From Verrucomicrobiia bacterium (GTDB taxonomy: Bacteria; Verrucomicrobiota; Verrucomicrobiia; Opitutales; Cerasicoccaceae), in assembly GCA_030425485.1 (NCBI GenBank), contig JAUIAM010000033.1, forward strand, positions 1 to 32,412: a DNA stretch of 32,412 nt, written 5' to 3'. Shown one piece after another: positions 1 through 32,412 of this stretch. Within the stretch, counting starts at the first letter, position 1. Each line of letters opens with the position of its first letter. The notes below the pieces were generated by a model that was not told the origin of the DNA, did no database searches, and saw nothing but the letters and a program-made list of their open reading frames with translations. The translations under genes were made by a program, and so were the position numbers.

Positions 1-191
1 AGCGCCATGGGTAGGCACGCAGTGCCGTAGGGGCAAGGCCCCTCAATCGGATCAAACGCCGCGCGTTTGTGGTGGTGGCGTATGGTTGGGGAAATGCGAA
101 CTTTCGCTACGCGATCGAAAGCGCCATGGGTAGGCACGCAGTGCCGTAGGGGCAAGGCCCCTCAATCGGATCAAACGCCGCGCGTTTGTGG
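1..191. repeat. 72-bp perfect direct repeat beside the tRNA
   Basis: Bases 1-72 and 120-191 are identical, giving a 119-base period with a 47-base unique spacer. The second copy ends in TGG, which is the complement of the CCA end of the tRNA-Ser fragment. The unit contains palindromic pieces (GGGGCAAGGCCCC, GCGCGTTTG) and no convincing gene. It lies outside the probable phage boundary, so I read it as chromosomal spacer DNA duplicated next to the tRNA gene. Confidence 0.8.
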
Positions 192-249
192 CGGAGAGGG
201 AGGGATTTGAACCCCCGGTACCTTGCGGCACACCTGATTTCGAGTCAGG
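189..249 (-). tRNA. 3' half of tRNA-Ser(CGA), 5' half missing
   Basis: Read on the minus strand, the segment holds an anticodon arm (stem CCTGA/TCAGG, loop CTCGAAA, anticodon CGA), a long class II variable arm, a T arm with TTCAAAT loop, and an acceptor 3' strand with encoded CCA. The D arm and 5' acceptor strand expected at bases 250-280 are absent and unrelated sequence takes their place. The gene is therefore split. The usual explanation is phage integration at the anticodon region, with a complete copy restored at the far junction. Confidence 0.85.
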
Positions 250-260
250 AAGTCACCTCT
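233..260. other. Probable phage attachment junction (attL or attR)
   Basis: tRNA-Ser similarity stops at about base 249, directly after the anticodon stem (233-249). Phage-type sequence and genes follow without a break. Tyrosine recombinases often use the anticodon or T-arm symmetry of tRNA genes as crossover cores. The exact core cannot be set without the other junction. A short CACCTCT at 254-260 resembles the complement of a tRNA-Ser 5' end and may be remnant or chance. Confidence 0.6.
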
Positions 261-348
261 AATAATCAGCGTTTTATGAATCTAAAAAATGAAACATTGC
301 GATTCTGTGCGTTTTGATAGCTTGACGGCAACTAAATAGTGATACAGT

Positions 349-717
349 ATGCCAAATATGCGCAGCGCACTTATTGCCTTTACCCTCCTGCTTTGCCTGC
401 CTGCAACGGCACAGGACGAGCTGGCGGTGACGCGGGCGATTGCGACCGCTCCAGGGTTATGGGAGCCAGAGGAGGCGCTGGTGGACGGATCGCGCCCTGA
501 CCTGATGAGCGCCACCCACGCCATAGAGGTGGACTATGCGCACAAGTGGGCTGAGGCTATCGGGCAGGCGCTGCACTACGCAAGGCTATCCGGCAAGCGG
601 GCAGGGGTGATCCTGATCATTCGCAAACCTGCCGACTACCGCCACGTGCAAAAGGTACGCGACAACGCCGAGCACTACGGCCTCCCGCTGGACGTGTGGA
701 CGGTGCGAGAGGGTTAG
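349..717 (+). CDS. Small exported protein with nuclease-like motif
   Basis: This 122-residue protein starts with a signal peptide (hydrophobic core about residues 7-20, ending PATAQ) and carries a C-terminal domain. The domain contains SRPDLMSATHAIEVDY followed by HKWAEAIGQALHYA and KRAGVILI. From memory, this THAIE(V/F)D...KWAEAIGQ pattern marks a widespread small bacterial family, and the D...ExD spacing resembles a PD-(D/E)XK nuclease core, but activity is unproven. No Shine-Dalgarno is seen; ATG at 358 is an alternative start. A second, truncated copy of the 3' half lies at 1531-1708. It is the first gene inside the phage boundary and is probably accessory cargo. Confidence 0.75.
   Translation: MPNMRSALIAFTLLLCLPATAQDELAVTRAIATAPGLWEPEEALVDGSRPDLMSATHAIEVDYAHKWAEAIGQALHYARLSGKRAGVILIIRKPADYRHVQKVRDNAEHYGLPLDVWTVREG
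540..717 (+). repeat. Diverged direct repeat, left copy (partner 1531-1708)
   Basis: The last 178 bases of the exported-protein gene are repeated in the same orientation at 1531-1708. In both cases the copy ends against a convergent minus-strand gene for a small DNA-binding protein (HTH at 721-1005, RHH at 1705-1950). The two repeats flank the 721-1405 gene pair like the arms of an inserted or exchanged cassette. Confidence 0.75.
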
Positions 718-720
718 GAG

Positions 721-1005
721 CTACTTTTCGCGTAGCGCGTCCCGGAGCACAAGCCAGACCTCGGCGGGCACGGGGCGGCGATTATAGAGGTAGCTGCCGA
801 CGGCGGGCAAGGTCTTGCCCGTACGCTCGGCTAAGTCGGCTTGCTTCCAGCCGAGCGCGGCCATGCAGGCGCGGAGACCGTCAACGTCGTCTTGCAGCTC
901 CCCGTCAATGAGGCAGACAGGGACGCCATAGGAGCTGGCCTCGTGGTCGGTGGTTATGGTGATGGTCTCAGCCTCTATGACTTCCTGGATAAAATGATCA
1001 CTCAT
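721..1005 (-). CDS. HTH (Xre-like) DNA-binding protein
   Basis: The start at 1005 was chosen because TGGAGGACAAATAGC precedes it, a strong ribosome-binding site; the reading frame extends farther upstream without one. The 94-residue product has an acidic N-terminal half and a C-terminal helix-turn-helix (LGWKQADLAERTGKTLPAVG, about residues 51-70, then SYLYNRRPVP). It begins one base after the stop of the gene at 1007-1405, so the two are co-transcribed. It may be the antitoxin/regulator of a two-gene module or a phage regulator. Confidence 0.8.
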   Translation of the reverse strand: MSDHFIQEVIEAETITITTDHEASSYGVPVCLIDGELQDDVDGLRACMAALGWKQADLAERTGKTLPAVGSYLYNRRPVPAEVWLVLRDALREK

Positions 1006-1006
1006 G

Positions 1007-1405
1007 CTATTTGTCCTCCAATGAAGGTTTGAGGTCGCCATTATTGTCAATATCCCACGTGCGTGGGCCATTAGGGGAAGAAAGTCCGCTGACAACATGG
1101 TGACCGTCTGATGTGATGTATCTCCCACCCTCCATGGAATCCGCTATGACGATGTCATTCTTCCGGGGTCCAATTCTATGAAAGATAGACGCACCCCCGT
1201 AGTACCCTATTGTGCATTTCACAATATCCCCCTCTTCGGTAAGCACCACTAGCCGAGTATTGGTGCCCGTGGGAGCGGTTAGCCATCCCTCAATGTCCTG
1301 AAGCCTAATAATCGGCTCATACTTGATTGCGTCCACCCCCGCAACCATATAGCGGCCTCGGAAGTTTTTTATGTCGGTAAGTATATCTAAAATAAGCGTC
1401 TTCAT
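1007..1405 (-). CDS. Hypothetical protein upstream of HTH gene
   Basis: This 132-residue soluble protein has no family I recognise. It looks beta-rich, with GTNTRLVVLTEEGDIVKCTI in the middle and a Gly/Asn-rich C-terminus. No good ribosome-binding site precedes the start. Its stop sits one base before the start of the HTH gene, so the pair reads as an operon. The order (unknown protein, then HTH protein) is also that of HigBA-like toxin-antitoxin pairs, but the sequence is not a recognisable RelE/HigB toxin. Confidence 0.6.
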   Translation of the reverse strand: MKTLILDILTDIKNFRGRYMVAGVDAIKYEPIIRLQDIEGWLTAPTGTNTRLVVLTEEGDIVKCTIGYYGGASIFHRIGPRKNDIVIADSMEGGRYITSDGHHVVSGLSSPNGPRTWDIDNNGDLKPSLEDK

Positions 1406-1530
1406 TTTCGTGTCTTTCGTTTCGAGTTTTTGGCTTCGGGCTCGTCCCTCAGCATGTTTATAGTCTCATACAAAAATATGAGTTCATCAAGCGTTTTTCT
1501 CATATTTTTTTATTATTTTTTTGACGGCAC

Positions 1531-1708
1531 GCACAAGTGGGCCGAGGCCATCGGGCAGGCCCTACACTACGCCCGCCTGACGCACAAGCGGGCAGCGGTA
1601 ATCCTCATCATTCGCAAGCCATCTGACTATCGCCACGTGCAAAAGGTACGGGACAATGCCGAGCACTACGGCCTCCCGCTGGACGTGTGGACGGTGCGCG
1701 AGGGCTAA
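1531..1708 (+). pseudogene. 5'-truncated second copy of the exported nuclease-like gene
   Basis: This 178-base segment aligns without gaps to 540-717 at about 86% identity (25 mismatches by eye, mostly third codon positions) and ends at the equivalent stop. The signal peptide and the D...EVD part of the motif are missing; an AT-rich stretch (about 1500-1525) precedes it. An open frame runs back to a TTG at 1430 but encodes only low-complexity residues there, so translation is doubtful. The mostly synonymous changes mean both copies evolved under protein-level constraint before truncation. Confidence 0.7.
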
Positions 1709-1950
1709 TCCAAATCCTCGATGATTAACCGCTCTATGAGTTGTGACTTCGGGCGGTTGTCACGTTCGGAAACTCGCGCGAGCTTGTCCGCAGCCTCGCG
1801 ACTGATACGTGTGGCGAAATTGACCTTGCATTCTTTCCCGTGCCGGACGCCGCGCCCGATGGCAGCGCGGGTCTCGGCAGTGTGGTGCTGGCCACGGCGG
1901 GCGGCGGCGATCTTCTCGCGGGCCTCTTTGATTTGCTTTTTAGCGGGCAT
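1705..1950 (-). CDS. NUMOD3-like / RHH DNA-binding protein
   Basis: The 81-residue product has two parts. The N-terminal half (AREKIAAARRGQHHTAETRA, then AIGRG) resembles the NUMOD3 DNA-binding repeat usually appended to homing endonucleases. The C-terminal half (KVNFATRISREAADKLARVS, then RPKSQLIERLIIEDL) has the strand-helix-helix pattern of Arc/CopG/MetJ-type RHH proteins. No nuclease domain is present. The stop overlaps the end of the truncated gene copy by four bases. The ribosome-binding site is weak. The fold assignments come from pattern recognition only. Confidence 0.7.
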   Translation of the reverse strand: MPAKKQIKEAREKIAAARRGQHHTAETRAAIGRGVRHGKECKVNFATRISREAADKLARVSERDNRPKSQLIERLIIEDLD

Positions 1951-2098
1951 TCCGATTCGGTGGATAAAGTTCCAACATGGATGGTGGTTGATGTACGATT
2001 TGACGCCCGCGCCGACACAGTGTGTACTTGGTCTTTTTCACCGGATGAACGTCTTTATATCTGGCCAGAATTGATTTTAAATCCTTCATGGCAGAGCA

Positions 2099-2422
2099 CT
2101 AGTTTTTTACAGTAAGCAGTTCGCCAATTTCCTGCTGAGGCAGAAGCCATAGAGCGAGAAGCTTTCCTGTTGGAGGGTGACGGAAAAGGCTGAGCTTACT
2201 TTTCCAGTCATCACTGTCCCAGCCGCGAAGCTTAAACACTAAGTCGCGGTGTTCGCGATACCAGTCGAGATGCGTCTGGTTTTCGCCAATCCAGGCTTGG
2301 AGCAGCTTGATGCAGCCTTTTTCGACTTCGGCCTTTTGGGCTTCGTTCAGGTCATCGGTCGTTTCCGCTACGATGCCGTGATTAACTTTGAGGTGGAGTT
2401 TTTGGTCTTCAGTGAGCTTCAT
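2099..2422 (-). CDS. Hypothetical protein behind an operator-like promoter
   Basis: This 107-residue, Trp-rich, charged, probably helical protein is of unrecognised family. A ribosome-binding site (GAAGGA) lies 6-8 bases upstream of the ATG. A good sigma70-type promoter reads into it from 2481 leftward, with its -35 hexamer inside a perfect inverted repeat. It therefore looks like a regulated, possibly lysogenically expressed gene, but nothing in the sequence tells its function. Confidence 0.7.
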   Translation of the reverse strand: MKLTEDQKLHLKVNHGIVAETTDDLNEAQKAEVEKGCIKLLQAWIGENQTHLDWYREHRDLVFKLRGWDSDDWKSKLSLFRHPPTGKLLALWLLPQQEIGELLTVKN

Positions 2423-2452
2423 TGGAGTTCCTTCGTTTAAGTTTATGAGACT

Positions 2453-2490
2453 AATAAAACCCCTTTATCTAACTTTGTCAATGCAAAGTT
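2453..2490 (-). promoter_or_regulatory. Leftward promoter with overlapping operator
   Basis: On the minus strand TTGACA (2481-2476) and TTTATT (2458-2453) are separated by 17 bases, a consensus-like sigma70 arrangement. The -35 is embedded in the perfect inverted repeat AACTTTG-N6-CAAAGTT (2471-2490). A dimeric repressor bound there would block transcription of the 2099-2422 gene. Which protein binds is unknown; the local HTH and RHH proteins are candidates. Confidence 0.6.
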
Positions 2491-2594
2491 TGAAAAAACT
2501 TCAATTATTTTTTCAAGGCAGGCAATCCACCTTACTAAGGGTCCGGGGGAGACTGGGCTTGACTGTATCATAGCCTAACCGCTATTGGTGGGGC

Positions 2595-2996
2595 ATGGAA
2601 CTATTTGGCGGATTAATTGGTATTGTTGTATTCATCTTCTTGGCGGTGATGGCCTTGCTTGCGCTTTTTATACCTTACTTTATCTACAAGATAATGATGG
2701 ACGTGGAGCGCATCCGCATTGCGCAGGAGGGCGGGGATCGGCCATCCCCGGTGCGGCGACCCACCTTGGCCCAACTACCCAAACCTGCTCCGAAACCCAA
2801 GCCAGAGCCTACCCCAAAACCCAGCGCCGGGCGCACGCTGATGACAAAGGACGGGGAGACGTATCAGGCCGAGGGCGTGACCGTTGCAGGCGGGCAGGTC
2901 TATTTTACCCAGGACGGCAAGCAAGTTCGCATCGCCCTTGAGGACTTTATCAAAAAAGATCAGAAATGGCTAATCCTAACATCGCCCGACCCATGA
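2595..2996 (+). CDS. Membrane-anchored protein with SHD1-like domain
   Basis: The 133-residue protein has one N-terminal membrane segment (about residues 5-32), a basic/charged stretch, a Pro/Lys-rich linker (KPAPKPKPEPTPKP), then a small C-terminal domain (MTKDGETYQAEGVTV ... GKQVRIALEDFIKKDQKWL). That domain resembles the SHD1 fold common in Planctomycetota and Verrucomicrobiota proteins. GGTGGGG precedes the start. Its stop overlaps the next start (ATGA). With the exported protein downstream it forms an envelope-directed pair, a plausible lysogenic-conversion or exclusion module. Confidence 0.7.
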   Translation: MELFGGLIGIVVFIFLAVMALLALFIPYFIYKIMMDVERIRIAQEGGDRPSPVRRPTLAQLPKPAPKPKPEPTPKPSAGRTLMTKDGETYQAEGVTVAGGQVYFTQDGKQVRIALEDFIKKDQKWLILTSPDP

Positions 2997-3400
2997 AAAA
3001 AGCACTCCTCCTACTCCTCGCCCTCTTCACCCTCTGCGCCCCTGCACAGGCTGACGGGCCACCGCGCGACACGGCAGACTTCTACACCCTGCGCCCCGAG
3101 CGGTACGAAAACAAGAACGTCACGCTCTACGTGGCGTATACGATGCAGTGGAAATATGAAGGCCCGTCTATCCCGGACGGCTTTAGGCCGCTCACGCTGT
3201 TTACCAGCTACCAAGGCGAACGCGGCGGCTACATCAACGCGCTGGTTTCTGACGACAAGTACGCGAAAATCGTTCGCGACTACGGCTCTAAGCCCCGCTA
3301 TGACGGCTCAAATAAAATCAAGAGCGACCGTCTGACCTGCCTTTTCTACAAGTGGAAGGACAAATCCGGCGGCGTCGAGTGGGTTGTTGTCGTCAAGTAG
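2993..3400 (+). CDS. Small exported protein
   Basis: I chose ATG 2993 because it begins a classic signal peptide (MKKALLLLLALFTLCAPAQA, cleavage after AQA) and overlaps the upstream stop as ATGA; the frame extends to 2966 without support. The mature part is about 115 residues, rich in Tyr/Lys, with a single Cys near the C-terminus. The pattern RPERYENKNVTLYVAY suggests a small beta-sheet domain. Function unknown. It is probably translated by coupling to the membrane protein before it. Confidence 0.7.
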   Translation: MKKALLLLLALFTLCAPAQADGPPRDTADFYTLRPERYENKNVTLYVAYTMQWKYEGPSIPDGFRPLTLFTSYQGERGGYINALVSDDKYAKIVRDYGSKPRYDGSNKIKSDRLTCLFYKWKDKSGGVEWVVVVK

Positions 3401-3484
3401 GCTGTACTATCGGCTAACAAACGCACAGCCAACAGGTTAAAACGCTTGCCCGGCGTCGCTCAGCTTATCAGGCTGGGCGGCGCT

Positions 3485-3733
3485 ATGACTCAGACTGAGA
3501 ATACCCCATCGTATCGCCCGCAGTCCTATTATTTTCGGGCTGCACTCAATGATTCACCAGACATCGACGAGGCCCGCCGTGTGGGGCGCATGGCTGTAGA
3601 TGAGTTAGAGTACCGCAATGAGCAGTTGCGTGCGCTAGGGCACATACCCAGCCGCCTCTATAGTGTGGACGACATCAAGCCTGATTCGCGGCAGATGTAC
3701 CTCCTCCCGCCTCTGGCTGGCGAGCGGGGATAA
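3485..3733 (+). CDS. Hypothetical small protein
   Basis: The ATG at 3485 (MTQTENTPSY) is preferred to a TTG at 3446. The product is 82 residues, Tyr-rich and soluble, with RPQSYYFRAALNDSPDIDEA near its start; I recognise no family. Its 3' end overlaps the convergent RHH gene by 59 bases, which is unusual, so one of the two ends may be mis-set or the pair may be antisense-regulated. Confidence 0.5.
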   Translation: MTQTENTPSYRPQSYYFRAALNDSPDIDEARRVGRMAVDELEYRNEQLRALGHIPSRLYSVDDIKPDSRQMYLLPPLAGERG

Positions 3734-3971
3734 CACCCTTTTTGCGCTTAGCTATAGAGCCGTCGCCTTCGATGACACCTAAATTACCCGCAAGAGTATG
3801 GCGATATTCTATAGACGCTTCTCCCTCGATATAGGGCTTTAGGATTTTTCGAAGGTACTGGCTTCTCTTGAGCCCAGCCGATTCGGCTTGTGCGTCGAGC
3901 TTCGCCAGATCGGATTTACTGATTTGAAAATTAATCCGGTCTTTGTCCTCTGCTATTCCATTTGTAGCCAT
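3675..3971 (-). CDS. RHH (Arc/CopG-type) DNA-binding protein
   Basis: The 98-residue product carries DRINFQISKSDLAKLDAQAE and SAGLKRSQYLRKILKPYIE at about residues 11-48: a short strand followed by two helices, as in Arc/CopG-type repressors and plasmid antitoxins. A variable Gly/Ala-rich tail follows. It is transcribed divergently from the RHH gene at 4054 across an AT-rich gap, the usual arrangement for autoregulated or lysis/lysogeny switch genes. No clear Shine-Dalgarno. Confidence 0.65.
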   Translation of the reverse strand: MATNGIAEDKDRINFQISKSDLAKLDAQAESAGLKRSQYLRKILKPYIEGEASIEYRHTLAGNLGVIEGDGSIAKRKKGVIPARQPEAGGGTSAANQA

Positions 3972-4053
3972 TTGCGCACAATCAATAATAGTTTTCAGAT
4001 TTTTTCAACAAACTTCTTGACTCTTGCTCAGTCTTAATAAGAATGACTCACAT
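3972..4053. promoter_or_regulatory. Divergent AT-rich promoter region
   Basis: This 82-base gap separates two divergent RHH genes and is much more AT-rich than its surroundings. Rightward, TTGACT (about 4017) has a poor -10 (AGAATG at 17 or TAAGAA at 15 bases). Leftward, a TTTGTT-like -35 stands 16 bases before TATTAT. Both are candidates only. The location suits an early-transcription switch for the long rightward operon. Confidence 0.5.
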
Positions 4054-4215
4054 ATGAGCGACCAAGAAAAAGTCCCCATGAGCCTGATGCTCCCCAAGGA
4101 GTGGAAAGAGAAACTGGATACAATGGCCAAAGATCGGTTCATGTCTACGGGTGCTCTTGTCCGCGCTTTTATTTCGGAGAATCTTAATAAGATTGAACAA
4201 GAAAGTGCCAAATAG
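4054..4215 (+). CDS. Small RHH DNA-binding protein
   Basis: The 53-residue protein starts MSDQEKVPMSLMLPKEWKEK and continues LDTMAKDRFMSTGALVRAFI, the strand (PMSLML) and two-helix layout of RHH repressors with almost no extra sequence. ATG 4054 is preferred to an upstream TTG at 4024. It heads the rightward operon, faces the divergent RHH gene, and is followed two bases later by a third RHH-like gene. Confidence 0.65.
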   Translation: MSDQEKVPMSLMLPKEWKEKLDTMAKDRFMSTGALVRAFISENLNKIEQESAK

Positions 4216-4217
4216 CG

Positions 4218-4583
4218 ATGAGTCCCAACACTAAGCCAATCGGACGCGGTACGGTAAACCGCACGGCGAATCTGCCGGAGCCGCTAGACCGCCAAATCGG
4301 GCGCCTGGCCTTTGAGAGCGACCTGTCGATCAGTGCGTACCTGCGCCACCTGGCCAAAGAGGCCGCCGAGCAGGGGCGGGTCATCACCGGCCACCTGCAG
4401 GACGCCCGCCAGACCGCGCTGCACTTGACGGTCATCGTGCTGGTCGGGCTGGGCTTTGGCTGCACGATCGCCAAGTCAATCGTCGGAGAAAATGAGCCGC
4501 GCCGCTGCGCTCGACGCACCGCCCGCCGCCGCGATGAGGCGCAGTTTATCGACCTCCGCGACCTTGAAGGGAGGGCAGCCTAG
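4218..4583 (+). CDS. RHH-like domain fused to a membrane segment
   Basis: The 121-residue protein has an N-terminal RHH-like region (GTVNRTANLPEPLDRQIGRL, then SDLSISAYLRHLAKEAAEQ, about residues 11-50), one hydrophobic segment (LTVIVLVGLGFGCTIA, about 69-85), and a very Arg-rich tail. If correct it would be a DNA-binding protein held at the membrane, or an RHH-derived membrane protein. The stop overlaps the next GTG start by one base (TAGTG). Confidence 0.6.
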   Translation: MSPNTKPIGRGTVNRTANLPEPLDRQIGRLAFESDLSISAYLRHLAKEAAEQGRVITGHLQDARQTALHLTVIVLVGLGFGCTIAKSIVGENEPRRCARRTARRRDEAQFIDLRDLEGRAA

Positions 4584-4762
4584 TGAGCAAGCCGACCGAG
4601 TTTATCCTTTTGCACGATTCGCGCCGCCAGCCGCCAGAGGTGCTTTGGCCGCTGGATGGCGACCGCGAGCTGCCCCGCGCCGTCACTGTATCCGGCGATC
4701 CCGGCAGCGGACGCTGTGCCGTAACCGTCAGCGATTCGTTGACAGTTGGAGGGGCGGAGTAA
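4583..4762 (+). CDS. Hypothetical 59-residue protein
   Basis: An open frame starts with GTG inside the upstream stop (TAGTG) and ends in TAATG, which starts the next gene. The product begins MSKPTEFILLHDSRRQPPEV and is soluble and of unknown family. One-base overlaps on both sides and a ribosome-binding site for the following gene within its 3' end (GGAGG at about 4748) support a real coupled gene. GAGGGCAG at 4571 could serve as its own site. Confidence 0.6.
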   Translation: MSKPTEFILLHDSRRQPPEVLWPLDGDRELPRAVTVSGDPGSGRCAVTVSDSLTVGGAE

Positions 4763-5022
4763 TGAGCCTTGAGCCAGATCAAACCCCTGCAACGTGGGAC
4801 AAGGGAGAACCGCCCAAGGACGGCAAGCTTTACGTGGCCATAGGCCGCGCTGTGGCCCGCGATGAGTACGGCGGCAGCAGTAGGCCATTCGTTTCAAAAG
4901 TCCGTTGGGATGGTGATTGGCTTGACGATCGAGGGCTGGCAATACGCTACGACGCCGCCGAAAGAGTTATTATCGCTTGGCATATCGCCTTGCCCGAAAA
5001 CACGGAAGGGAACGAGCGATGA
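4762..5022 (+). CDS. Hypothetical 86-residue phage protein
   Basis: ATG 4762 follows TTGGAGGGG and overlaps the previous stop by one base; the open frame extends upstream only as a shadow. The product starts MSLEPDQTPATWDKGEPPKD and contains Trp-rich VRWDGDWLDD. It looks like a small soluble beta-rich protein of unrecognised family. Its last codons overlap the next start as ATGA. Confidence 0.6.
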   Translation: MSLEPDQTPATWDKGEPPKDGKLYVAIGRAVARDEYGGSSRPFVSKVRWDGDWLDDRGLAIRYDAAERVIIAWHIALPENTEGNER

Positions 5023-5264
5023 CGCCGGAGGAACTTGACCTGCTGGCCGACAAGGTGGCCTACCGCATCAAGCGGGGCGAGGACCCGATCTGCACCCGAG
5101 AGGAGGCGATGGAGATTGCCCGCTGCAAGACACGCTGGGCATGGGACCAGTTCAAAGCCCGCCGCAACGTCCGCCCGATCAAGGGACGTACGGACGCCTA
5201 CGACCGCGAGAAGGTGCTTGCCGCCGCCCGCGCCGAATGCCGAGGCCGCAAGAGCGCGGCCTAG
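5019..5264 (+). CDS. Probable small HTH (excisionase-like) protein
   Basis: The 81-residue product starts MTPEELDLLADKVAYRIKRG and has ICTREEAMEIARCKTRWAWD, QFKARRNVRPIKG and DAYDREKVLAAA. The pattern of a helix pair, a basic wing (RNVRPIKGR) and a final helix resembles the winged-helix HTH of MerR/excisionase-type proteins. It is coupled to the upstream gene by ATGA. The assignment is tentative; it could be an excisionase, a small regulator or another nucleic-acid binder. Confidence 0.6.
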   Translation: MTPEELDLLADKVAYRIKRGEDPICTREEAMEIARCKTRWAWDQFKARRNVRPIKGRTDAYDREKVLAAARAECRGRKSAA

Positions 5265-5285
5265 TGTATCGAGATTTCAACTACA

Positions 5286-5297
5286 ACAGGAGACAGA
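5286..5297 (+). promoter_or_regulatory. Repeated ribosome-binding leader, copy 1
   Basis: ACAGGAGACAGA ends five bases before the ATG at 5303. The same 12 bases occur before the starts at 6780, 8238, 9732 and 12626. AGGAG is a Shine-Dalgarno; the flanking ACAG...ACAGA is not needed for 16S pairing, so its conservation suggests an added role. Confidence 0.8.
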
Positions 5298-5302
5298 GAC
5301 AT

Positions 5303-5608
5303 ATGAAAAAGAAAGAGTTCAAGCGCATCGATGCGCAGCCACTGGTGGCCTTGATGAAGACGCTCGGCTTTAGTCAAGCGGAGATGGGGGACCTGATTGG
5401 TGTTTCTGGTAGCACGATCAGCGGCTGGCTAAGCAGCGGAGAGATGCCCGCCTACATGGAGCATGTAGTTGCTCAGTTGTCAGCGCCCAAGGCGACCACC
5501 ACCGAGGCGGTACTGGTATCCGGCCAGGGGGATAAAATGACGACCCTGCGCACGGTAGCAGAGGGCTTTGGCCTTACGGTATCAACCATCCAACTCCCGG
5601 CAGCATGA
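5303..5608 (+). CDS. HTH (Xre-like) regulator
   Basis: The start at 5303 follows the repeated AGGAGACAGA leader; the frame upstream of it is a shadow. The 101-residue protein has an HTH at about residues 13-45 (LVALMKTLGFSQAEMGDLIG, VSGSTISGWLSSG) and a C-terminal part (VSGQGDKMTTLRTVAEGFGL) that may dimerise. It is the first gene of a translational block with its own leader, as expected for a phage regulatory protein. It overlaps the next gene by ATGA. Confidence 0.75.
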   Translation: MKKKEFKRIDAQPLVALMKTLGFSQAEMGDLIGVSGSTISGWLSSGEMPAYMEHVVAQLSAPKATTTEAVLVSGQGDKMTTLRTVAEGFGLTVSTIQLPAA

Positions 5609-5778
5609 CCTACAACTTTCACACGATCAAGGCGGTTCGCGAAGAGGCGGCCAAGCTGTTTTGGCACGCCCGCAAGCCGGAGCACTGCGCTGGCGTTAGG
5701 CGTTACCTCATGGGCGAGTTCCACCGCTGGCACCGTAGTGTGCGCGGACTGGAGCAACACGCGGAGGTGGCGCTGTGA
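5605..5778 (+). CDS. Hypothetical 57-residue basic protein
   Basis: An open frame begins with ATG overlapping the upstream stop (ATGA) and ends in TGA overlapped by the next GTG start (GTGA). The product starts MTYNFHTIKAVREEAAKLFW and is rich in His, Arg and Trp, probably helical. I recognise no family. The tight overlaps at both ends make it very likely to be translated. Confidence 0.6.
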   Translation: MTYNFHTIKAVREEAAKLFWHARKPEHCAGVRRYLMGEFHRWHRSVRGLEQHAEVAL

Positions 5779-6035
5779 GCTTCACGCCTGTAAATACCGT
5801 GCGGGTCGGCTCGGGCGAGATGAGCCCCGGTGATGTGCTCGCCATGAGCCGCGCCATGAACGCCAAATTTGACCGCAACTCGGCAGACGTGTGCATCGGC
5901 GGGCTGTATCAGCTGCGCAACTACAACGCGCCCAGCGAGCAAATCGAGCGCATCGAGTCTGCGCTTTTGGACTACGAGCAGGGCGGAGTATACCCGCAGT
6001 ACTACCGACCGGAAATCAAAGAGGAGGATGAGTAG
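5775..6035 (+). CDS. Hypothetical 86-residue phage protein
   Basis: A GTG start overlaps the previous stop (GTGA). The product starts MSFTPVNTVRVGSGEMSPGD and ends EIKEEDE; the middle has a helical stretch (SEQIERIESALLDYEQ). Family unknown. It ends with GATGAGTAG directly abutting the next ATG, the same GATGAGTAR string that joins several genes at 14-15.5 kb. Confidence 0.6.
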   Translation: MSFTPVNTVRVGSGEMSPGDVLAMSRAMNAKFDRNSADVCIGGLYQLRNYNAPSEQIERIESALLDYEQGGVYPQYYRPEIKEEDE

Positions 6036-6725
6036 ATGAGGCACCGCGAGACAAAGACCTTTCAGTCGCCGGAGTCGCCTTGGATTCGGGCCTACGACGG
6101 CGGAGCGGCCAACCTTGGCATCTGGTGCGCGTTCCTGCTGCTGTTTATCGCGGCGGTGATGATTTTCGGCGCGTGCGTGGTATCGTGCGCGGAACAGACT
6201 TCCAGGACACAGTCCCGGCATAACAAGAGTAGCAGCGTAGTAGTAGCCGGGGCGGGTTGTGAGAGTCCCGCCCCGGCGTTGAATTTATGGAGCGGCGGCG
6301 TGGAAAGCCACGAAAGGTCTAACCCCGTGCTAGACACGGCAGTAGGACTAATGGCGCGCAGACACGCTCAAGAGACACGGGAATACGGCTCGGATAGTGC
6401 GAGCGGAAGCGCTGGGTACAAACAGCCACAGATGCCGCATCCGTGGATCGAGCGGCCTCTCTCGGAGTTGGTGACACTCCGAATCAACACCAGAGCCGGG
6501 GTAGCGTCCGGCCCGCTCCACCATTTCGCCGTTCGCTTCGGCGGCGGCTGCTGGTCGCTTACGTGGCCATGCTTACCCTCAGCGCTGCCGGTTGGCGCTG
6601 AGGCCACTTTCATCGCACAACACAGCCAAACCTTGCGCGGGGAGGCCGGAGGGTCGCGCCCGAGTCCACGTGTGGCAAGCGAGACGTTTTCACCTCTCGC
6701 CCGACACACAGCCGACCCCGCGTAA
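6036..6725 (+). CDS. Small membrane protein; 3' part of frame doubtful
   Basis: The frame is open for 229 codons from the ATG abutting the previous stop. The first ~60 residues look real: a hydrophilic start (MRHRETKTFQSPESPWIRAY) and one membrane segment (IWCAFLLLFIAAVMIFGACV, about residues 30-50). From about residue 65 the product is Ser/Arg/Ala/Pro-rich without domain character, and the DNA beneath it is full of perfect hairpins (6246-6709). I suspect that only the 5' part functions as a gene, or that the frame stays open by chance over an RNA gene. Confidence 0.4.
   Translation: MRHRETKTFQSPESPWIRAYDGGAANLGIWCAFLLLFIAAVMIFGACVVSCAEQTSRTQSRHNKSSSVVVAGAGCESPAPALNLWSGGVESHERSNPVLDTAVGLMARRHAQETREYGSDSASGSAGYKQPQMPHPWIERPLSELVTLRINTRAGVASGPLHHFAVRFGGGCWSLTWPCLPSALPVGAEATFIAQHSQTLRGEAGGSRPSPRVASETFSPLARHTADPA
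6246..6709 (+). ncRNA. Candidate large structured RNA (unidentified)
   Basis: Perfect stems seen directly: 6246-6256/6267-6277 (11 bp), 6299-6303/6308-6312, 6325-6329/6335-6339, 6388-6392/6400-6404, 6463-6468/6476-6481, 6495-6499/6508-6512, 6527-6531/6539-6543, 6563-6568/6602-6607 enclosing 6579-6585/6595-6601, and 6679-6684/6695-6700 inside 6670-6674/6705-6709. An imperfect stem lies at 6426-6446. A seven-base pairing, GGAGCGG (6289-6295) with CCGCTCC (6513-6519), would close the central domain, which then ends ACCA. Such density suggests RNA rather than protein. I cannot match it to GOLLD, ROOL, tmRNA, RNase P or an intron core. Strand is assumed from the operon. Confidence 0.35.
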
Positions 6726-6764
6726 GGGAAATTTCGATACACGTAACTTACTAAGAACAACACA

Positions 6765-6776
6765 ACAGGAGACAGA
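6765..6776 (+). promoter_or_regulatory. Repeated ribosome-binding leader, copy 2
   Basis: ACAGGAGACAGA lies three bases before the ATG at 6780. Upstream TTTCGATACAC resembles TTTCAATACAC before copy 3, so the similarity extends beyond the Shine-Dalgarno. This copy opens the translational block that follows the possible RNA gene. Confidence 0.8.
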
Positions 6777-6779
6777 GAG

Positions 6780-7229
6780 ATGGCTAAAGCAGACTTGGAG
6801 CTCGTGAAGCTCGTAATGAAACGCAACGACCTCAACCAGGAGGTTGTCGGAAAAATCATTGAAGACATCAATGTAGAGTTGTCCGCGCTGGCGGATGAGG
6901 AAAAGCCGCCGCCGGTCAAGAAACAGCACGTCATGCTGGTATCTGACCCCGAGGGCAAGCTGGAGGGCATGACCTTTACGGGCTGGGTGCTGCAAATCCC
7001 CGAGGAGGACAGCCCGGTTGTCGCGGTCGAGCGGCTTATTAAGTCCGGCTACGACTACAACGCCAGCCCGCGCGGTCGCCGTATCCCGGTAAAGAGCATC
7101 GGGGAAGTCTGCGAGGTGGTGACGGCGAAGTTCACCAAGCAGAACAACGTCTGGGTCAAGACCAAGGAGCCGGTACTGATCGTGTCCACTGACAACAAGC
7201 TGCCGATGGACCGCAGTGGAAAGTTTTAA
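6780..7229 (+). CDS. Hypothetical early phage protein
   Basis: The 149-residue product begins MAKADLELVKLVMKRNDLNQ, with a helical N-terminal region (1-40), a Pro/Lys linker (EEKPPPVKKQ) and a beta-rich C-terminal domain. Family not recognised. It has a strong repeated leader and sits some 1.5 kb upstream of the recombination genes, so a role in early DNA metabolism is plausible but only from position. It is a clean single-domain-size gene with no overlaps. Confidence 0.65.
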   Translation: MAKADLELVKLVMKRNDLNQEVVGKIIEDINVELSALADEEKPPPVKKQHVMLVSDPEGKLEGMTFTGWVLQIPEEDSPVVAVERLIKSGYDYNASPRGRRIPVKSIGEVCEVVTAKFTKQNNVWVKTKEPVLIVSTDNKLPMDRSGKF

Positions 7230-7249
7230 CCCCGCCCGCAGGAGGAGAT

Positions 7250-7591
7250 ATGCCGACGACGTACAAACTCACCACCGGGCAGGAGCTGATCCGCGCCCTT
7301 GAGCAGCAGATTGAAGACACCTGCAAGGAGGCCGGGCTGGATGCAAAAGGTTTATACTTTGCAATAGCCGCCGGGGATCACCCTGCCCATCACATAGCCC
7401 CAGGAGGTTTCATATCACTGTGTAGGCGCCGGGCGCATACACCGGTGTGGGAGGGACAAGACTTTGGCGAACTTCAGCAGTTCATGAACCGCTACGCAGC
7501 TAAGGAACGGCTCAAGAAGGCGATCAAGGGCATGCCCCGTGCGGAGGTCATTGCTGCACTGGACGAGGTTTGCCCGGAGGAGGCGGCGTAA
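7250..7591 (+). CDS. Hypothetical early phage protein
   Basis: CAGGAGGAGAT precedes the ATG. The 113-residue protein begins MPTTYKLTTGQELIRALEQQ and ends EVIAALDEVCPEEAA. Helices flank a His/Gly-rich middle (AAGDHPAHHIAPGGF). No family recognised. The stop overlaps the next start (TAATG). Confidence 0.65.
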   Translation: MPTTYKLTTGQELIRALEQQIEDTCKEAGLDAKGLYFAIAAGDHPAHHIAPGGFISLCRRRAHTPVWEGQDFGELQQFMNRYAAKERLKKAIKGMPRAEVIAALDEVCPEEAA

Positions 7592-8085
7592 TGGAGAGTG
7601 CAACTATACGATTATTAAGGCTGATATTCAAAGAATACCAGCGAGATTCATGGCGGGAGCTTAATGTGGAATTAAGCCGAGCCTTATCCCTTTCCATCAA
7701 CCTTCGCTTCGAGATTCGACCCGGCGATTGGGGCATTATAGTGAGTGATTTTCGCTACCATTATTGGGCTGCAAAATCTGACAATGGACACCATTTGGGC
7801 GAAGAGCATTATGCGCTGGCCGCAAGGGAGCATCGTCCCGCTGCCATTGAGTACGAGCGTCTCTACGGTAGGTTGAAGTTTATACTCAATGGGAGGCGAC
7901 TCCATGTAGGAAGCTATATTTTCATAGGCAATCGACGCTGGAGGCTGACGGGTTGGACGGCGGATAACCAAAGTATAACACTGGTCTCTTACGACGATTG
8001 GCGCGAGACAGCAGGACAGCGACGCAAAACCATAAACGCCGATGAGTGGAAGTCTTTACGCAAGGAGGCTTCACATGCTCCCTGA
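7591..8085 (+). CDS. Hypothetical early phage protein
   Basis: ATG 7591 overlaps the upstream stop by one base and has GGAGGAGG a little upstream. The 164-residue product begins MESATIRLLRLIFKEYQRDS. It contains many aromatic and Arg residues (YIFIGNRRWRLTGWTADNQS) and looks soluble. Base composition is a little more AT-rich than its neighbours, which may indicate separate acquisition. Function unknown. Confidence 0.6.
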   Translation: MESATIRLLRLIFKEYQRDSWRELNVELSRALSLSINLRFEIRPGDWGIIVSDFRYHYWAAKSDNGHHLGEEHYALAAREHRPAAIEYERLYGRLKFILNGRRLHVGSYIFIGNRRWRLTGWTADNQSITLVSYDDWRETAGQRRKTINADEWKSLRKEASHAP

Positions 8086-8206
8086 CCCGCCGTGGATAAA
8101 CGGCCCGCACTGGGACGCGGTAGACGAGGACGAAGGCGACGACACCGACTGGGACTTGCTCAACGACGAGGAGCGCGACCGAGAAGCCGACGAGCCGGGC
8201 GCGTAG
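8075..8206 (+). CDS. Very acidic 43-residue protein
   Basis: AAGGAGG at 8062-8068 precedes the ATG at 8075, which overlaps the previous gene by 11 bases. The product starts MLPDPPWINGPHWDAVDEDE, and more than a third of its residues are Asp or Glu. Small acidic phage proteins sometimes mimic DNA and inhibit host DNA-binding enzymes; that is only an analogy here. The strong ribosome-binding site supports translation. Confidence 0.55.
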   Translation: MLPDPPWINGPHWDAVDEDEGDDTDWDLLNDEERDREADEPGA

Positions 8207-8226
8207 TTAATTTTTCAATACACAAC

Positions 8227-8238
8227 ACAGGAGACAGA
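8227..8238 (+). promoter_or_regulatory. Repeated ribosome-binding leader, copy 3
   Basis: ACAGGAGACAGA runs directly into the ATG at 8238, sharing its A. Upstream TTTCAATACACAACAC resembles copy 2. It opens the recombination block (ERF protein and exonuclease). Confidence 0.8.
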
Positions 8239-8972
8239 TGAACGACGAGAACAAGACAGCCTTAGCCCCAGCAGAACCTGCGCCGGTATCCGCGCTTGAG
8301 CTGATTCGGGATGTGGCGATGGACCCCAACGCCGACCCGCAGAAGCTTCAAAAGCTGCTCGATGTACAGCAGCAGTGGGAGGCCAACGAAGCCCGCAAGG
8401 CATTTTCTGCGGCCTTGGTGGATTTCCAGTCCACATGCCCGCCAGTTTATAAGGGGCGGGAGGTTTCGGGGCGATTTAATTATGCCGGAAAGTCCGACAT
8501 CGAGCGGCATATCAAGCCTTACCTTGGCCAATGCGGACTGAGTGTCTCAATCTACAAATCGCGCATTGAAGACCAGCGGCTTATTGTGGAAGGGGCTATT
8601 GCCCACCGCTCCGGGCACAGTCAGGACATTTCGGGGGAAGTCCGCATTGATGGGAAAATGTCATGCAATGACACCCAAAAGATCGGCAGCGCAAGCAGCT
8701 ATGCTTGGCGTTATGTGGTATGCCCTGCTCTTGGTATCAGCCTGACAGATGACGCGGACGACGACGGCGGCGCGGCTGGCGCAGGCGACCCCATCACAGA
8801 CGAGCAGTACGAGCGGCTGGAGTACCTGATAGGAGAAACAGGTGCGGACCGCGAGGGCTTCAAGAAGTTTTACGGCATTGAGCTACTTGAGATGCTGCCG
8901 CAGTCGAAATACGGGCAGGCGGAGTCCCAGCTTATGCGCAAGCTCAAACGTCAAAAGGAGGGCGAGGCGTGA
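8238..8972 (+). CDS. erf: ERF-family single-strand annealing protein
   Basis: The 244-residue protein matches the ERF recombinase pattern: FSAALVDFQSTCPPVYKGRE, then GRFNYAGKSDIERHIKPYLG, and TQKIGSASSYAWRYVVCPAL (about residues 55-165), followed by an acidic linker (DDADDDGG) and a helical C-terminal domain. ERF proteins anneal complementary single strands during phage recombination and genome circularisation. The downstream exonuclease overlaps it by four bases (GTGA), giving a Red-type annealase/exonuclease pair. Confidence 0.9.
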   Translation: MNDENKTALAPAEPAPVSALELIRDVAMDPNADPQKLQKLLDVQQQWEANEARKAFSAALVDFQSTCPPVYKGREVSGRFNYAGKSDIERHIKPYLGQCGLSVSIYKSRIEDQRLIVEGAIAHRSGHSQDISGEVRIDGKMSCNDTQKIGSASSYAWRYVVCPALGISLTDDADDDGGAAGAGDPITDEQYERLEYLIGETGADREGFKKFYGIELLEMLPQSKYGQAESQLMRKLKRQKEGEA

Positions 8973-9703
8973 AGATTCACAAAGTAGAGCAGCGCACACT
9001 GGAGTGGTTTCGCGCGCGCGCCGGGTTGATTACGGCCAGCGAAATGCCCAAGCTGGTCACGCCAGCCACGGGGGAGCTTCGCCTGTCGCGTGACAAGAAG
9101 TCATTCTCTCAGGCGGTAGACACTTATCTACTTAATCTGGCAGCAGAGAGCTTTCACTACCAGATGAACGAGACCGTTGAGCGGCTTGAAACCAAGTTCC
9201 CTAGCTCGGCGGCAATGATGTTCGGCATTGAAACCGAGACAGAGGCCCGCATGGCCTATGCTTTCGAGCGCGATCTGCACGAGCACGATTTGAAAGTTGG
9301 AGAAGTGGGCATGTGCTCTGATGATGCTGAGCGCATCGCCTGTAGCCCGGACGGGCTCATCCACGCGCTGGATGACAGCACGATGTTCGAGGACTTTGAC
9401 CCGCACGGCGGAGTGGAAATCAAGTGCGTGCAGGCAAACACACAGTTGCGCCGCCTGCTTGATGGCGGGCTGCCCGATGACTACAAAGCCCAGGTGCATA
9501 CCAGCCTCTACGTGACCAAGCTCCCGTGGTGGGACTTCTGGTCGTACTGCCCGAACCTTCCGCCGCTGCTGGTCCGCGTCTTCCCTGACGAGTACACCGA
9601 GGCCGTAGGCAAGAGCATGGAGCGGCTGGCGGATGAGTTGGATGCGCTGAAAGCGCGGCTAGCCAAGGTGGGCGTGGACTACAGTAAGGTCGCCGCCGCG
9701 TAG
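8969..9703 (+). CDS. YqaJ/lambda-exonuclease-family recombination nuclease
   Basis: The 244-residue protein starts with QRTLEWFRARAGLITASEMP, typical of the YqaJ family. Core residues of the PD-(D/E)XK nuclease are visible: GIETE (about 86-90), CSPDGL (about 125-130, Asp 128) and VEIKC (about 149-153, Glu 150 and Lys 152). Length fits lambda exonuclease-like enzymes. It should resect double-stranded ends to expose strands for the ERF protein. The GTG start overlaps the erf stop, coupling the two. Confidence 0.9.
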   Translation: MKIHKVEQRTLEWFRARAGLITASEMPKLVTPATGELRLSRDKKSFSQAVDTYLLNLAAESFHYQMNETVERLETKFPSSAAMMFGIETETEARMAYAFERDLHEHDLKVGEVGMCSDDAERIACSPDGLIHALDDSTMFEDFDPHGGVEIKCVQANTQLRRLLDGGLPDDYKAQVHTSLYVTKLPWWDFWSYCPNLPPLLVRVFPDEYTEAVGKSMERLADELDALKARLAKVGVDYSKVAAA

Positions 9704-9716
9704 TTGAAAAACCAAT

Positions 9717-9728
9717 ACAGGAGACAGA
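9717..9728 (+). promoter_or_regulatory. Repeated ribosome-binding leader, copy 4
   Basis: ACAGGAGACAGA ends three bases before the ATG at 9732. It opens the block of HicB-like protein, resolvase, methylase and replication initiator, whose genes then follow by overlaps only. Confidence 0.8.
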
Positions 9729-9731
9729 GAC

Positions 9732-9947
9732 ATGGAGGATACGACAAACGACAAACGCAAGCGGCTCATTATTACCTACTGGAGCGAGGAGGACGCCGCT
9801 TGGGTTTCGGAAATCCCAAGCCTGGAGGGTTGTGCCGCTGATGGCGAGACGCCCGAGGAATCTGTGCGTGAGGTGATGATAGCCTACGAGGGGCACATGG
9901 AAGCCCGCGCCGCCAATGGTATGACGATGGAGGCCACACATGAGTAA
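9732..9947 (+). CDS. HicB-like antitoxin-family protein, no HicA partner
   Basis: The 71-residue protein has KRLIITYWSEEDAAWVSEIP, then SLEGCAADGETPEESVREVM: the partial RNase H-like fold of HicB antitoxins (D..W.A.iP.l.GC...G.T.eEA). No HicA toxin gene adjoins it and no DNA-binding tail is present. In phages such lone HicB-like proteins are common and may serve as antidotes or have another role. It overlaps the resolvase start by eight bases. Confidence 0.75.
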   Translation: MEDTTNDKRKRLIITYWSEEDAAWVSEIPSLEGCAADGETPEESVREVMIAYEGHMEARAANGMTMEATHE

Positions 9948-10392
9948 GGCACTGATCGCGATCGACCCCGGTAAGGGCGGAGGCATGGCCTTGTTCGTCG
10001 ACGGGCGGGCTGCGGAGGCTTATGCCTTCAAGGAGGCAGACGAGGCCGCGGAATGGGTCAAGTCCGTGTGCATGCGCTACGAGCTCGTCGAGGCCGTGAT
10101 TGAGCAGGTGGGCGCCATGCCCGGCCAAGGCGTCACGAGTATGTTTTCTTTTGGCGAAAATTTCGGCTGGTGGCAGGGGCTACTCATGGGCGTGGGCATA
10201 CCCTTTACGCGGGTTCGTCCCCAGGAGTGGCAGAAGGGTTTGCCGGGGCTTACTAAGCTCAAGGGGGCTGACCGTAAGCGCCGCCTCAAATCACTGGCGG
10301 CAGAGCAATTTCCCGCCCTCAAGCCGACACTGAAAACCTGCGACGCGCTGCTGATCGGCTCATGGGCCACCAAGCAAGGGGGTGCTGCGTGA
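9940..10392 (+). CDS. RuvC-like Holliday junction resolvase
   Basis: The 150-residue protein has the RuvC/RNase H-like core: first acidic residue in ALIAIDPGKGGG (Asp 9), second in AVIEQVGAMPGQG (Glu 55), and a C-terminal Asp in LKTCDALLIG (Asp 135). RVRPQEWQKG in between is typical of phage versions. It should cut four-way junctions made during recombination-dependent replication and resolve branched DNA before packaging. The start overlaps the HicB-like gene, and TGATG joins it to the next gene. Confidence 0.85.
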   Translation: MSKALIAIDPGKGGGMALFVDGRAAEAYAFKEADEAAEWVKSVCMRYELVEAVIEQVGAMPGQGVTSMFSFGENFGWWQGLLMGVGIPFTRVRPQEWQKGLPGLTKLKGADRKRRLKSLAAEQFPALKPTLKTCDALLIGSWATKQGGAA

Positions 10393-10649
10393 TGGGGCGC
10401 AAGAAAGGGTGCTCTGTCGGGTACGATGACGGCTACATTACCGTGCTAAATTACCCTGACGTTTGTGTTCATACCGCTAAAGGGTCATTGCGGTTTGAGG
10501 CATGGCTGGAGCGTGAGCGCGTGCGCGTCGGAAAAAAGGGCGTACGTGCGGAGATTGTTCGCCATGCAAGTGGAGTCATTGGTTTGCGCCGCGTGAATAC
10601 ATCTAAGCCCACCCCGGCGCAGGCCGACGCAGAGAAGGGGGCCGCGTGA
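10392..10649 (+). CDS. Hypothetical 85-residue protein
   Basis: ATG 10392 overlaps the resolvase stop by one base (TGATG). The product begins MGRKKGCSVGYDDGYITVLN, is basic, and carries LERERVRVGKKGVRAEIVRH in the middle; it may bind nucleic acid. No family recognised. The methylase start overlaps its stop (GTGA). Confidence 0.6.
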   Translation: MGRKKGCSVGYDDGYITVLNYPDVCVHTAKGSLRFEAWLERERVRVGKKGVRAEIVRHASGVIGLRRVNTSKPTPAQADAEKGAA

Positions 10650-11650
10650 ATGCCAATTTAAAAGCACCGTTTCCGTACTTTGGCGGAAAGTCACTCGTGA
10701 CAGAAACCGTTTGGTCTGCGTTCGGTGACGTAAAGAATTACGTTGAGCCGTTTGCGGGGTCATTGGCTGTACTGCTAGCTCGCCCAACGCCAGTTCGTGG
10801 CCCGGAAACAATAAACGATTACTCATGCCACCTTGTTAATGCGTGGCGAGCCATTGCAAACGCACCTGAGCAGTTAGCCGACGCATGTGTTGCGCCAGTC
10901 AGCGAGGTGAATACGGAGGCTCAGCACTACGCATTAGTCAGGGATGAAGACTCCCTGCGGGATAGGCTTGGCGACCCTCACTATTTCGACATTGAAAAGG
11001 CAACATGGTGGATAAAGGGCGCATGTGAATGGATAGGAGGCGGCTGGGCATCCGGTGAAGGTCCGTGGCAATGGTCACGGGAACACGGATGGCAGAAGAA
11101 GCGCAACGCGGGGACGGGCGTAAATCGTCAGCTTCCACACCTCGGCAACGCGGGGAGGGGCGTGAATCGTCAGCTTCCGCACTTAGGCGACGCGGGGACG
11201 GGCGAACGTCAATTGAGGGTAGAATGGCTAACGGGGTGGTTCGCAGCCCTTGCCGACCGTCTCTCTGGTATTCGTATGGCCTGCGGTGACTGGAAGCGGG
11301 TTACTGGCCCAAGCGTTGCCTATAAGCACGGCACAACAGCCGTATTCCTAGACCCACCATACGATTCAACTGAGTACGTATACGGAAAAACGATTAACGT
11401 CTCGGAAGATGTTCGCGAGTGGTGCGCTGAATCTGGGGCCAATCCAAAGCTGAGGATTATTTTATGCGGGCGTGGCAGCGAACATGACTCGCTCCTTGAC
11501 CTTGGGTGGCGTGCAGAGGGATGGAAAACACGAAAGGGTTACAGCAAGGAAGGAAATGCCTCAGAAAAGCTTTGGCTTTCGCCTGCCTGTTTAGATTTAT
11601 CAGTAACCAATCACGGTGACTTGTTTTCAACGCGAAAGGGGGCCGCGTAG
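10646..11650 (+). CDS. D12-class DNA adenine methylase (Dam-like)
   Basis: The 334-residue protein has the Dam/D12 motifs: PFPYFGGKS (about residues 8-16), VEPFAGSLAV (SAM-binding motif I, about 33-42) and the catalytic FLDPPYD (about 234-240), which targets adenine N6. A repeated segment (N/D-AG-T/R-GVNRQLPHLG) sits at residues 154-190. A GTG start is coupled to the gene before it. Phage methylases protect against host restriction or mark replicated DNA; the site recognised cannot be read from sequence. Confidence 0.9.
   Translation: MNANLKAPFPYFGGKSLVTETVWSAFGDVKNYVEPFAGSLAVLLARPTPVRGPETINDYSCHLVNAWRAIANAPEQLADACVAPVSEVNTEAQHYALVRDEDSLRDRLGDPHYFDIEKATWWIKGACEWIGGGWASGEGPWQWSREHGWQKKRNAGTGVNRQLPHLGNAGRGVNRQLPHLGDAGTGERQLRVEWLTGWFAALADRLSGIRMACGDWKRVTGPSVAYKHGTTAVFLDPPYDSTEYVYGKTINVSEDVREWCAESGANPKLRIILCGRGSEHDSLLDLGWRAEGWKTRKGYSKEGNASEKLWLSPACLDLSVTNHGDLFSTRKGAA
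11105..11203 (+). repeat. 42-bp tandem repeat inside the methylase gene
   Basis: Two 42-base units (11105-11146 and 11147-11188) and a partial third (from 11189) encode repeats of NAGTGVNRQLPHLG. The units keep the reading frame, so gain or loss of units changes only protein length. From memory, similar repeats occur in other phage methylases of this class, between the target-recognition and catalytic parts. Confidence 0.8.
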
Positions 11651-12600
11651 TGCCTAACCGCATTTTACGAGACTGGACGGACTCGCTGGCGTTTGAGGGG
11701 CTGAGCCCCGAGGCGGAGCGGTTCTTTGTCCGGCTCATTATGAAAGCAGACGACTTCGGGAGGTTTCACGGAGACGAACGCCTGTTAAAATCCGCACTGT
11801 TCCCGCTGTTGGCCGACGTTAGACTAACGTCTGTCCGCCAATGGCGCGACGAGTGTGCAGCAGCCAGCTTGCTGGACCTGTACCAGGATGAGCGGAAACG
11901 GGTTTTTGTCGAAATTCGGAACTTCAACCAGCGAAGCCGGGCGAAGGAAAGCAAGTTTCCGGGGCCGGATGGGTGCCGGACGGTTGGCAGCGACTCGCGG
12001 TCACATGACCGCACACTGCGGTCAAGCGACGGTCACATGCGCACGGAGACGGAGACGGAGACGGAGACGGAGACGGAGACGGAGACGGAGACGACGCGCG
12101 GACGCGCGGAAGCCCCCCCTCTGGATTTGTATGAGGAGATTCGCCAGAAGTGGAACGCCATCAAGGGGGTCTCTCCCTGCAAGCAACTCTCCTACACCCG
12201 GCAGCAAGCCCTCCAGCAGCGACTGGATACGCCTTGGTGGGCTGACCACTGGGAGGAGGCCCTGGGCAAAGTGGCGGCAAGCAAGTTCTGCTGCGGCGAA
12301 AATCAACGCGGCTGGCGAGCAGGGCTAGACTGGTTTCTCAAGCCAGACACCGCGCTGGAGCTAATCGAGGGCAAATACGACAACGGTCCTGGCGGAAATG
12401 GCTCCACCGAGCCGCAAAAGCGTGAACCGAACGAGCGCTGGCTGGATGTGCTCAAGCAGGTGCTGAAGGACGACCCAGGCTACCGGGAGAACGGCATGGA
12501 CTACGAGCAGGCCGTCGGGCTGGGCTGGGGAGGCATTCCCGGCTGTCTGCGGCAGGACATCATCACCGAGGCCCGGAAGTCGGGCACGCGGATATTTTAA
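11650..12600 (+). CDS. Phage replication initiator (lambda O / DnaD-like layout)
   Basis: The 316-residue protein starts with GTG inside the methylase stop (TAGTG). The N-terminal ~110 residues (MPNRILRDWTDSLAFEGLSP, FFVRLIMKADDFGRFHGDER, SVRQWRDECAAASLLDLYQD) have the winged-helix pattern of phage replisome organisers. A (Thr-Glu)8 linker at residues 132-147 separates it from a C-terminal domain with repeated Trp (WWADHWEEALGKVAASKF), which in such proteins recruits helicase or loader. No helicase gene is seen, so it probably recruits host DnaB. The linker DNA may be the origin. Confidence 0.75.
   Translation: MPNRILRDWTDSLAFEGLSPEAERFFVRLIMKADDFGRFHGDERLLKSALFPLLADVRLTSVRQWRDECAAASLLDLYQDERKRVFVEIRNFNQRSRAKESKFPGPDGCRTVGSDSRSHDRTLRSSDGHMRTETETETETETETETETTRGRAEAPPLDLYEEIRQKWNAIKGVSPCKQLSYTRQQALQQRLDTPWWADHWEEALGKVAASKFCCGENQRGWRAGLDWFLKPDTALELIEGKYDNGPGGNGSTEPQKREPNERWLDVLKQVLKDDPGYRENGMDYEQAVGLGWGGIPGCLRQDIITEARKSGTRIF
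11998..12090. other. Candidate replication origin inside initiator gene
   Basis: Three direct copies of CGGTCA (11998-12003, 12019-12024, 12030-12035) and one inverted copy (TGACCG, 12006-12011) form an iteron-like cluster. The first and inverted copies make a near-palindrome. Directly after come eight perfect ACGGAG hexamers (12043-12090), an all-but-C purine strand. Lambda and relatives place their origin, with iterons, inside the initiator gene at the interdomain linker, exactly this position. The usual AT-rich unwinding element is not seen. Confidence 0.5.
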
Positions 12601-12611
12601 CCACTCGAACA

Positions 12612-12623
12612 ACAGGAGACAGA
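12612..12623 (+). promoter_or_regulatory. Repeated ribosome-binding leader, copy 5
   Basis: ACAGGAGACAGA ends two bases before the ATG at 12626. It follows the 26-base gap after the initiator gene and opens the next block. Confidence 0.8.
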
Positions 12624-12625
12624 CA

Positions 12626-13231
12626 ATGAGTAACGAACAACCGAAGCGGCCAGATCCGCGCATTATTACGAAGGACGACGGCACGCAGCGCGTGCAGGTA
12701 TTTGGCCCGTGGCTGAAACGCTGGGAGGCGGCAAAGCTGCTGGAGGAAAACGGCGGGCCAGTGCCAAACATGGCGTTCGTGAGAACAGGCTGGAAGCTGC
12801 GCGTAGGCGACCTTTCAAGAGTAGATGTCAGAAACGGACACCCAACTCCCTTTTTCCTGTCAGACTATGGGGATCGTTCCCACTGCTGCCAAGTGGTGGA
12901 GCACAACCCGTTCGACCCGAAGTTCACCAATGATGTAATTCTGAATTGTGGCCAGGCTATGTACCCCGAAAGGGCGCGTGAAGAAGAAGAAACTCATTAC
13001 GCCGTCTGGGAGCACAACAAGCGGATGTGGGAAGCTGGGCAGGCGAAAGCGAAAGAGCCTGTGGCCGAGGCTGAATTGTCCGACGAGGACATTTCGAAAG
13101 CCTTTGATGGGATATACTCAAAGGTCATAGAAACCCCAGAAGAAAAGGAAGCCATTCGCACTTACTCAAGGTGCTGGTTTGACTACGGTGTAAAGTTCGC
13201 CATGCGCCAGCAGAACGGGGGTGCGCAATGA
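12626..13231 (+). CDS. Hypothetical early phage protein
   Basis: The 201-residue product starts MSNEQPKRPDPRIITKDDGT; it contains VVEHNPFDPKFTNDVILNCG in the middle and a charged helical C-terminal third (ELSDEDISKAFDGIYSKVIE). No family recognised. It has a strong repeated leader and overlaps the next start by four bases (ATGA). Its place after the initiator suggests DNA metabolism or a host-takeover role, by position only. Confidence 0.6.
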   Translation: MSNEQPKRPDPRIITKDDGTQRVQVFGPWLKRWEAAKLLEENGGPVPNMAFVRTGWKLRVGDLSRVDVRNGHPTPFFLSDYGDRSHCCQVVEHNPFDPKFTNDVILNCGQAMYPERAREEEETHYAVWEHNKRMWEAGQAKAKEPVAEAELSDEDISKAFDGIYSKVIETPEEKEAIRTYSRCWFDYGVKFAMRQQNGGAQ

Positions 13232-14013
13232 GCACGCACCGAAACGAAGAAGGGGAATTTCCCCCTTCAACACCGACGCCTAGGACGGATAGGCACTTGA
13301 GCGAAAACCTACACTCTGGCGGCAGGAGTAGGCCTACGGTCTATGCCTTCGCCCGGAAGCTTGAGCGCGAGCTTGCCGAGGCCAAGGCCGAGATTGAGCG
13401 GCTCAAGGCGCTTGAGAGCCTCACGCGCACGCTCAAAAAAGGCTACGAGGTATTTCCGCTGTCGGTGCCTAGTGGGGCAGGGGGCACCGTCTTGCTTTCG
13501 CTTAAGGACATCGAATCTTCAAACTTTAGCAAGTCAGTAGATGAGATTCATACATCCTCTGGTCAGCGCATAGTCATTACCATCCAGAAGGTAGACGGAA
13601 AAACACCACACGAGACAAGGCAAACCCTCGAAGCCGAGAACGCAGAGCTGCGGAAGGACAAGGAGCGGCTGGAAAATATACTCTCTATTCCGCTGGCCGA
13701 TGGTACGCGGCTTCACGTGGGCGAATGTTTCACCATTGAGGACTGCTACCCGTTCTTTTCGGACGGTCTTGAGAACTACAACGCCAAGCTCATGTGGGAC
13801 GATGAGGTTAAAGTTATTTGGTATCGCATCTATCCCGTTTCCGATCGCGTTCGTGGCATAGCGTGCGATCAGGATATTAGCCACATTGAGGACTCCGAAG
13901 TGTTAAAGCGAATCGTTCGCAGGCCCGCCATCGACGCCGCGCGGGGAACTACTAATCCCGGAGAAATTAGCACTTCTCCAGTAGTGCGGGAAAGCGAGGC
14001 GTCCGATGAGTAA
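13228..14013 (+). CDS. Phage protein with N-terminal coiled coil
   Basis: The 261-residue protein starts with a disordered section containing TPRTDRHLSE, then a coiled coil (FARKLERELAEAKAEIERLK, about residues 44-63), a middle beta-rich part, a second coiled-coil stretch (TLEAENAELRKDKERLENIL, about 132-151) and a C-terminal domain. The TPRTD...FARKLERELAEAK arrangement is common in uncharacterised phage early proteins. It ends ESEASDE, and its stop overlaps the next start by eight bases. A hairpin (GGAGAA/TTCTCC flanked by ACTACT/AGTAGT) lies at 13948-13985 near its end. Confidence 0.65.
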   Translation: MSTHRNEEGEFPPSTPTPRTDRHLSENLHSGGRSRPTVYAFARKLERELAEAKAEIERLKALESLTRTLKKGYEVFPLSVPSGAGGTVLLSLKDIESSNFSKSVDEIHTSSGQRIVITIQKVDGKTPHETRQTLEAENAELRKDKERLENILSIPLADGTRLHVGECFTIEDCYPFFSDGLENYNAKLMWDDEVKVIWYRIYPVSDRVRGIACDQDISHIEDSEVLKRIVRRPAIDAARGTTNPGEISTSPVVRESEASDE

Positions 14014-14350
14014 TTTCGGACACCAATGTGACGCTATACTAGCCAACGGGAAGCGGTGCACATGTCAAAATAAGGCCCACATTCCTACCACTGTGGTTTT
14101 TGATGCCAGAATCAACAGCTACAAGGCGATCCGTTTCCGTTCTGTTAGATTATGCTATAGGCACCTATCGGTGTTGAGGCGTAGGGTGAGGGACAATAAG
14201 CGGCTAAAACTCCATCATGGCGGCTGGCTTGGCGCATACAACAAGCATAAATACGGCTCATTAGTAATCAACCGCCCGTCGGTGGATTGGGGTAATGTAA
14301 AAGCACTTAAAGTCCCCAAGTACTGGGAAAGCGAGGCGTCAGATGAGTAA
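14006..14350 (+). CDS. Small Cys/His-containing basic protein
   Basis: The 114-residue product starts MSNFGHQCDAILANGKRCTC and has further CQNKAH and LCYRHLSVLRRRVRDN. The C..C.C...C..H-type spacing suggests a small zinc-binding fold, and the Arg-rich helix suggests nucleic-acid binding. It begins inside the previous gene (GATGAGTAA junction) and ends with the same ESEASDE tail encoded by a near-identical 26-base string. Confidence 0.6.
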   Translation: MSNFGHQCDAILANGKRCTCQNKAHIPTTVVFDARINSYKAIRFRSVRLCYRHLSVLRRRVRDNKRLKLHHGGWLGAYNKHKYGSLVINRPSVDWGNVKALKVPKYWESEASDE

Positions 14351-14546
14351 GCCTTGGAAATCATGCGCAAAGTGGCCAGATGGGCACACGACAGAAGACT
14401 CACACCTTACCGAATCAGAGGCCTTGGGGGTTTGTTCAATGCTTCAAGAATCTGGGTACGGCGGGGACGGAAAGATTTTCCCCATCAAAACTTGGGTCGA
14501 GAACAATGAGTTAATCAACGACATGGGGGACAATTCCGATGAGTAA
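14343..14546 (+). CDS. Hypothetical 67-residue protein
   Basis: The product starts MSKPWKSCAKWPDGHTTEDS, has two Cys separated by about 23 residues, and ends DNSDE. It starts and ends in GATGAGTAA junctions with eight-base overlaps. The family is unknown. A small protein translated by coupling within a run of like genes. Confidence 0.55.
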   Translation: MSKPWKSCAKWPDGHTTEDSHLTESEALGVCSMLQESGYGGDGKIFPIKTWVENNELINDMGDNSDE

Positions 14547-15171
14547 GCCGCACATCACGCACGACCGCGCAGAGCGGGAGTTGATACGCTCAACGCCCGT
14601 TGGCGGGGAGTTTACAGTGCTCGGCAGCCCTGAGCAGTTTGCTGAGGTGAACAAGAAGCCGGACAAGTGGGAGTATCGTGGAGTCACAATAAACGGACAT
14701 TGGTTATTGAGACCGTCGATATATAACTCCCAGCCGCAAAACTTATTCCAGGACGTAGCCTTCCTCGCTGGCGACGAGTTCCACTTGGACTTTGGACAGG
14801 GTGTACCGCCTGGCTACGACTGCATTAACAATGATTGGTATAATCCTGAGCGTTATATTGTCCGCTTCGTGGCGGTCGAGGACGAGAGGGTTGTTAAGGT
14901 GCAGGACTTAGGGGAAGATGAGTTGTCATACATGCCCGGTTTCTCAGTTCCACCATGGATCGTTGGCATATCCCAAGGGGAGCCAGTTGAGTCTGAGCAC
15001 GCCGACAAAGACCCTTGGTGGTTTTTTGCGGAACTGTGGGACTCCAGATTTCCAAAACACCCATACGACAGCAATCCGTTCGTCGCGCAGCGCAAGTTCC
15101 GCGTGACCCACAACACCATTTTGGCCGGGCAGGACGCCCAGCCGCAAACAACAGAAAAGGAGAATATATGA
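14539..15171 (+). CDS. ASCH-like phage protein
   Basis: The 210-residue protein starts MSKPHITHDRAERELIRSTP. Features that recall the ASCH/PUA-like phage proteins are VGGEFTVLGSPEQFAEV, PGYDCINNDWYNPERYIVRF, and near the C-terminus DPWWFFAELWDSRF followed by YDSNPFVAQRKFRV (compare W...W...NPWVW...F in that family). ASCH domains are thought to bind RNA or modified bases. A disordered tail (QTTEKENI) follows. It overlaps the next start as ATGA. Confidence 0.6.
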   Translation: MSKPHITHDRAERELIRSTPVGGEFTVLGSPEQFAEVNKKPDKWEYRGVTINGHWLLRPSIYNSQPQNLFQDVAFLAGDEFHLDFGQGVPPGYDCINNDWYNPERYIVRFVAVEDERVVKVQDLGEDELSYMPGFSVPPWIVGISQGEPVESEHADKDPWWFFAELWDSRFPKHPYDSNPFVAQRKFRVTHNTILAGQDAQPQTTEKENI

Positions 15172-15467
15172 CCGTAGACGAGCACATACTAACCACATTC
15201 GCCGAAGAGTGTAACGAATGCGCTCAGCGCATAAGTAAGGCACTTCGGTTTGGACTGGATGAAGTTCAATCCGGGAAGATGACGAGCAACACAGAACGCA
15301 TCATCAGCGAGTATGCCGATGTTGTAGCTATGTACGAGCTATGCGTCGAGCGTGGCATTTTTCCTGACGTAACTGAGAGTGGGCTTGGCGTCTTAAAGAA
15401 GATGAAAAAGAAGAAGTTCCTCGAATACCTCGATTACTCCAAGAAGCAAGGTCGAGTCGATGAGTAG
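15168..15467 (+). CDS. MazG-like nucleotide pyrophosphohydrolase
   Basis: I chose ATG 15168, preceded by AAAAGGAG and overlapping the upstream stop; the frame extends farther as a shadow. The 99-residue all-helical protein has TFAEECNECAQRISKALRFG followed by IISEYADVVAMYELC: the EE..E and E..D metal-binding pairs of the MazG/dUTPase-like all-alpha fold. Such phage enzymes clean nucleotide pools or degrade ppGpp-type alarmones. It ends VDE in a GATGAGTAG junction with the next gene. Confidence 0.7.
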   Translation: MTVDEHILTTFAEECNECAQRISKALRFGLDEVQSGKMTSNTERIISEYADVVAMYELCVERGIFPDVTESGLGVLKKMKKKKFLEYLDYSKKQGRVDE

Positions 15468-15870
15468 CGCAACAAAAGCAGACAGCAACAAGCTGGCGAA
15501 GTCCGGCAAGAACTTTGAACAGCTTAAGCAGGCACAGCGCAAGCAAGACGAGTGTGGCCCCGACCTTGAGCTGCGCCGGAAGGTCGCCGAGATCGTCGGG
15601 CTGAAGCATATATCTAAAGGGACATTTGGGCAGCTCTACCACAGCCGAGATGGTAGGAATTTTATAGAGGTACCCTCGTACGAGCTTGACCGGAACGCGG
15701 CTGTCGAGGCCGTTAAGCAGTGGGCAGGGGACGACATCCAGCGAGAAAGTCTGTTTATCTCTGCCGTTGTTATTCTTGGGGCTAAGAGTCTCTATGACGT
15801 AGCCACCATGTCAGCCCGCGAGCTCTGCCTCGCGCTGGTGGCCGCCGCACGAAAGGAGGGGGATTCGTGA
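15460..15870 (+). CDS. Phage ABA-sandwich-like protein
   Basis: The 136-residue product starts MSSATKADSNKLAKSGKNFE, with a charged helical first third. The rest, with NFIEVPSYELDRNAAVEAVK and ATMSARELCLALVAAARKEG, recalls the phage ABA-sandwich family (a paired alpha/beta fold of unknown function ending in a helix that starts after xxxPARAIC-like residues). The assignment is moderate. It overlaps the next GTG start (GTGA) and has AAGGAGG near its 3' end serving that gene. Confidence 0.55.
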   Translation: MSSATKADSNKLAKSGKNFEQLKQAQRKQDECGPDLELRRKVAEIVGLKHISKGTFGQLYHSRDGRNFIEVPSYELDRNAAVEAVKQWAGDDIQRESLFISAVVILGAKSLYDVATMSARELCLALVAAARKEGDS

Positions 15871-16198
15871 GTGATCCGGGAGACAAGGCCATTGCCATCG
15901 CACTAGACCTACAGAGGAGGCTAGAGTTTCACCGCGCTCTCGCGGGGAGAAGACCAAGGAGTATCGCCGCTACGGGCCGGGGTGGAATGAGTCTACATGC
16001 CGGGTAGGGCGTGAGGTGGTGCTGTCATGCGGCTACGGGAAGGCGAAGCGGATGCGGGGGCGTATCGTGTCCTTTGTGCGCGATTGCCAACCGCAAAAGC
16101 TCCTTGGGTGGACGGAGTGTTATGGGCCGGACGCCACCGAGGCCGCCGTCATCGAGATCAAATTTTTTAACCAAGCAACGAACTATGAACCTGAATAA
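15867..16198 (+). pseudogene. Split gene: -1 frameshift at a GGGG run
   Basis: The frame from GTG 15867 (after AAGGAGGGGG) codes MSDPGDKAIAIALDLQRRLE and stops at 16007. The -1 frame stays open to 16198 and reads like protein (KTKEYRRYGPGWNESTC, VVLSCGYGKAKRMRGRI). Moving back one base at GGGG (15944-15947) joins them into a ~110-residue product: ...FHRALAG-EKTKEYRRYGPG.... Either one G was lost from the run (mutation or sequence error) or a programmed frameshift operates; a single GGG re-pairs after slippage but no classic heptamer is present. The 3' end overlaps ssb by 14 bases. Confidence 0.65.
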
Positions 16199-16694
16199 AG
16201 TTATACTGGCGGGGAATTTGACCCGCGACCCTGAGATGAGAGCAACCGCGGGCGGGGCGTCTGTCTGCAAGTTCTCGCTCGCGATCAACCGAACATTCAC
16301 GCCCAAGGGGGGGGACAAGCAGGAGGAGACCACCTATGTCGACGTGGTGGCCTTTGGGCGGCAGGCGGAAACCCTCAACAAGTACATGGCCAAGGGGCGG
16401 CCGCTGTTCGTCGAGGGGCGGCTAAAAACCGAGTCATGGGAGGACCGAGAAACGGGCCAGAAGCGCAGTAAGCTAGGCGTCGTGCTGGAGTCGTTCCAGT
16501 TTATGGGCGGGCGCGAGGAAGGCCAGGGCGTAGCTGCTCACGGGCGAGCAACAAACCCCGTAGCTGCTCACGAAACCGAAAATATGAGCAACAAGCCCGC
16601 CACTCCGCCCAGCCAGCACGAGATGCCCGGCATGGCGGCCAGGCCGAAAACCGGATACGGGGACGCTGACGTAGACGAGGATGTGCCGTTTTGA
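16185..16694 (+). CDS. ssb: Single-stranded DNA-binding protein SSB
   Basis: The 169-residue protein starts MNLNKVILAGNLTRDPEMRA and has the OB-fold signatures VCKFSLAINRTF, TYVDVVAFGRQAETLNKYMA and LFVEGRLKTESWED (residues 1-112). A disordered linker then leads to an acidic DVDEDVPF tip, the motif by which SSB docks partner enzymes. The start at 16185 matches the family N-terminus; the frame upstream is a shadow. A short imperfect repeat (VAAHGRATNPVAAHE) sits in the linker. Confidence 0.95.
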   Translation: MNLNKVILAGNLTRDPEMRATAGGASVCKFSLAINRTFTPKGGDKQEETTYVDVVAFGRQAETLNKYMAKGRPLFVEGRLKTESWEDRETGQKRSKLGVVLESFQFMGGREEGQGVAAHGRATNPVAAHETENMSNKPATPPSQHEMPGMAARPKTGYGDADVDEDVPF

Positions 16695-16739
16695 TTTTAA
16701 CCACAGAGGCCCGGCTGGGCCAGCAACCAAAGGAGAATT

Positions 16740-16937
16740 ATGATACCAGACACGGTAAAATTTAGAATAGGCCAGAAGGTCTATAGCGTGCTCGATGCTG
16801 ATAAGGTCGGAATCATAACAGCGATACTATATCGCCCCAGCGATATCCTGTACTGCGTTGCTGGGCCGGATGGGGCGGATATCTACAGGCACGAATTTGA
16901 AATCACGGAAGAAAAGCCAATCACCGCAGGCATATAG
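16740..16937 (+). CDS. Hypothetical 65-residue beta-rich protein
   Basis: AAAGGAG precedes the ATG. The product starts MIPDTVKFRIGQKVYSVLDA and alternates short strands with turns (KVGIITAILYRPSDILYCVA), like SH3/KOW-like barrels, though I cannot assign a family. It is the last gene before the probable late promoter and thus may close the early operon. Confidence 0.6.
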   Translation: MIPDTVKFRIGQKVYSVLDADKVGIITAILYRPSDILYCVAGPDGADIYRHEFEITEEKPITAGI

Positions 16938-16975
16938 GGGTTCGCCACAATCGAAGATATAGGAAACACTGAAAA

Positions 16976-17004
16976 TTGAGTAGATATTGAACTAATAATA
17001 TGTT
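16976..17004 (+). promoter_or_regulatory. Candidate promoter before packaging genes
   Basis: TTGAGT (16976-16981) and TATGTT (16999-17004) are 17 bases apart in a clearly AT-rich gap (about 16960-17032). Transcription from here would read the 17033 gene and the terminase genes. The boundaries are consensus-like, but late phage promoters often need phage factors, so this is a candidate only. Confidence 0.45.
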
Positions 17005-17032
17005 ATGTAGAATTTAGAAAGGGGAATCAATT

Positions 17033-17323
17033 ATGATGAATACGATAAGCAGAGGACAGGGGGCGGTTGACCGCGAAAAGGAGAGCTTGAGGACGTATAT
17101 GCGGATCAATCAGGCCGTGGACAATCTCAAGCGCGACAAGAAGAACTATGATGACCGTGTGAAGCGGGGGATTGATATGCTTGAGGATGCAAAGGACTTG
17201 ATCGCGGTGAACTTGAATGTGCCAGGCGATGAACTGCCGGGCATAGACGTGGTCGATACCTTGCCACCCGATGTTATGCGCCTCATCGACGACCCCTGCG
17301 TGCAGAACATCCCGACACGATAA
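17033..17323 (+). CDS. Hypothetical 96-residue helical protein
   Basis: AAAGGGG precedes tandem ATG codons (17033 and 17036). The product starts MMNTISRGQGAVDREKESLR and is mostly helical and charged (NLKRDKKNYDDRVKRGIDML), followed by a Pro-containing C-terminus. Unknown family. As the first gene after the promoter it could be a late regulator or a small packaging accessory; nothing in the sequence decides. Confidence 0.6.
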   Translation: MMNTISRGQGAVDREKESLRTYMRINQAVDNLKRDKKNYDDRVKRGIDMLEDAKDLIAVNLNVPGDELPGIDVVDTLPPDVMRLIDDPCVQNIPTR

Positions 17324-17325
17324 AT

Positions 17326-17910
17326 ATGGGCGCAGTGCAATACAGGGATGACCTCGCCAATGAGGTGCCGATGCCGGAGCCTTTGCCGGAGCATCATAAG
17401 CTGCTTGTCGAGATGGCCGCGCGCGTGCAGGAGATGGACGCTTTTTGCGGGAGAGGTGAGGGGACGCCCGAAGGGGTGAAGTTCATGCGCCGCATGGTGA
17501 CCATATATCAAAAAAGCCCCGACGCCTACGACCTCGTGCTGGACCTACTGGCCGGGCAAGAGGCGTTGTCTATGTCTCTCGCGAAGAGAGGGGGCGCGTC
17601 CCAAACCCGTGGCCCAAGGGATGAGGCCCGCCAATTACGCCTCGCCGCGCGTAAACGTGCCATCAAGGACGAAATCGCCGCCCTCGAATCAACGATGCCT
17701 CCCAATTACCTGGAGCGGGTGCAGGAGCTCGTTACCGAAATGGGGGAGGTGGAGCACAGCCAAAGGGCTTGCCGATCAACTGTCACTAAGCAGGCGTACC
17801 ACCTTCGCCTCGCGCCCGCCCTAGATGCCATCAATCGCGTGTGGCCAGCCATCACGCCAGCCATCACCCGTCTCGTACAGGATCATCATGGACACGGGGG
17901 GGAGGGGTGA
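17326..17910 (+). CDS. Hypothetical 194-residue helical protein
   Basis: The ATG follows two bases after the previous stop. The product starts MGAVQYRDDLANEVPMPEPL; it is helix-rich with RLAARKRAIKDEIAALESTM forming a likely coiled coil at about residues 105-125 and a His/Gly-rich tail. No family recognised. It lies directly upstream of terminase small subunit and ends at the point where base composition changes. Confidence 0.6.
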   Translation: MGAVQYRDDLANEVPMPEPLPEHHKLLVEMAARVQEMDAFCGRGEGTPEGVKFMRRMVTIYQKSPDAYDLVLDLLAGQEALSMSLAKRGGASQTRGPRDEARQLRLAARKRAIKDEIAALESTMPPNYLERVQELVTEMGEVEHSQRACRSTVTKQAYHLRLAPALDAINRVWPAITPAITRLVQDHHGHGGEG

Positions 17911-18006
17911 GGATTTTTTTACAATTGTATCACGATTTTTCCACGGGTCCTTTTTATGGGGCTGGAAGTCTACAGGTAAGCAGCAGCGACAAGCGTTTTT
18001 GAGCGA

Positions 18007-18579
18007 ATGCCCTCCAAAAAATCCACTTCCGCCCCGCGCAAGCGAACCTCCACCGTCAAGCGCACCCCGCGTGCCCCTGGTAAATCCCCCCGCGCGGCTA
18101 AGTCGTCGCCTGGTCGGCTCCCGTCTACGTGGGCGGAGTTGGCGAACGCCTTGGGCATCACGGATCGCCAACTCCGCACTTTGCGGGCGGAGCACGCGAA
18201 CGCCCCGCAGGACATCGACCTCGCGGCGTGGTCGGGCTGGCATGCGTTGTGGAAGGCGGGGCACTTCGAGCCGAGCGATTTGAAGGACGAGCGCACACGG
18301 CACGAGCGGGCGAAGCGCGAGCGTGCGGAGCTTTTGCTGGCAAAGGAGCGTGGGGAGGCCGACACGCGCGCGAACTACGAGCGTGCGATCTCCGAGGCTT
18401 TGGGGCCGGTGGAAACTTTCCTTAATGACCTCCCTTATCGCGCGAGCCTCGACGCGAATCCGGAAGCGCCGCACGTGGCGGAGACGGCCCTGCAGGCGCA
18501 CATTGATAAGTTCCGCAAAGAGATTTCCAAGCGCGTTGCAAAGATCGACGCCGACCTGACCACGCCCGATGCAGCTTAA
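18007..18579 (+). CDS. Probable terminase small subunit
   Basis: The 190-residue protein has a Lys/Arg/Ser/Pro-rich N-terminal tail (about residues 1-38), then a helix-turn-helix (STWAELANALGITDRQLRTL, about 40-59), a long charged helical region (DERTRHERAKRERAELLLAK) and a helical C-terminus. This is the layout of Nu1-like small terminase subunits, which bind the packaging start site and hand DNA to the large subunit. No Shine-Dalgarno. It overlaps the large subunit gene by 11 bases, which strongly supports the role. Confidence 0.75.
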   Translation: MPSKKSTSAPRKRTSTVKRTPRAPGKSPRAAKSSPGRLPSTWAELANALGITDRQLRTLRAEHANAPQDIDLAAWSGWHALWKAGHFEPSDLKDERTRHERAKRERAELLLAKERGEADTRANYERAISEALGPVETFLNDLPYRASLDANPEAPHVAETALQAHIDKFRKEISKRVAKIDADLTTPDAA

Positions 18580-20512
18580 CACAGACAGCCGCCGCCTCCG
18601 CCGCCACGCCCTGGACATCCTCGCCTACCGCGAGCGGCTCACGCCTGAGCAGTGGATCGCCACGCACTGCGAGCTCACGCCCAAGGTCACGGACTTCCAC
18701 CCCGGCCCGGCCTCGCTCCGCTACTTCCCGTACATGCGCCGCATCCTCCAGGTCATGGCCGACCCGCGCACCCGCCGCGTCACGCTCGACTTCGGCTCAC
18801 AGCTCATCAAAACGACCATCGTTTACCTCTTTCTCGCCTGGTCGATCTGCAACCGCCCCCGCTCCATCGGCTACTTCCTCCCCGCCGAGCGCGACATCAA
18901 AATCTTCTGCCAAAACAAGTGGTACGACCTTTGGACCTACGAGTACCGGGGCAAAAAATACCCGCGCAACGCCGCCCTCGCCGCCGAGCTTCCCCTCATG
19001 GCCGACGGCTCGGTAAACGAAGACCTCTTCACCTACACCGTACAAAAGTTCCGCCGCTGCAACATGACGCTCCTCGGCACCGGCGTAGACATCGCGGTAA
19101 AGTCCCAGCCTTACGACATCCTCGTGCTGGACGAAACCACCGAGATCGAGCGCCGCCGCTGCGAGCAGGCCGCCGACCGCATCAAGGGCCGCCCCCGTGG
19201 CCTCATCATCGAGACATCATCCCCCGGCGAAGAGCCCTGCTACATCACAGACCAGCGCCTCGCAGGCACCGACGAGCACTACCATGTGCCGTGCCCCCAC
19301 TGCGGCCAGCCCTTCGAAATCCTCTGGCGTGAGCACCGCGACTCCGGCCCCTACTACTTCCACGCCGACCCAGCCGCCCTCGGCACGACCGACAACCCCG
19401 AGGCCTACAACCTTCGCCAGATCGCGGAAACCACCTGGCTCGAGTGCGCCCACTGCCAGGGCGAAATCCGCAACGCGCAAAAGCAGTCCCTGCTCGACGC
19501 CGGCCAGTGGATTCCCAACAACCCAAACGGCACCCCCGGTCACTACTCCTTCCACCTCTCCAGCCTCTATTCGCCCATCCTCCCTTGGGGCGCTGCGCTG
19601 TCCGACTGGTACAAATCCCTCGGCAACCGCGACGCCCTCTACCGCTTCACCACCGGCTTCCTCGCGCAGACTTGGCGCGATACCGCCACGCCCACCAACC
19701 CCGGCAAGCTCAAGTCCTGCGCGGGCGACTACCAGCGGGGCGACCCCCGGGGCGACGCCCGCCTCATCATCGTAGACGTCCAGCGCGCCGACCTCCGCTA
19801 CAACATCCGCGGCTACTCCGGCGGCAAGCTCTCCGAGCTCATCGACCACGGCTCAGCCGCCTCCTTTAAGGACATCGCCGACCTGCAGGACAAATACAAG
19901 GCCGACCACGTCGGCATAGACGTGCAGTACCCCGAGCGCCAGCAGGAAGCCTACGAGGCCATCCACGCCAACCAGGGGCGCGGCTGGTTCGGCATCCTCG
20001 GTAAAAAATCCGGCACCCACATCGCCCGCACCACCCCTTTCCGCGAGACCTCCGTCGGCGCGTTCACGGGTAAAAAGCGCGGCCGCTTCGCCCCCTCTGA
20101 TGCCATCACCGTGCTCCACATAAACGGCGACATGTGGAAAGCCGAAATGGCTAAAGCCCGCAACGCTGAAAACCCAAACTGGAAAGTCTACACCGACCCG
20201 CACCCCTCCTACATTCGCGAGCTCTACGCCGAGTACCAGACGCAAAAGCGCAACCCCCGCACCGGGCGCGACGAAAACGTCTGGAAGGTTAAAGCCCACG
20301 GCCAGAACCACCAGGGAGACTGCGAGACCTACCAGTTCGCCGCCGCTACCTGGCTCGGCCTGCTCACCACGGCAAACACCTCCGCCATCGCCTCTGTGCT
20401 CAAGTCCATCGCCGCGCGCGCCCAGCCCGCCACGCCTGACGACGGCTCAACTCCCACCACCGCTAAGCCCCCCTCCAAACTCCAGCAGGCCCTCAACGCC
20501 CGAAAAACTTGA
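18569..20512 (+). CDS. Terminase large subunit, GpA family
   Basis: The 647-residue protein matches the lambda GpA type in length and layout. The ATPase has a Walker A-like GSQLIKTT (about residues 76-83) and Walker B ILVLDET (about 184-190), then a GLIIETSSP coupling segment (about 211-219). CPHC (about 242) and CAHC (about 293) form a zinc ribbon. The nuclease region has LIIVDVQ (about 399), GIDVQYP (about 449) and a late HQGDCETYQ. It cuts and translocates DNA into the prohead. Packaging is therefore probably lambda-like with defined (cos) ends, but no cos site was identified. Confidence 0.93.
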   Translation: MQLNTDSRRLRRHALDILAYRERLTPEQWIATHCELTPKVTDFHPGPASLRYFPYMRRILQVMADPRTRRVTLDFGSQLIKTTIVYLFLAWSICNRPRSIGYFLPAERDIKIFCQNKWYDLWTYEYRGKKYPRNAALAAELPLMADGSVNEDLFTYTVQKFRRCNMTLLGTGVDIAVKSQPYDILVLDETTEIERRRCEQAADRIKGRPRGLIIETSSPGEEPCYITDQRLAGTDEHYHVPCPHCGQPFEILWREHRDSGPYYFHADPAALGTTDNPEAYNLRQIAETTWLECAHCQGEIRNAQKQSLLDAGQWIPNNPNGTPGHYSFHLSSLYSPILPWGAALSDWYKSLGNRDALYRFTTGFLAQTWRDTATPTNPGKLKSCAGDYQRGDPRGDARLIIVDVQRADLRYNIRGYSGGKLSELIDHGSAASFKDIADLQDKYKADHVGIDVQYPERQQEAYEAIHANQGRGWFGILGKKSGTHIARTTPFRETSVGAFTGKKRGRFAPSDAITVLHINGDMWKAEMAKARNAENPNWKVYTDPHPSYIRELYAEYQTQKRNPRTGRDENVWKVKAHGQNHQGDCETYQFAAATWLGLLTTANTSAIASVLKSIAARAQPATPDDGSTPTTAKPPSKLQQALNARKT

Positions 20513-20590
20513 CGCCCCGCCCATTGTCAAACAGCCCGCAACCGGGGTAGGCGAGCAGCCCCTCCATGCCCGCAGGTGTGGCCACGCACT

Positions 20591-21379
20591 ATGAGCTTTG
20601 ACGTAAGAGTAGACACCACGATTTTCGACGGATACATGCGCGACCTGTCGATCAACCTCCGTCGCTCCCTCCCGGACACTATCCGCATGGAGGCCGCCGC
20701 CGTCATCAAGACCGCCGCCCTCATGCACAAGCCCGCCAAGGCCGCCGATGTGCGCAAGCAGGCCCGCCGCCGGGTCATGTCCCGCATCGACGACGGCAGC
20801 GGCCAGCTCATAACCATTAACAGCGGCAAACGCGGGGGCACGCCTAACCGCATCTGGTATCGCGACTCCTGGGGGCACTGGCATATCGTCGGCACCTGGA
20901 GCGGGGGCAACCGCCTCCCCTCGGACGGCTGGCACCTTCCCAACGGCCAGTGGTCCGAGGTCAAACGCCTTTGGAAAAGCGAGCTCAACGACGCCCGCGA
21001 GGAGATCACCGCCGCGCTCCGCTCCCGTGGCCTCACGATCAAATCCTGGGTGCAGATACTCGACGCGCTCAACCTCCCACTCCAGCAGGTCGCCCCCATC
21101 TCTAAGCCCATCCCGTCCTACGCGCTCAACGCCATGCCCCGTAGCGGCAAGCCCTACAAAAACGGCACTGTAAGCGAGACCGAAGCCCCCGGCTATTTCC
21201 TGCTCGAGACGACCAATACCTCACCCCTTGCCATCAAGCTCGACGGCGCGCGCAAGATCGAGGCCGCCATCCGCAACCGCGAAGGCGCCTACCGCAACGC
21301 GCTCAAGCACGGCGTCTTTGAGTCCGCCTCCGAAACCGCCAAACGCTATCCCGGCATCGAAGTCTCCCCCACAAACTAA
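20591..21379 (+). CDS. Probable minor virion protein
   Basis: I prefer ATG 20591 (MSFDVRVDTTIFDGYMRDLS) to 20576. The 262-residue product has an N-terminal helical part (SLPDTIRMEAAAVIKTAALM) like HK97 gp10/lambda Z-type tail completion proteins, then a Gly/Trp-rich middle and a basic C-terminus. Its place between terminase and the joining protein, with virion genes on both sides, supports a structural role. The identity stays open. No Shine-Dalgarno; the leader contains a lone CTTGACG at 20508. Confidence 0.55.
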   Translation: MSFDVRVDTTIFDGYMRDLSINLRRSLPDTIRMEAAAVIKTAALMHKPAKAADVRKQARRRVMSRIDDGSGQLITINSGKRGGTPNRIWYRDSWGHWHIVGTWSGGNRLPSDGWHLPNGQWSEVKRLWKSELNDAREEITAALRSRGLTIKSWVQILDALNLPLQQVAPISKPIPSYALNAMPRSGKPYKNGTVSETEAPGYFLLETTNTSPLAIKLDGARKIEAAIRNREGAYRNALKHGVFESASETAKRYPGIEVSPTN

Positions 21380-21418
21380 GGGCAGAATGCCCGCAAGTGC
21401 CACCCGCCCCTCGTTCGC

Positions 21419-21442
21419 TTGACGGGCAGCGAGTGGTAAATG
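21419..21442 (+). promoter_or_regulatory. Shared late leader TTGACG-N15-ATG, copy 1
   Basis: TTGACG at 21419 stands exactly 21 bases before the ATG at 21440. AGCGnGTGGTAAATGGG is shared with the leader of the tail-fibre gene (30828), and AGC and GTAAATG also with the protease gene (23421). TTGACG resembles a -35 hexamer but no -10 fits upstream of the start. Confidence 0.7.
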
Positions 21443-21706
21443 GGCCTTCTTACCGCAGCAGAAAACCGCGAGCTCGACGAGGTGCGCACCGAGATTGCGC
21501 AGATCGAGCACCGCCTGGGCACGTCGCACGCTGCGGGCGATACCGGGAACATCCAAGGCCAATCCCACACCTTCCAGGATAACCAAAAGTGGCGCCGTCG
21601 GCTCTCCCTGCTCCGCGCGCGCCGCAACCAGCTTGAGGCGCTCGACGCGGGCCAGCGCACCGCCCCGCGCACAGACATCATACTCGGGAGGGTTGTCAAC
21701 CGATGA
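21440..21706 (+). CDS. Head-tail joining protein, gpW-like
   Basis: The 88-residue helical protein (MGLLTAAENRELDEVRTEIA, then QKWRRRLSLLRARRNQLEAL) fits in size and position the gpW head-tail joining proteins that precede the portal gene in lambda-like phages. GpW seals the packaged head and gives the tail its docking point. The stop overlaps the portal start as ATGA. The assignment rests on order, length and character rather than on a clear motif. Confidence 0.6.
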   Translation: MGLLTAAENRELDEVRTEIAQIEHRLGTSHAAGDTGNIQGQSHTFQDNQKWRRRLSLLRARRNQLEALDAGQRTAPRTDIILGRVVNR

Positions 21707-23394
21707 GCCTTACCATGCCTAGCCGAGGCTCGGCCCTCATCCTGGACTCACGCGGCCACCCCGTCCGCTCCAGCGCCCTGCACGCCTCCCGCCCAAAATC
21801 CCAGTTCAGCGCGTCCTCTGTCAGCTACGGCGGCATGGGCGCATTGCCTACCTCCACCCGCTTCCGCGACTACGGCACATTCGGTCACACCCCACGCACG
21901 GACGACGACCTCCTGCCGTGGACGGACCGCCTTTTCTGGATCGCGCTTTTGCGCAACTGGCAGCGCACAAACCCCACCGTCGCCTCTATCCTTTTGGCTT
22001 ACACAAACGGCGTCGGCTCGCCCACGCCCAAAGGCAACGCCCGCTCAGCCGCGCTCAACGACAAAGCGGAAAAGCTCCTGCTCGCCCGCTTCAAGAAGCT
22101 CGGCCACCGCCGGGGCGAGTCCTTCGCCCAGCTCACCCGCCTGGCCATCGGGGAGCGACTCGTCACCGGCGGCCCTTTCCACATCCGCACCGCACGCGGC
22201 AAAATCCAGCAGATCCCCGCCGAGCTTTGCGGCTCGCTCTACCACCAGATCACCGACCCCTCCAGCGGGCTGCACTGGTCCCAGGGCATCCTCCACCAGA
22301 GCGGCGTCCCCGTCGCCTACCGCTTCGGCGTCCGCCACTACAGCACAGGGGGAAGTTCGCGCATCAGCTACGACCCCTCAGAGGGGGCCAAGGACTACGC
22401 CGCCCAGCACGTCCACTACGTGGGCGACCCGACCCGCATCGAGGAGCTGCGTTACTCGCTGCCCTTCCTCCCAGCAGTCGAGACCATCCAGGACCAGCAC
22501 GAGGTCAACCGCAACAAGGTCACTCAGGTCAAAAACCAGACCGCCCTGACCATGTTCATCACCAAGACGGTCGACCCCGAGCTACAGGGCCAGCTTATCG
22601 CCTACGCGAATGAAATCCGCAAGGCAGAGCCGGAAACAGCCAGCTCCATCCTCGACAACGTCTACGGCTCACTCATCGCCCGCAGCCCCTCCGCCGAGAT
22701 TCAGCCCATGTCCACCATGGTCGGCGAGGTCGGCGAAGACGCCAAGATGATTTCCCCCTCTTTTCAGTCCAACGACTTTGACCAGTTTGACACCAAGCTC
22801 GGCCGCAAAATCTGCGGCGTGCTCGGTATCCCTCTGGAGGAGGTCATGGCCGGGTATTCAAATTCTAACTACAGCAGTTCCCGAGCCGACCGCCTCCGCT
22901 GGGCTAACACCATCGCTATGGAGCGGTCCATCCACATGCCGTGGATGGACGACACCGCGCAGTGGCTCCTCCGCCGCGAATCTCTTTTTGGCAACTTCGA
23001 TTGGGACTTCGAGCGAGACGGCGAGTTCCCGCTCACGTGGCAGTGGCCCGTCCTGCCCGAGATCGACCAGGTCAAGCAGTCCCAAAAGAACATCGCCAAC
23101 TACGCCGCCGGACTGACGACCAAGGCCCAAATCGCCGCCGAAACCGGGCAAGGCTACTTCGAGGACATCAACGAGCAAAACGTCCAGGAGGCCGCCGACC
23201 TCGCCCGCCGCATCAAAAAGGCGACGCTGCCCCAGTTCGCAGAGACCCCTCTGCCGGAAATCCCCATCACCGCCGAGGAACTCCGCGCCAACCTCCCCAC
23301 CACGGGAGACCCCGCCGCCCTCGTCGCCGCCCTCGGTCAAGCCATCCCGCCCGAGGAGCTCACACCACCTCCGACCCCGCAGCACGATCTTTAA
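21703..23394 (+). CDS. Portal protein, lambda family
   Basis: The 563-residue protein has the lambda-type portal features: an early RFRDYGTFGHTPRTD, then RLFWIALLRNWQRTNPTVAS, ERLVTGGPFHIRTARGKIQQ (about 140-160), and near the C-terminal side CGVLGIPLEEVMAGYSNSNY followed by SSSRADRLRWANTIAMERSI. It forms the dodecameric ring at one head vertex through which DNA passes. Gene order (joining protein, portal, protease/scaffold, capsid) agrees. GGGAGGG near 21686 is one of the few Shine-Dalgarno-like strings in the late region. Confidence 0.9.
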   Translation: MSLTMPSRGSALILDSRGHPVRSSALHASRPKSQFSASSVSYGGMGALPTSTRFRDYGTFGHTPRTDDDLLPWTDRLFWIALLRNWQRTNPTVASILLAYTNGVGSPTPKGNARSAALNDKAEKLLLARFKKLGHRRGESFAQLTRLAIGERLVTGGPFHIRTARGKIQQIPAELCGSLYHQITDPSSGLHWSQGILHQSGVPVAYRFGVRHYSTGGSSRISYDPSEGAKDYAAQHVHYVGDPTRIEELRYSLPFLPAVETIQDQHEVNRNKVTQVKNQTALTMFITKTVDPELQGQLIAYANEIRKAEPETASSILDNVYGSLIARSPSAEIQPMSTMVGEVGEDAKMISPSFQSNDFDQFDTKLGRKICGVLGIPLEEVMAGYSNSNYSSSRADRLRWANTIAMERSIHMPWMDDTAQWLLRRESLFGNFDWDFERDGEFPLTWQWPVLPEIDQVKQSQKNIANYAAGLTTKAQIAAETGQGYFEDINEQNVQEAADLARRIKKATLPQFAETPLPEIPITAEELRANLPTTGDPAALVAALGQAIPPEELTPPPTPQHDL

Positions 23395-23420
23395 CCCAAA
23401 CAGCCGGGCAAGCCTCACAC

Positions 23421-23444
23421 TTGACGCCCAGCTTTAAGTAAATG
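23421..23444 (+). promoter_or_regulatory. Shared late leader TTGACG-N15-ATG, copy 2
   Basis: TTGACG at 23421 is again exactly 21 bases before the ATG (23442), with AGC and GTAAATG at the same places as copies 1 and 3. Intervening bases differ, so the conserved positions stand out. Confidence 0.6.
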
Positions 23445-24431
23445 CCAACCGAAACAGACAACGCCATTAGCTTCTTTGCTGTCGCCACTACGGCACCACG
23501 CATCGACCACGAAAAGGGCGAACTCTACGACGTTTCCCTCATGACCGTAGGGGAGGCCCTGGGGCACGATAAGTTTATTGACCGCACCACGCTTGAGCTT
23601 ACCCGAGCCGCTTGCAATGGGGATAAGCTCAAGGCGTTCATCAATCACTCGCTGGCCCCCAAGATCACCGAGACCTGCGGCTACTTCTACGGACTCTATA
23701 TCTCAGAGGACGGCACACAACTCAAGGCGGAGCGGTTCGCATTCCTCGACTCATTTAAAAAGCACCACGCTGCCGATGTCGAGTCACTCCTGGAGTTGGC
23801 AGAAAAGCACCCCGGTGACTGGGGTGTTTCGGTAAGTTTCGACCCTTCCACGAAGCAGCTTAATGGCCGCCGCTATTCGCGCCCGCAGTGGATTCTCTCC
23901 GCCGACTTTGTGGACGACCCCGCCGCCAACCCGCGCGGCCTATTTTCCCGGCAATCCGCCGAAACCAAAACCCAAAAAAACGCACGCATGAAAGAACACA
24001 TCGCCACCCTCCAGAAGCGTTTCGAAGGCAAGCCGGAGCAATTTGCAAAGGCCTGCGCCCGCTTCATGGCAGACCCTGAAAACCTCGACCCGGAAGCCGT
24101 CGCCTCTGAGGTCGAATCCGAAGACCTCGCGGCCCAGCTCGCCGCCCTCCAGGCAGAGAACCAGGACCTCAAGGACCAGCTCGCCGCCTACGAGGACACC
24201 AAACCCGAAGACATCGAACAGATGTCCAAGCAGGTCACCGACCTCGAAGGCAAGGTGACCCAGCTTACCTCCGAGCGCGACAACGCCACCAAGGCCCTCG
24301 CCGCTCTCAACACCGACGCCGCCACGGCTCACAACACTGAAACCCCCAAGCCCGAAGACGGCAAGGACGTTTCCCAGCTTTCAACCCGCGAGAAGGCAGT
24401 GGCACACGCCGCCACTCTCGTCCGCAAGTAA
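23442..24431 (+). CDS. Head maturation protease fused to scaffold
   Basis: The 329-residue protein has two parts. The first (about 1-170) is a prohead-protease-like domain: a probable catalytic His in AFINHSLAPK (His 69), GYFYGLYISEDGTQLKAERF, a probable catalytic Ser in DWGVSVSFDP (about 128-134), and SADFVDDPAANPRGLF. The second is a long helical/coiled-coil part (AAQLAALQAENQDLKDQLAA, KQVTDLEGKVTQLTSERDNA) of scaffold type ending in VAHAATLVRK. Fused protease-scaffolds guide head assembly and then cleave themselves. It lies directly upstream of the capsid gene, as expected. Confidence 0.8.
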   Translation: MPTETDNAISFFAVATTAPRIDHEKGELYDVSLMTVGEALGHDKFIDRTTLELTRAACNGDKLKAFINHSLAPKITETCGYFYGLYISEDGTQLKAERFAFLDSFKKHHAADVESLLELAEKHPGDWGVSVSFDPSTKQLNGRRYSRPQWILSADFVDDPAANPRGLFSRQSAETKTQKNARMKEHIATLQKRFEGKPEQFAKACARFMADPENLDPEAVASEVESEDLAAQLAALQAENQDLKDQLAAYEDTKPEDIEQMSKQVTDLEGKVTQLTSERDNATKALAALNTDAATAHNTETPKPEDGKDVSQLSTREKAVAHAATLVRK

Positions 24432-24438
24432 CCTAAAC

Positions 24439-24457
24439 CGAAAGTTTATACATCATG
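24439..24457 (+). promoter_or_regulatory. CGAAAGTTTA leader of capsid gene
   Basis: CGAAAGTTTA (24439-24448) precedes the major capsid ATG at 24455. The same ten bases precede the decoration gene at 25435-25444. No Shine-Dalgarno is present in either leader. Confidence 0.55.
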
Positions 24458-25420
24458 GCTAATATCACCATGCTCGATCTGGCCAAGCGCCAGAACAACG
24501 ACACGGTTACCGGCATCATCGACGAGGCCGTAACCGCCGCACCCGAATTTGCGGTGCTCCCGATGAAGCCGATTATCGGCACCTCCTTCAAAACCCTCCA
24601 CCGCACCGCTTATCCGGAAGGCGGGTTCCGTTCCGTCAACGCAGGGGTTACGCCGGATAAGTCCACCAGCGAGCAGCGCCTCACCGAGTGCTTCTTCTTC
24701 GACTCCCATATCGAGATCGACGAAGCCATTGTTGACGCTGACGAAGGCGAACTTGGAGACCTCATCGTAGACGAAGGCGCTGCCGTCGTTTCCGGTGCCC
24801 TCCAGAGTCTCGGCAAGCAGGTCTACTACGGTCGCGGTTCCGACAATACCCTGAGCTCGAAGGCCAAGGGGTTCAAGGGTCTGACCGAAGTTTACGACAG
24901 CTCCAGCATGGTGGTAGACGCCGGTTCCACCACGGACAGCGTTTGCACCTCCGTCTGGATGCTGCACGCGGGTCGTCAGGGCGTCGAGCTGGTAGCAGGC
25001 AAGAATGCAGCACTCACCATGAGCGACGTTGTCCGCCAGCGCATCACGAAGTCCAGCAAGGAACTCTTCGCCTTCGTCGGTAACCTTCGCGGCTGGTACG
25101 GTCTCAAGGTCGGCCACGCTAAGTCCATCGGGCGCGTAGGCTCTATCGACGACAGCGCCACGCTGACCGAAGACATGCTCTTCGAGCTCTACTCGAAGTT
25201 CCCGGTCAACCTCAAGCCGACCCACGTCTTCATGAACCGCCGCGCTTACCGCCAGTACATCCAGGACCGCCGCGCCGTCGCCAGCTTCTCCGGCACCGAC
25301 CAGGTAACCATCAAGGGAGAAATCAACATGGTCGATCGCCTCGTGGGCATTGGCACCACCGGCAGCGAACCGCAAATCATCGTCACGGATTCCATCCTCG
25401 ATACCGAGGACGACATCTAA
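24455..25420 (+). CDS. Major capsid protein
   Basis: The 321-residue protein starts MANITMLDLAKRQNNDTVTG and contains EFAVLPMKPIIGTSFKTLHR, YPEGGFRSVNAGVTPDKSTS, FFFDSHIEIDEAIVDADEGE and VFMNRRAYRQYIQDRRAVAS, the pattern of HK97-fold phage capsid subunits of this branch. Its length is typical of a capsid without a delta domain, which fits a separate scaffold upstream. It is the head shell. Codon use is strongly C-ending and the gene sits between protease/scaffold and decoration genes. Confidence 0.85.
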   Translation: MANITMLDLAKRQNNDTVTGIIDEAVTAAPEFAVLPMKPIIGTSFKTLHRTAYPEGGFRSVNAGVTPDKSTSEQRLTECFFFDSHIEIDEAIVDADEGELGDLIVDEGAAVVSGALQSLGKQVYYGRGSDNTLSSKAKGFKGLTEVYDSSSMVVDAGSTTDSVCTSVWMLHAGRQGVELVAGKNAALTMSDVVRQRITKSSKELFAFVGNLRGWYGLKVGHAKSIGRVGSIDDSATLTEDMLFELYSKFPVNLKPTHVFMNRRAYRQYIQDRRAVASFSGTDQVTIKGEINMVDRLVGIGTTGSEPQIIVTDSILDTEDDI

Positions 25421-25434
25421 GCCGTAACCACCAA

Positions 25435-25450
25435 CGAAAGTTTAACCATG
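25435..25450 (+). promoter_or_regulatory. CGAAAGTTTA leader of decoration gene
   Basis: CGAAAGTTTA (25435-25444) is followed by ACC and the ATG at 25448. It matches the capsid leader; spacing to ATG is 13 bases here and 16 there, counted from the C. Confidence 0.55.
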
Positions 25451-25849
25451 TCACGCGAAATCATCGACGACACCTACAACGAGACTGACGTTGCCCTTCC
25501 GACCTCGGACGGCACGTCGTACTCCACAGGCATCGACCTCGGGGCCGATTCCTTCAAGCCGGAGGAAATGGAACTCTTCATTGAAGTTCCCGCCCTCACC
25601 GTCACCCACCTGCCGAACGCCGACACCCTCACGGTGAATATCGTAGCAGGCTCGACCTCCACGCCGACCACCGTCATCGCCGCTTCCATTCTCACCTTCA
25701 CGGGTGCGGATGGCTCAGGGGCAGCCGGGGCAAGCGTCCGCTACCGCCTCCCCTCGGACTGCCCGCGCTATGTGCGCGCCCAGTTCGTGGCCGCTGGCGG
25801 CACCGGGGATATGTCCGCCGTGGATGCTGAGGTAGGACTCCGTTTCTAG
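25448..25849 (+). CDS. Capsid decoration/stabilisation protein, Bbp16-like
   Basis: The 133-residue beta-rich protein (TVTHLPNADTLTVNIVAGST, SVRYRLPSDCPRYVRAQFVA) fits the Bbp16-type capsid cement proteins encoded just after the capsid gene. The RYRLP...RYVR...A signature near the C-terminus is the main clue. Such proteins bind the mature shell from outside. A strong terminator follows within 30 bases, so capsid and decoration may be made in excess over later genes. Confidence 0.7.
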   Translation: MSREIIDDTYNETDVALPTSDGTSYSTGIDLGADSFKPEEMELFIEVPALTVTHLPNADTLTVNIVAGSTSTPTTVIAASILTFTGADGSGAAGASVRYRLPSDCPRYVRAQFVAAGGTGDMSAVDAEVGLRF

Positions 25850-25874
25850 TCACCGTCTCAACCTCCTAGTTGTG

Positions 25875-25908
25875 GCCCCCCGTCCCCGCAAAGGCGGGGG
25901 GCTTTTTT
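25875..25908 (+). terminator. Rho-independent terminator after decoration gene
   Basis: GCCCCCCG (25875-25882) pairs with CGGGGGGC (25895-25902) and is followed by six T (25903-25908). An alternative inner stem CCCCGC/GCGGGG also forms. It lies 25 bases after the decoration gene stop and ends 10 bases before the next start. It should be partial in effect, since tail genes on the same strand follow with no clear new promoter. Confidence 0.85.
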
Positions 25909-25918
25909 AACCCTCACC

Positions 25919-26269
25919 ATGAGCGACACCGCACTAGACTGGATACGGCCACGCTGTCCCGACGCCGACCGCCAGATTTTTCGTGCGCAGATCGCACTCA
26001 AACCCACAGAGATCATCTTTCGCGGCAGCACGATGACCGCCCGAAAGGCCGACCCTTCCCAGCGTCGCCGCATGGAGATAGCGGGCTACGTGGACGATGT
26101 CGCCGACGTGGAGTTCTTCCTCGCTCTGCCTACCGAAAGCGAGCCGCCACTGCCTAACTCAGAAGCCGACGAGGTCGAGCACGCGGGGCACACCTACCGC
26201 ATCGTCCTTACTCAAAACCACGCCGGGCGAGATTGCTACATCGTCACCTGCGCGCGCAAAAATTTCTAA
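25919..26269 (+). CDS. Probable head-closure / head-tail connector protein
   Basis: The 116-residue product starts MSDTALDWIRPRCPDADRQI and contains beta-rich parts (HAGHTYRIVLTQNHAGRDCY) typical of small connector or neck proteins. It directly follows the capsid module and precedes the tail-terminator-like gene, where such proteins are encoded. Sequence alone does not assign the family. No Shine-Dalgarno; leader TTTTTTAACCCTCACC overlaps the terminator T-run. Confidence 0.55.
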   Translation: MSDTALDWIRPRCPDADRQIFRAQIALKPTEIIFRGSTMTARKADPSQRRRMEIAGYVDDVADVEFFLALPTESEPPLPNSEADEVEHAGHTYRIVLTQNHAGRDCYIVTCARKNF

Positions 26270-26273
26270 CGCC

Positions 26274-26834
26274 ATGCCCGCCGCCACATACCTTGAAGAC
26301 CTTTTCAACGTGCAGGAGCATTTCGAGGACGCCTTTGCCGCGTACTTCGACGCGCACGGCTTCACCACCTACCGGACGGGCGACACCATATCCCGCCCCG
26401 ACCGCCTGCTGATTATCCAGTTCATGCCCGGCGGTGCTACCGGGCTCCAGGCATCACCCGACTTTACGAATCTCACGCACGCCGAGCACTGCGAGTTTTC
26501 CGGCGTCCTCAATATCTGGCTTAGCAACAACCGCGAAGGCCCGGCCAATAGTCGCCTCACCACCGCCAAGGGCGCGGACTTTGACGCCCGCCGCCGCATG
26601 TCCCGCGACATCGCCGTCATCCGCTGCCTCATGCTTCACAACAGCGTGAACAACACCACCGGCAGCTATTCCAGCCAGCCCCTTTCTCTCGATTTCCACA
26701 CGATTTCCTACGCCATCCGTTTCCTCGGCGGGCAAGACACTATAGCCGACCCCGAGCGCGGCATAGAGGGCCACGAGATGCAGTACGAAATCAAGTACCG
26801 CATCAAGCCCGACGCCTGGCCAACGGTCGAGTAA
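26274..26834 (+). CDS. Probable tail terminator/completion protein
   Basis: The start at 26274 (MPAATYLEDLFNVQEHFEDA) follows four bases after the previous stop; the frame upstream is a shadow. The 186-residue product combines an N-terminal helical part with LLIIQFMPGGATGL and SLDFHTISYAIRFLGGQ. Size and position (between connector and tube genes) match tail completion proteins. No diagnostic motif is visible, so this is a role by context. Confidence 0.5.
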   Translation: MPAATYLEDLFNVQEHFEDAFAAYFDAHGFTTYRTGDTISRPDRLLIIQFMPGGATGLQASPDFTNLTHAEHCEFSGVLNIWLSNNREGPANSRLTTAKGADFDARRRMSRDIAVIRCLMLHNSVNNTTGSYSSQPLSLDFHTISYAIRFLGGQDTIADPERGIEGHEMQYEIKYRIKPDAWPTVE

Positions 26835-26879
26835 TCACCTTTTCAACCACCCAAATCATCACCTTAACCAAACACGAAA

Positions 26880-27221
26880 ATGCCAACCTATGATCCCGGT
26901 TCTGCTGACGTCCTCGCAGATGTCACCATCAACGCAAACACCTATTCGGTGACTGCTTTCAATGACAACGGCGCCAGCTCAAATGACGTCAACTTCCAGA
27001 ACTCAAACGGCTCCTGGAAAGGGCGTTACGGCTCCAGCGGCGAGCACACCGCCTCCATGACCATCGAAATCTCAGCCGCTGCCGAGGTGACGCCGACGCA
27101 GTACCAGACCTTTGATTACCGCGGTTCCACCTGGGTTATTAAGCAAGTCGGTCGCAGCGCCAGCTCGACGTCCCCCGGCCAGCTTTCGCTCACACTCGGC
27201 TGGGTTTCCGCCGCCTCCTAA
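26880..27221 (+). CDS. Probable major tail (tube) protein
   Basis: The 113-residue product starts MPTYDPGSADVLADVTINAN and is almost all beta-strand with Ser/Thr/Asn-rich turns (SVTAFNDNGASSNDVNFQNS, TASMTIEISAAAEVTP), like small tail tube proteins. It precedes the chaperone-like and tape-measure genes in the standard tail order. It is short for a tube protein, so a minor tail role is possible. No Shine-Dalgarno (leader ACCAAACACGAAAATG). Confidence 0.55.
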   Translation: MPTYDPGSADVLADVTINANTYSVTAFNDNGASSNDVNFQNSNGSWKGRYGSSGEHTASMTIEISAAAEVTPTQYQTFDYRGSTWVIKQVGRSASSTSPGQLSLTLGWVSAAS

Positions 27222-27227
27222 GCCACG

Positions 27228-27974
27228 ATGAGCCAACCGCGCGCGCGTCCACGCTCGCCCGCGCTCATCGCCTGGCAAAAGGAGCTGACGAAGCGGGTAA
27301 GCGCCTACCGGAAAGACCCGGAGTTTCACCAAGAAGCCCGGGCCGTTTCCGCGTTTATCGGCACCGTCCGATTCGAGGGGCTTATTGGGATTCCCGATTC
27401 TGTATTCGGAATTTCGATACGTCCGCTTACCCTGCGAGACTTCGACATCCTCGAGCAGATCGACCACCCGCTTGTTGCTGGTGGCGACCTCACGATCACA
27501 GATTGCGTATGGCTCGTCTGGTATCTGTCGCCGCACTACCGCGAGGGCCGCGAAGATTCCCGCTTGCAACGGCTCAAGCGCAGATGGATTAACCACCGCC
27601 TCCAGTGGAACGGGCTAAAGCTTCGCCCTCACGAGGACATCATCGCCGCCGTGCACAACCTCGTGGATAAGCAGTTCGTGGACGCCCCCGGACGCGGTGA
27701 GCCCGCCAGCAGCGAGCCCCGCCCGCTCAAGCAGCCCTGGTCACTCAGCCTCAGCCTGGCCGACCCGGTACTCCGCGCCTATCGAGGTTTCACCTATGAG
27801 GGCCTTTGCCAGATGCCGCTAGCCCGCTTCTGGCAGCACTACCACATGGCGCTTGAGCACCTAATAGAGGACTACCGTTACCGCGACGGGCTTATCCGCA
27901 CACAAGCCAAATTTCACCGCCAATACGAGGCCGCCGCCAAAGCCGACCTTGGGCCGCCGCCCGATTCACCATGA
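27228..27974 (+). CDS. Probable tail assembly chaperone
   Basis: The 248-residue protein starts MSQPRARPRSPALIAWQKEL and has the segment VFGISIRPLTLRDFDILEQI, then HPLVAGGDLTITDCVWLVWY, a pattern I associate with phage tail assembly chaperones (L...ta....L...GNPFL...). It lies directly before the tape-measure gene, which it overlaps by four bases. Lambda-type chaperones are made in two forms by a programmed frameshift; I see no clear slippery heptamer or second frame. Confidence 0.6.
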   Translation: MSQPRARPRSPALIAWQKELTKRVSAYRKDPEFHQEARAVSAFIGTVRFEGLIGIPDSVFGISIRPLTLRDFDILEQIDHPLVAGGDLTITDCVWLVWYLSPHYREGREDSRLQRLKRRWINHRLQWNGLKLRPHEDIIAAVHNLVDKQFVDAPGRGEPASSEPRPLKQPWSLSLSLADPVLRAYRGFTYEGLCQMPLARFWQHYHMALEHLIEDYRYRDGLIRTQAKFHRQYEAAAKADLGPPPDSP

Positions 27975-29362
27975 GCGCAATCAAGACCTACTTCACCGGA
28001 GACACATCCGACCTTGAGAAGGCGCACGAACGCGCCGGGCGCAAGCTCAAGCAGTTCTACGCGGCCCAAAAGGCAGGGGCTGACGAGATGCGCCACGGCT
28101 ACGACTCCGCTAAGCGCTCAGTCGACCGCTTCAAAGAGGTGGCAGAGTTCGGCAAGTCTCTCCTGGCCATCGCGGGGATTACCACCGTTTTCCGCTCGCT
28201 GGTGGAGCACGCCAATTCCGCCACGGGTGAGATCGACGAAAACACCAAGGCGGTGAAGCGTTTTGGCCAGGCCTTTTCCGAATTGAAAAAGGGCGCGATG
28301 GACGCGGGTGTCTCCCTCCTAGGCACGCTCAACAGCCTTGGTGAAGCCATTGGAGACGGAATTAACCGCCTGACAAAATCTGCCGAAGACCTCCAGCGGC
28401 TCGACGCCGCCGGCTCGCAGGGCATAAAGCTCGACGCGCAGGAAAAGGCCCTGAAAGACCGCGCCGTGCGTGAGGCGGCAATCGCCACCGGGCGCAAGCA
28501 GGCCGACCTTGAGCACCTCAAGACCAGCGAGCTGATAGCTATGGTCGGCGACAAGCGACGCAAGGCAGAGATGGAGGCCGTCGCCGCAGAGCAGGCCGCC
28601 CGCCGGAAAGCTGGCGAGGAACGGGCCAAGGTTGAGGCTGACCTAGCCGCCGCGCAGAACAAAGCCTTTGAGCAGTCCGCCACCGATGAGGAAAAGCTGC
28701 AAAAGCTCATGGAGGAACGCGAACGCCTGCAGGCCAATTACGCCACCGTGGTAAAGGCGACGGGCGAGAACTCCACCGAAGCCCTACGCTATCAGACCCG
28801 CCTCATCGAAAACCAGACGCGCTTGACCGAGGCTAAGACCAAAGTCGAGGAGGCTGCTGCGGACGCTCAGCGCGAGGCAATGGAAAAATCCAAGGCCAAG
28901 CTCGAAGAGCAGAAAAAGCTCCAGGAGGAAGCCGACCGCAAGGCCCTTGAGACGCAGGAGAAGATCGGGCAACTCATGGAGCGGCAGACCGCCACCTTGG
29001 CTGAGCAAAACAAAATACGCGAGGACGCAGAGAAAGCGCAAACCGACCGCTCGGGGCGTAGCCTAACAGAGATTGCAGCCGGGGAGGGCGATACCCGCTC
29101 CAGCGACAAGGCTGCCGCAAAGAAAGTCCTCCGCCTGGAGGACCGCGCCGCGCGCGCCCAAGACCGAGGGAACTTCGACAAGGCCGAGGAACTCCGCAGC
29201 CAGGCTGACAAGGCCCGCCAGGGCATCACCAACCTCAAGAGCTCAGAGCGCGACCCGTCCGCCAACTTCAAGGAGGCCATGAAAACCACCGAGGACGAAC
29301 TTAAAACCATCACTCAGACGATGGCCGAACTCAAGGCCAACGCCGCAGCCGAAAGCGACTAA
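27971..29362 (+). CDS. Short tail tape-measure-like protein
   Basis: The 463-residue protein starts MSAIKTYFTGDTSDLEKAHE and has a small hydrophobic segment (GKSLLAIAGITTVFRSLV, about residues 62-80) followed by long heptad-type coiled coil (AQREAMEKSKAKLEEQKKLQ, EADRKALETQEKIGQLMERQ). Gene order after the chaperone supports a tape-measure role. It is short for a siphophage and lacks lytic or peptidase domains, so it predicts a short tail or may be only a tail coiled-coil protein with the real measure elsewhere. Confidence 0.6.
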   Translation: MSAIKTYFTGDTSDLEKAHERAGRKLKQFYAAQKAGADEMRHGYDSAKRSVDRFKEVAEFGKSLLAIAGITTVFRSLVEHANSATGEIDENTKAVKRFGQAFSELKKGAMDAGVSLLGTLNSLGEAIGDGINRLTKSAEDLQRLDAAGSQGIKLDAQEKALKDRAVREAAIATGRKQADLEHLKTSELIAMVGDKRRKAEMEAVAAEQAARRKAGEERAKVEADLAAAQNKAFEQSATDEEKLQKLMEERERLQANYATVVKATGENSTEALRYQTRLIENQTRLTEAKTKVEEAAADAQREAMEKSKAKLEEQKKLQEEADRKALETQEKIGQLMERQTATLAEQNKIREDAEKAQTDRSGRSLTEIAAGEGDTRSSDKAAAKKVLRLEDRAARAQDRGNFDKAEELRSQADKARQGITNLKSSERDPSANFKEAMKTTEDELKTITQTMAELKANAAAESD

Positions 29363-29365
29363 CCG

Positions 29366-30265
29366 ATGGCAACCTACCTTTCCCCCGGCTTCAACGCATC
29401 CGACCCCATCCCGCAGGGGACGGCGGTTATCGACTGGCCGTTCTGGAATAAGAGCGATCAAAACACCATCGTCCTTTCGCAGGAGCTTTGGTTTCGCGCC
29501 GACCAGTACCGTAAGCCCGTGCTCGACGAGCCGATAGATATGACCTTTGTCCAGCTGGAGGACAACGGAATTTCTGTACCGAATCTAGCCGAAGCCATTT
29601 GCGTGGGAGATACAAAGCCCCAGTCGGTCGGAAACGGATATGTGAGCGTCACGCGCGAGTGGGCGACCGTCCCACAGTCCCGCCTCGTCCCCATTAAGGG
29701 TTATGGTTACACCTACCCCGGTATTTCCCGCGATGGGGAAGTGGTCGAATACCTCGCCTCTGAGTTTACCTTTTCCCCATATGTCAACAGCGGTAAGGCC
29801 ACCACCCGATTTACCCTCAATTCAGGCAGCCACGCGTTCCAAGTGGGCGATCGCGTGACAAACGTTTACGGCGCCGTCCTCGGGGATTACACCTACAGCT
29901 TCACCATAACCGCAGTCGGGTCAAATTGGTGGGAAATCGAGCGATACATTTACTCGATTTCAGCCGTTCGCGGTGCTGCAAAAAATAAGCTCCCGCGCAG
30001 CCACGTCGTCACGGCCTTTGACCAGCTTGAGTACTACGTGACGGACGATTACAGTACGATTCCCCTCGTGGCCTCGCTCGACGTACTCGACAGCAACGGC
30101 GATGTGACTAACTCCATCGATGATACCACGAATCCAACGCTTGCCCAATGGACAGCGCGCGCAGACGCCGGAGAGTACTTCGTGCCGGAGTACTCCGCAA
30201 TCGAGGACTGGAAGGGCAATATCCGCATTCGTCGCACTAAGCTCATCCCCTACATTAACCTGTGA
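29366..30265 (+). CDS. Tail-module structural protein, unidentified
   Basis: The 299-residue product starts MATYLSPGFNASDPIPQGTA and is beta-rich (PYVNSGKATTRFTLNSGSHA, VGDRVTNVYGAVLGDYTYSF). It follows the tape-measure gene, where distal tail or baseplate proteins lie. I recognise no signature. Starts three bases after the previous stop, and the next GTG start overlaps its end. Confidence 0.6.
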   Translation: MATYLSPGFNASDPIPQGTAVIDWPFWNKSDQNTIVLSQELWFRADQYRKPVLDEPIDMTFVQLEDNGISVPNLAEAICVGDTKPQSVGNGYVSVTREWATVPQSRLVPIKGYGYTYPGISRDGEVVEYLASEFTFSPYVNSGKATTRFTLNSGSHAFQVGDRVTNVYGAVLGDYTYSFTITAVGSNWWEIERYIYSISAVRGAAKNKLPRSHVVTAFDQLEYYVTDDYSTIPLVASLDVLDSNGDVTNSIDDTTNPTLAQWTARADAGEYFVPEYSAIEDWKGNIRIRRTKLIPYINL

Positions 30266-30831
30266 GCCTCCCCTTTCGCATCCGCCTTTTTGACCAGCTC
30301 TACGCGGGCGGAATCATCGGTCCACAGTCCTACCTTGCCCGCTTGCCTCGCCCGGTCCGCATCCACATCACGCCCATCTTCGACCCGACTAATACATTCA
30401 ACGGCTTGCCGGACGACGACGTCATGCTCCGGGTCAACGGCGTGGATTTACAGCAAAACTATGTCAACGTGGCAGACGCCGACGCGGCAGGCCGACGCTA
30501 CGATCTCACGGGTGACGTTCGCATCGGCCACGAGGTGGAGGTCATAACCATCGACACACACGGATCGGGCTGGGCGAATTTCCTATGGCATATCCGTATC
30601 GTTTATTCCAGTGGTGAAGATCGCCACATCCGGGGCGGTACAAACGACCGCGGGGCCAGTAATACCCCGATCCCCAGTCCTCAGCCGCCTGACTACTACC
30701 AGACTCCTCAGTTTATCGAAGAGCACCCCAATGGCCGCTTCTTCATCCCGCCCCCCTCGGGCGTGCCCTGGCCCCGTCATCTACGCCACCTGATCGAGCT
30801 TTCCCAAAAAGTCTACGGCTCCGTAGCTTGA
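30262..30831 (+). CDS. Tail-module protein, unidentified
   Basis: A GTG start overlaps the upstream stop (GTGA). The 189-residue product starts MSLPFRIRLFDQLYAGGIIG, with beta-rich middle (DLTGDVRIGHEVEVITIDTH) and a Pro-rich C-terminal third (NTPIPSPQPPDYYQTPQFIE). The stop TGA lies in the CTTGACG string that begins the tail-fibre leader. Its position just before the fibre gene suggests a baseplate or fibre-attachment role. Confidence 0.55.
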   Translation: MSLPFRIRLFDQLYAGGIIGPQSYLARLPRPVRIHITPIFDPTNTFNGLPDDDVMLRVNGVDLQQNYVNVADADAAGRRYDLTGDVRIGHEVEVITIDTHGSGWANFLWHIRIVYSSGEDRHIRGGTNDRGASNTPIPSPQPPDYYQTPQFIEEHPNGRFFIPPPSGVPWPRHLRHLIELSQKVYGSVA

Positions 30832-30851
30832 CGCATAGCGTGTGGTAAATG
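30828..30851 (+). promoter_or_regulatory. Shared late leader TTGACG-N15-ATG, copy 3
   Basis: TTGACG at 30828 is exactly 21 bases before the tail-fibre ATG at 30849. Compared with copy 1, GCTTGACG and AGCG, then GTGGTAAATGGG, are shared at the same spacing. Confidence 0.7.
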
Positions 30852-32412
30852 GGACACGAACTCTTTGTAGCAACGGACGCGAAGTCCATCACCGCCGCCC
30901 TTGATGTCAGCGTTACCCGCCCCAATGTACCCGGCTCGCCTCCGCCGCTCGTGGCAGGGAATAAGCCCGTCATAGACCTGTACTTTACGAATCGCGCAAC
31001 CAGCGACTACGCATCGTGGTCGGGCACCACCTCCGGTTACACCGTAGAGTTAGCCCTTGTTCATTCCGGGGGAGAGAACTCCCGCCCGGCTATCGGTACG
31101 CTTGTCATGGCCCTTACGGGCACGGAGATGACCAGCGGCACCTTGACCGTAGGCAAGCGATACCGCATCAACGACCTTCAGGCTGGAGACGATTTTTCAA
31201 ACGTCCATGCAGGAACGGAGACTGGATCGGACGGCTTTTACTTTGTCGCTACGGGCACTACGCCGACCACCTGGTCAAACAGCTCCGAGCTGATCGAGGT
31301 CACGGAAAACCTCAACTACAACGCCACCGCCTCCGATGTGGAGGACGCGCTCAACGCCATGCAAGAGGTGATCGATGCGGGCTTGCTCGATGTCATCGGC
31401 ACCACAGCGGGTGGGCCCTATACGCTCACCTGGCGAGACCAGGGGAACCAGCCTGCCGTCACGGGCTACGTGGAAAACCTCTCTCCGAAAACCACCCTCT
31501 ACACCTCAACCGTTACCGCCGGCGATGCCTCCACGCGCGAGGTGCAGCTACTCGAGCTCCGCCGCAACGTATACGCCTATAACGCTACATGGACGCAAAT
31601 CCTCGACGGTGGCTCCAGCCCCATCGGCTATCGCGGAACGCTCGACCTCAACGTCGACGGCGTCAAGCAACTGCTTTCCGGGCGCGAGACCGTAAGCTGC
31701 AAGCTGGAGATACGCGTCAACGACGGCACAAACACAACGACCTACGCCCTGATCGACGTAATCGTGCGCAACAACGGCATAGGAGAAAACACCACGACCC
31801 CGACGCCACTGCCCACTTATCCTACGCTTACGGAGGCCGACGCGCGTTACCTCCAGCAGTCTAACGACCTTTCGGACCTGGGCAGTGCGTCGACAGCGCG
31901 GACGAATCTTGGCCTGGGCTCTGCCGCCGTGGCTGACTTCCTAGACGAGGACAACATGGCCAGCGACGACCCTAACGCCGCCCCCAGCCAGCAGAGCGTC
32001 AAAGCCTACGTGGACGCCGGGCTTTCGGGTAAGGCCAACGCCTCGCACACACACACCGAGGGCGACATCACTGATCTGGATAAGTACACCCAGGCAGAGG
32101 TCAACGCCCGGCTACTCGGCAAGGCTGACACGCAGCATTTGATTTTCGATGGAGTCAGCGGTTACGGAGGATTGCCCGCCTCGCTTTCTGGTGTTTTCAC
32201 GGGCAACGCCACTATCAGCCTCTTGGTCAAGCTCGACGACGGCCAGCCTTCCGGCTCGCAGACCATCATCGGCGCGACGGACGCAAGTGACGATACCTTT
32301 ACCCTGTCAGTCAACTCCAGCGGTCAAATTGTGATCGCGATTGGCGACGGCACGAGCACGGTCACCCACACCAGCGTGGCCTATTTTTCGGACGGCGCTA
32401 GCGATTGGACAT
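30849..32412 (+). CDS. Tail fibre protein, 3' end outside window
   Basis: The frame is open from ATG 30849 to the window edge (521 complete codons). The product starts MGHELFVATDAKSITAALDV; the N-terminal half is beta-rich and probably binds the tail. A fibre repeat region follows: LTEADARYLQQSNDL, SDLGSASTARTNLGLGSAAV, DPNAAPSQQSVKAYVDAGLS and KANASHTHTEGDITDLDKYT, all typical of tail fibres. From HLIFDGVSGYGGLPASLSGV a LamG-like carbohydrate-binding domain seems to begin. It should recognise the host surface. Other frames here are shadows. Confidence 0.85.
   Translation, partial: MGHELFVATDAKSITAALDVSVTRPNVPGSPPPLVAGNKPVIDLYFTNRATSDYASWSGTTSGYTVELALVHSGGENSRPAIGTLVMALTGTEMTSGTLTVGKRYRINDLQAGDDFSNVHAGTETGSDGFYFVATGTTPTTWSNSSELIEVTENLNYNATASDVEDALNAMQEVIDAGLLDVIGTTAGGPYTLTWRDQGNQPAVTGYVENLSPKTTLYTSTVTAGDASTREVQLLELRRNVYAYNATWTQILDGGSSPIGYRGTLDLNVDGVKQLLSGRETVSCKLEIRVNDGTNTTTYALIDVIVRNNGIGENTTTPTPLPTYPTLTEADARYLQQSNDLSDLGSASTARTNLGLGSAAVADFLDEDNMASDDPNAAPSQQSVKAYVDAGLSGKANASHTHTEGDITDLDKYTQAEVNARLLGKADTQHLIFDGVSGYGGLPASLSGVFTGNATISLLVKLDDGQPSGSQTIIGATDASDDTFTLSVNSSGQIVIAIGDGTSTVTHTSVAYFSDGASDWT

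Follow-up and report, generated by a model that had tools for sequence, protein, structure and literature searches.

The closest described counterparts of the RNA reported here are tRNA and the tRNA-like domain of tmRNA, which share with it an acceptor-like stem, a 2-nt linker, a hairpin of D-arm size and a 5-bp T-arm-like hairpin, together with, in a subset of the family, ACC. In tmRNA, too, a large insert is held between the arms. The family differs from both in several respects: none of the 12 members tested is recognised by the tRNA or tmRNA model of Rfam, ARAGORN calls no tRNA or tmRNA in the window (the whole stretch of DNA analysed, 32,412 nt from a bacterium of the class Verrucomicrobiia), no constant anticodon arm is present, the closing stem (P1) is often longer than 7 bp, and the loops of the T-arm-like hairpin (P3) in one of the two subtypes, type 2, are not canonical. 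Also alike are the species 1 and 2 RNAs of phage T4 (rnaC and rnaD): small, stable, 139 and 119 nt long and encoded in a tRNA cluster, they have no known function. In rnaC a T-arm (CCGGG-UUCGAAU-CCCGG) lies beside the closing stem, and GAGUAGCG occurs twice. Both T4 RNAs were tried as members and rejected: the covariance models of the family (R1 and R2, see below), with filters off, gave at best 5.0 bits (E 1.2), no block like the second helix (P2) was seen, and kinship is not shown.

GOLLD and ROOL are likewise phage-associated structured non-coding RNAs, much larger than the family RNA, and neither has a match in the window. Bacterial Y RNAs (YrlA) carry a tRNA-mimicking module, and they too lack an Rfam match there. 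Permuted tmRNA, in which the parts stand in circularly permuted order, has no match in the window either; it was found in gene-poor zones of Xanthomonas phage Rb1 (L054), Roseobacter phage DSS3P8 (L055) and Ruegeria phage RpAliso (L057), all of which have long annotation-free stretches. L055 also carries GOLLD, and L057 a recurring motif near gcgcatgc..ggcat.cttctat.

With respect to Rfam 15 the family is new, and its members occur in many unrelated phages; what it does is inferred only. The core sequences are absent from the literature searched, which left most subscription journals out of scope, and in topic searches of this literature (few subscription journals) no title or abstract opening describes the family. 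One study lists candidate RNAs near phage domains, the sequences of which lie outside the present comparison (PMC8040213). Strong covariation, occurrence in proteobacterial and cyanobacterial phages and the lack of an Rfam 15 match point to a shared, apparently unstudied phage strategy, and give a new handle on why phages retain tRNA-like stable RNAs such as T4 rnaC and rnaD.

The structured interval and the RNA within it

A preliminary description, made from sequence alone, had proposed that positions 6246-6709 hold a large structured phage non-coding RNA, perhaps of a new class, with at least ten perfect stems, inside a gene-packed region; it cited GOLLD and ROOL as known large phage RNAs without matching this one to either. 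The interval has nine non-overlapping perfect hairpins (stem of at least 5 bp, loop of 3-12 nt), a number attained by just 2 of 138 tiled 464-nt segments across the contig (mean 3.8), and none of the 138 tiles has a lower GC-corrected folding energy. The high density is thus confirmed, and the exact number varies with the rule for counting stems. Among the tiles, those starting at 465 and 697 (about 465-1160 of the window) rank first and third of 138 by GC-corrected folding energy. The fold of 6230-6780 has a z-score of -2.41, equalled by 2 of 100 dinucleotide shuffles; that of 6280-6525, the family RNA with short flanks, is weaker (z -1.83, equalled by 12 of 200 shuffles), and the case for an RNA is therefore built on comparison and not on folding energy.

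The conserved RNA, of type 2, spans 6289-6523 on the forward strand and is very likely a non-coding RNA; the existence of its family and its fold are well supported by comparative evidence, while no transcript has been seen. The 5′ strand of P1, GGAGCGG (6289-6295), is preceded by U and pairs at 7 of 7 positions with the 3′ strand CCGCUCC (6513-6519). The linker C6296-G6297 separates P1 from P2, the strands of which in the R2 alignment are GCGUG (6298-6302), followed by the loop start GAAAGC, and CACGC (6363-6367), with GCAGA just before it as in the type-2 consensus. The P2 loop is interrupted by an insert of about 51 nt (6309-6357, limits approximate), and a competing local hairpin at 6299-6312 overlaps the P2 region. 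A variable middle follows (6368-6494), in which members cannot be aligned, and then P3 (6495-6512, also placed by R2), GCCGG-GGUAGCGU-CCGGC, which is identical in Ochrobactrum phage POI1126 and Pseudomonas phage Orimi01. P3 abuts P1, giving a stack of 7 + 5 bp, and ACCA, a tRNA-like 3′ end read from the sequence, occupies 6520-6523. The whole RNA measures 235 nt, or 231 nt without ACCA; other members span 87-230 nt by the same measure.

Judged by homologues and folding, the proposed interval does not hold as one unit, nor as a giant RNA of the GOLLD or ROOL kind, since the conserved RNA accounts for 235 nt and separate structures lie in the remainder. Upstream lies an 11-bp hairpin (6246-6277); hairpins of different sequence precede other members, and a hairpin score of at least 17 is reached upstream of 12 of 58 members compared with 94 of 1650 random places. 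Downstream, the compound stem that the same description had placed at 6563-6607 is recovered as a compound hairpin at about 6563-6608, separate from the family RNA (fold of 6555-6612, z -1.84, equalled by 8 of 200 shuffles). It stands between the family RNA and a second closed structure at 6631-6727, running past 6709, with a 12-bp stem (CCUUGCGCGGGG/CCCCGCGUAAGG) and a z-score of -3.67 equalled by none of 200 shuffles. Neither R1 nor R2 matches 6631-6727, and its kinship with the family is not shown. Locus L003, a relative described below, has another closed structure in the same relative place (z -1.74), of unproven homology. Terminators of their own are not clearly enriched near members (8 of 58, compared with 87 of 1100 random places); in the Pseudomonas phages Persinger and D14H a terminator does lie close downstream.

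Members, models and covariation of the family

A search of 132 related genomes returned, besides the genome of the window, a single assembly (G004), in which a 33-nt match occurs at four places about 35.7 kb apart. The four copies of the locus (L003-L006, G004:C1:4507880-4615090) lie 35.72-35.74 kb apart on one contig, an arrangement that resembles a tandemly repeated phage genome. L003 repeats the layout of the window: an upstream hairpin of different sequence, TTTATGGAG.GGCGGCGTGGAA, with GTAGCGTCCGGCCC.CTCCACC coming next. Where the window has GGAGCGG/CCGCTCC as its closing stem, G004 has the compensated pair GGAGAGG/CCTCTCC. Read as protein, the two conserved blocks share a frame in the window, and in L003 each lies in a frame of its own.

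The wider family was opened by pattern scans of IMG/VR, with the 5′ block and with the P3 hairpin. Most contigs matched by looser 5′ patterns were non-members. The P3 pattern gave 38 contigs with 35 distinct RNAs, and in 34 of the 38 a block of the CGGCGTKGA type is present whose preceding 7 nt complement the strand after P3 at 7 of 7 positions. As for the others, the strand pairs at 6 of 7 positions in L128, L115 and L118 are members with a variant P2, and L126, with P3 and no 5′ block, is the exception in the set. BLAST against named phages added Caulobacter phage DMCA, Acidovorax phage AP1, Komagataeibacter phage phiKX1, Pseudanabaena phage Pan3, Alcaligenes phage QDWS595 and POI1126, as well as the Pseudomonas phages Orimi01, Persinger, PotUPM1 and D14H; the first such search had yielded short matches only, among them POI1126 and Orimi01, later shown to be members. 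Of the resulting 61 members, 46 come from 43 contigs of IMG/VR, 10 from named phages and 5 from assemblies of bacterial genomes; L101, L123 and L125 each hold two copies close together. Left out of this count were Komagataeibacter phage phiKX2, the match of which equals that of phiKX1 in length and score; the duplicates L116, L130, L132 and L138; and, as uncertain, L088, L094 and L055:1419-1527, Sulfitobacter phage pCB2047-A (L151), with a P2-like block and no P3, and a Sinorhizobium plasmid (L153), with an imperfect P1. L007 and L009, which lack the 5′ block, were taken as chance by eye. Within the class, the 5′ pattern occurs with up to two mismatches in 12 of 384 genomes, and with none only in G000 and G004. 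Among 40 pattern matches in genome contigs no convincing combination of closing stem and P3 was found, a result which does not show absence from genomes because only one narrow pattern was used.

The consensus runs from P1 (at least 7 bp) through CG, P2 (GCGUG-loop-CACGC), the variable middle and P3 (5 bp, 7-8 nt loop) to the second strand of P1. In the type-1 alignment (31 sequences), 98.7% of cells pair, and covariation is 0.412, where shuffling gives 0.077 and slid controls do not exceed 0.061; both sides have changed in 6 of 7 pairs of P1 and 4 of 5 of P2, and G-U pairs are present in both helices. In most rows of this alignment the search pattern had dictated P3, and what variation P3 shows is therefore due mainly to members found by other routes. 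The type-2 alignment (11 sequences), which has no sequence in common with the former, gives 0.452 compared with 0.106 when shuffled, with changes on both sides in 6 of 7 pairs of P1 and 1 of 5 of P3, P2 being invariant; this number of changed pairs was reached by 7 of 500 shuffles. Over all 61 members P1 has 42 distinct sequences and pairs at 7 of 7 positions in 57, compared with 3.2% when strands are swapped between members. Part of the 61 was chosen with the help of P1 pairing, and the fairest test of P1 is for this reason the P3-found set.

The model that places the window in the family, R2, was built from 11 phage RNAs of type 2, with the window and its relatives L003 and L008 excluded. 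It matches the window at 6289-6519 (58.8 bits, E 1.2e-11) over model positions 1-150 of 150, and L003 with 47.0 bits. It also recovers type-1 members, with E-values between 3.5e-7 and 0.036, and so joins the two types in one family. R1, built from type-1 sequences, matches the window weakly (23.9 bits, E 0.028), and on the whole genome does not report it at E 1. The window meets the family criteria, with a full-length R2 match, a 7/7 P1 and the linked loops GAAAGC..GCAGA in P2 and UAGCG in P3.

A scan of 286 class genomes with R2 gave matches at E 0.01 in 7 (stricter filters being used for scoring), of which the accepted ones are the window, the sole match in its genome, and those in G217 (60.6 bits), G003 (47.8) and G280 (38.3). 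G217 shows compensatory P2 (GCACG/CGTGC) and P3 (GCGGG/CCCGC); P1 pairs imperfectly in G003, of the same genus as the window, and the P3 stem of G280 has one mismatch. Matches of about 30 bits in G268, G200 and G184 were dropped, the hallmarks being absent by eye. R1 matched 6 of 36 genomes, missing the window, and only G004 was accepted; on 5 further genomes it gave no match. A match in G001 (L139, E 0.0137) looks coding by eye and has no block, and weak E-values are consequently not trusted.

The preliminary description had named, among its checks, an Rfam search and covariation with homologues, and had held that codon-level conservation without compensatory changes in the stems would refute it. 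Both of these were run, and the homologues show the opposite: compensatory changes in 6 of 7 pairs of P1 and no conserved frame. In the window every Rfam 15 family stays below its gathering score, the best three having 12.0-14.5 bits against cutoffs of 50-80 (80 for the match of 14.5 bits), and none matches the family RNA in the 12 members searched, matches there lying elsewhere in the loci or being weak chance ones (several below 27 bits, L149). The claim of a structured phage non-coding RNA, perhaps of a new class, is thereby supported. The rightward, domain-free frame that it had noted is also present: searches with the ORF at 6036-6725 (forward strand, 229 aa) return nothing from Pfam or PHROG at E 0.01, and where it crosses the RNA it probably does not encode a conserved protein. 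Among the 61 members, 11, 14 and 16 are open in the three respective frames compared with 12.4 expected, the frame of the window ORF being the one with 16. Comparison shows three helices, conserved P2 and P3 loops, a linkage of loops between subtypes, a middle hypervariable in length and sequence, no coding and a spread over many hosts.

Likeness to tRNA

With no match from the tRNA or tmRNA model of Rfam in any of the 12 members tested, the likeness to tRNA rests on geometry and loops. The geometry consists of the 2-nt linker, a type-1 P2 of 16 nt that corresponds to positions 10-25 with GG at 18-19 (in the usual tRNA numbering) and a 5-bp P3 abutting P1. The type-1 P3 loop, UAUCAAGC, and that of G280, UUUCGAGU, resemble the canonical T-loop motif UUCRANY plus one nucleotide, and the latter is close to a canonical T-loop even with the mismatch in its stem; the type-2 loops (NNUAGCGN) are not canonical T-loops. 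In the window, the 7-bp stem, the 2-nt linker, a D-arm-like hairpin, an abutting T-arm-like hairpin and ACCA are all present, with non-canonical loops.

The loops of P2 and P3 are linked. Among the 11 members carrying one of the 5′ scan patterns, AAAGCAGA goes with TAGCG in P3 (6/6) and the others with ATCA (5/5). Over all 61, AAAGC occurs in the 5′ block of 14 of 17 members of the TAGCG type compared with 1 of 41 of the xATC type, the exceptions thus being three of the former without AAAGC at the expected place and one of the latter with it. Of the 19 short-P1 members 10 have ACC after P1, and of the 42 long-P1 members none does; P1 exceeds the length of an acceptor stem in 42 of 61, by a rule tolerating single mismatches. 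A tRNA lies within 300 nt of 8 of 61 members (121 of 3050 random places), on the same strand in 7 of the 8, and none was detected within this distance in the other 53. In G003 (L156), a tRNA-like sequence with the T-arm GCCGGTTCGACTCCGGC, not called by ARAGORN, ends a few nucleotides before the family RNA on the minus strand. A phage contig (L088:10331-10434) has a tRNA-like RNA with a P3-type loop (UAUCAAAU) and an ACCA end, of uncertain class (R1 E 0.27), and in L008 a further stretch rich in hairpins, about 40-160 nt upstream of the member, likewise has the ATTTATGG leader, ends in CCCCCGCCA and is perhaps another tRNA-like RNA.

Proposed function and rival explanations

The main reading, to which a probability of roughly 0.5 is given, is that of a phage non-coding RNA family with a tRNA-like elbow that acts in trans as a tRNA mimic; mechanism and function are both inferred. 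The elbow would be formed by three helices, with P1 acceptor-like, P2 D-arm-like two nucleotides after P1, and P3 T-arm-like and abutting P1, and the loops of P2 and P3 may dock as the D and T loops of tRNA do. The RNA would be cut from longer transcripts, none of which has been seen, and stabilised by the tRNA-processing enzymes of the host; the ACC ends frequent among short-P1 members, the RNA of the window included, suggest such processing. For a cut by RNase P on the 5′ side of P1, the features offered by the sequence are limited to the U before P1, the stack of 7 + 5 bp and ACCA. The constant elbow may then be held by a conserved host tRNA-binding factor, such as RNase P, EF-Tu, a tRNA-cutting defence enzyme or similar, and the middle would be exchangeable, varying from phage to phage. 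A bolder version, which the evidence does not yet bring to even odds, has modular tRNA-mimic RNAs distributed across phages: a universal tRNA-binding factor of the host would capture the conserved elbow, and the elbow would present an inner RNA particular to each phage. If true, unrelated phages would be passing a modular RNA device among themselves, and the unexplained species 1 RNA of T4 may embody the same idea in a distant form.

The strongest rival, which remains possible, is a protected payload, in which the frame merely stabilises the RNA and the middle base-pairs with phage or host RNA as antisense or sponge. It is favoured by near-identical ends around different middles: L102 resembles L113 and L125 at its two ends alone, over 52 nt (98%) and 39-40 nt (100%), and L124 and L129 have in common 66 nt (95%) and 27 nt (100%), with a further 134 nt (90%) downstream. 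Against it, the middle of the window RNA (6366-6497) has no significant match in its own genome, only stretches of 14-18 nt (E 1.5-5.3), the middles of L113 and L125 align throughout at 71%, and the conserved P2 and P3 loops suggest more than protection.

A special case of mimicry is the anti-defence decoy, with the RNA serving as bait for a tRNA-cutting defence enzyme. Rescue of cells from retron-Eco7 and PrrC by phage tRNAs has been reported (PMC11555353), which makes a tRNA-mimic role plausible, and the tRNA-like ends, some tRNA-array contexts and a fast-varying inner part suited to an arms race speak for it. The decoy is nevertheless unlikely: tRNA-cutting nucleases usually read the anticodon arm, of which the family has no constant form, and no defence system is linked to any member.

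Much less probable is a cis-acting leader or riboswitch of the downstream gene. The window RNA does lie 260 nt upstream of ORF 6780 in a gene-packed rightward stretch; against this, neighbouring genes vary among loci (HNH, NinG, RecT-like, Sak, Mu-F-like, integrases, unknowns), and a convergent gene or a tRNA follows some members. Among 30 neighbouring proteins scanned, no constant function adjoins most members, recombination and replication genes being common. A DNA-level element, such as a cruciform or a packaging or attachment site in which the pairing reflects mere inverted repeats, has in its favour the integrase genes near some members and is likewise very doubtful, given the G-U pairs in P1 and P2, loops conserved on one strand and the shared strand of 7 of the 8 tRNA-adjacent members. 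The possibility that the ORF at 6036-6725 encodes a functional product, with the stems as by-products, is favoured by its open frame in the window and is all but excluded by frames open at about the chance level among members and by the lack of a Pfam or PHROG match.

The family is open to direct testing, as it is carried by cultured phages: Caulobacter phage DMCA, Pseudomonas phages Persinger, Orimi01 and D14H, Alcaligenes phage QDWS595 and Komagataeibacter phage phiKX1. By eye, tRNA-like T-arms were seen nested within the variable middle at L136:3998-4158, L119:2285-2439 and L101:4747-4885.
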